From an uncultured SAR86 cluster bacterium (GTDB lineage Bacteria; Pseudomonadota; Gammaproteobacteria; Magnimaribacterales; D2472), in contig CACECP010000002.1 of NCBI GenBank assembly GCA_902558095.1, positions 62,001 through 126,000 of the forward strand: a stretch of 64,000 nt of DNA. The letters run 5' to 3'. A model generated the notes under the pieces. It was not told the origin of the DNA. It made no database searches and worked only from the letters and a program-made list of their open reading frames with translations. Positions within the stretch are counted from its first letter, which is position 1. The number at the start of each line of letters is the position of its first letter. Position numbers and translations under genes: made by a program. Positions 1 through 64,000 of the stretch are shown in pieces.

Positions 1-1491
1 ATGCCTCCCATCATAATTCATGTCCTGCCATTGTTTAACCATTCCTAAAGATAGGTTATTTATATTAAATATCTTAATTGGTAGTTTGTATTGTGAACAG
101 GTTGATAACTCCTGAATACACATTTGAATACTTCCCTCTCCAGTTATACAAACGACTTCTTCATCAGGGTATGCAAGCTTCACTCCCATAGCTGAAGGCA
201 GTCCGAATCCCATTGTTCCAAGACCCCCAGAATTTATCCATTTTCTTGGTTCATCAAAATGATAATACTGTGCAGCAAACATTTGATGTTGACCAACATC
301 AGAAGTAACAAATGCATTACCTTTGGATGCATGATATATATGTTGAACAACTGCCTGAGGTAGTATTGGTTTGCTATCTGATTTATCTTTATAAAGATCA
401 TGATTAAGGCCATGATTATTTTTCCATTCAGCAATTTGAGAGTGCCATTTTTGGATTTTGGAGTTATCTATATCGTTTAATCTTTCTTTGATTAATGAGT
501 TAATTGCTTGAAGAGAATTCTTAACTTGTCCAAAAACAGCAATATCAGCTTCTATGATTTTAGATACAGATGAATGATCAACATCAAAGTGAACGATTTG
601 TGCATTAGGTGCAAATTTATCTGGTGTATTAGTAATTCTATCATCAAATCTTGCTCCAATAGCTAATATTAAATCAGCATTATGCATCGCCATATTAGCT
701 TGAAAAGTTCCATGCATACCGAGCATTCCCAGAAACTTATCATCAGTTGCTGGATAAACTCCTAGACCCATGAGAGTATTTGTAACTGGAAAGTTTATAT
801 AACTATTAAGCTCTATCAACTCTTTAGAGGCGTTACTAGAAATAGTACCACCACCAGCATATATTACTGGTTGATTAGCATTTAATATTGCTTCGACAAC
901 TCTCTCAATTTGTGAAAGTTCAGGATCTAGGGGTGGGTTATAAGATCTAATATTGACCTCTTTAGGATATTCATAATCAAATAAATCATCCGGATTAGTT
1001 AGGTCTTTGGGAATATCTATTACTACCGGGCCTTGTCTGCCGGATGTTGCTATATGAAAAGCCTCTTTTACTATTTGAGCAATATTACTCTGATGATCTA
1101 CCGTGAAACTATGTTTTACAATAGGTCTTGAAATTCCAATCATGTCTGTTTCCTGAAAAGCATCAGTTCCAATTAAATGACTTTGTACTTGGCCGGATAT
1201 TACAATCATGGGTATTGAATCCATAAATGCAGTAGCTATTCCTGTAATGGCGTTTGTTGCACCTGGTCCTGATGTAACCATAACTACCCCCGGTTTTCCC
1301 GTTGCTCTTGCATACCCATCAGCTGCATGAGTTGCACCCTGTTCATGTCTAACAAGAATATGCTGCATCTCTTTTTGTTTGAAAATTGAATCATAGATAT
1401 GAAGAGCAGCTCCTCCAGGATACCCAAAAATATATTCAACGCCCTCATTAATAAGCGATTGGATTAAAATATCATTTCCGGCTAACTTCAT
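1..1491 (-). CDS. ilvI: Acetolactate synthase large subunit, C-terminus cut by window edge
   Basis: Catalytic subunit of acetohydroxyacid synthase, the ThDP-dependent first common step of valine, leucine and isoleucine synthesis. My own translation from the ATG at 1491 stays open for 497 codons to base 1, so the gene is missing from the ORF track only because its stop lies outside the window. It begins [11 protein letters not shown]. It shows the catalytic glutamate in [15 protein letters not shown] (E50) and the ThDP/Mg site as TGEGS followed by NN. GEGS replaces the textbook GDGS; I recall this as common in related bacteria. E. coli IlvI has 574 residues, so roughly 75 are missing. The regulatory subunit ilvH would be expected just beyond the left edge. 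ilvB is the alternative symbol. The family call is very secure. Confidence 0.95.
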
Positions 1492-1557
1492 AATAAATAC
1501 CTAAGAGTGAGGTTTATACATTATTCTTACTTATAAAAACAAGTTTTTTTTATATTT

Positions 1558-2493
1558 TTAAATATGTTTTTTGAAACTATCAATTAAATTTTTCATATCC
1601 TCATGCATTGGCGCATTAAAAGTAAGCACTTCATTGGAGTTAGGGTGCTCAAATGACAGTTGAGAAGAATGAAGAGCTTGTCTTGGAAAATTTCTAATTA
1701 CGTCAACTAAATCATTTGGTGTATCTTTTGCAATATGCTTTGAGGGGTTATATGTTTTGTCTCCAATAATAGGAAGCTTCTTGCTGCTTAGGTGAACTCT
1801 TATTTGGTGAGTTCTACCTGTTTTAATTGAAATATCCAACAAGGAATAATTTTGATAACTATCTTCTAATTTTACAAATGAATATGCTTCTTTTCCATCA
1901 GGCCTTACCGACATTTTCGTTCTATTTTTTATATCTCTACCTATGGGTTCATCAATCTCAAAACTTCCAATTATTTTTCCTACCACAATTGCTTTATAAT
2001 TTTTTTTAACTTTTCTTTCTTGAAGCAAGTGTACAAAGTAATTTCTAAATTTTTCAGTTTTAGCTACTATAACTATACCTGAAGTATCTTTGTCTAATCT
2101 GTGCACTATCCCAGCTCTAGGGATATTTTTTAATTCTGGATATCTAAAAAGAAGTCCATTTGCAAGAGTGCCTTGATCGCATCCAGCCCCAGGATGCATT
2201 ATTAAATTACTTGGCTTATTAACAATTAGATATTCTTTTTCTTCTTTTATGATATCGAAATTAATATCTTCAGGATCCCAAGACGTTTTTATTTCTGAGA
2301 TGGGGTTTATTTCAATCTCATCATTGGTTGAAACTGTTTCTCTGGGAGACGCCAACTCATTATTTAATAAGATTCTTCCCTCAAGAATCCATTTTTTAAG
2401 TTGGGTTCTAGAATAATCTCCAAAAATCATTGAAGAAACCTTATCAAGTCTCATTCCTGATAATTCTTTAGATACTTTTTTTACTATTTCCAT
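1558..2493 (-). CDS. rluD: 23S rRNA pseudouridine synthase RluD
   Basis: Makes pseudouridines in helix 69 of 23S rRNA (positions 1911, 1915 and 1917 in E. coli). The 311-residue protein has an N-terminal S4 RNA-binding domain (about residues 12-60, with a SRTQLKKWILEGR stretch) and a RluA-type catalytic domain. The catalytic aspartate is in HRLDKDTSG (D134), and GRTHQIRVH follows further on. Length is close to E. coli RluD (326). It is divergent from bamD, an arrangement conserved in many gammaproteobacteria, which favours RluD over RluA or RluC. It ends 66 bases before the ilvI start on the same strand, but I see no strong terminator between them. Confidence 0.93.
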   Translation of the reverse strand: MEIVKKVSKELSGMRLDKVSSMIFGDYSRTQLKKWILEGRILLNNELASPRETVSTNDEIEINPISEIKTSWDPEDINFDIIKEEKEYLIVNKPSNLIMHPGAGCDQGTLANGLLFRYPELKNIPRAGIVHRLDKDTSGIVIVAKTEKFRNYFVHLLQERKVKKNYKAIVVGKIIGSFEIDEPIGRDIKNRTKMSVRPDGKEAYSFVKLEDSYQNYSLLDISIKTGRTHQIRVHLSSKKLPIIGDKTYNPSKHIAKDTPNDLVDVIRNFPRQALHSSQLSFEHPNSNEVLTFNAPMHEDMKNLIDSFKKHI

Positions 2494-2576
2494 ATGAACT
2501 TATCAAAAAAAAATTGTTCTAATTTTATGTTTTTAAAGAACAAAATGTAATTATGCAGGTAAAATAAGCAATCTTA

Positions 2577-3392
2577 ATGAAAAATAAAAATAATAAACAT
2601 AGCATTTTGCTCTTTTTAATAGCTTTTGTGATATCTGGATGTAATTCCGATGGTCCTGAAATTGAGCAACCAGAAAAAATATACTACGATCAAGCACAAA
2701 AGAGAATGAATGCAAAAAATTTCTACGGTGCAATCGAATCTTTAGAGGCAATAGAAAGTAGATACCCTTTTGGGAAATATGCTGAACAAGCACAAGTTGA
2801 ATTAATATATGCTCATTTTATGAATTCAGAAACTGAAGCATCTCATTCAGCAGCTGAAAAATTTATTCGCCTTCATCCAAGACATCCAAATATTGACTAT
2901 GCATATTTTATGAAAGGTCTTTCAAGTTATACGAGAGATAGAGAGTTTTTAACAAGAGTTTCAGATACTGATTTATCAAACAGAGATATTTCAGGAGCAA
3001 AAGAGTCATTTGCAGAACTAACTGAATTTTTGACAAGATTTCCAGATAGCCAATATGCCCCATATGCAAAGCAAAGAAATGTATATCTTAGAAATATGAT
3101 TGCAAAAAGTGAGCTGGCTGCAGCAGATTATTACCTTACAATTGATGCATATGTTGCTGCAATAAGAAGAGCTAACTATGTTATAGAAAATATTCCAAAT
3201 TCTAGTGAAAACTACAGAGCGCTTAAAATATTAGAAGTTAGTTATGAAGCTCTTGGATATACCAGCCTACTAGAAGATTTGAAGGTTGTAATCAATATAA
3301 ATTATCCTGATCAAGAGTCCATCCAAAAGTCTAGTCGAAGAAACTGGTCATGGAATTTCTTAAACAATACAAAACCAACTAGAAAAGAATAA
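2577..3392 (+). CDS. bamD: Outer-membrane assembly lipoprotein BamD
   Basis: Essential periplasmic lipoprotein of the BAM complex, which inserts beta-barrel proteins into the outer membrane. It has a lipoprotein signal peptide (hydrophobic segment, then VISGCNSDG, with Cys22 as the lipidation site). TPR-type helical repeats follow, for example YYDQAQKRMNAKNFYGAIESL and the RYPFGKYAEQAQ motif typical of BamD/ComL. At 271 residues it is near the usual 245-ish length with a slightly longer C-terminus. It is divergent from rluD, and a 68-residue gene follows five bases downstream, so the two are probably co-transcribed. Confidence 0.93.
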   Translation: MKNKNNKHSILLFLIAFVISGCNSDGPEIEQPEKIYYDQAQKRMNAKNFYGAIESLEAIESRYPFGKYAEQAQVELIYAHFMNSETEASHSAAEKFIRLHPRHPNIDYAYFMKGLSSYTRDREFLTRVSDTDLSNRDISGAKESFAELTEFLTRFPDSQYAPYAKQRNVYLRNMIAKSELAAADYYLTIDAYVAAIRRANYVIENIPNSSENYRALKILEVSYEALGYTSLLEDLKVVININYPDQESIQKSSRRNWSWNFLNNTKPTRKE

Positions 3393-3397
3393 GATTA

Positions 3398-3604
3398 GTG
3401 ATACTAAAATTAATTTTGCCTTTTTTAATTTTTTTCATTATTGGGCTCGCTAGAATATACCTAACAAAAGTTTTGCCTTCAAAACGAAATAAAAGATCTG
3501 AGCAAATGTTAAGTTGTTCTGCTTGTGGAACTTTTGTTCACGAATCTTTAGTAGTTAAAAAAAATGGGGACAGTTTCTGTTCAGAAGATTGTTCTATGTC
3601 TTAA
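3398..3604 (+). CDS. Small membrane-anchored zinc-ribbon-like protein (PP0621-type)
   Basis: A 68-residue protein with one N-terminal membrane segment (about residues 2-24). Its C-terminal half carries CSACG and CSEDC, a four-cysteine pattern expected to bind a metal. This architecture matches small gammaproteobacterial proteins annotated as PP0621 family; their function is unknown to me. The start codon is GTG at 3398, five bases after the bamD stop, which supports translation in the bamD transcript. Its last 11 bases overlap the convergent RND permease gene. Because the cysteines are at the very C-terminus, the reading frame is clearly under selection despite its size. Confidence 0.75.
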   Translation: MILKLILPFLIFFIIGLARIYLTKVLPSKRNKRSEQMLSCSACGTFVHESLVVKKNGDSFCSEDCSMS

Positions 3605-6600
3605 TCTTTTTCAACAAAATAAACATAGCAGGAATATACAACAAAGCCGTCATTGTTGCTCCCAAAACTCCTATACTCATTGCCCATGCTAGTGGCCTAA
3701 AAAAGATATTGGCAAATATAAGCGGCAAGAATCCACCTAAAGTTGTAAGTGAAGTAGTTATGATATGTCTAGTTGATCTTATAACAACCTCAATTAAATC
3801 AGATTTTGTCATTGAAACTTGATTAGCTTTTTCTTTTATATGTGATAAGACAATAATAGAGTCATTGATTGAAAGACCTATTAAACCTAGAGCACCAACT
3901 GTACCAATAAATCCATAATTCTGCTGACCAAGTTTTAACCCTAAGAAAGAAAGTCCTATAGAAAAAATAGCTACAGATAAGATTAATAAGGTTTGCCTGA
4001 AAGAGTTAAGTGCAAAGACTAAACCAAAAGTAATTAACAAAAGATATATTATTGCAGATGAATATATTTGAGATTGAGATTGGCCCCTAGATTCAGCCTC
4101 ACCACCAACAATTATTGAATATCCTGGAGGCAAGTTGCTTTCAAATTCATTAAATTTTTCTTCTAGATATTGTTCAGTTTTATGTGGAAGTGTTCCTGTC
4201 CATATCCATCCTTCTACTTGATTAACTCTTTGACTATTTCGTCTTGTTACGTATGAGGAAGTTTTATTAATTGTTGCTTGTCCATAATTACCTATAAAGT
4301 CAATTCCATCCTTGGAGGGAATAGAAAGATAGCCAGTATTGCCTATGATATCTGAGGACTCTCTTATACCTTTAACTCTTATTGGTATTTCTTTATTTGA
4401 GTCAAGCATTGAGCTTACAACAATTCCATTATTTTCTGCATATAACTCATTAACTAATAGCTCAGTATTCTTTCCAGAAAGGGAAACATTAGAACTATTA
4501 AATTCAAATTCTATATTAGTATTTGAATAGCCTGCTAAGGACTTTGTATGACTCACATCTGGTGCATCATTAATAATTAATTCTAATTCAGAGCCAATAG
4601 CCCTCAAAACGTTTTCATCGTCTCCAATAATAGAATATTGAATATCAGAAAATACTGGTGGTCCGGTTTGAAAACTATCTACAAAAATAATCAAATCTGA
4701 ATTTTGAGCAACCAACATCTTTGAAAGTTTTGGTAAATTTTCAATCATTTCATAGTAATCTTTTGCAAAGAAAACTGCCTGTGCATGATTATTGCCACCA
4801 TTTTTCTCCTCTCCGCCTACAATATTCATGAGCACTCTAGGCATCCATCTTCCAATAAACCAATAGTCTTTATCTAATTCAATAAGATTACTATCAATTA
4901 CCTGATTTCTTATTTCTTGAACTTTTTCAAGAGTCTTTGTTGAAGACGAATTTGTTGGAAGTTCTATATGAATTCGAAACATATCCCTATCATTTGCAGG
5001 AAAGAAATCTTTCGGAATAGAACCAAATATTAAAAATCCTAATAATGGTAAACAGATTGAAATCAATATTGCTCGCCTGGGTACATCAAAAGCCCAGGTA
5101 AGAAATTTTCTATATTTTTTAAGAATCTTCTGGTTTTTATATCCTTCTTCATGGACATTAATATTTGCAAAATAAGGTATGCGCTCCATATAGCTCATCA
5201 AGACAGGAACCATTATTAATGCTAATACTAATGATGAAATAATTGACATTATTACAGTCAACGCCATGCCGCCAACAAATTCAATACTGGAGCCCTCTCC
5301 AGTGACTATAGGCATAAACGCAAAAACAGTAGTTGCTGTTGCAGCTAATAAAGGTGTTGATATATGAACCAATGTTTGATTGATAGACTCTCTAATTGAA
5401 AGTCCAATTGATCTTCTATATTTATAATCTTCAACAACTATTATCCCATTGTCAATTAAGAGCCCTAAGGCAATAATTATTCCGGTAATAGATGTTTGGT
5501 GAAGAGGTAAATCTATTAATCTGCAACCAAGCAAAACCAAAGATACTGAAAATGGCAAAATAGCAGTTACTATTATTCCTGGCCTTATTCCTAAAAAAAA
5601 GAAACTGAGACTTAATACAAAAAAAGTTGCTAATGCAAAGCTTTTAATTAATTCTCCAAATTTACTGGATACGTATATCGACTCATCGTATATTCTTTCA
5701 ATTTGGAATTCTTCAGGTAATGTTAGTCGCATTTTATCAACTTGATCATCTACATTTTCAACATATTCAAATACCCTTTGTGAAAATGATCCTGTGGCAG
5801 ATACAGATAAGACTCTTTTACCGTTATATAAAAATATATCTTCAATTGGATTGGCTGGTTGCATTGAAACCTCAGCTATATCTTGAAGCCTAATAATTTC
5901 CGATTGATTTATTACTTTAACTGGTATTTCACCAATCTTTTGAGGAGTCGTTATATTATCTTTTAGTCTAATTAGAAATTCAGAATATTCGTCAGAAACC
6001 ACCCCGACAGGCTTCTTATTATCATATGATTTAATAGCTGTGCTTATTTCTTGGTATGTTAATCCCAGTGACGACATTTTTGCTGAATCAACCTCAACAA
6101 CTATTTCTTCTTCTGCCTCTCCATATATAGCTGTCTTTTCTGTTCCTGGAACGGAACTCAACCTCTTCTGAAGTTGCTGTGCCAATCTAGACATCATGAT
6201 GATTGGAGTATTTCCTTCGCCCTTCCAATCAATAATGTATTCAACGGTTATAGGTGGTCCTGATGACCTTTCAAGCAACATTGTTACTCCATCAGGCGTT
6301 TCTATTTGATCTATCTTATTTTGAACTTTTGACCAAACTTCTTCTATTAATAATGGTGGTACATTTTGTTGCAATTCTACTAGTGTCTCAGAAAAGCCTT
6401 GAGTAATTACTGATGATAAATCCTCGATATCAAGCTCAACGATCTCTCTCAGTTTGTTTTCAAGATTATCTACAACTTGGGTTTCTATCCTCTCAGGAGT
6501 GGCTCCAGGATATGAAATGGTCACAGTTGCCCATCTTTCGGCTAGCTCTGGATTCTCTTGAATTGGTAAAGTAGATATTGAAGAGATGCCAGAAAGTAAT

Positions 6601-6662
6601 ATAAAAGCTAAAGTTAAAAAGAGAATTCTTGGTCTATCAAGAAATATATTTATGAATTTCAT
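3594..6662 (-). CDS. RND (HAE1-type) efflux transporter permease
   Basis: Inner-membrane proton-driven pump of the AcrB/MexB superfamily, expected to work as a trimer with the adaptor encoded just upstream and an outer-membrane channel. At 1022 residues it has standard length. An N-terminal membrane helix is followed by the porter domain with SYPGATPERIE, a block of helices, a second porter domain (after about residue 560) and the final helices. In TM4 the proton-relay motif reads GLLIDNGIIVVED: the first acidic residue of the AcrB DD pair is kept and the second is Asn, a variant known in several RND branches. The late motif GLSINDSIIVLSHIKEK is typical. Substrate cannot be read from sequence. 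Five bases separate it from the adaptor gene, and both lie behind the TetR operators. Confidence 0.92.
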   Translation of the reverse strand: MKFINIFLDRPRILFLTLAFILLSGISSISTLPIQENPELAERWATVTISYPGATPERIETQVVDNLENKLREIVELDIEDLSSVITQGFSETLVELQQNVPPLLIEEVWSKVQNKIDQIETPDGVTMLLERSSGPPITVEYIIDWKGEGNTPIIMMSRLAQQLQKRLSSVPGTEKTAIYGEAEEEIVVEVDSAKMSSLGLTYQEISTAIKSYDNKKPVGVVSDEYSEFLIRLKDNITTPQKIGEIPVKVINQSEIIRLQDIAEVSMQPANPIEDIFLYNGKRVLSVSATGSFSQRVFEYVENVDDQVDKMRLTLPEEFQIERIYDESIYVSSKFGELIKSFALATFFVLSLSFFFLGIRPGIIVTAILPFSVSLVLLGCRLIDLPLHQTSITGIIIALGLLIDNGIIVVEDYKYRRSIGLSIRESINQTLVHISTPLLAATATTVFAFMPIVTGEGSSIEFVGGMALTVIMSIISSLVLALIMVPVLMSYMERIPYFANINVHEEGYKNQKILKKYRKFLTWAFDVPRRAILISICLPLLGFLIFGSIPKDFFPANDRDMFRIHIELPTNSSSTKTLEKVQEIRNQVIDSNLIELDKDYWFIGRWMPRVLMNIVGGEEKNGGNNHAQAVFFAKDYYEMIENLPKLSKMLVAQNSDLIIFVDSFQTGPPVFSDIQYSIIGDDENVLRAIGSELELIINDAPDVSHTKSLAGYSNTNIEFEFNSSNVSLSGKNTELLVNELYAENNGIVVSSMLDSNKEIPIRVKGIRESSDIIGNTGYLSIPSKDGIDFIGNYGQATINKTSSYVTRRNSQRVNQVEGWIWTGTLPHKTEQYLEEKFNEFESNLPPGYSIIVGGEAESRGQSQSQIYSSAIIYLLLITFGLVFALNSFRQTLLILSVAIFSIGLSFLGLKLGQQNYGFIGTVGALGLIGLSINDSIIVLSHIKEKANQVSMTKSDLIEVVIRSTRHIITTSLTTLGGFLPLIFANIFFRPLAWAMSIGVLGATMTALLYIPAMFILLKKIKT

Positions 6663-6667
6663 ATTTT

Positions 6668-7645
6668 CTAATTAACTTTTTTGCCTTCAATAATCTTAGA
6701 TGCTCCACCTAAAACAACTAAATCACCGTTTTTTATAGTGCCGCTGACAAATGCATAATCATCTTCAAAATGGACTATTTCTACTATATCTCTTACGACA
6801 ATACTATTACTGTCGATTGTATATATTGTCCATAATCCCTGATCTGATTGAGATAAAGACTTTAAGGGCACCCAAGTACCTTTGGCTTGTTTAGATATTT
6901 TTAATTGAAGGTTCGCTATTGAGCCAGGATTAAAAAATTCACTAAATTCAAAAATTGCTAATCTACTATTTGAGCCGCCTGGCGACATTGGCGCCAGCTT
7001 AGCAAAGGTTGCTTTTACTATTTCACCATCAAACTCAAAATCATATTCTTGATTAATTTGCATATCTTCTAAATAGATAACAGGTACAGAAATATGTGCT
7101 TCAACATAATTTGAATCGATGATCTCAAGTATAGGGATCCCTGAGTTAATGACTGTACCTGTATCTAAAAACCTATTTTGTATTACGCCGTTAAATGGAG
7201 AAATAATGTTTGTTTGCTCTAACTTAACTTTAAAAAAGTCATATTGTGATTCTGCAACAATAAAATCAGATTTAGCTTTATCAAGATCCTGAATTGATAT
7301 ATGTCCTTGCAACCTTAAATCTTCAAATCTTTCAAGAACTTGTTTTGATAAATCATATTTTGCCTTTGCTTGATTTAACTGAGCATTAGACTCTCTGTCA
7401 TCTAGTTTGGCTAAAATATCTCCTTTATTTACATAGTCACCAACATCAACATAAATATTTTTAATTTTGCCTGGAATTTCAAATGCCAATTTAGATTGCT
7501 CAATTGGTAAAAGTTTTCCAGGAAAAGTTTTAGTAATCGAATAAGAATCTAATATTTTTACTTCTAAGACTTCGATTGACATGAGCTTTAAAGAAGCAAA
7601 TAAACAAAAAATTGTTATATGTTTAAATATTTTAAAATTTGACAT
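6668..7645 (-). CDS. RND efflux periplasmic adaptor (membrane fusion protein)
   Basis: Bridges the RND permease and a TolC-like channel across the periplasm. The 325-residue protein has an N-terminal signal/membrane segment (about residues 8-23), then a biotinyl-lipoyl-like hairpin domain (GKLLPIEQSKLAFEIPGKI, NKGDILAKLDD). A short helical hairpin (about 75-140) and beta-barrel domains with FNGVIQNRFLDTG and a conserved GxxNSRLA region follow. It is first in the two-gene efflux operon, and its start lies 76 bases from the divergent TetR gene. A perfect -35 TTGACA on this strand lies inside TetR operator site 2, so repression of this promoter is expected. Confidence 0.9.
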   Translation of the reverse strand: MSNFKIFKHITIFCLFASLKLMSIEVLEVKILDSYSITKTFPGKLLPIEQSKLAFEIPGKIKNIYVDVGDYVNKGDILAKLDDRESNAQLNQAKAKYDLSKQVLERFEDLRLQGHISIQDLDKAKSDFIVAESQYDFFKVKLEQTNIISPFNGVIQNRFLDTGTVINSGIPILEIIDSNYVEAHISVPVIYLEDMQINQEYDFEFDGEIVKATFAKLAPMSPGGSNSRLAIFEFSEFFNPGSIANLQLKISKQAKGTWVPLKSLSQSDQGLWTIYTIDSNSIVVRDIVEIVHFEDDYAFVSGTIKNGDLVVLGGASKIIEGKKVN

Positions 7646-7662
7646 TGTTATTTAAAAATTCT

Positions 7663-7683
7663 AATGTGAGCAGTGTAAACATT
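7663..7683. promoter_or_regulatory. TetR-type operator, site 1
   Basis: A 21-bp imperfect inverted repeat (AATGT...ACATT ends) with core AGCAGTGTAAACATT. It matches site 2, 28 bp away, at 18 of 21 positions. It matches the reverse complement of the tolC upstream site at 20 of 21. It overlaps the probable -10 (TAATGT on the minus strand, 7679-7684) of the efflux operon promoter. Binding by the adjacent TetR protein is inferred. Confidence 0.75.
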
Positions 7684-7690
7684 AATGTAT

Positions 7691-7711
7691 TATGTTAGCA
7701 GTGTCAACATT
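7691..7711. promoter_or_regulatory. TetR-type operator, site 2
   Basis: Second copy of the 21-bp operator-like sequence, with core AGCAGTGTCAACATT, directly repeated 28 bp from site 1. On the minus strand it contains TTGACA (7702-7707), a perfect -35 lying 17 bp from the TAATGT in site 1. It ends 10 bp before the TetR start codon, so one protein bound here could repress both divergent genes. Confidence 0.75.
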
Positions 7712-7721
7712 TATATAGAAT

Positions 7722-8342
7722 ATGAAATCTTATCATCACGGAAACCTAAAACAAGAACTCATAGACTGTGCCTGCAGGTTATGTGAAAGAGATGGTTATA
7801 CAAAATTAAGCATTAGAACTTTGGCTAAAGAAAGTGGAGTTTCGCAAACTGCGCCCTATCGTCACTTTGAAACTAAAGAAGCATTATACGCATCAGTAGC
7901 ACAAGATGGTTTTAATAAACTATCAAAGGCTATCCATGTTGATGTTGATAAAAAAGTTAACAAAAAACAAATCGTTGATATGGCAATTAAATATATTGAG
8001 TTTGGTCTCAAAAATGCTAATACCTATGATCTTATGTTTGGTACTGCTGTTGGTAATTTTGCTGAATATCCTGAATTGCTTGAATCAGCAAATTCAAGCT
8101 ATGAAAATTTTAGATCGAGTTTTTCTCAATTAGCCAATGATAGCGATGAAGTTATAGCTTTTAAATGTATTACTTTATGGTCGATGGTTCATGGTCTTGT
8201 GGGAATATTAAGAAAAGCTCAAGTGGTTGCAGATAATTCCATGGTAAATCCTGAAGCTGGCCCTATGTCGTCTGCTATTCTCATAGCTGGCAATCTGGAA
8301 GATCATTTAGATAAAGTTATTTCTGGAATAATTGAAAATTAA
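7722..8342 (+). CDS. TetR/AcrR-family regulator of the divergent efflux operon
   Basis: Dimeric transcription repressor. The 206-residue protein has an N-terminal helix-turn-helix (about residues 24-50: LSIRTLAKESGVSQTAPYRHF). Its C-terminal ligand domain contains WSMVHGLVG, the WHG-type signature of one TetR subfamily. The start MKSYHHGNLKQEL is typical of that group. It is divergent from the adaptor-permease operon across 76 bp that hold two copies of a 21-bp inverted repeat. A third copy precedes tolC about 30 kb away. I infer autoregulation plus control of the pump and its channel. The ligand is unknown. Confidence 0.88.
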   Translation: MKSYHHGNLKQELIDCACRLCERDGYTKLSIRTLAKESGVSQTAPYRHFETKEALYASVAQDGFNKLSKAIHVDVDKKVNKKQIVDMAIKYIEFGLKNANTYDLMFGTAVGNFAEYPELLESANSSYENFRSSFSQLANDSDEVIAFKCITLWSMVHGLVGILRKAQVVADNSMVNPEAGPMSSAILIAGNLEDHLDKVISGIIEN

Positions 8343-8807
8343 TTATTTATATTTACCATCAACATAAGTTAAAGTAGATATCTCATTAGTGTGATTTGCA
8401 TTCTCAACAAGTCCAACAACAATTGTATGGGTGTGATATGAAGTCAACTTATCTACTTTGCAAAATATATTTGCTTGAGCATTAGATAAAAAGGGTATTT
8501 CTTCTGTATCCCAATTTTCATTATTAAATCTTTCTTCATAGCTTTCTTCATCTGAACAGATATTTGACAGCTCCTCTTGATCTTTTTTCAACAAGTTGAT
8601 GCAAAACTTAGAGCCTATTTGGAGTGTGTCATGAATTCTTGAAGACTTATTAATACATATTAGTAGACTTGGAGGATCCATTGATATGGATGTAACAGAT
8701 GAGACAGTTATTGCATTTGAATTTCCATTATCATCTTTGTTAGACATGATGCTTACTGAATAAATATATCTGCGCATAGCTAGTCTAAAATTATCTTGAA
8801 TGCTCAT
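8343..8807 (-). CDS. Flavin reductase-like (FMN-binding split barrel) protein
   Basis: A 154-residue protein of the flavin reductase domain family (HpaC/RutF-like), which use NAD(P)H to reduce FMN or FAD for a partner monooxygenase. Visible family features are the start FRLAMRRYIYSVSIMS, the NAITVSSVTSISMDPPSLLICINKSS block that forms the flavin-binding strand region, and FCINLLKKDQ. A C-terminal strand region is present (HTIVVGLVENA). No partner oxygenase is in the window, so the substrate system is unknown. It is convergent with the TetR gene, with no gap. Confidence 0.82.
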   Translation of the reverse strand: MSIQDNFRLAMRRYIYSVSIMSNKDDNGNSNAITVSSVTSISMDPPSLLICINKSSRIHDTLQIGSKFCINLLKKDQEELSNICSDEESYEERFNNENWDTEEIPFLSNAQANIFCKVDKLTSYHTHTIVVGLVENANHTNEISTLTYVDGKYK

Positions 8808-8840
8808 AGTATGAATTATACTTAAAGAAAAATATTATAG

Positions 8841-9410
8841 ATGAAAAATAGTATCAGAATAACTGGAGGCTATCTTAAAGGAAAAAAAATACCTTTTGAC
8901 TTTAAAAGCTCTCTAAGACCAACATCAAGTAAATTAAGAGAAGTCTTGTTTAATTGGTTGCAATTTGAAATACAAGAGTATCAATGTTTAGACTTATTCA
9001 GTGGGACTGGAGCTTTGGGAATTGAAGCAATATCTAGAGGTGCTAAAAGAACAGTCTTTATTGAATCAAATAAAAAAAATTTTTTAGCTCTTAAAAGATC
9101 GATCTCAGATCTAAATTTAAAAAATAATTCTATGATACTTTTTAAAGACGGTTTATCTTGGATTAAAGATAATAATTTATCAGAATTTGACCTGATATTA
9201 CTAGATCCTCCATTCAATGAGAATTATGAAAAAAAAGTATTAGAAGTTCTTGGTAATAATCAAAATCTCAAGTCTTCATGTAAAATTTACATCGAATTTA
9301 GTAAATTTACAGATATAGATATGCCTGATTCGTTTAAAATATATAAAGAAAAAATAATAGGTGACGTGAAAGCACTTCTTCTAAAATATGACAATCAAAA
9401 TAGCTTCTAG
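8841..9410 (+). CDS. rsmD: 16S rRNA (guanine-966 N2)-methyltransferase RsmD
   Basis: SAM-dependent methyltransferase acting on assembled 30S particles. The 189-residue protein has the RsmD opening RITGGYLKGKKI, the RPTSSKLREVLFNWL segment, the SAM-binding LDLFSGTGALGIEA motif (about residue 51) and the catalytic LLDPPF motif (about residue 120). Length agrees with E. coli RsmD (198). Its 3' end overlaps the hemC start by 23 bases, which suggests translational coupling with hemC and hemD. Confidence 0.93.
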   Translation: MKNSIRITGGYLKGKKIPFDFKSSLRPTSSKLREVLFNWLQFEIQEYQCLDLFSGTGALGIEAISRGAKRTVFIESNKKNFLALKRSISDLNLKNNSMILFKDGLSWIKDNNLSEFDLILLDPPFNENYEKKVLEVLGNNQNLKSSCKIYIEFSKFTDIDMPDSFKIYKEKIIGDVKALLLKYDNQNSF

Positions 9411-10254
9411 ATCATCAAAGCTTGCCTTAGCTCAAGTAGAAGAATTTGTTCAAACTTTTTCTATCAAAGAATATGAATTAATTAATATAAGAACTCAAGG
9501 TGACATTATGAGTTCAAAAGGTGAAATATTATTTGATAAAGCGCACTTCGTATCTGACATAGAAGAATCTTTGCTAAATGGCTCAGTTGATGTAGCAATA
9601 CATTCTGCAAAAGATATGCCAGCTAAAAAAACTGCAGAATTAGATCATCTCTATTTTACAAAAGAAAATAAAAGATTCGTTTCAGACCTACTAATTTTTA
9701 ATAAGAGCCAAGGTTCTTTGTTTAAAAGCCATATGAAGTTAGGTACTTCTAGCCTTAGAAGAAGATTACAGGCTAAATTTCATCTTAATGCAAAAAATAT
9801 TTCTAGTCTTAATGGAAATATTGATACAAGAATAAAGAAACTTGATGATGGAAAATATGATTGCATCATTCTGGCCGAAGCAGGCCTCAAAAGGTTGGAA
9901 CATCTATTGGAAGGTAAAAATTTTATTAGGCTTAATCATATTTCATGCTCTGGACAAGGTGCACTTGCAGTTCAATGGAAAGATAATAATAAATTTGGCG
10001 ATCTTATTATGTCTTCAGATGTAGCATCACTTTACACAGAGCTAAATGCAAATATTGAACTAGAGAAATCTCTTCTAAAAAAACTTAAAACAAATTGTAA
10101 TTCTGCTATTTCTATTAAATCTTCACAAGGTCAAATTAATGGTGAGATTTACGGTATTGATAAGTTTATAGCTTTTAAAGGTACAAAAATTGAAACGATA
10201 CATAAAGAAATTGTTGATATGGGTGGGCTAAAATTATTAAATGATCATAATTGA
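9388..10254 (+). CDS. hemC: Hydroxymethylbilane synthase (porphobilinogen deaminase)
   Basis: Polymerises four porphobilinogens into hydroxymethylbilane in haem synthesis. The 288-residue protein (E. coli has 313) starts KIASRSSKLALAQVEEF and has the substrate-binding HSAKDMPA block and the LGTSSLRRRLQAK arginine cluster. The dipyrromethane cofactor cysteine is present in LKTNCNSAIS, although the surrounding residues differ from the usual GGC. The start overlaps rsmD by 23 bases and the end overlaps hemD by 14, giving a compact rsmD-hemC-hemD unit. The C-terminal domain appears somewhat shortened. Confidence 0.94.
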   Translation: MTIKIASRSSKLALAQVEEFVQTFSIKEYELINIRTQGDIMSSKGEILFDKAHFVSDIEESLLNGSVDVAIHSAKDMPAKKTAELDHLYFTKENKRFVSDLLIFNKSQGSLFKSHMKLGTSSLRRRLQAKFHLNAKNISSLNGNIDTRIKKLDDGKYDCIILAEAGLKRLEHLLEGKNFIRLNHISCSGQGALAVQWKDNNKFGDLIMSSDVASLYTELNANIELEKSLLKKLKTNCNSAISIKSSQGQINGEIYGIDKFIAFKGTKIETIHKEIVDMGGLKLLNDHN

Positions 10255-10900
10255 TACAAAAGCTACAGATTATAAAATAATTGATGGGATAACGAATATT
10301 CCTCTATACGGTTTTAAACCTCTAAAATACAAAATAAAAAATATAGATTTTACTGATTTTATTTTCCAAAGTACTCAGGCAGTATTGCAATTTTCTAAGC
10401 ACATTAATTTATTAAAGAAAAAAAATATTAATGTATACGCTATAGGGCATACCACTAGTGAAGTTCTTAACTCTTTTGGAATAGAGTCAATAAGTCCTGA
10501 AAAGCCTGGATCAAAGCATTTAATTAAAATCATTAAAAAAAATATTGATAATAAAAAATTTCTTATAGTAAAAGGTTCTGATGGTTTAAATGATATTTAT
10601 AAATTCTTAAAAGAGAGTGATGTATTATCAGAGGAAATCAATGTTTACAAAAGAATTGAACTTAAAGACTATAAAGCTCTTGTAAATAAGTTTAAAAATG
10701 CAGATGCAATAATATTCCCAAGTGTTTATGCAATAGAAATATTCTTCAGAGAGATATATACAAAAAATACTAATACAAAATTATTTTGTGTATCAGATAG
10801 AATCTTGCAAGAGCTTAATAAAAGAGGTCAAAGTGGTTTTATTTTAGATAATTATTTTTCTAGCAATGACTTAATTAAAGAAATTAAAGAATCTATTTAG
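10241..10900 (+). CDS. hemD: Uroporphyrinogen-III synthase
   Basis: Cyclises hydroxymethylbilane to uroporphyrinogen III. HemD proteins are poorly conserved, and this call rests on position directly after hemC with a 14-base overlap, length (219 residues; E. coli 246) and two-domain alternation. [15 protein letters not shown] resembles the usual FTSxxAV region, and [17 protein letters not shown] resembles the usual GxxTAxxL block. [16 protein letters not shown] and [15 protein letters not shown] correspond to the later conserved segments. The last eight bases overlap the convergent rho gene. Confidence 0.85.
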
Positions 10901-12170
10901 ATTTTTTACCATTGCCATTCTTCATTGAAGAGAAGAATTCATCGTTGGTCTTATGGGTTTTAATTCTATCGATTAAAAACTGAATGGCTTGAGCATCTTC
11001 CATTTCATCTAGAATTTTTCTTAATACCCACATTCTTTGTAATTCGTCGTCTGTAGTAAGAAGATCCTCCCTTCTTGTACCGGATCTCCTTATATTAATA
11101 GCTGGATAGATTCTTTTTTCAGCAATTTTTCTTTCTAGGTGAATCTCCATATTACCTGTGCCTTTAAATTCCTCATAGATCACTTCATCCATTTTTGAGC
11201 CAGTTTCAACTAAAGCAGTAGCAAGAATAGTGAGGCTTCCGCCCTCCTCTAAGTTTCTAGCAGCACCAAAGAACCTTTTCGGTCTTTCAAGAGCATTTGA
11301 GTCTACACCACCACTCAGTATTTTTCCTGATGCGGGTTGTACAGAGTTATAAGCTCTACCTAACCTGGTAATTGAATCTAATAAAATAACAACATCTTTC
11401 TTGTGTTCAACAAGTCTTTTGGCTTTTTCAATAACCATATTTGCAACCTGAACGTGTCTTGTTGGAGGCTCATCGAATGTACTCGCAACAACCTCACCTT
11501 TCACAGTTCTAGACATATCAGTAACCTCTTCAGGTCTTTCATCAATCAACAAAACAATCAATTCAACTTCTGGATTATTGCTTTTTATTGAGTGAGCAAT
11601 ACTCTGAAGCATTAATGTCTTACCTGCTTTGGGTGGTGATACTATTAATCCTCTTTGTCCTTTTCCAATAGGAGCAATCAAATCAATTATTCTTGAGGAT
11701 AGATCTTCATTTGAGCCACTACCTTGTTCAAGCATTAATCTTTCATTTGGAAAAAGTGGTGTTAGGTTCTCAAAAAGTATCTTATTTTTTGTTTTAGCTG
11801 GTTCTTCACCATTTATGGTATCAACCTGAATTAATGCAAAATATCTTTCTTTATCTTTTGGGGTTCTAATCTTTCCTGCTACAGAATCTCCTTTTCTTAA
11901 TCCAAACTTTCTAATCTGACTTGGTGATACGTAAATATCATCTTCACCAGCGCAATAAGAACCTTGTGGAGATCTCAAAAATCCAAAGCCATCATTAAGT
12001 ATTTCTAGGACGCCTCCACCAAATATATCAATTCCCTCTGAAGCTTTATGCTTAAAGATACGAAAAATTATTTCTTGTTTTTTGAGACGACCAAGATCTT
12101 CGAGACCTAACTCGGTTGCGATCTCTACTAACTCGCTTATTGGTTTATCTTTTACTTCACTAAGATTCAT
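10893..12170 (-). CDS. rho: Transcription termination factor Rho
   Basis: Hexameric RNA helicase that ends transcription of untranslated RNA. The 425-residue protein (E. coli 419) has the N-terminal helical domain, a cold-shock-like RNA-binding domain with [12 protein letters not shown], the Walker A segment [11 protein letters not shown] (about residue 180), Walker [18 protein letters not shown], and the Q/R-loop regions. The 111-base gap to trxA upstream has no ORF and probably holds the rho promoter and leader. trxA upstream of rho is the common gammaproteobacterial order. Confidence 0.97.
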
Positions 12171-12281
12171 AAAAATATTCCGGTATAACTAACATGAAAT
12201 GATTGAAACTGGTAGGTTTTTAAACTCTGGATTGGAAATGATAACTCTTTTTATAAAAGATGCAAAGCTATATTAAATAAA

Positions 12282-12608
12282 TTAAATCTTCGATCTTATA
12301 AATTGATCTAATTGTTGTTTAGATAAAGCCCCTATTTCTGTACCAATATTTTCGCCATTTGCAAATATCATTAGTGTTGGAATTGATCTAATTCCATACT
12401 CTGCAGCAGTTTCCCTATTTGCATCTACATCCATTTTGCAAACTTTAATTGTATCTTTAAATTCTTCAGCTGCTGCTTCAACTAGTGGAGCAAGTTGCTT
12501 ACAAGGTCCACACCACTCTGCCCAAAAATCAACCAAAACTGGTTGTTCAGAATTAACAACTTCATTTATAAAGTCGTCTTTGTTTTGAACTTCTACAACG
12601 TTACTCAT
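12282..12608 (-). CDS. trxA: Thioredoxin
   Basis: Cytosolic disulfide reductase of 108 residues, with the redox motif in DFWAEWCGPCKQLAP (about residues 28-42), the cis-proline in RSIPTLMIF and no signal peptide. Its ATG overlaps the hemB stop as ATGA (12605-12608), so translation is probably coupled to hemB. It lies upstream of rho. A related thioredoxin-fold protein is unlikely given length and WCGPC. Confidence 0.96.
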   Translation of the reverse strand: MSNVVEVQNKDDFINEVVNSEQPVLVDFWAEWCGPCKQLAPLVEAAAEEFKDTIKVCKMDVDANRETAAEYGIRSIPTLMIFANGENIGTEIGALSKQQLDQFIRSKI

Positions 12609-13603
12609 TTGTTTTGTATCTCCTTTGATATTTCTTTAGCAGCATAAGTAAGGATAGCATCTGCTCCTGCTCTTTTAATACCGATTAGTGATTCTAGCAT
12701 AACCCCTGAATCTAGCCATCCCTTGCTTATTGAAAGTTTTAACATACTATATTCGCCACTAACTTGATATGCGAAGGTGGGAATCTGAAAACTATCTTTG
12801 ATGCTATGAATGATATCCAAGTATGGCATTGCTGGTTTAACCATAACAATATCTGCACCTTCATTTATATCCAAAGCAACTTCATGAAGTGCTTCTTGCT
12901 TATTTTTAAGAGACATTTGATAAGAGGACTTAGATGATTCGCCTAAATTTGATGATGAACCAACCGCATCTCTAAATGGTCCATAAAATTTAGAACTAAA
13001 TTTAGCAGCGTAAGATAGCAAAATTGTATTTTTAAAGTTTTGACTTTCAAGAGCTTCTCTGATCAGCCCTATTCTTCCGTCCATCATATCTGATGGCGCA
13101 ATAATATCGGCACCTGCATCTGCTAAAATTAATGACTGCTCAATTAATATCTTATTTGTTTCATCGTTATCAACATCACCATTAACAATAATTCCGTCAT
13201 GTCCGTGATCTGTATATGGATCTAGTGCAACATCTGCAATCAGAACAAGATCAGGAAATTGTCTTTTGATTTCTTTAATTGATTTAGAGATAAAATTATT
13301 AGTCTTTGTAGCTTGGCTGCCTTTGTGATCCTTGTTTTCTGAATCAATTACTGGAAAGATTGCTAAGGAGTTAATGCCGGATTTGATTATGTCCTCTATT
13401 TCATTAAGAGCTTGATTTATACCATACCTATAAATATTTGGCATAGATTCAATTTCTTCTTCTCCATCAAAATTTTCTTTTACAAAAATAGGTTGTATTA
13501 GATCATCTTTTGTTAAGTTTGTTTCAGACACTAAATTAATAAGATTATTATTTCTTCTTAATCTTCTTAATCTAGTATTTGGAAATTTTCTTTGAATAAA
13601 CAT
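12605..13603 (-). CDS. hemB: Delta-aminolevulinic acid dehydratase (porphobilinogen synthase)
   Basis: Condenses two 5-aminolevulinates to porphobilinogen. The 332-residue protein starts with the usual RRLRRN arginine-rich segment. It has the two Schiff-base lysines in LLSYAAKFSSKFYGPFRDA and VMVKPAMPYLDI. The metal region near residue 125 reads VALDPYTDHGHDG, in which the usual CxxxxxxxC ligands are replaced by Ala and Asp-type residues, as in Mg-dependent HemB forms. It sits three bases after ilvD on the same strand and overlaps trxA. Confidence 0.95.
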   Translation of the reverse strand: MFIQRKFPNTRLRRLRRNNNLINLVSETNLTKDDLIQPIFVKENFDGEEEIESMPNIYRYGINQALNEIEDIIKSGINSLAIFPVIDSENKDHKGSQATKTNNFISKSIKEIKRQFPDLVLIADVALDPYTDHGHDGIIVNGDVDNDETNKILIEQSLILADAGADIIAPSDMMDGRIGLIREALESQNFKNTILLSYAAKFSSKFYGPFRDAVGSSSNLGESSKSSYQMSLKNKQEALHEVALDINEGADIVMVKPAMPYLDIIHSIKDSFQIPTFAYQVSGEYSMLKLSISKGWLDSGVMLESLIGIKRAGADAILTYAAKEISKEIQNK

Positions 13604-13606
13604 AAA

Positions 13607-15265
13607 TTAATCAGTTATCGCTCCTAAACTTGCAGATTTTACACTTTTTGCATACTTAGATAAGACGCCTTTTTTTGGCCTTGTGATTGGTGACTTCCAA
13701 GCTACCCTTCTTCTCTCAATCTCATCATCATTTACTTTTAGAGTTAGTTGATCTGTTTTTGCATCAATTAAAATTTGATCTCCGTCTTCTATTAAGGCAA
13801 TTAAACCCCCATCCGCAGCCTCGGGAGATATGTGGCCAACTACAAAACCATGTGTTCCACCAGAAAATCTTCCGTCTGTTATAAATGCAACTTTATCTCC
13901 TAAACCCAGCCCCATAATTGCAGAAGTTGGTTTCAGCATTTCTCTCATACCAGGACCACCCTTTGGACCTTCGTATCTTATAACAATTACATCTCCCTCT
14001 TCTATTTGATTCCCTAGTATTGCTTTAACACCATCCTCCTCAGAATTAAATACTTTGGCTTTGCCTTCAAAAGATGTCCCTTCTTTGCCAGTAATTTTTG
14101 CAACAGCACCATCACTTGCTAAATTTCCATAAAGGATTCTTAAATGGCTGTCACTTTTAATAGGGCTTTCAAAGCTTTTGATAATTTTATTATCTTTATA
14201 CGGTTCGATGTCTTTCAAATTGTCTTCTAAAGTCTTGCCAGTAACAGTCATACATTCACCATTTAAAAGCCCTTTTTCTAATAACGATTTCATTAAAGGT
14301 TGTATGCCACCTGAAGAATTTAACTCTGACATATAATGACTTCCAAAAGGTTTTAAGTCTGCTAAAACTGGCGTTTTTTTACCAATATTTGTGAAGTCAT
14401 CTAATTTTAACTTTACTCCAATAGAGTGAGCCATAGCTAAAATATGAAGAACTGCGTTTGTTGATCCACCCAGAGCGATAACTATTGTTATAGCATTTTC
14501 AAAAGCTTCTTTTGTCATAATATCAGATGGTTTTATATCTTTTTCAAGTAGATCCATTATTGCAATTCCAGCATCTACGCAATCTTGATTCTTTGATGAA
14601 GAGACAGCATCTTGACTAGAGCTTCCTGGCAGACTCATTCCTAATGCTTCTATAGCAGAAGCCATAGTATTTGCAGTATACATACCTCCACACGAGCCAG
14701 GTCCTTCAACTGATATTTCTTCAAAATGAATTAATTCTTCTTTACTGATTATTCCTTTTGAAAATTCACCAACTTTTTCTGAAACAGTCACATAGTCAGT
14801 ATTTTCCTTACTTGGTTTTATTGATCCTCCATATATAAATATTGAGGGCCTATTTAGCCTAGCCATGCCTATAAGACAACCTGGCATATTTTTATCACAA
14901 CCACCTATAGTTATTAACCCATCATATCCAAGACAGCCAACCACAGTTTCAATTGAGTCTGCAATAACTTCCCTAGAAACCAAAGAATACTTCATACCTT
15001 GTGTTCCCATTGAAATACCATCTGATACAGTAATCGTATTAAATAAGACTCCTTTTCCTCCAGATGCATTAATTGAATCTTCAACAACTTCTGAAAGTTT
15101 ATTTAAATGCATATTACATGGAGTTACTTTAGCTCCAGTAGAAGCGACACCCACAAGAGGCTTAGTAAAATCCTCAGTTGTAAATCCGACACCACGAAGC
15201 ATTGAACGTGAAGCTGCTTGGTTAGGTCCATCAACTAGATCTTTGGAGTATTTTCTTGAACTCAT
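13607..15265 (-). CDS. ilvD: Dihydroxy-acid dehydratase
   Basis: Fe-S dehydratase, third step of branched-chain amino acid synthesis, acting downstream of the acetolactate synthase at the window's left edge. The 552-residue protein has the cluster-binding cysteines in TPCNMHL, GGCDKNMPGC and GPGSCGGMYTANTM, and the C-terminal GRFSGGTHGFVVGHISPEA block. Length matches the shorter (about 555-residue) IlvD form rather than the 616-residue E. coli form. A dual ABC ATPase gene ends 15 bases upstream on the same strand and may share its transcript. Confidence 0.96.
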   Translation of the reverse strand: MSSRKYSKDLVDGPNQAASRSMLRGVGFTTEDFTKPLVGVASTGAKVTPCNMHLNKLSEVVEDSINASGGKGVLFNTITVSDGISMGTQGMKYSLVSREVIADSIETVVGCLGYDGLITIGGCDKNMPGCLIGMARLNRPSIFIYGGSIKPSKENTDYVTVSEKVGEFSKGIISKEELIHFEEISVEGPGSCGGMYTANTMASAIEALGMSLPGSSSQDAVSSSKNQDCVDAGIAIMDLLEKDIKPSDIMTKEAFENAITIVIALGGSTNAVLHILAMAHSIGVKLKLDDFTNIGKKTPVLADLKPFGSHYMSELNSSGGIQPLMKSLLEKGLLNGECMTVTGKTLEDNLKDIEPYKDNKIIKSFESPIKSDSHLRILYGNLASDGAVAKITGKEGTSFEGKAKVFNSEEDGVKAILGNQIEEGDVIVIRYEGPKGGPGMREMLKPTSAIMGLGLGDKVAFITDGRFSGGTHGFVVGHISPEAADGGLIALIEDGDQILIDAKTDQLTLKVNDDEIERRRVAWKSPITRPKKGVLSKYAKSVKSASLGAITD

Positions 15266-15280
15266 TTTTAAAACATTTTC

Positions 15281-16867
15281 TCAATCGGATGCGTATCTTA
15301 ACGCAGCTGAGAGCAATTTTTTAGTATATTTTTCTTTTGGATAGTCAAAAACCTGATCAGAAAGACCAGATTCTACTATTTTTCCGTCTTTCATAACAAA
15401 TATATAATCTGACATAGATCTTATTACTTTTAAATCATGACTTATAAATAGATATGTTAATTTATATTCATCCTGGATATCTTTTAATAAATTAATAACT
15501 TGTATCTGTATTGATCGATCTAGAGCTGAAGTCGGTTCATCTAAAATCATAAAAGATGGATTCATTATTAATGATCTTGCAATTGCAATTCTTTGCCTCT
15601 GTCCTCCAGAAAACTCATGAGGGTATTTATTTTTTGCATTTAAATCAATCCCAACATCTGTAAGAACCTTATCAATTCGTTTTTGAGTTTCAGCTTTTGA
15701 TAATTTGAAATGAACGCCAAGGCCCTCTCCAATAATTTCTCCAACTGTCATTCTTGGCGACAATGAGCCATAGGGATCCTGAAAAACTATTTGTATGTGT
15801 TTTTTTATTTCCTTTGATGAATCCTTGATTTGCTTTCCATTGAAGCTAATCTCTCCTTCAAATTTTGTTAAATTTGCTATCGCTTTTCCAAGTGTGGATT
15901 TACCAGATCCTGATTCACCTACTAATCCTATGGTTGTATTCTTATATATATTTAATGAAGTATCTTTTACGGCATGGAACCTATTTTTCTTAAAGAAATT
16001 TATGTTTGGCATGTTGTAATAAACATTTAAATTCTTTATTTCAATAAGAGGATCTTCATTGTTATTAATATCTTCTTTTGGCTCAGGTTCAGCACTTAAT
16101 AATTTTTGGGTATAAGTATGTTGAGGATTATCAAATACACTTTGAGTATCTCCATTTTCAACTATTTTTCCATTTTGCATTACACATACCTGATCAGAAA
16201 ACTCCTTAACCAAACCCAAGTCATGAGTAATAAATAAAATTGACATGCCTAAATCTTTTTTTAATTTTGACATTAGGTCAAGAATTTGAGCCTGAATGGT
16301 AACATCCAGAGCTGTTGTTGGCTCGTCTGCAATTAATAGTTTTGGTTTATTTACCAACGCCATTGCTATCATAATCCTTTGTCTTTGTCCTCCTGATAGT
16401 TCATGAGGGTAAGAATTAAATCTTCTTTGCACTTCATCGATTTCAACTAATTTCATTAGCTCTATTGCTTCATCTTTAGCTTGTTTTTTTGAAACATTGG
16501 TATGTAAAAGTACTGATTCAGTAATTTGATTTCCAACTTTGTGATAAGGATTTAGTGAAGTCATTGGTTCCTGAAATACCATTGAAATTATGTTGCCTCT
16601 TATTGATAGGAGTTCTTTCTTTGAAGCATTAATTATTTGTTTACCATTGAACTTAATAGATGAATCTTTTAAATACATTGCTTGAGGAATTGGTAAGAGT
16701 TGCATAATGGACATTGCGGTTACTGATTTACCAGACCCAGATTCTCCTACTAAAGCTAAAGTTTTATTTGTTTGAATATCAAAACTAATATTATCTACAG
16801 CTCTAAAGAATCCATCCCTAACTTTAAAATCAATGCCTAAATTCCTAACTTCAACAATATTTTTCAT
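15281..16867 (-). CDS. ABC transporter double ATP-binding protein (peptide/YejF-like)
   Basis: A 528-residue protein with two complete ABC ATPase domains in tandem. Domain 1 (about 1-260) has Walker A GESGSGKSVTAM, signature LSGGQRQR and LLIADEPTTALD. Domain 2 (about 275-528) has GESGSGKSTLGK, FSGGQRQR and MILDEPTSALD. This is the layout of YejF and other oligopeptide or microcin-type importers. No permease or solute-binding gene is near, so its membrane partners must be elsewhere. The start overlaps the hydrolase gene by four bases. Substrate is not determinable. Confidence 0.87.
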   Translation of the reverse strand: MKNIVEVRNLGIDFKVRDGFFRAVDNISFDIQTNKTLALVGESGSGKSVTAMSIMQLLPIPQAMYLKDSSIKFNGKQIINASKKELLSIRGNIISMVFQEPMTSLNPYHKVGNQITESVLLHTNVSKKQAKDEAIELMKLVEIDEVQRRFNSYPHELSGGQRQRIMIAMALVNKPKLLIADEPTTALDVTIQAQILDLMSKLKKDLGMSILFITHDLGLVKEFSDQVCVMQNGKIVENGDTQSVFDNPQHTYTQKLLSAEPEPKEDINNNEDPLIEIKNLNVYYNMPNINFFKKNRFHAVKDTSLNIYKNTTIGLVGESGSGKSTLGKAIANLTKFEGEISFNGKQIKDSSKEIKKHIQIVFQDPYGSLSPRMTVGEIIGEGLGVHFKLSKAETQKRIDKVLTDVGIDLNAKNKYPHEFSGGQRQRIAIARSLIMNPSFMILDEPTSALDRSIQIQVINLLKDIQDEYKLTYLFISHDLKVIRSMSDYIFVMKDGKIVESGLSDQVFDYPKEKYTKKLLSAALRYASD

Positions 16868-17874
16868 AGTATCTTTTTATATTCATGTAAAAAATCATTC
16901 ACTGCTTTTTTTGCAGCCTTCAATCGTGTCATGGATGCAAATCCATGAAACAAAGATGGATAATGTAATTGTTTCACAGAAGTGCCACTTTGATGAAGTA
17001 AAAAAGCATAATTTTCACCTTCATCTGACAAAGGATCAAAACCAGCCGTAACTATAATTGTTTTTGGTAATTTTGGCACTCCTTTATATAACAATAAATT
17101 GAAAGTATTCATTGACTCATTTTTATGGTTGTATTTAAATTTTTCCCAGAACCATTGCATAGCCTTTTTTGTTAATAAATATTTATCTTTAAACAATTCG
17201 AAGGATTCATTATTACAACTAGGGTCGCACATTGGATATATTAAAAATTGGCTATGAATATTTTCTTGATTTTTATTTATTAGATAATGAGTTATAGATG
17301 CAGCAAGGTGAGCACCAGCGCTATCTCCACACAAACTTATATTTCTAATATTTGTTCCACGTTTTTTTAACCAATCTATGGCTAAAATGCCTTCATTTAA
17401 TGCATGAGGAAATTTATATTCTGGTGATAAGGAATAGTCTAAAGAATAGATTTTTGTTCTAAGCTTTTCTGAAAAATATGCCACAGTGGGATCATGGGTT
17501 TCAACAGAATTTAATACGTACCCACCGCCATGAAAAAATAAAATTATGTTTTCATTATCTGTTTGATAGGGAATGTACTCTCTGATTAAAAGACTTTTAT
17601 TTTTTCCAATAAGATGGTCATTCCTTTGAACAGGCCTTTTGGTTTTTTTAGAGAGATTTAAATTTTTTCTTTTTTCTTCTATTAGATTTCTTATTGTTGA
17701 AATTTCTTCATCAGCAACCTCGTGTATATCAAACTTAGGCATAAGAGATAAAAAAATTTTAGACTGAGTGTCAAAAATAAATTTTCTTTTAATATCTTTA
17801 TTAAAGATAGATATTAGCTCTAAAAGCCATACAGGAATTAAGAAAAAAAGATTTATAAGAAGATTTCTAATCAT
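16864..17874 (-). CDS. Alpha/beta hydrolase, hormone-sensitive-lipase family
   Basis: A 336-residue esterase or lipase of the HSL group. The oxyanion motif is FFHGGGYVLN (about residue 113), the nucleophile is in CGDSAGAHLAA, the acid is probably in VTAGFDPLSDEG and the histidine in LFHGFAS. A hydrophobic N-terminus (LLINLFFLIPVWLLELI) may anchor it in the membrane. It is the first gene of the hydrolase-ABC ATPase pair (four-base overlap) and is divergent from the DsbD-domain gene. Substrate is unknown. Confidence 0.85.
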   Translation of the reverse strand: MIRNLLINLFFLIPVWLLELISIFNKDIKRKFIFDTQSKIFLSLMPKFDIHEVADEEISTIRNLIEEKRKNLNLSKKTKRPVQRNDHLIGKNKSLLIREYIPYQTDNENIILFFHGGGYVLNSVETHDPTVAYFSEKLRTKIYSLDYSLSPEYKFPHALNEGILAIDWLKKRGTNIRNISLCGDSAGAHLAASITHYLINKNQENIHSQFLIYPMCDPSCNNESFELFKDKYLLTKKAMQWFWEKFKYNHKNESMNTFNLLLYKGVPKLPKTIIVTAGFDPLSDEGENYAFLLHQSGTSVKQLHYPSLFHGFASMTRLKAAKKAVNDFLHEYKKIL

Positions 17875-17940
17875 GACTTGTTAATTATAATCAAAAGTTT
17901 CGCTTCACTTTGTATTTGGTGAAGTTTATCCTACATATCA

Positions 17941-18357
17941 GTGAAACAATTAATATTTATATTCTTTATTTTTATAAGTAGTTTAGGAATACTTGCTGAC
18001 AAAAGTTTTATATTTTCAGAGAAAAATAATGAGATTCTTCCAGCAGAAGAAGCTTTTGGACTTAATTTTAGTAAAAAGGATGGAAATATTATAGCTTTAT
18101 GGGATATAAAAGAGGATTACTACTTGTATCTAAATTCAATATCAATCAAACAGGAAGAAAATGAAATTGCCTTCAAGTCTCTTGAGGGAAATATATTAGA
18201 ACATGAGGATGAGTTTTTTGGAAAAACTAAGATAATAAAAAATCTATACAAAATATCTTTTAAAGCTCCACAAAGTGGTACCAAAACAAAATTATTTTAT
18301 CAGGGTTGTTCAGAAAAAGGTTTTTGTTATCCAGTTCAAAGCATAAATATCTACTAA
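17941..18357 (+). CDS. Isolated DsbD N-terminal (alpha) domain protein
   Basis: A 138-residue periplasmic protein with a signal peptide (about residues 1-19) and a single DsbD-alpha immunoglobulin-like domain. The redox pair is in FYQGCSEKGFCYP, very close to E. coli DsbD, and LYLNSISIK resembles the conserved early strand. Full DsbD proteins continue with eight membrane helices and a thioredoxin-like gamma domain; here the ORF stops right after the alpha domain. The start is GTG at 17941. The next gene is aroQ, which fits the dsbD-aroQ-accB-accC order I know from pseudomonads and relatives, so this is probably a dsbD shortened by deletion. Alternatively it is a dedicated single-domain protein working with a separate membrane partner. 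Confidence 0.8.
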   Translation: MKQLIFIFFIFISSLGILADKSFIFSEKNNEILPAEEAFGLNFSKKDGNIIALWDIKEDYYLYLNSISIKQEENEIAFKSLEGNILEHEDEFFGKTKIIKNLYKISFKAPQSGTKTKLFYQGCSEKGFCYPVQSINIY

Positions 18358-18397
18358 ATTCCTATAATTTCCATTAAATTCTGTTAAAATCAGTCAT

Positions 18398-18832
18398 ATG
18401 AAAATATTAGTTTTAAATGGTCCCAATCTCAATATGCTTGGATTAAGAGAAAAAGATATATATGGGTCTGATTCTCTTAATGATATTGAAAAAAGGCTTG
18501 CGATAATTGCAGAAAAAAATAACTGTGTAATTGATTTTTATCAAAGCAATGCGGAACATGAACTAATTGATGTAATACAAAATTCATTAAACAAGAAGGT
18601 CGATGCAATAATTTTTAATCCTGCTGGATACACTCATACAAGTGTAGCTTTAAGGGATGCTCTATTGGCAGTAAAGATTCCATTTTTTGAAGTTCATATT
18701 TCAGATGTTGAATCAAGAGAGGATTTTAGAAAAAAATCATATTTTAGCGATATAGCTGAGAAAGTATTTAGCGGTCATGGAGTTAAGGGATACGAGCTTG
18801 CTTTAAATGAAGCATTAAATTTTAATAGGTAG
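18398..18832 (+). CDS. aroQ: 3-dehydroquinate dehydratase, type II
   Basis: Third step of the shikimate pathway. The 144-residue protein has the type II hallmarks: [15 protein letters not shown] at the start, the catalytic tyrosine in [38 protein letters not shown] and the late [11 protein letters not shown]. Length matches the dodecameric AroQ family. It lies between an isolated DsbD-alpha gene and an accB N-terminal remnant. Confidence 0.96.
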
Positions 18833-18836
18833 AACT

Positions 18837-18995
18837 ATGGATATAAGAAAGATTAAGACGCTTATCGAAATGTTAGAGGAATCAAATCTGAAAGAAATTG
18901 AAGTAAGTCAAGGAGATGAGTCTGTAAGAATATCAAAGCAATCAAATGATATTAAAATTGCAAAAGATAATAATTCTCAGGATAGTTCAGACTAG
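18837..18995 (+). CDS. AccB N-terminal fragment without biotinyl domain
   Basis: A 52-codon ORF too short for the supplied track, starting five bases after aroQ. Its start [18 protein letters not shown] and the following ESVRISK are nearly identical to the N-terminus of the biotin carboxyl carrier protein AccB (E. coli begins MDIRKIKKLIELVEES). It then becomes polar and stops. The Ala/Pro linker and the biotin domain with its MKM lysine are absent, only 41 bases remain before leuS, and accC does not follow. Either it is a decayed remnant or a small protein kept for the AccB N-terminal role (in E. coli this region is linked to autoregulation of accBC). The open frame and clean stop favour translation. 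Confidence 0.75.
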
Positions 18996-19036
18996 ATACA
19001 AGCAAAATATAGCAACATCATAAAATAATTATAAAA

Positions 19037-21442
19037 ATGAGTTCAAATTACAACCCTCAATCAATTGAAAAAGATATCCAAGATAAATGGGATAAGCAAA
19101 ATAAATATGTCACTAGGGTGGATGAAAGAAAAAAGTATTATTGTCTATCAATGTTTCCATACCCATCTGGAAAACTTCACATGGGGCATGTAAGAAACTA
19201 CACCATTGGAGATGTAATTTCTCGATATAAGAGAATGAGAAATTTTAATGTATTTCAACCTATGGGTTGGGATGCATTTGGGCTACCAGCAGAAAATGCG
19301 GCTATTGCAAATAAAGTAAGCCCAAAAGAGTGGACAAATCAAAATATAGAAAATATGAAAGTCCAACTTCAATCTCTTGGGTTTAGTTATGACTGGTCAA
19401 AAGAACTAAAAACCTGTGAACCAAATTACTATAAATGGGAGCAGCTGATATTTAAAAAATTGTTTGATGCTGGTCTAGTTTATCGAAAAAAATCCTTAGT
19501 GAACTGGGATCCTGTTGATGAAACAGTTTTGGCAAATGAACAAGTAATTGATGGGAAAGGATGGAGATCTGGTGCACAAATAGAAATTAAAGAAATTGAT
19601 CAATGGTTTATAAAAATCACTAAATATGCAGAAGAGCTTCTTGATTCATTGGAAAATCTTGATTGGCCTGAAAACGTTAAAAGAATGCAAAGAAATTGGA
19701 TTGGCAAATCTAATGGGGCAGAAATTAAATACAAGATAGATAATTCAAAAGAATTTCTAACTACTTTTTCTACAAGACCAGACACTATATTTGGAGTTTC
19801 CTTTCTTGCTATTTCTCCAAATCATCCGCTCGCAGTTAACTTAGCAAAAAGCAACAAAGAGATATATGAATTTTTAGAAAAATGTAAAGAGATTAAAGCT
19901 GCAGAGGCAGATATTGCTAAAGCAGATAAATTAGGAATAGATACCAATATAAAAGTTATTCATCCTTTAACTGGTAAAAAAATTCCTGTATGGATTGGGA
20001 ATTTTGTTTTGCTAGAATACGGTACTGGGGTTGTCATGGGCGTTCCTGCTCACGATGCTAGAGATCATGAATTTGCAACTAAATATAATTTGGACATTAA
20101 ACAAGTAATTGAAACTGATAATAATGATTTCCCTATTTTGCAAAAAGGAAAACTTATAAATTCTGAAAATTTTAATGGTATGCAATCTGATAGCGCCTCA
20201 AATGAAATAGTAAATGAACTTACAAAATTAAAGTTAGGTGAAGAACTAATTCAATTTAGACTAAGAGATTGGGGCGTAAGCAGACAAAGATACTGGGGTT
20301 GTCCAATTCCTGTTATATATGATGGTGATGTTCCAAGTGTTCTAGGCGAGAATGATATACCTATTGAACTTCCAGAATTAGAAGAGAATGAGCCTCCAAC
20401 CCCGCTAAGTCAAAATGAAAAATTTTTAAAATTAAACAAGGGTTTTAGAAGAGAAAGTGATACTTTTGATACTTTTATGGATTCTTCATGGTATTACGCA
20501 AGATTCACATCAGCTGACAATGAAGATGAGATATTTGATGAAAAAACCAAATACTGGCTCCCAGTGGATCTTTATATTGGTGGAATTGAACACGCTATAT
20601 TACATCTCTTATATTCAAGATTTTTTCATAAAGCTTTGAGAGATATTGGTTTGGTCGAAGGTGATGAGCCATTTAAAAGGCTGTTAACTCAAGGAATGGT
20701 ATTGAAAGATGGGGCAAAAATGTCGAAATCAAAAGGTAATACAGTCGACCCACAACCATATATCGAAAAATATGGGGCTGATACTGTTAGGCTTTATATG
20801 ATGTTCACATCTCCCCCAGAGCAAAGTCTTGAATGGAGTGAATCCTCTGTAGAGGGTTCAGCTAGATTTCTAAAAAAAGTGTGGAATCTAATTAGTGCAA
20901 GAAAATATAGCAAATTAGATGGTCGATTTGATTTTTCTAAAGAGGAGCTTGCTTTAAGAAGGAAATCTCATGCAACATTAAAAAAAGTAGAAAACGATTA
21001 TGAGGTTAGATTTTCTTTCAACACAGCAATTGCTGCAATAATGGAACTATTAAATTCTATACCTGAGGATTTTAAAGATTCTATGGCACCTGATTCAAAA
21101 AAATATTGCCTTGATGAAGCTATATTATTCATATTACAAATGCTTTCTCCAATTGCTCCTCATATTTGCGAATATTTATGGAGTAACTTTTACGGAGAAG
21201 ATTTTGACATTGAGAGCTCATGGCCAGAGGTAAATGAGAATTTGTTAGAAATTGAGGAATTTGAATTAATTATTCAGGTTAACGGAAAAGTAAGAGGTAA
21301 ATTAAAAGTAAATAAAAGCACCGAACAAGAAGAAATTGAAGAAATGGCGCTAAACGTAGAAAATGTAAATAATTTCATAGGTTCATCAAAGCTGAAGAAA
21401 ACGATATATGTTCAAGAAAAACTTATAAATTTTGTAATCTAA
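19037..21442 (+). CDS. leuS: Leucyl-tRNA synthetase
   Basis: Charges tRNA-Leu. The 801-residue class I synthetase has the HIGH motif as [15 protein letters not shown] (about residue 41) and an editing domain with [10 protein letters not shown]. Tryptophan-rich catalytic segments are present ([19 protein letters not shown]), as is the KMSKS loop in [14 protein letters not shown]. It is shorter than E. coli LeuS (860), mainly in the insertion regions and the C-terminal anticodon-binding part, but all main blocks are present. leuS-lptE-holA is a conserved gammaproteobacterial unit. Confidence 0.97.
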
Positions 21443-21480
21443 GCTCTAACCCGCAATTTCTAATATACTTATTATAAAAA

Positions 21481-21954
21481 ATGAGAAAAAAAATAAACTT
21501 AAGCATTCTTTTGATGGCTCTAATATTTTTTCAAGGCTGTGCCATGAATCAATATCAACAAGCAAAAATTAATGATAATAGTTATTTGATTACTTTTGAT
21601 TCAGGTACTCCTAAATCATTACAAACCAAAATCAACTCAACATTAAAATTAAAACCTGAGAATAGCCAAGATAAGAATATACAGATTTACATAAGTAGTT
21701 ATACATCAAACCAATATGATTTATATTCAGGTAATTCCTTGAGAGCGTTAGAAAGCGAAATTAAATCCTCTATTAATATATCAATAAATAATAATGATAA
21801 GGTTAAAAACAAAACATTAATGAGCATCAAAAGATTTGGTTCAATTGAATTAAACCCTCTTGCAGAACAGGAAATGATATCTTTTATAGAAGATGAAATA
21901 CTTGAAGACTTGTTTAATCAAATTATTTTAGAGGTGAGCCTAATTGATATGTGA
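21481..21954 (+). CDS. lptE: LPS-assembly lipoprotein LptE
   Basis: Outer-membrane lipoprotein that plugs the LptD barrel in lipopolysaccharide export. The 157-residue protein has a lipoprotein signal peptide ending LIFFQGCAM (Cys20). LptE is weakly conserved, so the call depends on the leuS-lptE-holA order, its length and the lipobox. The 3' end overlaps holA by 11 bases. The domain after the signal is polar, Asn/Ser-rich and of mixed strand and helix character, as expected. Confidence 0.78.
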   Translation: MRKKINLSILLMALIFFQGCAMNQYQQAKINDNSYLITFDSGTPKSLQTKINSTLKLKPENSQDKNIQIYISSYTSNQYDLYSGNSLRALESEIKSSINISINNNDKVKNKTLMSIKRFGSIELNPLAEQEMISFIEDEILEDLFNQIILEVSLIDM

Positions 21955-22924
21955 GGCAGCTGCATTAAAAAAATATATCGATAAGTCCAATAAAATATTT
22001 TTTATATTCGGATCAGAAATTGTATTAAAAAATAATTCCGTTGATCTAGTTAATGAATATTTTCAAGAAAAGGGTTACACAGAAAGAGAAACTATTTTTG
22101 AACAAGATTTTAAAAATATTGAAGAAACCATAATTAAAAATGCAGGCGGTTCATTATTTGGTTCAAAAACGATCATAGAAATTCTTCATAATGGTGGAAA
22201 GATTCCTAAAGAAATTTCAAATATCTTTGAAATCGAAAATATAGATAAATTAGATAACATTGTTATCGTCATAAGATCAGCTTTAGAAAAAATTAATCAA
22301 AAAACAAAATGGGTAACTAAAATGAATAACTCAGCTTTGATTGTTCAATGCAGTAAGCTCAAATCTTTTGAGGAAAAGATATGGATAAAAAACAAATTAA
22401 ATTTTATGCCTGAAAGAACTGCAAAAGAGTATGCTGAAAGGATTTCAGATATGTATTCTGGAAATTTGATTGCTCAAAATAATGAAATTAATCTCCTAAA
22501 ATTAACTTATTCTGAGGAAAGTGAAAATCAAAATATAAGCTCAGAAAACGCTGAATTTTTACCATATCAATTAGAAGATAAGGTAATAGAATTAGATACG
22601 GATTTTGCTTTAAGAATTGCTAAATCTATAAAGAAAAATGATGAACATTATGGCCCATTACTAGTTTTTATTATGGGGAAAATAATTACTACTTCCATAA
22701 GCTATTATCAAAATAAAAATGCTGCTTTTGAAAAAGCTGGAATTTGGAAAAGCAAAATACCAGCATATATAAATTTTATAAAAAAAAATACGCTAAAAAA
22801 ATTAATGCCGCTTCAAAAAAAAATATATGAGTTAGATTTAGCATCAAAGGGTTTGTCAGGAATAACAAAAGATCAGTTCTGGCAAGAGATTGATAATATG
22901 ATTATTGATTTAACTTCCGCTTAA
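21944..22924 (+). CDS. holA: DNA polymerase III delta subunit
   Basis: Clamp-loader subunit that opens the beta sliding clamp. The 326-residue protein has the HolA-type opening FFIFGSEIVLKNNSVDLV, the second conserved block VVIVIRSALEKINQKTKWV, and the C-terminal collar-domain residues LLVFIMGKIITT. E. coli HolA has 343 residues. It follows lptE with an 11-base overlap, the normal order. nadD, which often follows holA, is absent; instead the convergent aminotransferase gene overlaps the last 15 bases. Confidence 0.88.
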   Translation: MICEAAALKKYIDKSNKIFFIFGSEIVLKNNSVDLVNEYFQEKGYTERETIFEQDFKNIEETIIKNAGGSLFGSKTIIEILHNGGKIPKEISNIFEIENIDKLDNIVIVIRSALEKINQKTKWVTKMNNSALIVQCSKLKSFEEKIWIKNKLNFMPERTAKEYAERISDMYSGNLIAQNNEINLLKLTYSEESENQNISSENAEFLPYQLEDKVIELDTDFALRIAKSIKKNDEHYGPLLVFIMGKIITTSISYYQNKNAAFEKAGIWKSKIPAYINFIKKNTLKKLMPLQKKIYELDLASKGLSGITKDQFWQEIDNMIIDLTSA

Positions 22925-23743
22925 AAACTTTTTAAAAAATATTTGTTCGCATTTCTTGAAAAGATTATGATCCTCAACAACTTTGGTCTCTAAATTAATA
23001 ACGTCTGTTACTTGTGCAAGGCCTTTTGTTGAGCTAGTAAGCCAAATTGAATGAGCAGTCTCTAATTCTTTCAATTCAAAATTGCCCTCCACAACTTTTA
23101 TACCCAAGTTCTTTATTTCATTTATCAATAACTCTCTAGTAATACCAGGCAAAATATTATTCGATAATGATGGAGTAAAAACTGTGTCATTATTCGCAAA
23201 AAAAATATTTGATGCTCCACCCTCAGTAATTAAATTACTTTTATGCATAATTACCTCATCACAACCATGATTCCTTGCTTCATTCATGCTCAATACATTT
23301 CCAAGTAATGAAGTAGATTTAATGTCGCATCTTTGCCACCTTAAATCTTCGCAAATCATTACTTTTAATTTCTGAGATTTAAAAGTATGGTCTACTACAT
23401 AACCGAATGTTTCGGCAGTAAGTGATTCATCAAAAATATGTGATCTTATTGGATCAATTCCTCTTGATACTTGATAATAAACATAGCCATCAATCAATTT
23501 ACTCCTAGAAATTAAATCAATTATTTCACTAGAAGTTTTTTTTGTATCTAATGATAAATTCAAAGCGTCACAACTTTTTTCAAGTCTATCAATGTGGCTT
23601 TCAAAAGCTATCAAATTAGAATTACAAAAAGGTATGACCTCATAAACGCTGTCAGAAAAGGTATAAGCTCTGCTTAGAGGTGATATTTTTATTTCATTAA
23701 GATAATTAAATCTGCTGTTATAAACAGCATGGATTTTATCCAT
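22910..23743 (-). CDS. dat: D-amino-acid (D-alanine) aminotransferase, class IV
   Basis: PLP enzyme that interconverts D-alanine and D-glutamate, feeding peptidoglycan synthesis. The 277-residue fold-type IV protein has the PLP lysine in DLRWQRCDIKSTSLLGNVL, the start region AVYNSRFNYLNE, and ITEGGASNIFFANND with the conserved Glu. The phosphate-binding part includes SSTKGLAQVTDV. The RWxRCDIKS context is characteristic of D-amino-acid rather than branched-chain transaminases. It directly follows dacA with no spacer, which supports a cell-wall role. Confidence 0.88.
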   Translation of the reverse strand: MDKIHAVYNSRFNYLNEIKISPLSRAYTFSDSVYEVIPFCNSNLIAFESHIDRLEKSCDALNLSLDTKKTSSEIIDLISRSKLIDGYVYYQVSRGIDPIRSHIFDESLTAETFGYVVDHTFKSQKLKVMICEDLRWQRCDIKSTSLLGNVLSMNEARNHGCDEVIMHKSNLITEGGASNIFFANNDTVFTPSLSNNILPGITRELLINEIKNLGIKVVEGNFELKELETAHSIWLTSSTKGLAQVTDVINLETKVVEDHNLFKKCEQIFFKKFLSGS

Positions 23744-24892
23744 TTAAGATATTCCAAAAAGTCCGTAAAGCCATAGAACAAATCTAGACCACAATCTACC
23801 AAAAAAACCTTTTGCTTCAACGTCTTCTAAAGCAACAAGATTAGAAGTTGTGATCACCTCATCATTGCTTATAATTTCAAGTATTCCGATTTCTTGTCCT
23901 TTGTTGATAGGTGCTTGAATATTATTTTTTATATTGTAATTGACTTTTACATCCTTAAAACTCGTTCTTGGTAGAGTTATAGAAATGTCCTCTGCAACAC
24001 CCAAACTTACAGTGTCAGACTTGCCACCCCAAACTTCAGAAATTGTATATTCTTTGTCAACTTCAAAGTATTTTTGAGTAGCATAAAATCTAAATCCATA
24101 TTCAAGCAATCTTTGTGTATCTGAAAAACTATTATTAGCACTATCACTTCCAGCTACTACGGTTATTAATCTCATATTTGCCCGTTTAGCAGAACCAATT
24201 AAGCAGTAGCCTGCAGATGACGTATGACCAGTCTTTACACCATCAGAGGTTTCATCTCTCCAAAGAAGTTTGTTTCTGTTATATTTATTTCCAGAAATTC
24301 CACCATATTCAAATTCTTTCTCTTTAAATAACAGATATATATCTGGAAAATTTGTTATAAATTCAGAAGTTAAAAGAGCTAAATCACTTGCAGAAGTTAA
24401 ATGACCCTCGCTAGGTAAACCTGTTGAGTTTTTAAAATTAGTGCTTTTCATTCCTATTGCTGTTGCATAAGAATTCATGAGATCTACAAAGCCATCTTCA
24501 CTTCCTCCAACATATTCTGCAATAGCCACAGACGCATCATTTCCAGATTGAATCATAATTCCTTTTAAGAGATCTAGAACAGTAACTTTTTTACCGACTT
24601 CAATAAACATTTTTGAGCCACCCATCTTCCAGGCTTTTTCACTAACAAGAACTTCATCATCCAGGCTGATTAAGTTATTTTTAATCTGATCAGCTACAAC
24701 ATAGGCTGTCATAACCTTTGTCATACTTGCAGGCTCTATTTGGCCATCTGAATTAGATTCTGCTATGACATAGTTGGTGTTTGGATCGATCAGAATATAG
24801 CTTTTTAAGTTAAGATCAGGTGGGTTTGGAACAAAGCTCTGACTTAAAATAAAATTTGTCGAGATTAACGCTAATAATAATAATTTTTTCAT
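23744..24892 (-). CDS. dacA: D-alanyl-D-alanine carboxypeptidase (PBP5/6 family)
   Basis: Low-molecular-weight penicillin-binding protein that trims the terminal D-Ala of peptidoglycan stem peptides. The 382-residue protein has a signal peptide, the SxxK motif in EPASMTKVMTAY (about residue 57), SGN in IQSGNDASVAIAE, KTG in SDGVKTGHTSSAG, and the C-terminal PBP5 beta domain. The end, GRLWSRFVLWLYGLFGI, is an amphipathic helix of the kind that anchors PBP5 to the inner membrane. The released D-Ala could be used by Dat, encoded immediately downstream. Confidence 0.95.
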   Translation of the reverse strand: MKKLLLLALISTNFILSQSFVPNPPDLNLKSYILIDPNTNYVIAESNSDGQIEPASMTKVMTAYVVADQIKNNLISLDDEVLVSEKAWKMGGSKMFIEVGKKVTVLDLLKGIMIQSGNDASVAIAEYVGGSEDGFVDLMNSYATAIGMKSTNFKNSTGLPSEGHLTSASDLALLTSEFITNFPDIYLLFKEKEFEYGGISGNKYNRNKLLWRDETSDGVKTGHTSSAGYCLIGSAKRANMRLITVVAGSDSANNSFSDTQRLLEYGFRFYATQKYFEVDKEYTISEVWGGKSDTVSLGVAEDISITLPRTSFKDVKVNYNIKNNIQAPINKGQEIGILEIISNDEVITTSNLVALEDVEAKGFFGRLWSRFVLWLYGLFGIS

Positions 24893-24900
24893 TTTAATTT

Positions 24901-25794
24901 CTATATTTTTTTAAATTCTTCTGACAAATAATACACCGCCATTGCATAAACATCACTAATATTATATCTAGCAATAGCGTAAAAATTATCATCAGCAATA
25001 AAATGCAGTTCTTTACCGTTCTCATTAAATGATAATGGCAAAAATCTTGTCAAAGACTCGTGCGGCTTATAAAACTTTCTTACATTATTTGGATATACCT
25101 CAGTGACAATATTTCCATCTCTTTTCCAGCCATGTATTTTTAGATAATTTGCAATGCTGCCAATTGCATCATCAACAGAATTAAATAAGTCTGCATACTG
25201 ATCGCCATCATAATCAATTGCATAAGCTCTATAACTAGAGGATATAAATTGACCATAGCCCATGGCGCCAGCATAAGATCCTTTAGTTTCAAAAATGTCT
25301 AGATTGTTTTCTCTAGTAAGAAGAAAAAATTGTATCAATTCACTTCTGAAAAACTTTGATCTTCTAGGATCGTCAAAGCCTAAAGTTGCAAGGCTATCAA
25401 TGACTCTATATCTTCCCATAATTCGACCATATCGAGTTTCAACACCTAAAATTGCAGTTATCACTTCTTTGGGAACACCAAATTCTTTTTCAGCTCTTTC
25501 AAGAGTTTTAATATTTTCTTTTATAAATTTTTTTCCATTTGCAATTCTTTTTTTCTCTAAAAAAATTGCTTTATACTCATCCCATGTTTTAGTTTTTTCG
25601 GCAGGATTTGCTACCGATACAAGCATTTCATTTCTTTTCTTTGCATTTTTTAAAACTTCGATAACAAAAGATTCTTCAAATCCATGAACATTAACAAGCT
25701 CATCTATAACTTCTTTGCTATCCTCATGATTAGAATAATCAGCAGTGCTAATAGAGCTTATTGTTATTGATATAAATAATAGTAATATTTTCAT
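24901..25794 (-). CDS. mltB: Membrane-bound lytic murein transglycosylase B family protein
   Basis: Cleaves peptidoglycan glycan strands to give 1,6-anhydro ends. The 297-residue protein has a signal peptide with no lipobox cysteine, so it is probably soluble in the periplasm or held by its uncleaved N-terminus, unlike E. coli MltB. The catalytic glutamate is in AILGVETRYGRIMG (about residue 117), followed by the family block GSYAGAMGYGQFISSSYRAYAIDYDGD. Its start overlaps rodA by four bases. rlpA, commonly found between mltB and dacA, is missing here. Confidence 0.92.
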   Translation of the reverse strand: MKILLLFISITISSISTADYSNHEDSKEVIDELVNVHGFEESFVIEVLKNAKKRNEMLVSVANPAEKTKTWDEYKAIFLEKKRIANGKKFIKENIKTLERAEKEFGVPKEVITAILGVETRYGRIMGRYRVIDSLATLGFDDPRRSKFFRSELIQFFLLTRENNLDIFETKGSYAGAMGYGQFISSSYRAYAIDYDGDQYADLFNSVDDAIGSIANYLKIHGWKRDGNIVTEVYPNNVRKFYKPHESLTRFLPLSFNENGKELHFIADDNFYAIARYNISDVYAMAVYYLSEEFKKI

Positions 25795-26891
25795 TTTTGC
25801 ATTAATTTTTTATGAGTAGCCATAGAAATTATAATCCCAAATGCTATATAGAATGATAACAAAGATGAGCCGCCTTTGCTTATAAATGGAAGTGGCATAC
25901 CCACTACTGGAATTATTCCAACAACCATAGCCAGGTTAATAAATATTGTTGATATAAATAAAAGGCTTAATCCTCCAATTGTTAGTCTACAGAATCTATC
26001 TCTAGCATTTACTGCTAAGTAAAAACACCTAAGTATTATGAAAAAGAATGTAAACATTAATATACATGCTCCAATAAAACCAAATTCCTCTGCTATAACC
26101 GCAAAAATAAAATCTGTTTCTGTTTCAGGCAGAAAATTAAGGTGTGCTTGAGACCCCGATCCATATCCCTTTCCTTGAATTCCTCCAGATCCAATTGCAA
26201 TTTTTGATTGAGTTATATTCCATCCAGATCCATATGGATCAGCGGTTGGATCTAATAATGTAAGAATTCTTTGCCTTTGAAAAGGCTCCAGAAAGTTGTT
26301 CCAAATAAAAGGAATAGATAGGATTAAGATAGTAAAAGATGCGCCAATAAATCTCCAGCTTAGGCCAGCCAAAAATAATATATAAAGACCAGCTATGAAA
26401 ATGACTAAACTAGTTCCAAGATCTGGTTGGATTCTGACAAGATTAACTATAATAATTATCACAATCATGCTTATAAAAGTATTTAATAAGCTAATTGGTA
26501 GGGGTTTGTTGTATAGATAAGCTGCCAAGAAAACTGGCAATGTAATTTTAACAATCTCTGATGATTGCAGTGTAAAAAATCCAAGGTCTAACCATCTTTT
26601 TGCGCCATTAACCTCTTTGCCAAATGCCATAGTAAGAAGAATTAATGCAATTGATATTATCAAAAATAATAAAGCATTATTTTTATAAAAATCTGGTTCT
26701 ATTTGACTTAAGATAAACATAAGAATCAAGCCAAAAACAACAAACAAAGATTGCTTAACTATGGTTTCGACATTTTCTTGAGAAGCACTATATAAAAACA
26801 ACAAACCCATGATCGATAATATGGTTATAGAGATAAAAAGATATTGATCGAAATAGATTTTGGATTTTAATTTTTTTAATAATCTATTCAT
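25791..26891 (-). CDS. rodA: Rod-shape peptidoglycan polymerase RodA
   Basis: SEDS-family glycosyltransferase of the elongasome, working with PBP2. The 366-residue polytopic protein has about ten hydrophobic segments. Family blocks are GAKRWLDLG, the RIQPDLGTSLVIF segment containing the catalytic-site Asp, DPYGSGWNITQSKIAIGSGGIQGKG, PETETDFIFAVIAEEFGF and the late GMPLPFISKGGSSL. It overlaps mrdA by eight bases and mltB by four, giving a tightly coupled operon. Confidence 0.96.
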   Translation of the reverse strand: MNRLLKKLKSKIYFDQYLFISITILSIMGLLFLYSASQENVETIVKQSLFVVFGLILMFILSQIEPDFYKNNALLFLIISIALILLTMAFGKEVNGAKRWLDLGFFTLQSSEIVKITLPVFLAAYLYNKPLPISLLNTFISMIVIIIIVNLVRIQPDLGTSLVIFIAGLYILFLAGLSWRFIGASFTILILSIPFIWNNFLEPFQRQRILTLLDPTADPYGSGWNITQSKIAIGSGGIQGKGYGSGSQAHLNFLPETETDFIFAVIAEEFGFIGACILMFTFFFIILRCFYLAVNARDRFCRLTIGGLSLLFISTIFINLAMVVGIIPVVGMPLPFISKGGSSLLSFYIAFGIIISMATHKKLMQK

Positions 26892-28725
26892 TTTTTATAA
26901 GGCTATTTAAAACCTCAATAGCTACCGGACCTGCAACCGAACCACCGCTTTCGCCATTTTCGATTACAACACTGATTGCATATTTTGGATTTGGTATTGG
27001 AGCGAAAGCGATAATTATTGCATGATCTCTCTGGTCCTCAACTTCTCTTATCGTTTGATAATCTTCTTTAGTTTCTGTACTTACAAGCTCAACAGTTCCT
27101 GATTTTGCAGCAACAGTATAATTCTTTAAATTTCTTAACCGCCGTGCGGTTCCTTTAGGATTTTCTATAACTCCTATCATACTTTTATGAATATTTTCCC
27201 AATCCTCATCTTTAATATTATTACTAATGAAGATATCTTTTTTTGCTGAATTGGTATTTTGAATAAATGAAAATCTGTCTAAATTTCCTTTTTTTGCTAA
27301 GAACGCAGAATAATATGCTAGCTGGATTGGAGTAGCACTTAAATATCCTTGGCCAACACCCATATTAACAGTATCACCTTTAAACCATCCAAAATTGAGT
27401 TTATTTATTTTCCATTCTGGATTAGGCAATAACCCATTATCAGGTATAAAGCAGTCTATACATACATTTCTTCCAAAACCAAAATAAGATAAATGATCTA
27501 CCAAATCATCTATTTCTGATTTATATGCTAATGAAAAAAAGAAAGTGTTAGAACTTTCGATTATTGCATTCATGAGATCAATTTTCCCATGTCCTCCTTC
27601 CTTCCATCCTCTATAAACACGGTTATCCTCTGGAAGAACAAAAAAACCAGGATCATCAATAGTATATTTCCAATCTATAATCTTATTTTCTATTCCATAT
27701 AATCCAATTGCTGGTTTAATGGTTGATGCTGGGGAATATCTTCCCTGGCCTGCTCTATCAAAAAACGGCTTATTCTTGTCATTTGTTAATTGATTGAACT
27801 CATCTGATGACAAACCATTAGCAATTGCATTGATAGGAAATGATGGCGAACTAACATAAGTTACTATTGCGCCTGTATCTATTTCAACAGCAACCACAGC
27901 CCCCCTTCTATTATTTAATTGTTTATAAGCAACCTTTTGACTTTTTAAATCTAAAGAAGTATACAAATCTTCTCCATCTTTAGCTGGTATCTCTTCTAAT
28001 TCATTTAATAATTTACCAGAAGCATCTACCTCATAGATTTTTTTACCAAAATAACCTCTAAGCCTTTTATCATAAACCTTTTCAATTCCTGTCTTGCCGA
28101 CTATAAATCCATTAGAGTATTTAAAAATTGTTTCTCCTAGATTAAGGTCTTGATCTTTTAGGATCTGATCTATATTTTGATCACTCATGCCTCCTACATA
28201 CCCAATAGAGTGAGAAAATAATTCTGAATAAGTATTTTCTCGTGAATATCTTTCACCAATAAAAGTACTAGGGAACCTGTATCTCCTGGCCTCAAATTTT
28301 GCAATTTCCTCTTGACTAAGATTCTGCTTTAATACAATTTCTCTATTTAATTTAGCCTTATTTTTAAAGTTTTCTTTTACAAATAAAATATCCTTTTCAG
28401 ACAAATTAATTATTTCTGCTATCTCAGATAGATGTTCTTCAATATCTTTTATTTTTGATGGATTTAATATTAAGTTATATTTTGGATTATTGTTTACTAT
28501 AATCTCGCCATTTCTATCATAAATTATTCCCCTTCTCGGCTGAATAAGTATCTCTCTTGTCTTGTTTTGTAAAGATGCAATCTCATACTCTGTATAATCT
28601 GAGACCTGAAGGGAAAAGGTTTTATATATAAAAAACGAAAACAGAATTCCAAAAAATAAATAAACCAGCGTCAATCTATTAGAGAAATTCTTTTTTTCTT
28701 TGCTTCTTTCCTTTAAGTCTATCAT
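26884..28725 (-). CDS. mrdA: Penicillin-binding protein 2 (transpeptidase)
   Basis: Class B PBP of the elongasome that cross-links peptidoglycan along the cell side wall. The 613-residue protein has an N-terminal membrane anchor (about residues 19-38) and a dimerisation domain with RRGIIYDRNGEIIVNN. The transpeptidase motifs are SPASTIKP (SxxK), IESSNTFF (SxN) and AAKSGTVEL (KSG). Length is close to E. coli PBP2 (633). It overlaps rlmH by four bases and rodA by eight. Confidence 0.96.
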   Translation of the reverse strand: MIDLKERSKEKKNFSNRLTLVYLFFGILFSFFIYKTFSLQVSDYTEYEIASLQNKTREILIQPRRGIIYDRNGEIIVNNNPKYNLILNPSKIKDIEEHLSEIAEIINLSEKDILFVKENFKNKAKLNREIVLKQNLSQEEIAKFEARRYRFPSTFIGERYSRENTYSELFSHSIGYVGGMSDQNIDQILKDQDLNLGETIFKYSNGFIVGKTGIEKVYDKRLRGYFGKKIYEVDASGKLLNELEEIPAKDGEDLYTSLDLKSQKVAYKQLNNRRGAVVAVEIDTGAIVTYVSSPSFPINAIANGLSSDEFNQLTNDKNKPFFDRAGQGRYSPASTIKPAIGLYGIENKIIDWKYTIDDPGFFVLPEDNRVYRGWKEGGHGKIDLMNAIIESSNTFFFSLAYKSEIDDLVDHLSYFGFGRNVCIDCFIPDNGLLPNPEWKINKLNFGWFKGDTVNMGVGQGYLSATPIQLAYYSAFLAKKGNLDRFSFIQNTNSAKKDIFISNNIKDEDWENIHKSMIGVIENPKGTARRLRNLKNYTVAAKSGTVELVSTETKEDYQTIREVEDQRDHAIIIAFAPIPNPKYAISVVIENGESGGSVAGPVAIEVLNSLIKNE

Positions 28726-29186
28726 TTGTGATAAGGCATATTGCTTATTATTGTATGTGCTCTATATATTTGTTCTACTAATAATAATCTAAATATTCTA
28801 TGTGGAAATGTTAACCTTGAGGCAGAAAAAACTTTATTAGATCTTTTGATTACATCAGGTGACAGTCCAAATGACCCTCCGACTATAAAAATAATTTTTT
28901 GTCTTAGTTTTTGACAATCTAAAATGAAGCTGCTGAAATCCTCACTATTTATAGTATTACCATCAACATCCCAAGATATTACAAAATCATCCTTTGAGAT
29001 TTTTGAAAGAATTAAGCTTGATTCCTTTTGAAGAACCTCATTAAGCGAATAGCTTGGATTCTGTTGACTCCTTAATTCTACAAAATCTATATTTAAGCTT
29101 TTTGGTAATTGCTTTATATAAAATTCAATTCCCATAGACTCCCATTGGCTTAGTTTATTTCCAATAGTAATAATCTTTATTAACAT
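28722..29186 (-). CDS. rlmH: 23S rRNA pseudouridine-1915 N3-methyltransferase
   Basis: SPOUT-class methyltransferase that modifies the pseudouridine made by RluD, which is also encoded in this window. The 154-residue protein has the SAM-binding knot residues IIFIVGGSFGLSPDVIKRS and the C-terminal LTFPHRIFRLLLVEQIYRA segment, with the usual terminal MPYHK. It overlaps rsfS by one base and mrdA by four, consistent with the conserved rsfS-rlmH-mrdA order. Confidence 0.96.
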   Translation of the reverse strand: MLIKIITIGNKLSQWESMGIEFYIKQLPKSLNIDFVELRSQQNPSYSLNEVLQKESSLILSKISKDDFVISWDVDGNTINSEDFSSFILDCQKLRQKIIFIVGGSFGLSPDVIKRSNKVFSASRLTFPHRIFRLLLVEQIYRAHTIISNMPYHK

Positions 29187-29530
29187 TAGCTAAAATTCTT
29201 TAAAGGGCTGTTTTCTCCCCAGAGCCCTTCTAGGTCATAAAGATCTCTTTGATCTTTTTTCATTATATTCACAACAACATCACCACAATCAACAAGAATC
29301 CAACCAGAATCTGATTCGCCTTCAACACCTAAAATACTGATATTGTTTTTTTTTAAATTATCTACTAATTTATCTGATACTGATGATGCATGCCTATTAG
29401 AATTTGCTGTGACTATTATAATTTCATCAGCAAAAGAAGAAATATCTTTTACATTTAAGGAAAGAATATCTTCAGCCTTACTTTCATAAAGACTGTTATT
29501 GCATATTTTTAAGAGGTTTTTCTTAGACAA
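29186..29530 (-). CDS. rsfS: Ribosome silencing factor RsfS
   Basis: Binds ribosomal protein uL14 and blocks subunit joining when nutrients are scarce. The 114-residue protein has the Iojap-family pattern: KAEDILSLNVKDISSFADEIIIVTANSNRHASSVSD, GVEGESDSGWILVDCGDVVVNIM and a short acidic C-terminus ending YDLEGLWG. It is the first gene of the long rsfS-to-dat minus-strand operon; its promoter should lie in 29531-29601. nadD, its usual upstream neighbour, is absent. Confidence 0.95.
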   Translation of the reverse strand: MSKKNLLKICNNSLYESKAEDILSLNVKDISSFADEIIIVTANSNRHASSVSDKLVDNLKKNNISILGVEGESDSGWILVDCGDVVVNIMKKDQRDLYDLEGLWGENSPLKNFS

Positions 29531-29601
29531 ATTAAAGTAAATATTATTAATATAATAGTAATTGATATACTAAATCATAATTATAAAAAGGGTAAGCAAT
29601 T

Positions 29602-30024
29602 TTGGAAAACTTTATTGAATCTATTACTGAATTTATATCAAGTTATAAGGTTTACATATTATGGCTTGCAACAATTTCTCTTTTTGTTTTTATTTTTAGC
29701 TTACTCAGCATCAAGTGGTTAGTTGCATTAATTCCAACAAACTATTTCATTAAAAAAAAGAAGGTTAAATCAAAAAGATCATATTCTTTTATATGGTTTC
29801 TATCCATAATTGTTAAAAATTTAATTGGGTATACCCTAATACTTGGAGGTATTTTGATGTTAGTTCTTCCAGGTCAAGGACTATTTACTATACTTATGGG
29901 TTTAATATTAAGTAATTATCCCGGCAAGTATAGTATTGAGAGAAAATTTATTTCTATGCCTAGTGTTTTGAAAACAGTTAATTGGCTTAGAAAAAAATCT
30001 GATAAGCCGCCACTTCAAATATAA
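29602..30024 (+). CDS. PGPGW-family inner-membrane protein
   Basis: A 140-residue protein with two or three membrane helices (about 16-43 and 71-100). The family motif appears as LVLPGQGLFTILMGL, followed by a basic cytosolic tail with FISMPSVLKTVNWLRKK. This matches a small transmembrane family named for a PGPGW motif, here PGQGL. Its function is unknown. The start is a TTG at 29602 after an AAGGGTAAG stretch; no in-frame ATG gives a complete first helix. The gene is divergent from rsfS and convergent with the LON-domain gene. Confidence 0.7.
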   Translation: MENFIESITEFISSYKVYILWLATISLFVFIFSLLSIKWLVALIPTNYFIKKKKVKSKRSYSFIWFLSIIVKNLIGYTLILGGILMLVLPGQGLFTILMGLILSNYPGKYSIERKFISMPSVLKTVNWLRKKSDKPPLQI

Positions 30025-30029
30025 TTAAA

Positions 30030-30620
30030 CTAGCCAGTTGATATTTCTTCAATATATTTTGAAAGTATCAATAATCTTTGTGATGCATCAAATGCTTCTA
30101 ATAAGCTTTGTTTATATGTCCATGGTATTGGTATTAATCCAGCCAAATTATAAGCAACAGAGTCTGCAGAATTAAAATCAATTTCGATGGGCATATTTGC
30201 TACTCTGGGATGTTTTAATATTTGAGAAAGAATATTAGAGATTTCTGGAAACTTTGCTAATAAAGCTTGGTCATCCACTTCAGGATCTATAATTGGATTT
30301 GTTTGAGCCATATTTAGACCATCCTCGAGTTGAATTAAATTTTTTATAGACACCTTGTTTAATGATTTTACAGTTATCCCAAGTAAGTTATTTGGAAGAT
30401 TATTAAAATCTATTATTTCTACATAACTTCCTTGCTGAGCGACTTCGCAATCATCTCTTTTAGTAAGTTTTTTTTGGAAAGCTATAACAAAACCGTGATC
30501 ATTTTCCATACATTTTTTAACCATATTGATGTATCTTGGTTCAAAAATTTGAAGGTTTTGTATGGTTCCTGGTAAAGCAACTATGCCTAGTGGAAAAATA
30601 GGTAGATTTTTATTTTTCAA
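30030..30620 (-). CDS. LON N-terminal (substrate-binding) domain protein
   Basis: A 196-residue stand-alone homologue of the Lon protease N-terminal domain, without AAA or protease parts. Visible features are LPIFPLGIVALPGTIQNLQIFEPRYINMV and the helical half with PRVANMPIEIDF and IPWTYKQSLLEAFDASQRLLIL. Such proteins are widespread in proteobacteria, and their role is not established. It overlaps mpl by 11 bases on the same strand, so it is probably translated from the same message. Confidence 0.83.
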   Translation of the reverse strand: MKNKNLPIFPLGIVALPGTIQNLQIFEPRYINMVKKCMENDHGFVIAFQKKLTKRDDCEVAQQGSYVEIIDFNNLPNNLLGITVKSLNKVSIKNLIQLEDGLNMAQTNPIIDPEVDDQALLAKFPEISNILSQILKHPRVANMPIEIDFNSADSVAYNLAGLIPIPWTYKQSLLEAFDASQRLLILSKYIEEISTG

Positions 30621-31905
30621 TGTATTTTAGAATAGGTTTTATAAATTTCTGACTATCTTTATTAGTCATAATTAAAATAATATCATAATCCATAATCATT
30701 TCATTAAGGCTTATTAATAAAGATTCGATTTTATGATACGTGTTTTCATATTTATATACCTTCTTGTGATCTAAAAGAAGGGTCTTATCAAGCAAATTAA
30801 ATGAGTTCATTAGATTGTCTTTATGATGTCCTGATGACATAGTGTTTGAGCCAAGCTCAACTATTCCAAGTATTTTTTTATCAGGATATTTTTTTCTAAT
30901 TGCGCAAGAAGAAAAATCAATTGCTGTTGGATGATGGGCAAAGTCATCATATATCTTTATATTTAGGGTCTCTGCAATTGGCTCTAATCTTCTCATAACA
31001 CCTTTAAAAGTTTTAAGAGACTCTATTGAGTCATTTATTGAAATTTTATCTAATCTTGCTGCAAGTATTGCTGCAACATAATTTTTAAAATTATGTTCCC
31101 CTATCAAAGGCAAATCTTTAAGTGAAAATTTATTTTCGTTTAAAGTAAATTCCATATTTTTAAAATTAGTTTTGATTATGTCTGAATTAATAGCCGTTTT
31201 TTGACACCATATACCGTCATTAATTAAGTCGTTACTATTTTCATCATCTTCAAAATAAATAATATTTCCTGAGCATGGAATAATCTTAATAAGATTATGA
31301 AACTGCTTCTTTATACTCTTAATATCATCAAAGATATCAGCATGATCAAACTCAATGTTATTTATAATCAAATTCATAGGAGAATAGTGTATAAATTTTG
31401 AGCGTTTATCAAAAAAAGCAGAATCATATTCGTCAGCTTCTATAACAAATGATTTGTGTGTTCCAAGGCTTGCAGGATTATCAAAGTTTTTTGAGATTCC
31501 GCCAATTAAATAGCCGATATCTTTTCCTTGATGTTTCAATATATGAGCAAGCATATATGCTGTTGTAGTTTTTCCATGAGTTCCTGATACAGCAAAAACA
31601 TTTCGATTTTTGAGTTCTTTACCAAGCATTTCAGGACCTGAAACAAATGGAAGTCTTTTATCTAATATTTCCTCTACTGATTCATTGCCACGCGACAAGG
31701 CATTACCTATTACATAAAGATCAGATTTAGGCATAAGACTTTTTTGATAGCCTTGAATTATTTTAATGCCTATTTTTTCGAGATAATCTGACATTGGTGG
31801 GTAGTATTGGACATCAGATCCAGATACTTCATGCCCTGACTCTTTCAATATATGAGCTAATCCGGCCATGAATGTTCCGCAAACACCTAGGATATGTATT
31901 CTCAT
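30610..31905 (-). CDS. mpl: UDP-MurNAc:L-Ala-gamma-D-Glu-meso-DAP ligase
   Basis: Peptidoglycan recycling ligase that attaches recovered tripeptide to UDP-MurNAc. The 431-residue Mur ligase has the N-terminal nucleotide fold GVCGTFMAGLAHILKESGHEV, the ATP loop in VSGTHGKTTTAYMLAH, EADEYDSAFFDKRSKF and DDFAHHPTAI. The order and the GTFMAGLA start distinguish Mpl from MurC. E. coli Mpl has 457 residues. It is divergent from the phosphofructokinase gene. Confidence 0.94.
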   Translation of the reverse strand: MRIHILGVCGTFMAGLAHILKESGHEVSGSDVQYYPPMSDYLEKIGIKIIQGYQKSLMPKSDLYVIGNALSRGNESVEEILDKRLPFVSGPEMLGKELKNRNVFAVSGTHGKTTTAYMLAHILKHQGKDIGYLIGGISKNFDNPASLGTHKSFVIEADEYDSAFFDKRSKFIHYSPMNLIINNIEFDHADIFDDIKSIKKQFHNLIKIIPCSGNIIYFEDDENSNDLINDGIWCQKTAINSDIIKTNFKNMEFTLNENKFSLKDLPLIGEHNFKNYVAAILAARLDKISINDSIESLKTFKGVMRRLEPIAETLNIKIYDDFAHHPTAIDFSSCAIRKKYPDKKILGIVELGSNTMSSGHHKDNLMNSFNLLDKTLLLDHKKVYKYENTYHKIESLLISLNEMIMDYDIILIMTNKDSQKFIKPILKYIEK

Positions 31906-31958
31906 ATTAGTTATAATACGATACTTGAATTTTATTCAAAGTATTAAGTGGGGAAATA

Positions 31959-33215
31959 ATGAAAAAAAATGCTTTTTATGCCCAGTCTGGTGGAGTTACT
32001 TCAGTTATAAATGCTACTGCTTCTGCCTTAATACTTGAAGCCAAAAAGCATAAAACTAAAATTGGAAAAGTCTACGCAGGAAAGAATGGAATTCTTGGTG
32101 CTCTAAGAGAAGATCTTATCGATACCTCAAAAGAAAGCATTTCAGCAATTAAATCTCTAAAAGAAAGACCTGGTGGAGTTTTTGGATCATGCAGATTAAA
32201 GCTTAAAGATCTTAATAAAAATAAGAAAGAATATAAGAGACTTGTTGAAGTATTTAAAGCTCATAATATAGGTTATTTTTTTTATAATGGTGGGAATGAC
32301 TCTGCTGATACTGCCTATAAAGTATCTCAAATTAGTAAAGAATTAGATTACCCCATTAACTGTATTGCAATACCAAAAACTGTCGACAATGATCTTGCTG
32401 TTACTGATTGTTGTCCTGGGTTTGGCTCTGCAGCAAAATATATTGCAACTTCCACACTTGAAGCATCACTTGATGTTGAGTCAATGTCTGAAACTTCAAC
32501 AAAAGTTTTCATTCTTGAAGTTATGGGTCGACATGCTGGTTGGATGGCAGCATCTTCAGCTCTTGCAAGATCCTCAAATAATGATGCGCCCCATATTATC
32601 CTTCTTCCAGAAGTTGTCTTTAATCAACAAAAATTCTTAAATAAAATTAAATCTGCTATTAAAAAAAATGGCTTTTGTGTAATCGTCGCTTCAGAAGGAG
32701 TCAAAAATGCTAAAGGAAATTTTTTAGCTGAATCAGACACCAGGGATTCATTTGGTCATACTCAGCTTGGAGGAGTGGCGCCATATTTATCATCATTAAT
32801 AACAAAAAAATTGAAACTGAAGAATCATTGGTCCGTTTCAGACTATCTTCAAAGAAGTGCACGTCATATTGCCTCTAAAACTGATCTTCAGCATGCTGAA
32901 GCAGTTGGAATTCATGCCGTTAAATATGCAATTAAAGGTATGAATGGTGTAATGCCGGTAATTATAAGAGGCAAAGGCCCAAGATATACTTGGAAGATAC
33001 AACCAGCATCGCTATTAAAAATAGCTAATGTAGAAAAAAAATTACCAAAATCTTTTATCTCTAAAGATGGATTTAATGTAAATTTAAAAGCAGTTCGATA
33101 CCTTCAACCACTAATAATAGGCGAGGCATATCCGAAGTTCTGCAATGGAATTCCAAAACTAGAAAAATTAAAACTTGTTAATGTTAAGAAAAAACTGTCA
33201 AAGTGGGAAGTTTAA
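31959..33215 (+). CDS. 6-phosphofructokinase, pyrophosphate-type
   Basis: Phosphorylates fructose 6-phosphate. The 418-residue protein belongs to the long PFK group. The phosphate-donor loop is FYNGGNDSADTAYK and the substrate site is IPKTVDNDLAVT. Asp in the donor loop and Lys in PKT are the residues generally linked to PPi rather than ATP use, so the enzyme is probably reversible and PPi-dependent. MGRHAGWMAA is the usual sugar-phosphate motif. The ATG follows GTGGGGAAATA. It overlaps the convergent DUF2244 gene by four bases. Confidence 0.88.
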   Translation: MKKNAFYAQSGGVTSVINATASALILEAKKHKTKIGKVYAGKNGILGALREDLIDTSKESISAIKSLKERPGGVFGSCRLKLKDLNKNKKEYKRLVEVFKAHNIGYFFYNGGNDSADTAYKVSQISKELDYPINCIAIPKTVDNDLAVTDCCPGFGSAAKYIATSTLEASLDVESMSETSTKVFILEVMGRHAGWMAASSALARSSNNDAPHIILLPEVVFNQQKFLNKIKSAIKKNGFCVIVASEGVKNAKGNFLAESDTRDSFGHTQLGGVAPYLSSLITKKLKLKNHWSVSDYLQRSARHIASKTDLQHAEAVGIHAVKYAIKGMNGVMPVIIRGKGPRYTWKIQPASLLKIANVEKKLPKSFISKDGFNVNLKAVRYLQPLIIGEAYPKFCNGIPKLEKLKLVNVKKKLSKWEV

Positions 33216-33697
33216 AAAGTTCTTAAATTTAAATTCTCAATAATAACTTTTATTTCTTCTTTTAATATTTCTTTATCTTCTTCATTTAAAAAATCACCGA
33301 TAAATATATCTTTCCCTTTTGATCTAAAACTTAATCTAATGCTTTTGTCTCTCTCTTTTTTTATATTGAAGTAAGCAAAAGTTCTAAATTCTTTCCAAGA
33401 ATATTCAGCTTTATTAATTCCTCTCTCAACCTTAACTATGTCTTGTGATATATAAATCTTTTCTTTTTTGCTACTCCATCTAAAACTTAAATAGAAAGCT
33501 GTAAACAATACCATCAGCTCAAGTCCAGCAAATGGAAGAATTAATGCAGCACCAAAATAATAAAAAATTATACCTATTCCTCCACACACTAAAGTGATAC
33601 TTGATAAGAAAATAATTCTATACATTCCTGTTAGCGAGCTATTGGGGCTTAATGAAATTAGATATTCAGAGTCGTTAAATTTTTCAATTGTTACCAA
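33212..33697 (-). CDS. DUF2244 membrane protein
   Basis: A 161-residue integral membrane protein with two helices in a hairpin (about 26-48 and 52-71) and a C-terminal soluble domain containing VERGINKAEYSWKEFR and a short Arg/Lys-rich stretch. This resembles the DUF2244 family, whose function is unknown. In some bacteria the family lies near cytochrome oxidase genes; here it lies between a phosphofructokinase and parC. It starts 25 bases after parC on the same strand. Confidence 0.7.
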   Translation of the reverse strand: MVTIEKFNDSEYLISLSPNSSLTGMYRIIFLSSITLVCGGIGIIFYYFGAALILPFAGLELMVLFTAFYLSFRWSSKKEKIYISQDIVKVERGINKAEYSWKEFRTFAYFNIKKERDKSIRLSFRSKGKDIFIGDFLNEEDKEILKEEIKVIIENLNLRTF

Positions 33698-33721
33698 TTT
33701 TTAGTGGGCCTTTTTAAAATG

Positions 33722-35965
33722 TTAATCTTCAGCAGACTTTAATTTTTCTGTTAATCTTTCAATATTAATCAATTTGCCTACTTTTTTGCCTCTTTTTGCT
33801 CTTGAAAGAATATATTCAGACCAATCTTTTGGCTTTAGTGTAACTGATCTCTTTCCAACTTCAATTTTAAGAGAACTATCAATTGCAAGCAATTGAGCAT
33901 GAGCCATAAACTCTTCACCAGTTGCTAATTTGGCTTTTGGTATATTTATGATCTTATTTCCCTTTCCTTTTCCAAGGGTTGGTAATTCAGATATTTCAAA
34001 TATTAATAGCTTTCCAATATTTGATACAGCTGCTATATGACTATGGTCATCTCTAACGGGGATAGCTTTTAACATTTGGGCGTTTTCAGGCAGTTTCATA
34101 AAAGCTCTTCCAGTTTTTTTATTAGAAGTCATATTTTCATAGTGTGATATATATCCATATCCACCTGTATTCATTATCAAAAATTTATCTTGCTCGCTAC
34201 CTATTATTGATGATACAAACTGAACTCCTGAATCTGCATTTAGTCTTCCAGTTATTGGCTCACCCATGCCTCTGGCAGATGGAAGAGAATGACTTGGTAT
34301 AGAATATGCTTTTCCATTTGAATCTAAAAATACTGCAAGCTGATTACTTTTTCCTCTAGCAAAATCCTGCAATGAATCATCTCCTCTATATGATAATGAT
34401 GTAGGATCAATCTCGTGCCCTTTGGCACTTCTGATCCAGCCTGCCTTTGAAAGAACAACTGTTATAGATTCGGTAACAATAGTATCCTCTTCAGAAAATA
34501 TTTTTGCATTAGTGGACTCTACAATGGGTGATTTTCTTTCTTCTCCAAAATTTTCTTTTATTTCAAGTAATTCATTTTTAATTAGAGTTTTTAATCTTGT
34601 CTTAGATTTAAGAATTTTTTCAATATCATCTCTTTCAATTTCTAATTGATCTTTTTCATCTTGAAGTTTTATTTGTTCAAGTTTTGCAAGTTGCCTTAGC
34701 TTTATTTCTAGAATTGCGTTTGCCTGAATATCAGATAATTTAAATTCTTTGATAAGATCATTTTTTGGTTCTTCAGATTTTCTAATGATTTTAATAACTT
34801 TATCTATGTCGATAAATATCATTAACAACCCTTCAAGAATATGAAGTCTGTCGTTTACTTTGTCGAGTCTGTGCTCAAGCTTTCTTTTAACAGTATCTTT
34901 TCTAAAAACAATCCACTCTTTTAATAGATCTACTAAATTAAAAACTTTTGGTCCACCCTTTAAAGAAATAAGATTCATATTTACTCTATAAGATTTTTGC
35001 AGATCAGTTGAAGCATAGAGATGATTCATTAAATCCTCAGCATTTACTCTGTTCGATTTGAGAGTGATAACAAGTCTTACAGGGAATTCATGATCTCCTT
35101 CATCTGCCAAATCTACGACCATTGGAAGTTTTTTGTTGAGCATCTGTTCAGCTATTTGTTCCAAGATTTTTGATCCTGATGCTTGGTATGGCAGTGCATC
35201 AATAATTATTTGATTTTTTTCCTGCTTCCATTTAGCTTGAATTTTGAAGCTGCCTTTTCCGTTTAAGTACATCTCTTCAAGCTCATCTCTGCTAGCTATT
35301 ATTTGAGATTTATTTGAGAAATCAGGACCTTTTATAATTTTCAAAATGTCTTTTAATTCGGACTTTGGTTTTTCCAAGATATGAATAGTCGCATCCAGAA
35401 CTTCATTAATATTATGAGAAGGAATATCTGTTGCCATACCAACTGCAATACCTGATGTTCCATTTAATAATATTGTTGGTATTTTAGATGGGAAGATAAC
35501 TGGTTCTAAAAGCGAGCCATCAAAATTAGGTTGCCAATCAACTGTGCCAGACTTCAGCTCAGAAATAAGTAGATTTGCAAAATTTGTAAGCTTTGATTCT
35601 GTATATCTCATTGCCGCAAAAGATTTGGGGTCATCTTGAGACCCCCAATTTCCCTGACCATCTACAAGAGGATATTTAAATGAAAAATTTTGAGCCATTA
35701 AAACCATTGCTTCATATGCAGCACTGTCTCCATGAGGGTGAAACTTTCCTATTACATCTCCAACAGTTCTCGCAGACTTTTTATATTTAGATGATGCATC
35801 TAAGCCTAATTCAGACATTGCATATAGTATTCTTCTTTGAACAGGTTTCAATCCATCACCAATATTAGGTAGAGCACGATCAAGAATTACATACATAGCA
35901 TAATTTAGATAAGATTCTTCTGCGTATTTCTTTAGACTTATTGAATTAAATTGATCTTTTGTCAT
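33722..35965 (-). CDS. parC: DNA topoisomerase IV subunit A
   Basis: Breakage-reunion subunit of topoisomerase IV, which decatenates daughter chromosomes. The 747-residue protein has [33 protein letters not shown] and the catalytic tyrosine in [12 protein letters not shown] (about residue 118). [18 protein letters not shown] is the ParC form, where GyrA usually has NFGS. The C-terminal domain is short and lacks the GyrA box repeats. Its start lies two bases after the parE stop. Confidence 0.95.
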
Positions 35966-35967
35966 TT

Positions 35968-37860
35968 TTAAATCCTCACTAATGAGCCCTTCTTTTCAAG
36001 CCATTCTTTTCTAGCAGCTGCGTTCTTTTTTGAAAGAAGAAGATCCATCATTGCGTTTGCATTATCGGTTGCTGATACCGATAATCTTACAAGCTGTCTA
36101 GTTTGAGGGTCCATTACTGTTTCTCTTAATTGAGATGGATTCATTTCTCCAAGACCTTTGAATCTTTGAATATTAATTTTAGGTTTACCTTTTTTACCCT
36201 TAAAATCCTCAACAATATCATCTTTTTGGTTCTCGTCTAATGCATATAAAACATCTTTCCCGCAATCTATTCTGTATAAAGGCGGCATTGCAATAAAAAT
36301 CCTACCTTCTTTAACAAGATTTTTGAAATGTCTTAAAAATAAAGCACAAAGAAGAGTCGCTATGTGCAAACCGTCAGAGTCTGCATCAGCAAGAATACAT
36401 ACTTTTCCATATCTCAATGAGGTGGTATCAGAACTTCCAGGCAAAACTCCAATTGCTGTTGATAAATTTTTTATTTCTTGAGATTTAATTATCTCCTCAC
36501 TCTCTAAGTCCCATGTATTAAGTATTTTCCCCCTCAATGGCATTATTGCCTGAAAAGATCTCTCTCTTGCTTGCTTAGCCGATCCTCCAGCTGAATCACC
36601 TTCAACTAGAAATAATTCTGTTTCATTCAAGTCTTCACTATTACAGTCTGATAATTTCCCTGGCAAAGCTGGTCCCTTAAAAGTTTTCTTCCTTTCAACG
36701 CTACTAGAAGCTTTTGCTCTTGCCTGAGCTGATGCTATTGCTAGTTCTGCAATTTTTTCTCCTTCTTCAGTATGTTTGTTAAACCAGATACTTAAAACAT
36801 CCTTTGTTGAGCTACTTACAAATGACATGTGATCTTTTGAATCAAGCCTTTCTTTTGTTTGTCCTGCAAATTGAGGATTCTGCATTTTAGAAGAAACAAC
36901 AAATATTGCATTTGCTATAACATCTTCAGCATTAATTTTAAGACCTTTTGGTATCAAGCTTCTATATTCACAAAACTCTTTTAAAGAATCTAGAAGACCT
37001 GATTTAAATCCATTTAAGTGAGATCCGCCTAATGCTGTGGGTATTAAATTCACATAAGTTTCATCAAGTTTGTTTTTTGGTGGTTTGTTTGTCCAGTTTA
37101 TTACGAATTCTACTTCTTGATTCTTGGAATCTTTTGAAGACAGAATTGATTCTTCAAGAATTAAATCTATACCATCAGAAGCATCTTCTAAATAACTTTT
37201 TAAGCCATCCTCAAAAAACCATTTAATTCTTTCTTTTTTCTTTTCATGATAAAAATCAATTGTTAATCCAGGACATAATACTGCTTTCGCTTTTAGAAGA
37301 TGTTTAAGATCTTTTAAGTTTATTTGATCTGATTCGAAATATTTTATATTTGGTTTAAATCTTATTGTTGTACCACTATTTCTAAGACCAACATCTCCAA
37401 TAACTTTTAGCTCACTTTTTTTATCACCATTATTAAAATGCATTTCATATTCTTTAGAGTCCCTCTTAATATTGACTTGAAGCAAATCAGATAATGCATT
37501 CACAACAGACACCCCAACTCCATGCAAACCACCAGAGAAATTATATTCATCTCCAGAAAATTTAGCGCCAGCATGTAATTTGCATAAAATTAATTCAACT
37601 CCACTTACTTTGTGCTCTGGATGAATATCAACTGGCATACCTCTTCCATCATCACTTACTTTAATGAATCCATCTTTTTCTATTTTTATTTTTATATTTG
37701 AGCAATGGCCAGATATTGCCTCATCAACAGAATTATCAAGCACTTCCTGTATTAAATGATTAGGGCATGATGTATCTGTATACATACCAGGTCTCTTCTT
37801 AACAGGATCCAGTCCAGAAAGAACTTCTATTGCTTTAGAGTCGTATGTATTCTTGGCCAA
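35968..37860 (-). CDS. parE: DNA topoisomerase IV subunit B
   Basis: ATPase subunit partner of ParC. The 630-residue protein has the GHKL ATP site ([47 protein letters not shown]), the TOPRIM segment [29 protein letters not shown] and [27 protein letters not shown] lies near the end. Length equals E. coli ParE (630). The 212 bases upstream hold its promoter and, on the other side, the tolC control region. Confidence 0.96.
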
Positions 37861-38031
37861 CCTAATTTGCCTTACGAATTAATTTATAAAAACCTTTTAT
37901 AAGATAGTTTTTCATAAAATTTTTTAATTATGATAGCTATTCTACTCTAAACAAATAGTTAAAAACGTTTTATTTGAATTTTTTAAAAAATTTATGGTCT
38001 TATTTATATTATAATCTTGACTAAATATTAT

Positions 38032-38052
38032 AATGTTTACACTGCTTACATT
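38032..38052. promoter_or_regulatory. TetR-type operator in front of tolC
   Basis: An inverted-repeat sequence (AATGT...ACATT ends) whose reverse complement differs from operator site 1 of the RND locus at one of 21 positions and carries the same AGCAGTGTAAACATT core. It begins inside a TATAAT (38029-38034) and lies 20 bases before the tolC start codon, a position suited to repression. The link to the TetR protein near 7.7 kb is inferred from this match. Confidence 0.75.
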
Positions 38053-38072
38053 AATTAGGTTAAAATACACTT

Positions 38073-39407
38073 ATGAAAATTAATTTCTATAAAAAATTTT
38101 TCGTAATTTTAGTCTCCTCTTCTTATTTGTCTTCTGAGAATATTCTAGAAATATATAACGAAGCATTAGAAAATGATCCCACATATAAAGCAGCCGAATA
38201 TTCATATCTTGCAGATAAAGAGATTGTTGTTCAAGGAAGAGCTGCTCTACTTCCTAGCATTACATTAAGTGGGTCAACTAACTGGAATGAGTATTACCAA
38301 AACGATGTTTTACAACAAGAGTATAATTCTTTCTCAAAATCAGCCAGAATAACTCAACCATTGTTCAGATTAGATACATGGTTTAATTTTAAAAGATCAA
38401 AATCGTTAACAAATGCAGCTGAAGCAGACTTTGCATATGAGCAGCAAAGTCTTTTATTGAGAACTGCTGAGTTGTATTTTGGAGTCCTTAGGGCAATTGA
38501 TAATTTAAACGCTGCTATATCAGAAGAAAAAGCAATAAAAAAACAATTAGATCAAGCTCAACAAAGGTACGAGGTAGGTTTATCTGCTATAACTGGTGTT
38601 CAAGAAGCGCAACTTGCATATGATTTAAGTAAAGCATCTAAAATAAATGCTGAAGGTAATTTGTATTCTGCTAAAGAGGCTTTAAATGCTCTAATTGGAA
38701 GAGAAATATTTTCATTAAACGAATTGGGGGATGATCTTAATATCTCACCTCCATATCCTAACTCTAAAGAAGAATGGGTCGAGCTGGCCTTAAAAAATAA
38801 TTATCAATTAAAAGCCTCACAATTAAGAAAAGATGCTGCTAAAAGTAATGCAAGAAATGCTGCATCAAATCATTTACCAAAGATTGATATCGTTGGATCT
38901 GGATCAGAATCAGAAACAAACCAATTCAATTATGAAGGGTTTGAAATAAATGGTCAGGGCATACCTGTTCCTGCTGTAACTGGTAGAAGAAATTATGCAA
39001 TTCAAATGAGTGTTCCAATTTTTCAAGGCGGAGCCGTTAGCTCAAGAAGAAAGCAAGCATACTCTCAATACAATCAAGCTGACGAGAATACATTGTTTAC
39101 AGAAAGAAGGGTAATACAAGAAGTTAGATCCCAATTCTCAAATGTTGTAACGTTGGTTGCTAATGTTACTGCACAAAAACAAGCAGTTATTTCTGCAACA
39201 AGTGCTCTTGAGGCTACTCAAGTTGGATATAAGGTAGGTACAAGAAATGTGGTCGACCTTCTTCAAGCTGAAAAGAATCTTTACAGCGCAGAAAAAAATC
39301 TAGCCAATGCAAAATATGACTATATTCTTGCCAATCTTAGACTAGCATTAGCTGCAGGAACAATTAGTCCAAGCGATATTGTAGATATTAATAATCTTCT
39401 AAAATAA
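38073..39407 (+). CDS. tolC: TolC-family outer-membrane channel
   Basis: Trimeric outer-membrane exit duct for RND pumps and type I secretion. The 444-residue protein has a short signal-like N-terminus and the duplicated OEP structure. Characteristic segments are ALENDPTYKAAEYSYLADKE, LLPSITLSGSTNWN, RYEVGLSAITGVQEAQ and, in the second half, GYKVGTRNVVDLLQAEKNLYSAEKNLANAKYDYI. It belongs to the TolC rather than the OprM lipoprotein type because no lipobox Cys is present. It carries the same operator as the RND adaptor-permease operon, so it is the probable partner channel. mutM follows three bases downstream. Confidence 0.92.
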   Translation: MKINFYKKFFVILVSSSYLSSENILEIYNEALENDPTYKAAEYSYLADKEIVVQGRAALLPSITLSGSTNWNEYYQNDVLQQEYNSFSKSARITQPLFRLDTWFNFKRSKSLTNAAEADFAYEQQSLLLRTAELYFGVLRAIDNLNAAISEEKAIKKQLDQAQQRYEVGLSAITGVQEAQLAYDLSKASKINAEGNLYSAKEALNALIGREIFSLNELGDDLNISPPYPNSKEEWVELALKNNYQLKASQLRKDAAKSNARNAASNHLPKIDIVGSGSESETNQFNYEGFEINGQGIPVPAVTGRRNYAIQMSVPIFQGGAVSSRRKQAYSQYNQADENTLFTERRVIQEVRSQFSNVVTLVANVTAQKQAVISATSALEATQVGYKVGTRNVVDLLQAEKNLYSAEKNLANAKYDYILANLRLALAAGTISPSDIVDINNLLK

Positions 39408-39410
39408 ATT

Positions 39411-40220
39411 ATGCCAGAACTGCCTGAGGTTGAAACAACCGTTAGAGCAATTAATAAATTTGAAAACCGTATTCTAAAAGAAGTCATTATTCATAATAAG
39501 AATCTTCGATGGAAAGTTGAAAAAAAAGTTGAAACCTTAACTAGAAATCAACTTGTACATAAAATTACACGGCGTGCAAAATACATTCTTATTTATTTTG
39601 ATAAACAATGTTTGATGGTGCATTTGGGAATGTCCGGCAAACTAAGAATTCAAAAAAGTAATAATAATTATTTCAAAAAACATGATCATGCTGAGTTTAT
39701 CTTTAAAGATGAAAAGATTATATTTAATGATGTCAGGAGATTTGGATCAATTCATTTATGTGAGAATCCTGATAAACATAGATTAATCAAAGATCTCGGG
39801 GTCGAGCCATTATCAAAATCTTTTAGTAAGTCTTATATGAAAGATATCTGTAAAAATAGCAACTTATGCATAAAAAAGCTGATTATGGATCAAAAGAATG
39901 TTGTTGGTGTTGGCAATATATATGCCTCTGAAAGTCTTTTTCTTGCAAAAATTAATCCAAGTAGACTATCTAAAGAAGTTTCAGATAATGAATGTGAGAA
40001 ATTGGTTAAATCAATAAAAATTATTTTAAAAAAAGCTATTAAGATGGGTGGTACAACAATAAAAGACTTTTATTCGGCAGATGGCAATGAAGGGTATTTT
40101 AGTCTTAAATTAAATGTTTATGGAAGAGATTCCATGGTTTGTAATAAATGCAACACTAAAATAATTAAAAGTATTATTGGTCAAAGAGCTACGTATTCAT
40201 GCACTAAATGTCAGCTTTAA
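39411..40220 (+). CDS. mutM: Formamidopyrimidine-DNA glycosylase (Fpg)
   Basis: Removes 8-oxoguanine and formamidopyrimidines from DNA. The 269-residue protein begins MPELPEVETTVR; the proline after Met1 is the catalytic nucleophile. It shows LMVHLGMSGKLR and the helix-two-turn-helix KLIMDQKNVVGVGNIYASESLF. A C-terminal zinc finger runs from CNKCNTK to CTKCQ. It lies three bases after tolC and overlaps the convergent coaD by four bases. DNA repair of oxidised bases fits a sunlit habitat, but this is only context. Confidence 0.96.
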   Translation: MPELPEVETTVRAINKFENRILKEVIIHNKNLRWKVEKKVETLTRNQLVHKITRRAKYILIYFDKQCLMVHLGMSGKLRIQKSNNNYFKKHDHAEFIFKDEKIIFNDVRRFGSIHLCENPDKHRLIKDLGVEPLSKSFSKSYMKDICKNSNLCIKKLIMDQKNVVGVGNIYASESLFLAKINPSRLSKEVSDNECEKLVKSIKIILKKAIKMGGTTIKDFYSADGNEGYFSLKLNVYGRDSMVCNKCNTKIIKSIIGQRATYSCTKCQL

Positions 40221-40699
40221 GATGCTAGCTTAGCTTTTAAAGCCTTCTCTACAGAAGGGTGAACAAACTTGCTTATATCCCCTTTTAAATCACATATCTC
40301 TTTAATCAAGCTTGAAGATACATATATGAGACTTTCTTTTGGAGTAAGGAAAATACTTTCAATATCTGGAGCAAGTGATCTATTCATAGTAGCTAGTTGA
40401 AATTCATACTCAAAGTCGGATACAGCTCTTAGACCTCTTATAATTGCACAGGCATTTTGTTCTTTTGCAATATCTACAGTGAGTTGTCTTGGAAATCCAA
40501 CAATTTCTACCTGAGAATTATCCTTATAAATCGAATCAGCTAATTTGATCCTATCTTCAAGGCTAAATAGTGGATTTTTTGCTTCATTTTTAGCAATTGC
40601 TATAACTATTTTATCAAAAAGGCCACACGCCCTATCAATGATGTCCATGTGTCCATATGTTATTGGATCAAAAGATCCAGGATAAATTGCGACTTTCAT
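40217..40699 (-). CDS. coaD: Phosphopantetheine adenylyltransferase
   Basis: Penultimate step of coenzyme A synthesis. The 160-residue nucleotidyltransferase has AIYPGSFDPITYGHMDIIDRA (the T/HxGH site), AIIRGLRAVSDFEYEFQLATMNR and the ISSTLI-like YVSSSLIKEI at the C-terminal side. Length matches E. coli CoaD (159). Its start faces the proteorhodopsin promoter across 166 bases. Confidence 0.96.
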   Translation of the reverse strand: MKVAIYPGSFDPITYGHMDIIDRACGLFDKIVIAIAKNEAKNPLFSLEDRIKLADSIYKDNSQVEIVGFPRQLTVDIAKEQNACAIIRGLRAVSDFEYEFQLATMNRSLAPDIESIFLTPKESLIYVSSSLIKEICDLKGDISKFVHPSVEKALKAKLAS

Positions 40700-40773
40700 A
40701 AATAAGAATCATACTAAACATTATTGTTTAATCAAAATTATTAATATAAGTGATTTTTTAAATGCAGTTAAAT

Positions 40774-40802
40774 TTGATACATTTTTAAGATTTTTGTATC
40801 AT
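40774..40802 (+). promoter_or_regulatory. Proteorhodopsin promoter with overlapping inverted repeat
   Basis: TTGATA (40774-40779), a 17-base spacer and TATCAT (40797-40802) form a good sigma-70-type promoter. A perfect 7-bp inverted repeat, TGATACA / TGTATCA (40775-40781 and 40795-40801), spans both elements, so it could also serve as an operator. Transcription would begin near 40809, giving a leader of about 57 bases. Confidence 0.6.
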
Positions 40803-40819
40803 ATGGACTTGTATATTAC

Positions 40820-40860
40820 GGGGGGGGAGTAATTTTTACTCCTACTTACTTATAAGGAGT
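40820..40860 (+). promoter_or_regulatory. Proteorhodopsin leader: G8 run and competing hairpins
   Basis: Eight consecutive G (40820-40827) run into GGAGTAA (40826-40832), which pairs perfectly with TTACTCC (40836-40842) around a 3-base loop. The same ACTCCT (40838-40843) is also perfectly complementary to the ribosome binding site AGGAGT (40855-40860) five bases before the ATG. The two pairings exclude each other, so the G-rich arm could free the ribosome site. This is a structural reading; regulation is not shown. Confidence 0.5.
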
Positions 40861-40865
40861 TATAT

Positions 40866-41639
40866 ATGAAATTTTTATTAACGATGGTCGGCTTACTTGC
40901 TCTTCCAGTATTTGCTGGAGAAGCTGGTACAAAAGACCTTGACGTTGGTGATATAACAGGTGTTTCATTTTGGCTTGTAACTGCTGCTATGCTTGCAGCA
41001 ACTGTTTTCTTTCTAGTTGAAAGAGACAGAGTTCATGGCAAATGGAAAACATCACTGTCAGTAGCTGCTTTAGTTACTGGTATTGCGTTCTGGCATTATC
41101 TATACATGAGAAATGTATGGGTTAATACTGGTGAATCACCAACAGTATATAGATATATTGACTGGCTAATTACTGTGCCGCTTCAAATTATTGAGTTCTA
41201 CTTAATTCTTAAAGTGTGTACTAATGTTAAATCTAGTCTATTCTGGAAATTGCTTGTTGCATCTTTAGTCATGCTTGGATTTGGTTTTGCCGGAGAAACA
41301 TATGTTTTACCAGAAGGTGTAACTGAATCATCAATGCCAATGGTATATGGTGTTATAGCAACACTGGCCTGGTTGTACATTATCTATGAAGTATTTGCTG
41401 GTGAAGCTGGCAAACTTAATGCTTCAAGTGGAAATGCTGCAGCTCAAAGCGCTTTTGGAACAATTAGATTAATTGTTACATTTGGTTGGGCTATTTATCC
41501 TATTGGATATTGGATGGCACTCCAGGGAACTGGCGACGGTTACGCAAATGCTAATATGGTTTATAACCTTGCTGATTTTCTTAACAAAATCGCATTTGGT
41601 TTAGCTATATATGTTGCAGCTGTTAGCGATTCAGAATAA
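40866..41639 (+). CDS. Proteorhodopsin, blue-absorbing proton pump type
   Basis: Retinal-binding light-driven proton pump in the inner membrane. The 257-residue protein has a cleavable signal peptide (ending about PVFAGEAG) and seven helices. The ion-path residues form the DTE pattern: D99 in YRYIDW, T103 and E110 (D97, T101, E108 in the usual numbering), plus the partner His77 in AFWHYLY. The retinal lysine is in LADFLNKIAFGL (K241). The spectral-tuning position is Gln (TVPLQIIEF, Q107; position 105 in the usual numbering), the blue-absorbing form. No retinal synthesis gene (blh, crt) is in the window. A strong promoter, AGGAGT ribosome site and terminator make it a single-gene unit. Confidence 0.97.
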   Translation: MKFLLTMVGLLALPVFAGEAGTKDLDVGDITGVSFWLVTAAMLAATVFFLVERDRVHGKWKTSLSVAALVTGIAFWHYLYMRNVWVNTGESPTVYRYIDWLITVPLQIIEFYLILKVCTNVKSSLFWKLLVASLVMLGFGFAGETYVLPEGVTESSMPMVYGVIATLAWLYIIYEVFAGEAGKLNASSGNAAAQSAFGTIRLIVTFGWAIYPIGYWMALQGTGDGYANANMVYNLADFLNKIAFGLAIYVAAVSDSE

Positions 41640-41655
41640 TTTAATTTTATTCTTA

Positions 41656-41683
41656 AAAACCCAGCTTATTGCTGGGTTTTTTT
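41656..41683. terminator. Intrinsic terminator, probably bidirectional
   Basis: AAAACCCAGC (41656-41665), loop TTATT, GCTGGGTTTT (41671-41680) and further T form a 10-bp stem with a T tract right after the proteorhodopsin stop. On the minus strand the same stem is followed by TTTTTAAG and can end the convergent dehydrogenase transcript. Confidence 0.9.
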
Positions 41684-42404
41684 ATGGCCCTATTTCTTCC
41701 CCATCCCACGCATAGACCTTTCCGCTGTTTTCATTAGTTAAGTTACTTATAACATCAAGAAGCTTTTCAGCGCTATAGTCAGGGGTAAATAATTTTTCTG
41801 CTTTAACATTCTTTTCAAATGGTTTGCTTAAATAACTTTTTACAGTACCGGGTTGAAGTCCAACAAAAATAGCATTATTGTTGGATCTCTTCACCTCAAT
41901 GCTAAAATTTTTTATGATTTGATTTAGAGCCGTCTTGCTAGCTCTATAAGAATACCAACCTCCTAACTTATTATCAGAAATGCTTCCTACCCTTGCGCTT
42001 AAGAAAGCAAAAACGCTTCTAGCATCTTTTCTAAGAAAAGGAATAAAGTATTTACCAACTAATGTTGGTCCTATTGTGTTAACCAAAAAAACTTTTTGAA
42101 GTTTATCAATGCTAATGTCCTTGATGCTTTTTTCAGGGAAGATATCGTTATCATTATGTAATATACCTGTAGCTACAAATATTAAATCAAACTTAATATT
42201 ACTAGGTAATTTTTCAACACAACTTTTGATTGAATTCTCATCCTCAATGTCAATTTCAATATTTTTTATCTTATCAGTATCTTCATTCTTAATAACTCTT
42301 GAGAACTTATAAACTTCTTCTACCGAGTCATCATTAATGAGCTTTTTACATATTGAATTTCCAATAGCTCCACTTGAGCCTATTACAGCAACTTTTTTTT
42401 TCAT
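41682..42404 (-). CDS. Short-chain dehydrogenase/reductase (CsgA-like)
   Basis: A 240-residue NAD(P)-dependent SDR oxidoreductase of unknown substrate. The nucleotide site is VAVIGSSGAIGNSICKKL, the active-site pair is YSYRASKTALNQ (YxxxK), and the serine is likely in FAFLSARVGSISD. The sequence around VKSYLSKPF and the long C-terminal part resemble the C-factor/CsgA-type SDRs common in marine gammaproteobacteria. It is convergent with proteorhodopsin through a shared terminator, and the formate dehydrogenase gene lies upstream behind its own terminator. Confidence 0.85.
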   Translation of the reverse strand: MKKKVAVIGSSGAIGNSICKKLINDDSVEEVYKFSRVIKNEDTDKIKNIEIDIEDENSIKSCVEKLPSNIKFDLIFVATGILHNDNDIFPEKSIKDISIDKLQKVFLVNTIGPTLVGKYFIPFLRKDARSVFAFLSARVGSISDNKLGGWYSYRASKTALNQIIKNFSIEVKRSNNNAIFVGLQPGTVKSYLSKPFEKNVKAEKLFTPDYSAEKLLDVISNLTNENSGKVYAWDGEEIGP

Positions 42405-42508
42405 AGTTTATGGTTTGCTTTTCACATCTATCTTTTGATAGATTTTGTTAGGTGATTTACTATAAAAATTTTAGGCGATTAATGCAATACTAAATTTTAT
42501 CGATAAAA

Positions 42509-42533
42509 AAAGCGGAGTATAAAACTCCGCTTT
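42509..42533 (-). terminator. Intrinsic terminator of the formate dehydrogenase gene
   Basis: AAAGCGGAGT / ACTCCGCTTT form a perfect 10-bp stem with a 5-base loop. On the minus strand a run of seven T follows. It lies 17 bases after the formate dehydrogenase stop. Confidence 0.9.
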
Positions 42534-42550
42534 GATTAGAGTTCATAAAA

Positions 42551-43747
42551 CTACTTCTTGTACTTTGCGGCCTCTTCAGATCCATCAGTAGCAGTACCTT
42601 TGGTATATGAGTGCGCCCCCATTCCAGCTAAATCACCATTTTGAACAATCAAATATGGCTCTCTTATTGGTTTACCTTCAAAGAAACACTCTAATATTTC
42701 TCTTACTCCAGCAGCATATCTTGCTTGTGCAGATAATGATGTTCCAGAAGTATGAGGAGTCATACCATGATTAGGCATTGTTCTCCAAACATGGTCATTT
42801 GGTGCTGGTTGAGGAAACCAAACATCTCCAGCATATCCACTTAATTGACCAGATTCTAATCCCCTGGCTATTGCATCTTTATCACAAATTTTTCCTCTAG
42901 CAGTATTAACAATATATGCACCTCGCTTCATTTTGCTAATCATTTCATCATTGAATAAATGTTCAGTTTTTGGATGAAGCGGACAACTAATATTTACAAC
43001 ATCGCAAACAGCAACTAATGATTCAACTGAATCATGATAAGTAAGATTTAACTCAGACTCGACTTCTTCAGAAAGCCTATGAATATCAAAATAGTGTAAG
43101 TGAACATCAAAGGGTTTCATTTTTCTTAGCATATCAATCCCAATCCTTCCTGCTGCAACAGTACCAACATGCATACCTTCAACATCATAAGATCTTTGGA
43201 CAGCATCAGCTATATTCCAACCACCCTCTTTTACAATTCTATGTTGGTTATGATAGTCCCTTACCATTGAAAGAATCATCATAACTATATGTTCTGCTAC
43301 AGATCTTGAATTACAGTAAGTTACTTCAACAACATCAACGTTATTATCCATAGCCGCCTGTAAATCTACGTGATCAGAACCTATACCAGCAGTAATTGCC
43401 ATTTTTAAATTAGGAGCTGATTCCATCTTATCTCTTGTTAAATAATAAGGAAAAAATGGTTGTGATATTACTATATCAGCATCAACTAATTCCTTATCAG
43501 CTTGACACCCATCACCATCCTTATCAGAAGTAACTACAAGAGTATGGCCAGAGTCCTCTAAAAATTTTCTCAAACCTAATTCACCAGATACACATCCAAG
43601 CAATTCACCAGGCGTGAAATCAACAGAACTAGGAGTTGGTAATGACATACCATCTGGATATTTATCTAGTTCAGGAAGATCATCTCTTGCATATTTTTCA
43701 GGCATTCCATCAACAGGATCGTCATATAACACACATAAAATTTTCAT
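42551..43747 (-). CDS. fdh: NAD-dependent formate dehydrogenase
   Basis: Oxidises formate to CO2 while making NADH; the metal-free, single-subunit D-2-hydroxyacid dehydrogenase type. I place the start at M20 of the listed ORF, giving 398 residues beginning MKILCVLYDDPVDGMPEKYAR, which lines up with Pseudomonas NAD-FDH. The 19 earlier residues have no family match. Visible are SQPFFPYYLT, AGIGSDHVDL (formate-binding Asn region nearby), HVGTVAAGRIG (NAD site), NISCPLHPKTEHLFND, NTARGKICD (active Arg), and the Gln/His pair around WFPQPAPNDH and MTPHTSGT. The C-terminus GAHSYTKGTATDGSEEAAK is also typical. It is a single-gene unit with its own terminator. Confidence 0.95.
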   Translation of the reverse strand: MKILCVLYDDPVDGMPEKYARDDLPELDKYPDGMSLPTPSSVDFTPGELLGCVSGELGLRKFLEDSGHTLVVTSDKDGDGCQADKELVDADIVISQPFFPYYLTRDKMESAPNLKMAITAGIGSDHVDLQAAMDNNVDVVEVTYCNSRSVAEHIVMMILSMVRDYHNQHRIVKEGGWNIADAVQRSYDVEGMHVGTVAAGRIGIDMLRKMKPFDVHLHYFDIHRLSEEVESELNLTYHDSVESLVAVCDVVNISCPLHPKTEHLFNDEMISKMKRGAYIVNTARGKICDKDAIARGLESGQLSGYAGDVWFPQPAPNDHVWRTMPNHGMTPHTSGTSLSAQARYAAGVREILECFFEGKPIREPYLIVQNGDLAGMGAHSYTKGTATDGSEEAAKYKK

Positions 43748-43891
43748 AATTTTTCCCCAAATAAAATTAACTTCGATAATGTTAAAACAAAATAAATTAA
43801 ACACAACAATTAATTCAAATTAAATAAAAAACTACTTAGTTACTTAAGTCCCTAAAATATTGCTAAAAAATGTTAAAAATAGATAAATATC

Positions 43892-43993
43892 ATGAGTACA
43901 TTGTAATTTATGGGTACATATTAATAAAATAAGATTTAAAATTATTGAGATATTCATAAATAAATGTAAAATATGCGTACATTATGAGTACAA
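43892..43993 (+). repeat. Four ATGNGTACA(T/A) repeats upstream of and over a start codon
   Basis: Copies at 43892 (ATGAGTACAT), 43910 (ATGGGTACAT), 43973 (ATGCGTACAT) and 43984 (ATGAGTACAA). The last is the start codon and second and third codons of the DUF6538-like gene. Spacings are 18, 63 and 11 bases. GTAC is palindromic, so the element may be a protein-binding site. An autoregulatory role is speculation. Confidence 0.5.
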
Positions 43994-44433
43994 ATAACGA
44001 TAAATACCTAGTTTTAAGGGGCAAAAATAAGGACATATATTTCATACAGAAAAGGGTTTCAAAGGATATTTCTAAGATAATTGGAAAAGATTTTATTAAA
44101 AAATCTTTAGAAACTAAAAATATACATATTGCAAGACAAAAAAGAGATGAAATTCTATATGAGCTTGAAAAAATTGCTTTAAATAAGCATGATGAGGATG
44201 AAAATAATATAAAAATGCATGATTCAAGCAATATTTACAATGATCCCATAGAGTCTAAGCCTGAAAAAGAGCAAGAATTTAGTAATTCTGAAAAAATATT
44301 TAGTTCAAATCATAAAAAATATAGTATTTTTTCATTTAGAATACCAAAAAAAGAGGACTTAATAGTGAATATAGATAAATATATACCAATAAGTATTGTT
44401 ATATTAACTCTAATTGTTGCTTTTGTTGCTTAA
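43984..44433 (+). CDS. DUF6538-like (integrase N-terminal) protein with C-terminal membrane tail
   Basis: A 149-residue protein. Residues about 5-65 (DKYLVLRGKNKDIYFIQKRV, then KKSLETKNIHIARQKRDEILYELEKI) closely resemble the DUF6538 domain at the N-terminus of many tyrosine recombinases. There is no core-binding or catalytic domain. A polar, acidic middle (about 68-130) is followed by a single hydrophobic segment at the very end (PISIVILTLIVAFVA), like a tail anchor. It is therefore not an active integrase: either a decayed one that acquired a chance tail, or a repurposed membrane-tethered nucleic-acid-binding protein. The last 35 bases overlap the convergent kinase gene. Four short repeats precede it. 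Confidence 0.6.
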   Translation: MSTNNDKYLVLRGKNKDIYFIQKRVSKDISKIIGKDFIKKSLETKNIHIARQKRDEILYELEKIALNKHDEDENNIKMHDSSNIYNDPIESKPEKEQEFSNSEKIFSSNHKKYSIFSFRIPKKEDLIVNIDKYIPISIVILTLIVAFVA

Positions 44434-45268
44434 TCTTCTTCTTTAAATTATTTAAGTATTCATTATTAAAGTAATTGCTTTTTGCTTGATTTATATAATC
44501 AGCCCACAAAAATTCCGTATAAGTATTCATTAGTGTCCACTTTTTGAGTTTAGTATAAATATCATTATTTAAATTTTTAATTCCATAACTATTTAACAAT
44601 TTAATTATTTCAGTTTCATTCATTTTTAATGAAGATATAAGTTTTGATAGATCACAATATCTGCTGTTGATACTTAAATATTCAAAATCAATAAAAAAAA
44701 TATCTTGTTTGTTGAACATAATATTAAATAAATTTAAATCATTATGACTAACAACATTTTCATGTTTGCATGTTTTTAATTCATTTAATAGTTCAACTGA
44801 TTCTAAATAAAACTTAGAATGAGATTCTATATTTATAGTCCTTAAATATAAATTTATTTGATCTTCAAAAGTTTTTATTTTTCCATTATTTTTTATTTGG
44901 TGTAGTTTTTGTAATTGTTTTCCTAGTTTTGTAATATTTATTAATTTTCTTTCCGATGATGTCATTTCAAAATATTTATAAATCACTAGACCTGTTGTTT
45001 TATCAATATGCATAAATTTAGTGGTGATATTTTTTTTAATGATTTGTTCAATAATATTATTTTTTAAATACTCGTTAATAATAAGTTCATGGTTTTGATT
45101 CTTTGGTAATTTAAAAATTGATTTTTTGTTCTTGAAATTTCCAATAAAAGTTTCTGATGTTTCGCTGTCACCAATCTGTTTATGTACTTCAAAATTAGAA
45201 TTTGTTTTTCGTAATATTTTTTTTAATCTTTCCATAAATGTATAAATCGAATTCTTAATTTGAATCAA
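44399..45268 (-). CDS. APH/choline-kinase-fold kinase, probable thiamine kinase
   Basis: Small-molecule kinase of the aminoglycoside phosphotransferase fold. The catalytic loop is VVSHNDLNLFNIMF and the metal site is FFIDFEYLSIN. The 289-residue ORF begins at a TTG; the ATG at 45235 (MERLKKILRK) is a plausible alternative giving 278 residues. It is the last gene of the unit TonB receptor - PnuC transporter - kinase behind a TPP riboswitch, so a thiamine-kinase (ThiK-like) role in trapping imported thiamin is likely. Choline or ethanolamine kinase is possible on sequence alone. It is very AT-rich and overlaps the convergent DUF6538-like gene by 35 bases. Confidence 0.7.
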   Translation of the reverse strand: MIQIKNSIYTFMERLKKILRKTNSNFEVHKQIGDSETSETFIGNFKNKKSIFKLPKNQNHELIINEYLKNNIIEQIIKKNITTKFMHIDKTTGLVIYKYFEMTSSERKLINITKLGKQLQKLHQIKNNGKIKTFEDQINLYLRTINIESHSKFYLESVELLNELKTCKHENVVSHNDLNLFNIMFNKQDIFFIDFEYLSINSRYCDLSKLISSLKMNETEIIKLLNSYGIKNLNNDIYTKLKKWTLMNTYTEFLWADYINQAKSNYFNNEYLNNLKKKIKQQKQQLELI

Positions 45269-45320
45269 GTAATTTGTTTATTAATTCCAAGCTTGATTTT
45301 TTATTCTTAAATTTATTCAT
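45255..45320 (-). CDS. Possible 21-codon ORF between transporter and kinase
   Basis: An ATG overlaps the PnuC stop as TAATG and opens 21 codons (start MNKFKNKKSS, ending LLDSN), stopping inside the region of the kinase's candidate TTG start. The one-base overlap suggests translational coupling that could carry ribosomes to the kinase start. I recognise no product; chance is quite possible. Confidence 0.3.
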   Translation of the reverse strand: MNKFKNKKSSLELINKLLDSN

Positions 45321-45886
45321 TAATAATTATTTAATTTTTTAATCCATGAACGGTATCCAAAAATAATAATTATTAGATAAATAAAAAATAAGAATGCTGT
45401 TAGATATAATTCTCTAGAAATATATAAATAAATGCTGATTGAATCTATTACAAACCAATAGATCCAATTCTCTAATATTTTTTTAGCAACCATATATGTA
45501 GTTATTATTGCTCCCCATGTTGTGAGAGCATCTAAAAATGGTAGAGCCGCTTGTGTATATTTTTCTAATGTTGCACCTGAAATATAAGATAAAATGAGAA
45601 CAATCATTATTGCAAAAAAATGATTCAATTTTTTCCATGATTTAATATTTAGAACGGTGTTGGTATTAACAATGTTTTTCCATTGTAACCATCCGTATAT
45701 TGCCATTAGCACATAGAAAACTTGAAGAATTGATTCCATAAATAGGTCTGCTTGATACATTATATATATGTATATTAGAGAGCTAATTAGTGCCGCATAC
45801 CAGCATTTTACGTCTTCTTTCGCAGCTAATACTAAATATAGAATTGCCATCAAAACAGCTATACACTCTAGTATTAGATTTACCAT
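45320..45886 (-). CDS. pnuT: PnuC-family transporter, probable thiamin transporter PnuT
   Basis: Inner-membrane facilitator of the PnuC/SWEET-like family, which carry nicotinamide riboside or, in the PnuT branch, thiamin. The 188-residue protein has about seven helices. The family motifs are AAKEDVKCWYAALISSLIYI, YGWLQWKN, and ENWIYWFVIDSISIYLYISRELY. Sequence alone does not separate PnuC from PnuT; the TPP riboswitch upstream and the neighbouring kinase point to thiamin. Facilitators of this family depend on trapping by phosphorylation, which the next gene could supply. It lies six bases after the TonB receptor gene. Confidence 0.82.
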   Translation of the reverse strand: MVNLILECIAVLMAILYLVLAAKEDVKCWYAALISSLIYIYIMYQADLFMESILQVFYVLMAIYGWLQWKNIVNTNTVLNIKSWKKLNHFFAIMIVLILSYISGATLEKYTQAALPFLDALTTWGAIITTYMVAKKILENWIYWFVIDSISIYLYISRELYLTAFLFFIYLIIIIFGYRSWIKKLNNY

Positions 45887-45892
45887 TAATAT

Positions 45893-47989
45893 TTAAAAGT
45901 CGTACCTTAAAGATAAGCCAATATTTTTTGCATCACCTTGTCTTCTATACAAAGTATCTATGAAATCTGGAGCCTCATTCCCAAAGTAAAATCCTCTTGT
46001 TGAATAATATTTATCAAAGACATTTCTCATCCAGAGCTCACTTGTAAATCTGCCTTTAGAGCGACCAAGGGTAAGATTAAGAAGCTGATAACTTTTTGAT
46101 TTATTATTATGCGAGTCTGAATAAAAGAATTCACTCTTTCCATTTATATTAAGTTTAAAATAAAAATTATTCTTTAAATCTATATTTGTGCCAATTGAAT
46201 AAGTATGTTCTGGAGCATGGGCTTGTGATCTATTTTGAAGATCAGGCCTTGATTCCCAATTCTTAATTTTAGTTTTTAAAAAACCTAAATTAGCATACAC
46301 GCTTACTTGATCATTTATAAAAAAGTTAGAACTCACTTCTAATCCATAATTTTCTCCTTCGGCTGCATTTTCTGTAAGGTATGAAAATGTATTTGGATCT
46401 GAAGGATCAACCTGTCTTGAGATCAAGACCTGTTGATCTTCTCTCTTTGAAAAAAATATAACTACTGAATAATTGAAACCTAAGTTTTCTAAATTTGAAC
46501 TAATACCTATTTCATAATTAGTTAAAAACTCAGGATCATATATCAAAGATTGTTTTATTAAATTATCAGTTGCGTCAAGTCCAAGATTAAAACCACCTTG
46601 TTTGTATCCTCTTGCAATTGAGAAAAATGTATTTGAATTATTTCTATTTTTAACTAACGAAATCTTTCCACCATTCATATTATTTGAAGGTCTAAATGAT
46701 TCATTATTTGAATCTTTATATTTTGAGTCCCAATTTTCCCATCTCAAACCAAAAGCAATCTTGTAATACCGATTTAAAAAATAATCAATGTTCCCAAAGA
46801 CTGAAAAATTTTCAGCTTGATAGTCTCTTAAAATTTCTGATTCACTGACATAGGGACTGTAGGGATCATTTGGATCTCCATATATGCCATCGTCTTTTGT
46901 TAAATTTGATTCATCAAGAACACTAAATTGAAAACCGAAAATCCATTCGTATGGATTTTCAAATGAAAATTCAGTATTTTTAGATAAAAAACGTATCTCT
47001 TGGCTAAAAGTATCTCTTTTTCTAAATGTTTCAGAAAAATAATCATATATGTAGGGAAAATGTGAGTCTGCGTTACCCCAATCTGCATCGTAACTAAAAA
47101 TAACATCGGTTTTGGTAGCACTTGTTAAACTTTGAACAATAAAGTTAGAAAAATCTTTAGTAATCTTTATCCCATATGAGTTTGTATTTTGTGAATCCAT
47201 GCCTGGGCGGTCAGATAAGGTGTTTAAACTTCCATCAATAGTCCAAATATCAGCAGGATCATCCATATCAACTTTTGAAACAAAAAAATCTAAATTTGTT
47301 GTTTCATTTAATTCCCAATTTAATTTATAGCGTAAAGTTAATTCATCTTTTTTTGAGGTATCTGATTTATTTAGGTAGGTATTCTTTCTAAAGCCATCTG
47401 CATAATCAGTTCTAAGAACTAAACGATATTTAAGTTTTTTATTCTGCATTGGCCCGCCAAAAGCTATCCCAATATTTTGAGTGCCATAATCTCCAAGAGT
47501 TAGTTCGGAAGTTCCCTCGAATTTTTCAGTTGGATCTTTTGTCTTTATGTAAATCAATCCTGCGAGAGCATTTGCTCCTGACCTAGATCCTTGAGGTCCT
47601 CGAAAAACTTCAACTTGATCTACATCAAATAAAGTTGCTATTCCGCCCTGTCCAGAATAATCAATATCATCTATCAAAAATCCTACAGAGGAATTTGGTG
47701 TGCCTTGATAGCCAGATCTTTCTCCAATACCTCGAATTTGAAAATACCTAGCACGAGAATCTGAGGCAGCATAATTTAAATTTGGTACCAAATATGAAAG
47801 TTGTTGAAAATGTTTTATTGCTTGAGATTTTATTGTTTCAGAGGGAATTATAGAAATACTAGAATCTTCTTCACTTATAGATTTTTCTCTGAACTCTCCT
47901 TTGACAACTACCTCTTCAATGTTTTTTGAAAAAATAAATATTGAAAATAAAAGTGGTAATAATAATAGATTTTTTTTTCTGATATACAT
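45893..47989 (-). CDS. TonB-dependent outer-membrane receptor, thiamin-type
   Basis: Outer-membrane active-uptake barrel. The listed ORF starts at a TTG inside the riboswitch; I place the start at the ATG at 47989 (MYIRKKNLLLLPLLF), giving 698 residues with a signal peptide. A TonB-box-like EEVVVKG follows, then the plug domain (ISIIPSETIKSQ, RYFQIRGIGERSGYQG, DVDQVEVFRGPQGSRSGANALAG). The 22-strand barrel ends in LSLRYDF with terminal Phe. A GGAGGA ribosome site lies within the TPP aptamer. Regulation by TPP and the PnuC and kinase genes downstream suggest the ligand is thiamin or a precursor. Confidence 0.9.
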   Translation of the reverse strand: MYIRKKNLLLLPLLFSIFIFSKNIEEVVVKGEFREKSISEEDSSISIIPSETIKSQAIKHFQQLSYLVPNLNYAASDSRARYFQIRGIGERSGYQGTPNSSVGFLIDDIDYSGQGGIATLFDVDQVEVFRGPQGSRSGANALAGLIYIKTKDPTEKFEGTSELTLGDYGTQNIGIAFGGPMQNKKLKYRLVLRTDYADGFRKNTYLNKSDTSKKDELTLRYKLNWELNETTNLDFFVSKVDMDDPADIWTIDGSLNTLSDRPGMDSQNTNSYGIKITKDFSNFIVQSLTSATKTDVIFSYDADWGNADSHFPYIYDYFSETFRKRDTFSQEIRFLSKNTEFSFENPYEWIFGFQFSVLDESNLTKDDGIYGDPNDPYSPYVSESEILRDYQAENFSVFGNIDYFLNRYYKIAFGLRWENWDSKYKDSNNESFRPSNNMNGGKISLVKNRNNSNTFFSIARGYKQGGFNLGLDATDNLIKQSLIYDPEFLTNYEIGISSNLENLGFNYSVVIFFSKREDQQVLISRQVDPSDPNTFSYLTENAAEGENYGLEVSSNFFINDQVSVYANLGFLKTKIKNWESRPDLQNRSQAHAPEHTYSIGTNIDLKNNFYFKLNINGKSEFFYSDSHNNKSKSYQLLNLTLGRSKGRFTSELWMRNVFDKYYSTRGFYFGNEAPDFIDTLYRRQGDAKNIGLSLRYDF

Positions 47990-48072
47990 ATGCAATTCCT
48001 CCGCAACTATTGTGTTGATCAGGTTCAAAGAGTTTCATACGATCTCAGGCTTATTAAGCCACCCCTTTGCAT
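47990..48072 (-). promoter_or_regulatory. TPP riboswitch (THI element)
   Basis: On the minus strand the leader reads GGGGTGGC, then CTGAGA, CTTTGAACCTGATC and GCGGAGGAA, in THI-box order and spacing. Closing stem P1 is ATGCAA (48072-48067) with TTGCAT (47995-47990), six pairs ending at the base before the ATG. The ribosome site GGAGGA (48002-47997) lies inside the aptamer, so TPP binding should block initiation directly. No separate expression platform is visible. Confidence 0.92.
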
Positions 48073-48155
48073 TCATTAACTATATTAATAAATAATTTAT
48101 AAATTTAATAGTATGGATATTGCGTAAATTTTTGTTTTATAGAAATGAAAAAATA

Positions 48156-50261
48156 TCAATTATTTATAACATCCAAGGCATATCCATAAATTTCAGCAAT
48201 CTGGTTAATTCTTTTGTCTTTAGGAGTACCTGCTCCATGACCCGCTCTGTCTTCTACTCTTATTAAAACAGGATTATCGCATGATTGATATTCTTGTAAC
48301 TTAGCTGCAAATTTAAATGAGTGAGATGGTACAACCCTATCATCACGACTTGCAGTTGTAATAAGTGTAGTTGGATAACAGACATCGGATTCAATATTAT
48401 GAAGTGGCGAATAGGCTAATAAGTTTTCAAATTCATCTTTTTTATCTGGAGAACCATAGTCACTTTCCCAAGCCCAACCAATTGTAAATTTATTAAACCT
48501 AAGCATATCTAATACGCCAACCTGAGGTATAGCTACTTCAAACAGATCTGGATTCTGCAACATCGTTGCAGCCACCAAAAGACCACCATTTGATCTTCCA
48601 TCAATAGCTGTTGTTTTTGGAGATCCAATTTTATTAGCATGTAAGAATTTTGCTGCATATGCAAAATCATCAAAAACATTTTGCTTGTTGAATAGCATGC
48701 CAGCCTCATGCCAAGTATTTCCGTATTCTGATCCACCCCTTAAGTTTGCAACTGCAAAAACTCCATCCTGATCTTTCCATGCTGTTTGGCTTTTACTAAA
48801 ATTTGGAAGAATTGATATATTAAATCCTCCGTAGCCATATATTAATAATGGTGTATTTTCATCAATTTCTAAGTCTTTTTTATGACTGATGTGAATTGGT
48901 ATTTTTGTGCCGTCTTTTGATGGATAAAACTCTAATCGTGAAACATACTCCTCTGGATTGTATCCATCAAGTTCTTCTTTCCAAAAGAGCTCAAATGAAA
49001 GATCTTTTAAGTCTATTTCATATATTTCTCTTGGGGTAACGTAATTTGTAATTGCAAAAAAAGAACTGCTGTCATCAATATCCCCACTGAAACCGCTAAT
49101 AGTTCCCTTTTTAGGTAAAGATAGCTTAGATATCAATTCACCTGAAAGATTAAAAATACTTATTTCTGAAAACGTATCTTCTAAATAATTAATTACGAAT
49201 GAGTTATTAATAATATTTGCTGATCTGATTGCATTTTTGGATTCTGAAATAACTTCGTTCCATACAAAAGAACCATTTTTAACTTCCAAATTAACTATCT
49301 TTCCATTCGGAGCATTTTCAGTTGTATAAAACCACAAAATATTATCTTTACTGTCAATAAAGCTATATGTACCAATTAGTTCATCAACAATTGGGAGAAA
49401 GCCACCATCTTTATCAACTTTTAAATAAATCTTATTTCTATCATCAGTTCCCTCAGATATAGATAATATTTTCATATCACTATCTTTTACTACGGTTATT
49501 CCAAATCCCCATCTTGGATTTTCAGGATTCTCATAAATTAATATATCTTCAGATTGATTAGTGCCAATCTTATGAAACATTAATTTTGGAGATTCGTTTA
49601 ATTCTTTTAAAAGTTCTCCATCAGGCTCTTCATATCGTCTGTAGTAAAAACCACTATCGTCATTCTCCCAAGATGCTCCAGAAAACTTTGCCCATTTAAG
49701 TTCATCTTTAAGAACCTCTCCAGTCGCTATATTCATAACTCTCCATGTTCTCCAATCTGATCCACCATCAGAGATTGAATAAGCTATATGTGATGCATCA
49801 TTGCTTATACTCGTTCCACCGAGTGAAATCGTCCCATCTTTTGAAAATGTATTAGGATCAATTAAAACTCTAGCTTCACAGGTCTCACAATCTTTAATCA
49901 TTAGCTTGCTTTGCTGAAACGAGCCATCATTAAAATAGAAAAAAGTCTTTTCTTTTACCTTATATGGAATTGATATAGATTCACTTTCCCAAATCTGATT
50001 TAAATAATTTCTTAAACGTTTTTTATATTTATTTTTTTCAATAAATTTATTGGTAAATTTATTTTGTCTTTCAATCCAATCAATTGACTCTTCACTTGTA
50101 AAGTCCTCTAGCCATCTATACGAATCAGAAATGTTATATCCATGGAGATTTTCTTCAAAATTAATTTTTTTTGAATCAGGATATTCATCAAGATTATTTT
50201 CTTGAGAGCTGCAAGAAATTATTATAAGAATAACAAGAAGGGATAAATATTTTGAGTACAT
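48156..50261 (-). CDS. Prolyl oligopeptidase family serine peptidase (S9A), lipoprotein
   Basis: Cleaves short proline-containing peptides. The 701-residue protein has a lipoprotein signal (VILIIISCSSQE, Cys17), so it is exported and lipid-anchored. An N-terminal segment with SYRWLEDFTSEES and a beta-propeller (about 80-420) precede the alpha/beta-hydrolase domain. The catalytic serine is in DGRSNGGLLVAA, the aspartate in SRDDRVVP and the histidine in DRAGHGAG. LLIYGYGGFNIS and ANLRGGSEYGNTWHEAG are S9A hallmarks. It probably supports use of environmental peptides. It is monocistronic between the riboswitch operon and a divergent membrane-protein gene. Confidence 0.94.
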   Translation of the reverse strand: MYSKYLSLLVILIIISCSSQENNLDEYPDSKKINFEENLHGYNISDSYRWLEDFTSEESIDWIERQNKFTNKFIEKNKYKKRLRNYLNQIWESESISIPYKVKEKTFFYFNDGSFQQSKLMIKDCETCEARVLIDPNTFSKDGTISLGGTSISNDASHIAYSISDGGSDWRTWRVMNIATGEVLKDELKWAKFSGASWENDDSGFYYRRYEEPDGELLKELNESPKLMFHKIGTNQSEDILIYENPENPRWGFGITVVKDSDMKILSISEGTDDRNKIYLKVDKDGGFLPIVDELIGTYSFIDSKDNILWFYTTENAPNGKIVNLEVKNGSFVWNEVISESKNAIRSANIINNSFVINYLEDTFSEISIFNLSGELISKLSLPKKGTISGFSGDIDDSSSFFAITNYVTPREIYEIDLKDLSFELFWKEELDGYNPEEYVSRLEFYPSKDGTKIPIHISHKKDLEIDENTPLLIYGYGGFNISILPNFSKSQTAWKDQDGVFAVANLRGGSEYGNTWHEAGMLFNKQNVFDDFAYAAKFLHANKIGSPKTTAIDGRSNGGLLVAATMLQNPDLFEVAIPQVGVLDMLRFNKFTIGWAWESDYGSPDKKDEFENLLAYSPLHNIESDVCYPTTLITTASRDDRVVPSHSFKFAAKLQEYQSCDNPVLIRVEDRAGHGAGTPKDKRINQIAEIYGYALDVINN

Positions 50262-50289
50262 GTCATAGATATTACATTACAATTATTAA

Positions 50290-51018
50290 ATGAATCAATT
50301 TATTTCATCATGGCGTTTTGTCTTTAAAAATTTTAAAAATTTAATTTCTTTTGGAGTGCCTTGGCTAACATTCACAATTATAAGCATTGGATTTATTTCA
50401 AAGAGGATGCCGCAAATTCTAATTGATGAAAATATTGCTCCGGATGTAGCTGTTATTGAATTAATAGAAGTCCTAAGCAAGTTTTACGAAAATAATGTAA
50501 ACCAGCTTTTTATAATTGAATTAATGATTAACGTTTTCTTCATGGTTTTTATAGCTTCATTAGCAGTGCAATTTAAAAATATAAGCAAGTCAATAAATCC
50601 TCAAAGCTTCTTTGGAATTTCAAGAATAATTTACGCTAAGATTCCTTATTTATTTATTGCATCATTTTTAACAGGCATAGTTGTACAAATTGGATTTTTG
50701 TTTCTAATTTTCCCAGGGATATATTTGTTTGCTAGATTATCACTTTATCCAATTTATATTTCGCTGGAAAATAAAGGGCCCATTGAATCCATTAAATGCT
50801 CATGGAATGCTACTGATGAATTTGGTACAAAGCTTACTATATATACTTTGATAATAGGTATTCTTCTTACACTAACAATACTCATTACCTCTAGTCTGTT
50901 AGCGCTTTCTTCAATTGGTGCTATGTTAATAGTTCCGATTATTCTTTTTGAAATAATTATCTTTTCAATGGTATTGAGTTTTATTTATTTCTCTTTGTAC
51001 AAATATTTAGAAAAATAA
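50290..51018 (+). CDS. Polytopic membrane protein, YciC/GDPD-membrane-domain-like
   Basis: A 242-residue inner-membrane protein with about five or six hydrophobic segments. The segment FLIFPGIYLFARLSLYPIYISLENKGPIESIKCSWNAT resembles the FPG-x-R ... PxEAlxxS pattern of YciC/DUF975-type and GDPD-linked membrane domains, which have no established biochemical role. It is divergent from the prolyl oligopeptidase gene by 28 bases and lies upstream of tRNA-Ile. Confidence 0.6.
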   Translation: MNQFISSWRFVFKNFKNLISFGVPWLTFTIISIGFISKRMPQILIDENIAPDVAVIELIEVLSKFYENNVNQLFIIELMINVFFMVFIASLAVQFKNISKSINPQSFFGISRIIYAKIPYLFIASFLTGIVVQIGFLFLIFPGIYLFARLSLYPIYISLENKGPIESIKCSWNATDEFGTKLTIYTLIIGILLTLTILITSSLLALSSIGAMLIVPIILFEIIIFSMVLSFIYFSLYKYLEK

Positions 51019-51076
51019 AAATCAAGTCATAATTGTCGAATCATTAATTCAAAGGTAGAATGCTCTTTCGTTAATA

Positions 51077-51155
51077 GGGCCTGTAGCTCAGTTTTGGTTA
51101 GAGCGTTCGACTGATAATCGAGAGGTCGGAAGTTCGAGTCTTCCCAGGCCCACCA
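51077..51155 (+). tRNA. tRNA-Ile (anticodon GAT)
   Basis: A full cloverleaf can be read. The acceptor is GGGCCTG/CAGGCCC, the D stem GCTC/GAGC has an 11-base loop, and the anticodon stem TTCGA/TCGAG (one G-U pair) holds loop CTGATAA with anticodon GAT. The T arm GGAAG-TTCGAGT-CTTCC is followed by discriminator A and an encoded CCA. It is 79 bases long against the usual 77 because of the enlarged D loop. This tRNA normally sits in rRNA spacers; here it stands alone. Confidence 0.95.
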
Positions 51156-51183
51156 CTTTCCTTTATTTTTTTCATGACGTAAT

Positions 51184-51516
51184 ATGCATAATATGTATCG
51201 TTTTTTAATGTTCTGTGTGGTATTTTTTCTGATTAGTAGTTGCGGGTTTGAAAATAGTCAGTCTCCATTAAAGTCTCCAATAACTGAAGCAAAGTCAGTC
51301 TATGTTTCAACTTGTTTTGAGGTTACGCCTGGAGGACAAAGCTATAAAGAGATGTGTGAATGTGGTTTTGATAGGGCTTTAGGGTCTATGACCTCTGATG
51401 AAGTAACCGCATATTTAAGGGATTTTTCTGAGATACAGGACCTCCAGTATGCAATTACAGTTCCAGCAAAATTTATAGAAGCACAAGCAGAATGTGCTGT
51501 TGAAGCCTTTGAATAA
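51184..51516 (+). CDS. Small hypothetical lipoprotein
   Basis: A 110-residue protein with a lipoprotein signal (FLISSCGFENS, Cys20 or nearby) and a compact domain with three further cysteines (VSTCFEV, MCECGF) and a final one in QAECAVEAFE, suggesting one or two disulfides. I do not recognise the family. A second ATG three codons in (51193) could also be the start. It lies just after tRNA-Ile and is convergent with the FKBP gene. Confidence 0.65.
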   Translation: MHNMYRFLMFCVVFFLISSCGFENSQSPLKSPITEAKSVYVSTCFEVTPGGQSYKEMCECGFDRALGSMTSDEVTAYLRDFSEIQDLQYAITVPAKFIEAQAECAVEAFE

Positions 51517-51537
51517 ATAGAAGATAAATTAACGCTA

Positions 51538-51993
51538 TCAACTTAAAATTTTTAAAAGTTCAATTTCAAAAATAAGAATAGAATTCGATGGAATTCCTGG
51601 CCTGCCTTCTTCACCATATGCCATAGTAGGATCAATATACACTACCCACTTATCACCTTCTTTCATTAATGAAATAGTTTTCTGACATCCTACAATTAAT
51701 TTTGATAATTCTATCTTTAATGGCTCAGAATCCAGTGAACTCCAAAAAACTTCTCCGTTGGTTAAGGTTCCATGGAAATGAGCAGAAATAGTGTTATTAA
51801 GACTTGGGGTAGATCCACTTGGATCTCCATTCTCAACAACAAAATATTGAAGCCCTGGTTCAATTTCAATAATTTCATTATTTTTTTTATTGTCTATAAA
51901 AAATTGCATATTCTCAATTTGTTTTATATTTGGTCCGTCTTGAGCACATGCACATAAAACAAAGAAACTAAGAACAGCTATGGAAATCTTCAT
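51538..51993 (-). CDS. FKBP-type peptidyl-prolyl isomerase, lipoprotein
   Basis: Periplasmic prolyl isomerase or chaperone. The 151-residue protein has a signal with lipobox-like FVLCACAQDG and an FKBP domain. Core elements are HFHGTLTNGEVFWSSLDSEPLKIELSKLIVGCQKTISLMKEGDKWVVYIDPTMAYGEEGRPGIPSNSILIFEIELL. The usual VxVHYxGxLxDGxxFDSS appears altered (HFHGTLTNGEVFWSS), so isomerase activity may be reduced. The start overlaps the tyrS stop by one base (TAATG), so it is co-translated with tyrS. Confidence 0.88.
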   Translation of the reverse strand: MKISIAVLSFFVLCACAQDGPNIKQIENMQFFIDNKKNNEIIEIEPGLQYFVVENGDPSGSTPSLNNTISAHFHGTLTNGEVFWSSLDSEPLKIELSKLIVGCQKTISLMKEGDKWVVYIDPTMAYGEEGRPGIPSNSILIFEIELLKILS

Positions 51994-53183
51994 TATTTAA
52001 CCTTAATTTTTAAAAATTTTCTTTTGCCAACTTGGTAAATATTCATAGATCCCTTTGAGATCTCAAGTTTTATATCTACAACTTTTTCTTGGTTAATTTT
52101 AATGCCGCCTTGTTTTATAAGCCTATTTCCTTCAGATACACTTGAAATCATTTCTGTATCTTTTAAAAGATTAACTAAAAGAATAGATTCATTTTTGATA
52201 TCTATCTCAAAAGTTTCTATGTCTTCAGGCAGCTTTCCCTTTTGAAATCTATCTAAGAAATCTTCCTTACAATCTTTTCCATCTCCTTTTTTATGAAATC
52301 TATCTACAAGCTCCTCAGCCAAAATAAATTTAATATCTCTGGGATTCCTGCCCTCTTTCATTTCATCTTTTAATTTTGATATTTCTTCTTCAGGTAAAAA
52401 ACTTAATAACTCAAACCACCTCCACATCAAGTCATCTGATATTGACATAATTTTTCCAAACATCTCATTTGGCTCTTCATCTATGGCTATATAGTTATCA
52501 AGCGATTTTGACATTTTCTTTTCGCCATCAAGACCTTCGAGTATTGGAACGGTTATAACCACTTGAGGGTCTTGATCATAATCTCTTTGAAGTTCTCTAC
52601 CAACTAATAAATTAAATTTTTGATCTGTTCCACCGCACTCAACATCAGCCTGAAGTGCTACTGAATCATAGCCTTGAACTAAAGGATACAAAAATTCATG
52701 TATCGCTATGCTTTTATTAGAACTAAATCTTTTATTAAAGTCGTCTCTCTCTAGCATTCTTGCTACGTTATATTTTGAAGCAAGTTTAATTAGCCCATCT
52801 GCTCCAAGCTGATCACACCATTCGGAATTAAATTTAACTTCAGTCAGATCTTCTTTTAAAATTTTAAAAACCTGTTCTTTATAAGTTTTTGCATTTTTTA
52901 TAAGGCTGTCTGAATCCACAGTTGGTCTTGTTTTGTTTTTACCAGATGGATCACCAATTCTTCCAGTAAAATCTCCAATTAAAAAAATAACTTTATGTCC
53001 AAGATCTTGGAAGTGCCTAAGTTTATTTAATAAAACAGTATGTCCAAAATGTAAATCAGGAGCAGTCGGATCAAAACCTGCTTTGACTATAAGTTGTTTA
53101 CCTGAATCAAGCTTTTTTTTGAGATCAGATTCAGTAAGAATTTCATCTGTACCTCTATTAATAATCTTTAATGCCTCTTCCAT
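51993..53183 (-). CDS. tyrS: Tyrosyl-tRNA synthetase
   Basis: Charges tRNA-Tyr. The 396-residue class I synthetase has the HIGH motif as [10 protein letters not shown] (about residue 46), the tyrosine-site [17 protein letters not shown], the KMSKS loop in [12 protein letters not shown] and a C-terminal S4 RNA-binding domain ([11 protein letters not shown]). The shorter, HFGH-type sequence is the TyrRS form common in marine gammaproteobacteria, not the E. coli 424-residue type. tyrS near mepM/anmK is a conserved neighbourhood. Confidence 0.95.
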
Positions 53184-53255
53184 ATTACTATCATAGTATT
53201 TTTATATCATTATTAGAATCACAAAGTTGCTACTTAATCCTTAAAGATTAAAATA

Positions 53256-56200
53256 ATGGCTATGCTTAATGCAAATAACAAATTTATATCGGATGCTGAA
53301 TTTTTATCATCTATCGATAATCAAATAAGGTTCTTAGGTGAAGCATCTATATCAGACAATGCGAAATTAATTATTGATCTTTGCAGAAAAAATAAAAAAG
53401 ATCGAACAATGCTTGATGCTTTTCTTAGTGAATATGGATTAGATAATCAAGAAGGCGTTGCTCTGATGTGTCTTGCAGAATCTGTATTAAGAATACCTGA
53501 TAAAAAAACAAGAAATCTAATAATTAGTGAAAAACTTTCTGAGGGAAGATGGGTGGACCATCTTAATAAAGCAGACAGTCTATTTGTAAACGCATCTACA
53601 TGGGGTTTGTTATTAGCTGGTAAAGTGGTTTCAACGCCAAATGAGTGGTCAAAAAACCCTAATAACTTCTTATCAGGATTGATATCAAAATCTGGAGAAA
53701 TGCCAATTAGAAATGCAGTTTTGGCTGCCATGCAAATCCTAAGTCAAGAATTCGTAATGGGCAAAAGTTTTGAAGATATCAAAAAACTTCCTGGATTATC
53801 TAAAGAGTCATACTCTTTTGATATGTTGGGCGAGGCTGCAAGAACAAATTCACAAGCTGAAAGTTATTTTGAATCATACTTTAATGCTATTGATGAAGTT
53901 GCAAAAATTAATGATTTAAAAAACTTATCTCATGGTGTTTCAATAAAAATATCTGCGCTTCATCCAAGATACGAAACAAGAAAAATTGATCAAGTTAACT
54001 CAGAATTAATACCAAGATTAAAAGAGTTAATTCATCATGCTCATTCAAATGATGTTGAGATTACCATTGACGCTGAAGAGCAAGACAGGCTCTCTATAAG
54101 CCTTCATATCATCGAGCAGCTAGCTTTTGAAGAAAAAATAAAAGACTGGCCTGGTTTTGGAATAGCGCTTCAGGCTTATGGTAAAAGATCGTTCGATGCT
54201 TTGAATTGGCTTAATAGCACTTTAGATAAAAGAACTGGGATGCATTTAAGACTTGTAAAAGGTGCGTATTGGGATTATGAAATTAAGCATGCTCAAGTTT
54301 CAGGCTATGCTGGTTATCCAGTATTCTCAAAGAAATCCATAACAGATATTGCGTATCTTGCTTGTGCCAAAAAGATACTAGAAAACAAAAACATTTATGC
54401 TAAATTTGCAACCCATAATGCTCATACTATTTCGTCAATCAATTATCTTGGCCAAGATTGTGAGTATGAATTCCAACGTTTGTTTGGAATGGGTGAGCTT
54501 CTATATAAGAGTGCATCAGATATTTTAAAGCTAGATAAAGCTCCATCTGTATACGCGCCAATAGGAAGCTATAAAGATCTTTTGCCTTATTTAGTTAGAC
54601 GGCTTTTAGAAAATGGTGCCAATAGTTCATTTATAAATAGGCTACTTGATCCAGAAACAGATTCAGAATATTTAGCTGAAAATCCTCTCATAAGAATGAA
54701 AAATGAAAAAAAAGATATACCTCTTCCTAAAAATATTTTTGGAAAAAGATTAAACTCTAGTGGGATGGATATTTCAGAGAAACACAATCTAGATAATCTT
54801 TCAAAAAAGTTAGAAACTTTTGAAGGAAAAAAGGTGCATGCTCATTCTTTATATATGTTTAGAGATAAAGATGATAAAAAGATTGTGGATGTAAATTCCA
54901 TTTCATCGGGTGTCAATATAGGTAGTATTCAATTTGATGATATTAAGAAAATTCAAAATTCTCTTAAAAAAAATAATGATGATGAATGGTCAAAAACTGC
55001 TGTCATAAAAAGATCAACAATCTTGAACAAAGTTGCTGATTTAATAGAGAAAGATCCTTATGAATTAATTTTTTATCTTATTAACGAGGCAGGAAAAACA
55101 ATACAAAATGCAATTGATGAAATTAGAGAAGGTATTGATTTTTTGCGTTATTACTCGGAGCAGGCTAAAGAAATAATTCAAGAAAAAGACTTAGATGGGC
55201 CAACTGGAGAGGATAATAAAATTTACTATAGCCCAAAAGGAAAATTTTTATGCATAAGTCCTTGGAATTTTCCTGTTGCTATTCTTATAGGGCAAATATC
55301 TGCAGCTCTGGCATGTGGCAATAAAGTCATAATTAAACCCTCTGAACACACTTCGATACTCGGATATCTTGTAATAAAAAAATTTCATGAGAGCGGAGTT
55401 CCAATTAGCTGTCTTGAGCTTATTCTTGGAGATGGTAAATATGGTGAAGCATTAACTCAAATAAGTTCATTAGATGGGGTTGCTTTTACTGGATCGCTTC
55501 CAACAGCAAAAAAAATACAATCTAATCTTATTCAATATCAAGATCAAATAATTCATCTTATAGCCGAGACTGGCGGCATCAATACTATGCTTGTTGATTC
55601 GAGCGCACTTTTAGAGCAAGTTACAGATGATGTGGTCAGGTCCGCATTCGATAGTGCTGGTCAGAGATGCTCTGCATTGAGAATTCTTTGTATTCAGGAA
55701 GAAATATATGAAGACTTAGTTGAAATGATTAAAGGAAATATGAGTGTTCAAAAAATTGGTGATCCTAATGAGTTTGATACAGATATTGGTCCTATAATTA
55801 GTACTGAGGCTACAAAGAAACTTAATAATTATATAGAGGAATGTAAAAAAGAAGGTTTAGATGTATTTCAATCATCAGAACCATCTGAAAAAAATTATAT
55901 TTCACCTACACTGATCTCAATTAATAAAATATCAGATATCAGCAGTGAGCAATTTGGACCAATACTTCATATTCTTAAATATGCTTCAAATGATATAGAT
56001 AAATTAATTAATGATATTAATAATACCGGGTATGGACTAACTATGGGAATTCACTCAAGAATAGAATCTCAAGCTGATCATCTTGGCAAAAATTCTAAGA
56101 TAGGGAATATATATATAAATAGGGATATGGTAGGTGCGGTTGTTGGATCACAACCCTTTGGAGGTGTTGGTCTTTCTGGAAGTGGTTATAAGGCTGGTGG

Positions 56201-56303
56201 TCCAAACTATTTATTACAGTTTTTGAATGAAAAGGTTATTTCAAAAAATTCAGTTGCCTTTGGCGGAAATACAGAACTGCTTAATCTTCAAGAAGACAAA
56301 TGA
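53256..56303 (+). CDS. putA: Bifunctional proline dehydrogenase/P5C dehydrogenase
   Basis: Converts proline to glutamate in two steps with channelled P5C. The 1015-residue protein has the FAD-dependent PRODH barrel (about 150-470, with SIKISALHPRYE, LRLVKGAYWDYE, FATHNAHT and the YAPIGSYKDLLPYLVRRLLENGANSSF region). An aldehyde dehydrogenase domain follows (about 510-1000), with LCISPWNFPVAI, LIAETGGIN, catalytic Cys in SAGQRCSALRIL and GGVGLSGSGYKAGG. There is no N-terminal ribbon-helix-helix, so it is not the trifunctional self-repressing form. It overlaps the M23 peptidase gene by four bases. Confidence 0.96.
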   Translation: MAMLNANNKFISDAEFLSSIDNQIRFLGEASISDNAKLIIDLCRKNKKDRTMLDAFLSEYGLDNQEGVALMCLAESVLRIPDKKTRNLIISEKLSEGRWVDHLNKADSLFVNASTWGLLLAGKVVSTPNEWSKNPNNFLSGLISKSGEMPIRNAVLAAMQILSQEFVMGKSFEDIKKLPGLSKESYSFDMLGEAARTNSQAESYFESYFNAIDEVAKINDLKNLSHGVSIKISALHPRYETRKIDQVNSELIPRLKELIHHAHSNDVEITIDAEEQDRLSISLHIIEQLAFEEKIKDWPGFGIALQAYGKRSFDALNWLNSTLDKRTGMHLRLVKGAYWDYEIKHAQVSGYAGYPVFSKKSITDIAYLACAKKILENKNIYAKFATHNAHTISSINYLGQDCEYEFQRLFGMGELLYKSASDILKLDKAPSVYAPIGSYKDLLPYLVRRLLENGANSSFINRLLDPETDSEYLAENPLIRMKNEKKDIPLPKNIFGKRLNSSGMDISEKHNLDNLSKKLETFEGKKVHAHSLYMFRDKDDKKIVDVNSISSGVNIGSIQFDDIKKIQNSLKKNNDDEWSKTAVIKRSTILNKVADLIEKDPYELIFYLINEAGKTIQNAIDEIREGIDFLRYYSEQAKEIIQEKDLDGPTGEDNKIYYSPKGKFLCISPWNFPVAILIGQISAALACGNKVIIKPSEHTSILGYLVIKKFHESGVPISCLELILGDGKYGEALTQISSLDGVAFTGSLPTAKKIQSNLIQYQDQIIHLIAETGGINTMLVDSSALLEQVTDDVVRSAFDSAGQRCSALRILCIQEEIYEDLVEMIKGNMSVQKIGDPNEFDTDIGPIISTEATKKLNNYIEECKKEGLDVFQSSEPSEKNYISPTLISINKISDISSEQFGPILHILKYASNDIDKLINDINNTGYGLTMGIHSRIESQADHLGKNSKIGNIYINRDMVGAVVGSQPFGGVGLSGSGYKAGGPNYLLQFLNEKVISKNSVAFGGNTELLNLQEDK

Positions 56304-57535
56304 TTGGCTTCAAAAAAACTCCTGTTAAATTAGTAATAGGCATTTTTTTAATTTCTATTTTTGCTATTGTTCTTTTATATGTAGATTCAACTCAAGAAAA
56401 ACCAAAACCAATTGAGCAAATAACTATTTCTGAAGATCTTAGCATTGCGCCTCCAACATTAAAAAATAAGTTAATTCATGAGGTAAACAGAGGTGAAAGT
56501 CTTTCAATAATATTTGAAGAAAAGAAAGTGCCTCTAAATACTGCATACAAAATCTTTGATTTTGATAAAAATAATATCTTATCCAGCATCAAGCCAGGCG
56601 ATATTATGGAATTCAGTTATATTGGTGATAATTTAGAAAATATACGAATTATTAAAGACGAAACAAATTCAATACTTATTAATCTGTCTGAGAATGTCTC
56701 AATAGAAAAAATTAAGAAAGAAATACAGTCTATAAGCTCATTTAAACAAGGAGAAATAACAACCTCATTTTATAAAGATGCATTAAAAGAAGGAATACCA
56801 GATAGCATAATAATGGACTTTGCATATATTTTTGGTTGGGATATAGATTTTGTCTTTGATGTCAGAAAAGGAGATAAATTTTCTGTTGTTTTTGAAGCTG
56901 ATTATTCTGAAGGTGAAAAAATTTCAAGTGGAGATATTATATTTGCAGAATTCATAAATCAAAATAATCGTTATATTGCCCAAAGATTTTTTGATAAAGA
57001 TCAAGGTAAGCAGTACTTCAATGAAGATGGTGATAACGTAAAGAAAGCATTTTTGAGGGCGCCCTTAGATTTTGCTTATATAAGCTCTCATTTCAATCCA
57101 AATAGAATGCATCCAATACTGCATAAAATTAAAGCTCATAATGGTGTTGATTATGCAGCTAAAAGAAATACACCAGTAAAAGCATCTGGTGATGGAGTTA
57201 TATCTTTTGTTGGCTTTAAGGGGGGTTACGGAAGAACTATTGAAATAAAACATGGCGGAAATATAAAAACTTTGTATGCACATCTTGAAAAGTACAACTC
57301 AATATCTAAAGTTGGAAATAAAGTTAGGCAAGGTGAGATAATTGGCTATGTTGGTGATTCTGGTCGAGCAACAGGACCACATCTACATTTTGAATTCTGG
57401 CAGGGCAAAACAAGAACAGACCCAGTCAAAGTAAAACTCCCATCAGCAAAACCTATTAATGAAACTCAATTAAATGAGTTTAAGGAATTACTTGAAACTA
57501 ACCTCCAAAAACTAAATGAGTATAATTCTAGTTAA
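56300..57535 (+). CDS. mepM: M23 family peptidoglycan endopeptidase (MepM-like)
   Basis: Zinc metallopeptidase that cuts peptide cross-links in the cell wall. The 411-residue protein has an N-terminal membrane anchor (about 8-28) and an OapA/LysM-like region with LIHEVNRGESLSIIFEEKKVPL. A middle domain with WDIDFVFDVRKGDKFSVVFE precedes the LytM domain. Zinc ligands are in HPILHKIKAHNGVDY and GPHLHFEFW, with YAHLEKYNS between. It starts in the last four bases of putA and is followed immediately by anmK, the conserved partner. Confidence 0.93.
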   Translation: MIGFKKTPVKLVIGIFLISIFAIVLLYVDSTQEKPKPIEQITISEDLSIAPPTLKNKLIHEVNRGESLSIIFEEKKVPLNTAYKIFDFDKNNILSSIKPGDIMEFSYIGDNLENIRIIKDETNSILINLSENVSIEKIKKEIQSISSFKQGEITTSFYKDALKEGIPDSIIMDFAYIFGWDIDFVFDVRKGDKFSVVFEADYSEGEKISSGDIIFAEFINQNNRYIAQRFFDKDQGKQYFNEDGDNVKKAFLRAPLDFAYISSHFNPNRMHPILHKIKAHNGVDYAAKRNTPVKASGDGVISFVGFKGGYGRTIEIKHGGNIKTLYAHLEKYNSISKVGNKVRQGEIIGYVGDSGRATGPHLHFEFWQGKTRTDPVKVKLPSAKPINETQLNEFKELLETNLQKLNEYNSS

Positions 57536-58567
57536 ATGAGTAAATACCATATAGGAATTATGACGGGAACTAGCGCGGATGCTATCGACGGATGTATTGT
57601 GTCTTTTGAAAATGATTTTAGCTTAATTGCCTCTGATTCAATTGATCATGAGCATGGATATAAAGATAATTATGAATATTGTATTGCTCAAGGTTTAAAA
57701 GAGGTTCATCAATCAAAAAAACTTGAAAAGCTTGAGAATGATCTTAATGAAAAATCTCTAGAGCTTATAGAAAACCTTCTAAGTAAAAATAACTTATCCT
57801 ATGAGGATGTAATTGCAATTGGTTTCTCTGGACAAACAGTTTTTCATTCTAGAGAAAAAAGTTACCAAATAGGCAATCCCCAGATTATAGCGAATAACTC
57901 AAAGATAAAAGTTATTTCTGATTTTAGAAATTTTGATATAGCACAAGGAGGATCTGGTGCTCCATTAATACCTGCATTTCATAAGTATTTATTTTCAGAG
58001 AACAGAAAAGAAAAAATTATTTTTAATATTGGAGGTATTTCTAACGGCACTTACCTTAAAGGTAATGAAATATCTTTGGCCTCAGATGTTGGACCGGGAA
58101 ATTGTCTTATTGATAAGATAGCAAAAAAAGAACTTGGATTATCATTTGATAATGACGGTGATTTAGCAAGAAAAGGTGAGCTTCATCATGCCCTCTTAGA
58201 TTTGTTATCAACAACATCCGATAATATAAATTTCGGATACCCAAGAGCGGATGAAAAAACTTCATATTATCGATTATTAGAATTTGATGCTCTTTTAGAA
58301 ATGAATCCAAGTGATATATTAAGATGCTTGACTGAGCTGACTGCTGAGAAAATCAAGGATTTCTTTCATTATTGCAATCAACCGGAAGAGGTTATATTTC
58401 ACGGAGGTGGAACAAAGAACTCATTTTTGATGGAGCTTATAGGTGAAAAACTAAATAGACCAATAATAACTTCAGACAATATTATTCCATCTAAATTTGT
58501 AGAAGCTGCAGCCTTTGCTTATCTAGGTTATAAAAATAAAGGTAAGGTCTTTAATACTAGATTGTAA
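57536..58567 (+). CDS. anmK: Anhydro-N-acetylmuramic acid kinase
   Basis: Phosphorylates 1,6-anhydro-MurNAc released by lytic transglycosylases such as the MltB encoded in this window, returning it to sugar metabolism. The 343-residue protein starts YHIGIMTGTSADAIDGCIV and has GFSGQTVFHS, the SDFRNFDIAQGGSGAPLIPAFH block, and the later NIGGISNGTYL and VIFHGGGTKNSFLM. E. coli AnmK has 369 residues. The ATG directly follows the mepM stop. The last 11 bases overlap the convergent erpA. Confidence 0.95.
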   Translation: MSKYHIGIMTGTSADAIDGCIVSFENDFSLIASDSIDHEHGYKDNYEYCIAQGLKEVHQSKKLEKLENDLNEKSLELIENLLSKNNLSYEDVIAIGFSGQTVFHSREKSYQIGNPQIIANNSKIKVISDFRNFDIAQGGSGAPLIPAFHKYLFSENRKEKIIFNIGGISNGTYLKGNEISLASDVGPGNCLIDKIAKKELGLSFDNDGDLARKGELHHALLDLLSTTSDNINFGYPRADEKTSYYRLLEFDALLEMNPSDILRCLTELTAEKIKDFFHYCNQPEEVIFHGGGTKNSFLMELIGEKLNRPIITSDNIIPSKFVEAAAFAYLGYKNKGKVFNTRL

Positions 58568-58901
58568 ATGATTCCCCGCAGCCACAAGTTGTCTTAGCGT
58601 TAGGGTTATTAATTACAAACTTTGATCCTGAAAGATCTTCAATAAAATCAAGAGTTGATCCAAACAAATAAGGATATGACATCGAATCAAGTAAAACTGA
58701 AAAATTTTCAAATTCGATTACATCATCATCAAATGCAACATCTGAATCAAATTTAAAACCATATTGAAATCCAGAACAACCTCCTCCAGTTACATATACA
58801 CGAAACTTTGATCCTAAGCCATCATTAGCTTTCATCGCAGTCTTTATTCTGCTTACTGCAGTCTCAGTTAAGTTTAGAGATTTATCAGAAATTTGATTCA
58901 T
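58557..58901 (-). CDS. erpA: Iron-sulfur cluster insertion protein ErpA
   Basis: A-type carrier that delivers Fe-S clusters to target enzymes. The 114-residue protein has LTETAVSRIKTAM, the first ligand in VTGGGCSGFQYGF and the paired cysteines in TTCGCGESF. Length equals E. coli ErpA (114), and the anmK/erpA/hemL neighbourhood favours ErpA over IscA. It is two bases away from the upstream 166-residue gene. Confidence 0.94.
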   Translation of the reverse strand: MNQISDKSLNLTETAVSRIKTAMKANDGLGSKFRVYVTGGGCSGFQYGFKFDSDVAFDDDVIEFENFSVLLDSMSYPYLFGSTLDFIEDLSGSKFVINNPNAKTTCGCGESFTI

Positions 58902-58903
58902 TA

Positions 58904-59404
58904 CTATGAAATTCGTTTTACTTTTATTTTTACATTTGATGAGGTATTAATCATCCAAAAACCTCCCATATTAGCTTCTTCAATAATGATATTATTTTTT
59001 ACTCTAAAGTTATTAAGTTTAATTGATGATAAAACAGACTGAGATTCCCAAAGCTGATCATTTTCTAGTCTAAATCTGGTTTTGCCACCAACAGTCTTCG
59101 ATGAACTGGAAATAATTGACTTAAGCTGAGTTTTATTTATTTTAATGTCAGCTTCTTTCTTTTGTTTATTTGAAAGACCAAAATTAGCCTCTTCATTTGA
59201 AATGTTTTTAGAGACTGCACCAGATGCATTTTTAGACTCTATTTCTTTCAACTCATCTGAGGTTTTAGAAACGCCAGTAGTAAGATAATCATAGCAAGCT
59301 AGTCTTTTGATATCTGATTTAATAGAAGCACAATCTTCAAGTTTAACTTCAGCATTTAATTGGAAGAAACAAAACGTAAAAATTGCTAAAAAATATTTTT
59401 TCAT
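58904..59404 (-). CDS. Hypothetical exported protein with CASIKSDIKRLACYD motif
   Basis: A 166-residue protein with a signal peptide ending about LNAEVKLED. It has an N-terminal two-cysteine motif (DCASIKSDIKRLACYDYL) that recurs in VasI-like and other periplasmic proteins, a low-complexity polar linker (about 48-90), and a short strand-rich C-terminus (RFRLENDQLWESQ, VKIKVKRIS). The RLENGQxW-type segment is seen in small exported proteins of gammaproteobacteria. No function is known to me. It is probably co-transcribed with erpA. Confidence 0.65.
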   Translation of the reverse strand: MKKYFLAIFTFCFFQLNAEVKLEDCASIKSDIKRLACYDYLTTGVSKTSDELKEIESKNASGAVSKNISNEEANFGLSNKQKKEADIKINKTQLKSIISSSSKTVGGKTRFRLENDQLWESQSVLSSIKLNNFRVKNNIIIEEANMGGFWMINTSSNVKIKVKRIS

Positions 59405-59504
59405 ATCATGACATTATAAATTTAAATATCAGTATAAAATATAAATATGCCTAAATACTTTTTTTTCAAGAAATTCAAATAATCAATAAAAAATTAGTTA
59501 ATAA

Positions 59505-60017
59505 ATGGAAAAGACTTTAATTACATATTCTACGGTTGATGGACAAACAAAAAGAATATCTGAAAGGCTTGCAAAGCTTGCTACTCAAAGCCGGGTAGAT
59601 GTGCTGCCAATATCTAATCAAATTAACTTAGATAGTTATAAAACAATAATAATTGGTGCAAGCATAAGATATGGCAAATATAGGAATGAAGTCTTCAACT
59701 TTATTGAAAATAATATTCATACATTAAATGTTAAAGAGAATGCTTTCTTTTCTGTAAATGTTGTTGCTAGGAAACCTGAAAAAAGTGCTCCAGAAACAAA
59801 TCCATATTTAATAAAGTTTCTAGGTAAGATTAAATGGAAACCAAAAAATCTTGGTGTTTTTGCAGGTAAAATAGAATATCCAAAATATAAATTTATTGAT
59901 AAATATGCAATTAAATTTATTATGTGGTTAACAAAAGGTCCTACCGATACCTCAAAAACATATGAATTTACTGATTGGAATAAAGTTGGAGATTTTGCTA
60001 GAGATTTAAAGCTATGA
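59505..60017 (+). CDS. hemG: Menaquinone-dependent protoporphyrinogen IX dehydrogenase
   Basis: Flavodoxin-like enzyme that oxidises protoporphyrinogen IX to protoporphyrin IX. The 170-residue protein starts TLITYSTVDGQTKRISERLA (FMN phosphate loop) and has IIGASIRYGKYRNEVFNFI. An insertion with FSVNVVARKPEKSAPETNPY is the long loop that separates HemG from flavodoxins. KFIMWLTKGPTDTSKTYEFTDW is the typical C-terminus. The stop overlaps the hemL start, so two haem genes are coupled. Confidence 0.94.
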   Translation: MEKTLITYSTVDGQTKRISERLAKLATQSRVDVLPISNQINLDSYKTIIIGASIRYGKYRNEVFNFIENNIHTLNVKENAFFSVNVVARKPEKSAPETNPYLIKFLGKIKWKPKNLGVFAGKIEYPKYKFIDKYAIKFIMWLTKGPTDTSKTYEFTDWNKVGDFARDLKL

Positions 60018-61303
60018 ACAAAATTAATAAATCAATTGAGTTATTTAAAGAAGCTAAGTTACACATGCCCGGAGGAGTAAATTCACCAGTAAGGGCCTTT
60101 AAGAATATTAATGGTAATCCAATCTTTTTTAAGAAAGCAAAAGGTCCATACATTTTTGATGCTGATAATAATAAATATATAGATTACATAGGTTCATGGG
60201 GGCCGATGATCATGGGTCACTCTCATCCTGAAATTGTTAAATCAGTTTCAAAACAACTCCAACTTGGAACTAGCTATGGGGCTCCTACAAGCATTGAATC
60301 AACTACTGCTAAGCTAATAAAGAAGTGTATACCATCAATAAAAAAAATAAGAATGGTGAATTCTGGAACAGAAGCGACAATGAGTGCGGTAAGGCTTGCT
60401 AGAGGTTATACAAAGAGAAATAAAATAATTAAATTTGATGGTTGTTATCATGGTCATGTTGATTCGTTGCTTATAAAAGCAGGTTCTGGAGTTACCACAT
60501 TTGGCCTACCTGACTCTCCTGGAATCCCAAAAGAGCTGGCAAAACAAACACTAAGTTGTGAATTTAATAACAAAGATGAGTTTTTAAAAATTTTTAATAA
60601 GGTAAAGGGTGATCTTGCTGCAGTAATTATTGAGCCAATAGCCGGAAATATGGGATTTATACCTGCAGATAAATCTTTTTTAAAACTTATCAGAGAGAAG
60701 ACTTCTCAAAATAAATCGATATTGATTTTTGACGAAGTTATGTCAGGTTTTAGGGTTTCTCTAGGAGGAGCTCAAGAGATATATAAAATAAAGCCAGACT
60801 TAACAACTCTTGGCAAAGTAATTGGTGGAGGTCTTCCAGTTGGTGCCTTTGGTGGTCGTAAAGATATTATGGATTACCTAGCTCCAAATGGTCCTGTTTA
60901 TCAAGCTGGCACACTATCTGGAAATCCTTTAGCCATGGCAGCTGGCTCAAAGCTAATCAAATTACTAATTAAAAATAATCCATATAATGCTTTAGAAAAA
61001 AAGGCTAACAATTTATTAATTAAAATGAAGCAATTATTTTTAGAAAACGACATACCACTATCAGTTAATGCAAAAGGTGGAATGTTTGGTTTCTTTTTCT
61101 CAAAAAGTCTTCCAAAAAATCTCAATGATGTGGTTGCCACAAATGATAAATCTTTTAGTAGCTTCTTAAATAAATGTATTAGTGAAGGAATCTATTTTGC
61201 GCCATCAAAATTTGAGGCAGGTTTTATATCAACAAAACATACTAAACTTGAAATTAATCATACAATTAACGTTATTGAAAAAATATTAAAAAAGGGGATC
61301 TGA
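60014..61303 (+). CDS. hemL: Glutamate-1-semialdehyde 2,1-aminomutase
   Basis: PLP enzyme that makes 5-aminolevulinate, the first committed haem precursor, by the C5 route. The 429-residue protein has MPGGVNSPVRAFKNINGNPIF, VNSGTEATMSAVRLARGYT, LLIKAGSGVTTFG, DEVMSGFRVSLGGAQEIY and the PLP lysine in TTLGKVIGGGLPVGAFGG. Length matches E. coli HemL (426). It overlaps hemG by four bases. A hemL product implies a HemA glutamyl-tRNA reductase elsewhere. Confidence 0.97.
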   Translation: MNKINKSIELFKEAKLHMPGGVNSPVRAFKNINGNPIFFKKAKGPYIFDADNNKYIDYIGSWGPMIMGHSHPEIVKSVSKQLQLGTSYGAPTSIESTTAKLIKKCIPSIKKIRMVNSGTEATMSAVRLARGYTKRNKIIKFDGCYHGHVDSLLIKAGSGVTTFGLPDSPGIPKELAKQTLSCEFNNKDEFLKIFNKVKGDLAAVIIEPIAGNMGFIPADKSFLKLIREKTSQNKSILIFDEVMSGFRVSLGGAQEIYKIKPDLTTLGKVIGGGLPVGAFGGRKDIMDYLAPNGPVYQAGTLSGNPLAMAAGSKLIKLLIKNNPYNALEKKANNLLIKMKQLFLENDIPLSVNAKGGMFGFFFSKSLPKNLNDVVATNDKSFSSFLNKCISEGIYFAPSKFEAGFISTKHTKLEINHTINVIEKILKKGI

Positions 61304-61304
61304 A

Positions 61305-62306
61305 ATGAAATATGATATTAGTGCTCTTGGCAATGCTTTGGTTGATACTCAATACATGGTTGATCATGATTTTTTAAAAGATATTGGATTAGAGCCGGAT
61401 TCAATGACACTTGCTTCGGCAGAAGAACATGCCCCTATTATAAAAAAACTCAAAGAAATGGGTGTTGAGTCAATATCAGATTGTGGTGGCTCTGCAACTA
61501 ATTCTTTAGTGGCAGCATCCTACTATGGTTCAAACTGTCATCATGTATGCAGAGTTGCAGACGATGAAGATGGTGAAAAATACCTAGACAGTCTTCAAAA
61601 GGCCGGAGTAAAGCATATAGGTTTTAGCAAGGAAGAATCAGAGATGCCAACTGGGAAATGTCTAATTTTTGTTACTCCAGATGCAAAAAGAACAATGAGC
61701 AGTATGTTAGGAATAAGTGCTTATCTTGGACCAAAAGATATCGATTATGATGTGGTAAATAACTCAAAGATTTTTTACATTGAAGGCTATATGGTAACAA
61801 GCGATGAGAACTTTAATGCTGTTACCTCAGTCCTTAAAAGCATAAATAATAGCGAGACACTAAAAGCACTTTCTCTCTCAGATGCTGGAATAGTTCATGG
61901 TTTTAAAGAAAAATTTAAAGAAATTGAATCTTTTGGAATAGATTTAATATTTTGTAATGATGATGAGGCTGTTGCATTTTCAGGGGCTGATAATTTAGAA
62001 GATGCCATTGAGTATTACAAAAAACAATCTTATATGATTGCTATTACTAAGGGTGCTGAAGGAAGTATTGTTGTAAAAAATGGTGAAACTATTCATTCTG
62101 CTGCAGAAAAAATTACTCCTATAGATACTAATGGTGCCGGTGATATGTATGCTGGATCTTTTATGCATGCATACTTAAATAATCTACCTATATCTGATTG
62201 TGCAGCCTTTGGTAACTATGCCTCGTCTAAAGTAGTTGAAACATTTGGACCAAGATTAACATCCGAGGGATATGAACATGTTCTAAATAAATTAAAAAAA
62301 AGCTAG
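61305..62306 (+). CDS. PfkB-family carbohydrate kinase, probable adenosine kinase
   Basis: A 333-residue PfkB (ribokinase-like) kinase. It has the N-terminal GNALVDTQYMVD region, the GGSATNSLVAASYYG substrate motif and the anion-hole/catalytic motif DTNGAGDMYAGSFMHAYL. AITKGAEGSIVV lies before the catalytic block. Its nearest relatives in marine gammaproteobacteria are annotated as adenosine kinases, which would give a purine salvage role, but the sugar substrate is not certain from sequence. The start lies one base after hemL, with GGGGATC upstream. Confidence 0.83.
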   Translation: MKYDISALGNALVDTQYMVDHDFLKDIGLEPDSMTLASAEEHAPIIKKLKEMGVESISDCGGSATNSLVAASYYGSNCHHVCRVADDEDGEKYLDSLQKAGVKHIGFSKEESEMPTGKCLIFVTPDAKRTMSSMLGISAYLGPKDIDYDVVNNSKIFYIEGYMVTSDENFNAVTSVLKSINNSETLKALSLSDAGIVHGFKEKFKEIESFGIDLIFCNDDEAVAFSGADNLEDAIEYYKKQSYMIAITKGAEGSIVVKNGETIHSAAEKITPIDTNGAGDMYAGSFMHAYLNNLPISDCAAFGNYASSKVVETFGPRLTSEGYEHVLNKLKKS

Positions 62307-62361
62307 TAAATTTAGCTAGTATCTGATATTTTCTCCACCCTAAAATATTTCTTATCAAACA

Positions 62362-62943
62362 ATGGCTGTAAAAAAAGCAACAAAGAGTTCAAAAAAAACA
62401 ACAAAGAAGACTGCAACAAAAAAAGTTGTATCAAAAAAAGCACCAGTAAAAAAGAAAGCAGTTAAAAAAATTCAAGTAAAAAAATCTGTTTCAAAAACTA
62501 TAAAAAAAGCAAAAACCAATACAGTTGCTAATAATAAATCTAAAATTGCGCCATACAAGCCTAAAAAAAATGAAAAATATATGAGCGCAGCTATGAAAAG
62601 ACATTTTGTTGCTGTGTTGCTTCTATGGAAAGAGCATCTTTTAGATGAAATGCAAAAAACCTTTGATCACCTAAAAGCAAAGGGAGAAACATTTGCTGAT
62701 CCTGTTGATAGAGCATCACAAGAAGAAGAATTTGCTTTTGAATTAAGAACAAGAGATAGGGAAAGAAAACTTATAAATAAAATTTCAACTTCTATAGAAA
62801 AAATTAAACAAGATGATTATGGTTGGTGTGACTCATGTGGTGACGAAATTGGCATTAAAAGATTAGAAGCCAGGCCAACTGCAACCCACTGCATAGACTG
62901 CAAAACTCTTGACGAAATAAAAGAAAGACAGCTCAGCGGATAA
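62362..62943 (+). CDS. dksA: DksA-family zinc-finger regulator with lysine-rich tail
   Basis: RNA polymerase secondary-channel protein that acts with ppGpp. The 193-residue protein is longer than E. coli DksA (151). Residues 1-70 are a Lys/Ala/Thr-rich low-complexity tail, similar to histone-H1-like tails. The DksA coiled coil follows, with the tip acidic residues in FADPVDRASQEEEF, then the zinc finger CDSCG...CIDCK (about 156-180) and a final KTLDEIKERQ. pcnB follows, as in many gammaproteobacteria, which supports DksA rather than a minor TraR-type relative. The tail may bind nucleic acid. Confidence 0.9.
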   Translation: MAVKKATKSSKKTTKKTATKKVVSKKAPVKKKAVKKIQVKKSVSKTIKKAKTNTVANNKSKIAPYKPKKNEKYMSAAMKRHFVAVLLLWKEHLLDEMQKTFDHLKAKGETFADPVDRASQEEEFAFELRTRDRERKLINKISTSIEKIKQDDYGWCDSCGDEIGIKRLEARPTATHCIDCKTLDEIKERQLSG

Positions 62944-62970
62944 CTTTTGAATGTCTATCAAAACTAAACT

Positions 62971-64000
62971 TTGATAAATAATAAAAAAATAAGTAAATTT
63001 GCTATATCAATAGTAAAAGATCTCCAAGAAAAAAACTTTCAAGCATTCTTAGTAGGTGGGTGTGTAAGAGATCTTTTATGTGGTATTGAGCCCAAAGATT
63101 TTGATATAGCTACTAACGCAACTCCAGAGCAAATTAGAAAAATTTTTAAAGCCTCAAGAATAATTGGTAAAAGATTTAAATTAGTTCATGTTTTTAACAG
63201 ATCAGAATTAATAGAAGTAGCAACTTTTAGATCAGGAGAAGATAGCTCAAGTATTGGCAACTTAATTACAGATCAATCAGGTAAGATTATAAGAGATAAT
63301 ATATGGGGCACATTAGAAGAGGATACTCATAGGAGAGATTTCACAATTAATGCGCTTTTCTATTGTCCTTTTTCACAAAAAATTGAAGATCATAATGATG
63401 GCATGAAGCATATTCATGAAAAAACTATTGTTTCAATTGGAGATCCGCAAAAAAGATTTGCCGAAGACCCTGTAAGAAGTTTAAGAGCTATAAGATTTAG
63501 TAATAAACTGAACTTTAAAATTAACAAAGATATCAAAGAAGCCATTTACGATAAAGGTCATCTACTTTCAGACATTTCTAATGCTAGATTATTTGACGAA
63601 TTTTGTAAGATCTTCTTAAAAGGAATGGCTGAAAAAAATTTTAACAAATTATTATCTTTTGGTTTAAATAAATATTTGATAGAGACTGATCCTGAAGTAA
63701 ATGAATTTACATATAATTTAATGATCGAGGCATTTAGAAATACTGATAAACGATTAGCTAATAATCAATCCGTGACTCCAGGGTTCTTAATTGCTGCCCT
63801 TCTTTGGCCTCAGCTCATTGAAGCATCTCTTCAAAGAGGAGAAATAAACTTAAGGAAATTTTTTAGATCTATGGATAGAGTCTTGAGGAAACAACAAAAA
63901 ATTACTGCAATTCCTAGAAAGTTTCATGGCTATATAAAAGATATTTGGGTCTTACAATTAAAGCTGCATAGCAGAATTGGCAAACAGCCATACAAAACTG
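62971..64000 (+). CDS. pcnB: Poly(A) polymerase I, C-terminus cut by window edge
   Basis: Adds poly(A) tails that promote RNA decay. My translation is open from the TTG at 62971 to base 64000 (343 codons); the ORF track lacks it because no stop or ATG is available. Visible are FLVGGCVRDLLCGIEPKDFDIATNATPEQ (nucleotidyltransferase class II motif with the DFD metal pair), DTHRRDFTINALFY, DGMKHIHEK, and DPVRSLRAIRFSNKLNF. E. coli PcnB has 465 residues. The start is uncertain: no in-frame ATG lies between 62971 and the motif, and the upstream stop is six bases before the TTG. tRNA CCA-enzymes share the fold, but the dksA neighbour favours PcnB. Confidence 0.9.
   Translation, partial: MINNKKISKFAISIVKDLQEKNFQAFLVGGCVRDLLCGIEPKDFDIATNATPEQIRKIFKASRIIGKRFKLVHVFNRSELIEVATFRSGEDSSSIGNLITDQSGKIIRDNIWGTLEEDTHRRDFTINALFYCPFSQKIEDHNDGMKHIHEKTIVSIGDPQKRFAEDPVRSLRAIRFSNKLNFKINKDIKEAIYDKGHLLSDISNARLFDEFCKIFLKGMAEKNFNKLLSFGLNKYLIETDPEVNEFTYNLMIEAFRNTDKRLANNQSVTPGFLIAALLWPQLIEASLQRGEINLRKFFRSMDRVLRKQQKITAIPRKFHGYIKDIWVLQLKLHSRIGKQPYKT

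Follow-up and report, generated by a model that had tools for sequence, protein, structure and literature searches.

A conserved G-run leader, probably a control element of proteorhodopsin, in one family of SAR86 bacteria

The window analysed here, 64 kb of a 1.09-Mb assembly whose relatives in the named collection are SAR86 cluster bacteria, carries on its forward strand a gene for proteorhodopsin (PR), a light-driven proton pump (257 aa; 40866-41639, with ATG at 40866; PF01036, E = 2.6e-44). The gene is preceded by a promoter, TTGATA-17-TATCAT (40774-40802), in which the -35 box TTGATA (40774-40779) and the -10 box TATCAT (40797-40802) are separated by a 17-nt spacer. Judging from the -10 box, the transcript is predicted to start with a short AU-rich 5' stretch (40807-40819), the length of which is constant and the sequence of which varies among sub-groups of genus g1. 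This stretch is followed by a run of eight Gs and AG (40820-40829; G8 at 40820-40827), the portion of the leader that is common to all six genera discussed below. Read directly from the sequence, the order of elements is G8, AGTAA, a TTT loop, TTACTCCT, AGGAGT and ATG. Folding and covariation delineate a hairpin, GGGAGTAA/TTT/TTACTCCT (40825-40843, with TTACTCCT at 40836-40843), and the predicted folds indicate that part of its 3' arm, ACTCCT (40838-40843), can also pair with the ribosome site AGGAGT (40855-40860), which is invariant in g1.

The original prediction had described a G8 leader behind a clear promoter upstream of PR and considered such a run unusual in AT-rich DNA; both descriptions agree with the sequence, in which G8 occurs once in 64 kb against 0.06 expected and was seen in 6 of 100 shuffles. 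The count of eight is that assembled in the genome of the window, and relatives carry five to seven. The short leader hairpin has a predicted energy of -9.0 kcal/mol (z = -2.8) and was equalled by 1 of 200 shuffles, and pairing of ACTCCT with AGGAGT reaches -6.0 kcal/mol in folds from which the 5' arm was removed. Given these energies, the two pairings are predicted to be mutually exclusive, as had been proposed, with the leader hairpin being the stronger; the distance from ACTCCT to AGGAGT is 11 nt rather than the 12 claimed. A covariance-model search matched no Rfam family to the leader and returned sub-threshold chance matches near the terminator only. The 7-bp inverted repeat previously noted over the promoter is present in the window but does not hold as a separate element or operator, because all seven pairs occur in only 8 of 29 g1 leaders and the symmetry is explained by the overlap of the -35 and -10 boxes. 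One change in this repeat, from TACA/TGTA to TACC/GGTA, looks compensatory.

PR was detected in 85 of 100 relatives and in 92 of 107 family members. A run of five to eight Gs followed by A lies upstream of the gene in nearly all members of g1, g5, g6, g7 and g9 and in the single g2 genome; the run is thus not a peculiarity of one assembly but occurs in many independent SAR86 genomes. Its length, which the original prediction suggested could differ between cells, varies between species from 5 to 8, and GGAGGAG and GGGG occur as rare variants. No G run precedes PR in g3, g4, g8, g10 or in the SAR86 families read besides this one. Compared with shuffled sequences, the hairpin is more stable in g1, g5, g6 and one g7 type out of three; it is borderline in g2 and in another g7 type, and the remaining g7 type and g9 do no better than shuffles. 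Genus g9 retains the G run but has no stable hairpin. Both promoter boxes are recognizable in 28 of 29 g1 leaders, and in 27 of the 29 the -10 box and the G run are 17-18 nt apart.

Across g1, g2 and g5, the first stem is represented by 21 distinct versions, with four columns showing changes on both sides. These stems were compared after folding, since a MAFFT alignment of all stem types misplaced the hairpins, the loops of which differ in length. Arms from the same genome pair at 100% of positions, versus 85% (maximum 95%) for 5' and 3' arms swapped between genomes, a comparison in which the stems were taken from folds and structure is accordingly favoured. At the two columns adjoining the A, the G side is constant and the partner alternates between C and U; pairing would permit the G side to change, and its constancy therefore argues that the G run itself is constrained, beyond its part in this stem. 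The compensatory changes for which the original prediction proposed to look are hence found in the first stem but not in the second, where covariation is lacking because the ribosome site hardly varies. Moreover, the complementarity of the second stem is partly automatic, because GGAG in the 5' arm mimics the ribosome site.

The leader is found above PR in three chromosomal neighbourhoods, one on the coaD side (g1 and g5), another in g9 and g7, and a third in g6. In g9 and g7, one leader type within the same neighbourhood is shared by divergent PR coding sequences, and comparison of these sequences suggests that the coding sequence was replaced beneath a resident leader. A covariance model of the g1 leader was run against the 1.19-Mb contig of a nearly complete relative (G015), where PR was the sole significant match (77.6 bits, E = 1e-14; next match, E = 1.2); outside the genus, the model recovers the leaders of g5, g2 and, weakly, g4. 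Leaders of g6 contain a second hairpin above the G run, which varies in sequence with pairing apparently retained. The PR leaders of g8 are devoid of the G-run element and display a Fur-box-like GAGAATCATTCTCAT as well as a GGGGG ribosome site within ACTACTGGGGGTAGT, and those of SAR11 mostly carry a AGTTTATATATAAACT-type palindrome upstream of the ribosome site. Overall, conservation, covariation, complementarity and a single copy in one genome are all seen in the sequence, and the leader is a real, conserved and gene-specific element. It is probably a control element of PR, for which the controlling agent can be hypothesized.

Two usual regulators of leaders can be excluded by their absence. 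CsrA is missing from all 36 searched genomes of the family to which the leader belongs, although it was detected in controls and in SAR86 families f2 and f3, and Hfq (PF17209) was found in 0 of 60 genomes of the SAR86 order and detected in controls. We therefore rejected both a CsrA-regulated leader and a target of an Hfq-dependent small RNA. By family, csrA occurs in f2 and f3, whereas all f1 and f4 genomes searched lack it.

The predicted consequences of occupying the G run were assessed by forcing the run and the next 4 nt to remain unpaired and comparing the predicted openness of the ribosome site. With the run blocked, mean openness fell from 0.47 to 0.12 in g1, and in g2 it dropped from 0.18 to 0.01. 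Leaders of the g5 sub-group whose stems are altered started at 0.46-0.85 and reached 0.02-0.09; the remaining g5 leaders showed little change. No consistent effect was obtained for g6, g7 and g9, in which the covering arm is absent or weak. Given that pairing against the ribosome site is inconsistent in these three genera, all of which have the G run, switching is not the universal function of the leader. The on/off translation switch envisaged originally is thus predicted for g1, g2 and part of g5 but is inconsistent in the other three genera, and the original interpretation as a whole is partly supported. The exclusive stems hold as predicted energetics in part of the range rather than as a shared function. 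Furthermore, the default state predicted for g1 is roughly half-open, so that a trigger would be needed.

A candidate for such a trigger emerged from the distribution of GGGGGAG, which occurs 17 times in the genome of the window, with 14 coding and 3 non-coding sites. The latter are the PR leader, the ribosome site of the glutamate dehydrogenase gene (gdhA) and the antisense of a hairpin in the 3'UTR of the ammonium-transporter gene (amt). The amt hairpin, which is followed by a terminator, presents in its predicted loop the sequence CUCCCCC, complementary to the G run. Of 25 g1 genomes checked, 23 have a hairpin with this loop, predicted to be unpaired; versions of it with a C run exist in g2, g4 and g5, and g3 has a shorter run. 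Duplexes between the amt hairpin and the PR leader in g1 are predicted at about -18 to -25 kcal/mol, and when pairing of the G015 loop was evaluated against 1211 upstream regions of the same genome, PR ranked third. In the g5 sub-group, a matching stretch of 12-13 nt is altered on both RNAs. In g9, the seed predicted from the PR leader, CTCTCCCCC, was located in a conserved intergenic hairpin, by an aimed search that carries less weight than a blind find. The g5 and g9 cases are suggestive of matched changes in the two RNAs. The g9 hairpin with the CTCTCCCCC loop has its own promoter and, together with a second G+C-rich hairpin, precedes a small reading frame and a glutathione-peroxidase-like gene.

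Several results temper this assignment. In a swap test across five lineages, own-lineage pairing was not better overall, and 25 of 120 group permutations were as good. Two g1 genomes (G028 and G032) keep the G run upstream of PR and have no C run after amt1, and a search for non-coding CUCCCCC in these genomes and in G017 recovered none besides that of PR itself; in g4, the C-run RNA is present and the G run of PR is absent. GGGGGAG forms the gdhA ribosome site in only one of the g1 genomes read, the one containing the window, and gdhA was accordingly rejected as a conserved co-target. The C-rich RNA of the amt 3'UTR is a plausible trigger, with matched pairing left unproven by the cross-lineage swap test.

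Other G and C runs were encountered in the same genomes. The C run at pckA was rejected as a partner RNA, because it is confined to g1 and belongs to an inverted repeat that surrounds a -10 box immediately ahead of the start codon. This repeat (G015:C1, around 379336) is long and strongly conserved, has a central C6 run and ends at the start codon; from its sequence, it resembles a DNA operator surrounding a near-leaderless promoter. G runs are also associated with four probable TonB-receptor genes of G015 (C1, 857878, 860677, 1131648 and 1124339). Three of these genes use G5-G8 runs as ribosome sites, and in one more a G7 run with a hairpin lies far upstream, about 50 nt ahead of the start.

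The role of the G run itself can be read in other ways. It might act as a ribosome standby site, that is, a second Shine-Dalgarno-like sequence (GGGGG/CCUCC, with one G-U pair) at which a 30S subunit would be held before it gains access to the real site beyond the hairpin. Such a role would hold for all six genera, and it is consistent with the G5-G8 runs located at ribosome-site distance in seven G015 genes, three of them probable TonB receptors, as well as with one g9 leader in which GGAGGAG replaces GGGGGAG and complementarity to 16S rRNA is kept. However, in g1, g2 and part of g5 the true ribosome site is predicted to become closed once the run is occupied, and the use of pure G instead of GGAGG nearly everywhere would be left unexplained; we consider standby a possible but rather improbable function. 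Somewhat more doubtful is an element acting at the level of DNA or transcription, be it an operator, a signal in the initially transcribed region or slippage on the G run, with the hairpin being secondary. The G run is the most constant part of the leader, and its distance from the -10 box persists despite changes in the intervening sequence, but the covariation of the stem indicates RNA, no conserved DNA motif extends beyond G5-A, and about 10 nt of the predicted transcript precede the run.

The exclusive pairings, which are suitably arranged in g1, g2 and part of g5, could also constitute a self-contained two-state switch, a riboswitch or thermosensor operating without any trans-acting RNA, as the original prediction proposed. 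We find this unlikely, considering that the arrangement is not retained in g6, g7 and g9, that the leader has no Rfam match and that it is short for a ligand-binding core. An even less probable reading is that the hairpin merely slows mRNA decay in the manner of the ompA 5' stem-loop. Most lineages have a 5'UTR hairpin and PR is probably strongly expressed, both in keeping with this reading, but g9 has the G run without a stable hairpin, and the hairpin is predicted to lie about 15 nt from the 5' end, as placed by the predicted start site, whereas an ompA-type stem is within a few nucleotides of it. Two further candidates were dismissed, namely, an upstream open reading frame starting from the G run, which exists in g9 and part of g1 and is broken elsewhere, and pairing between the G run and the beginning of the PR coding region, where no conserved pyrimidine run beyond the required codons was found.

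Among single models, the best supported is one in which a C-rich RNA acting at the G run triggers masking of the ribosome site, and we propose it as the mechanism, with the effect on access to the ribosome site coming from folding predictions. In this model, the hairpin would hold an arm that could otherwise cover the ribosome site, leaving translation on by default. In g1, g2 and part of g5, occupation of the G run would free the arm, the ribosome site would be covered and less PR would be made. The likeliest occupant would be an RNA whose C-rich loop is exposed, for example the amt hairpin with its CUCCCCC, acting without Hfq. Production of the C-rich RNA as a separate molecule, its pairing with the leader inside the cell and the sign of the effect given above are inferences. 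Taken as a whole, the proposal that the leader exerts cis-acting post-transcriptional control of PR in one SAR86 family, triggered at its G run by a C-rich RNA, is a tentative one, which could well be wrong. A broader extension, more speculative and in our view rather unlikely, would be a G-run/C-loop code operating without Hfq and, in this family, without CsrA, in which G runs in the leaders or ribosome sites of the genes for proteorhodopsin, glutamate dehydrogenase and TonB receptors are recognized through base pairing by C-rich hairpins, including one connected with ammonium uptake, thereby linking nitrogen state to light-driven energy.

Proteorhodopsin is among the commonest genes of the surface ocean, and SAR86 bacteria are hard to grow; to our knowledge, little is known about how expression of proteorhodopsin is set. 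A conserved, single-copy and gene-specific leader offers a concrete handle for tests in laboratory hosts and for searches of ocean transcripts. If the C-rich partner is real, nitrogen supply would be tied to the use of light through a post-transcriptional network that dispenses with Hfq and CsrA.

No description of an RNA leader of proteorhodopsin was found in the literature searched, but parts of the arrangement have counterparts in known systems. As in CsrA-controlled leaders, GGA motifs lie both upstream of and at the ribosome site; unlike the hosts of such leaders, the SAR86 family lacks csrA (0 of 36 genomes searched). A ribosome standby site has been described for tisB (PMC7708055), where likewise a single-stranded stretch open to being covered precedes the ribosome site, whereas the PR leader is only about 60 nt long and has short stems only, and 30S binding to it is hypothetical. 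GlnZ, a small RNA released from the glnA 3'UTR in Enterobacteriaceae (PMC9731577), differs from the SAR86 candidate in its gene of origin and its targets, and enteric hosts have Hfq, which SAR86 does not; the two are alike in that the 3'UTR of a nitrogen gene, with a hairpin and a terminator, is the source of a regulatory RNA, a candidate one in SAR86. Finally, RNAs of Staphylococcus aureus pair through UCCC loops with G-rich ribosome sites (reviewed in PMC3861533). The G run of PR is located about 40 nt upstream of the start codon rather than at the ribosome site, and the SAR86 C-rich RNA is a 3'UTR hairpin for which pairing is predicted, but both systems oppose an unpaired C-rich loop to a G-rich mRNA leader in a setting where Hfq is of doubtful or no importance.
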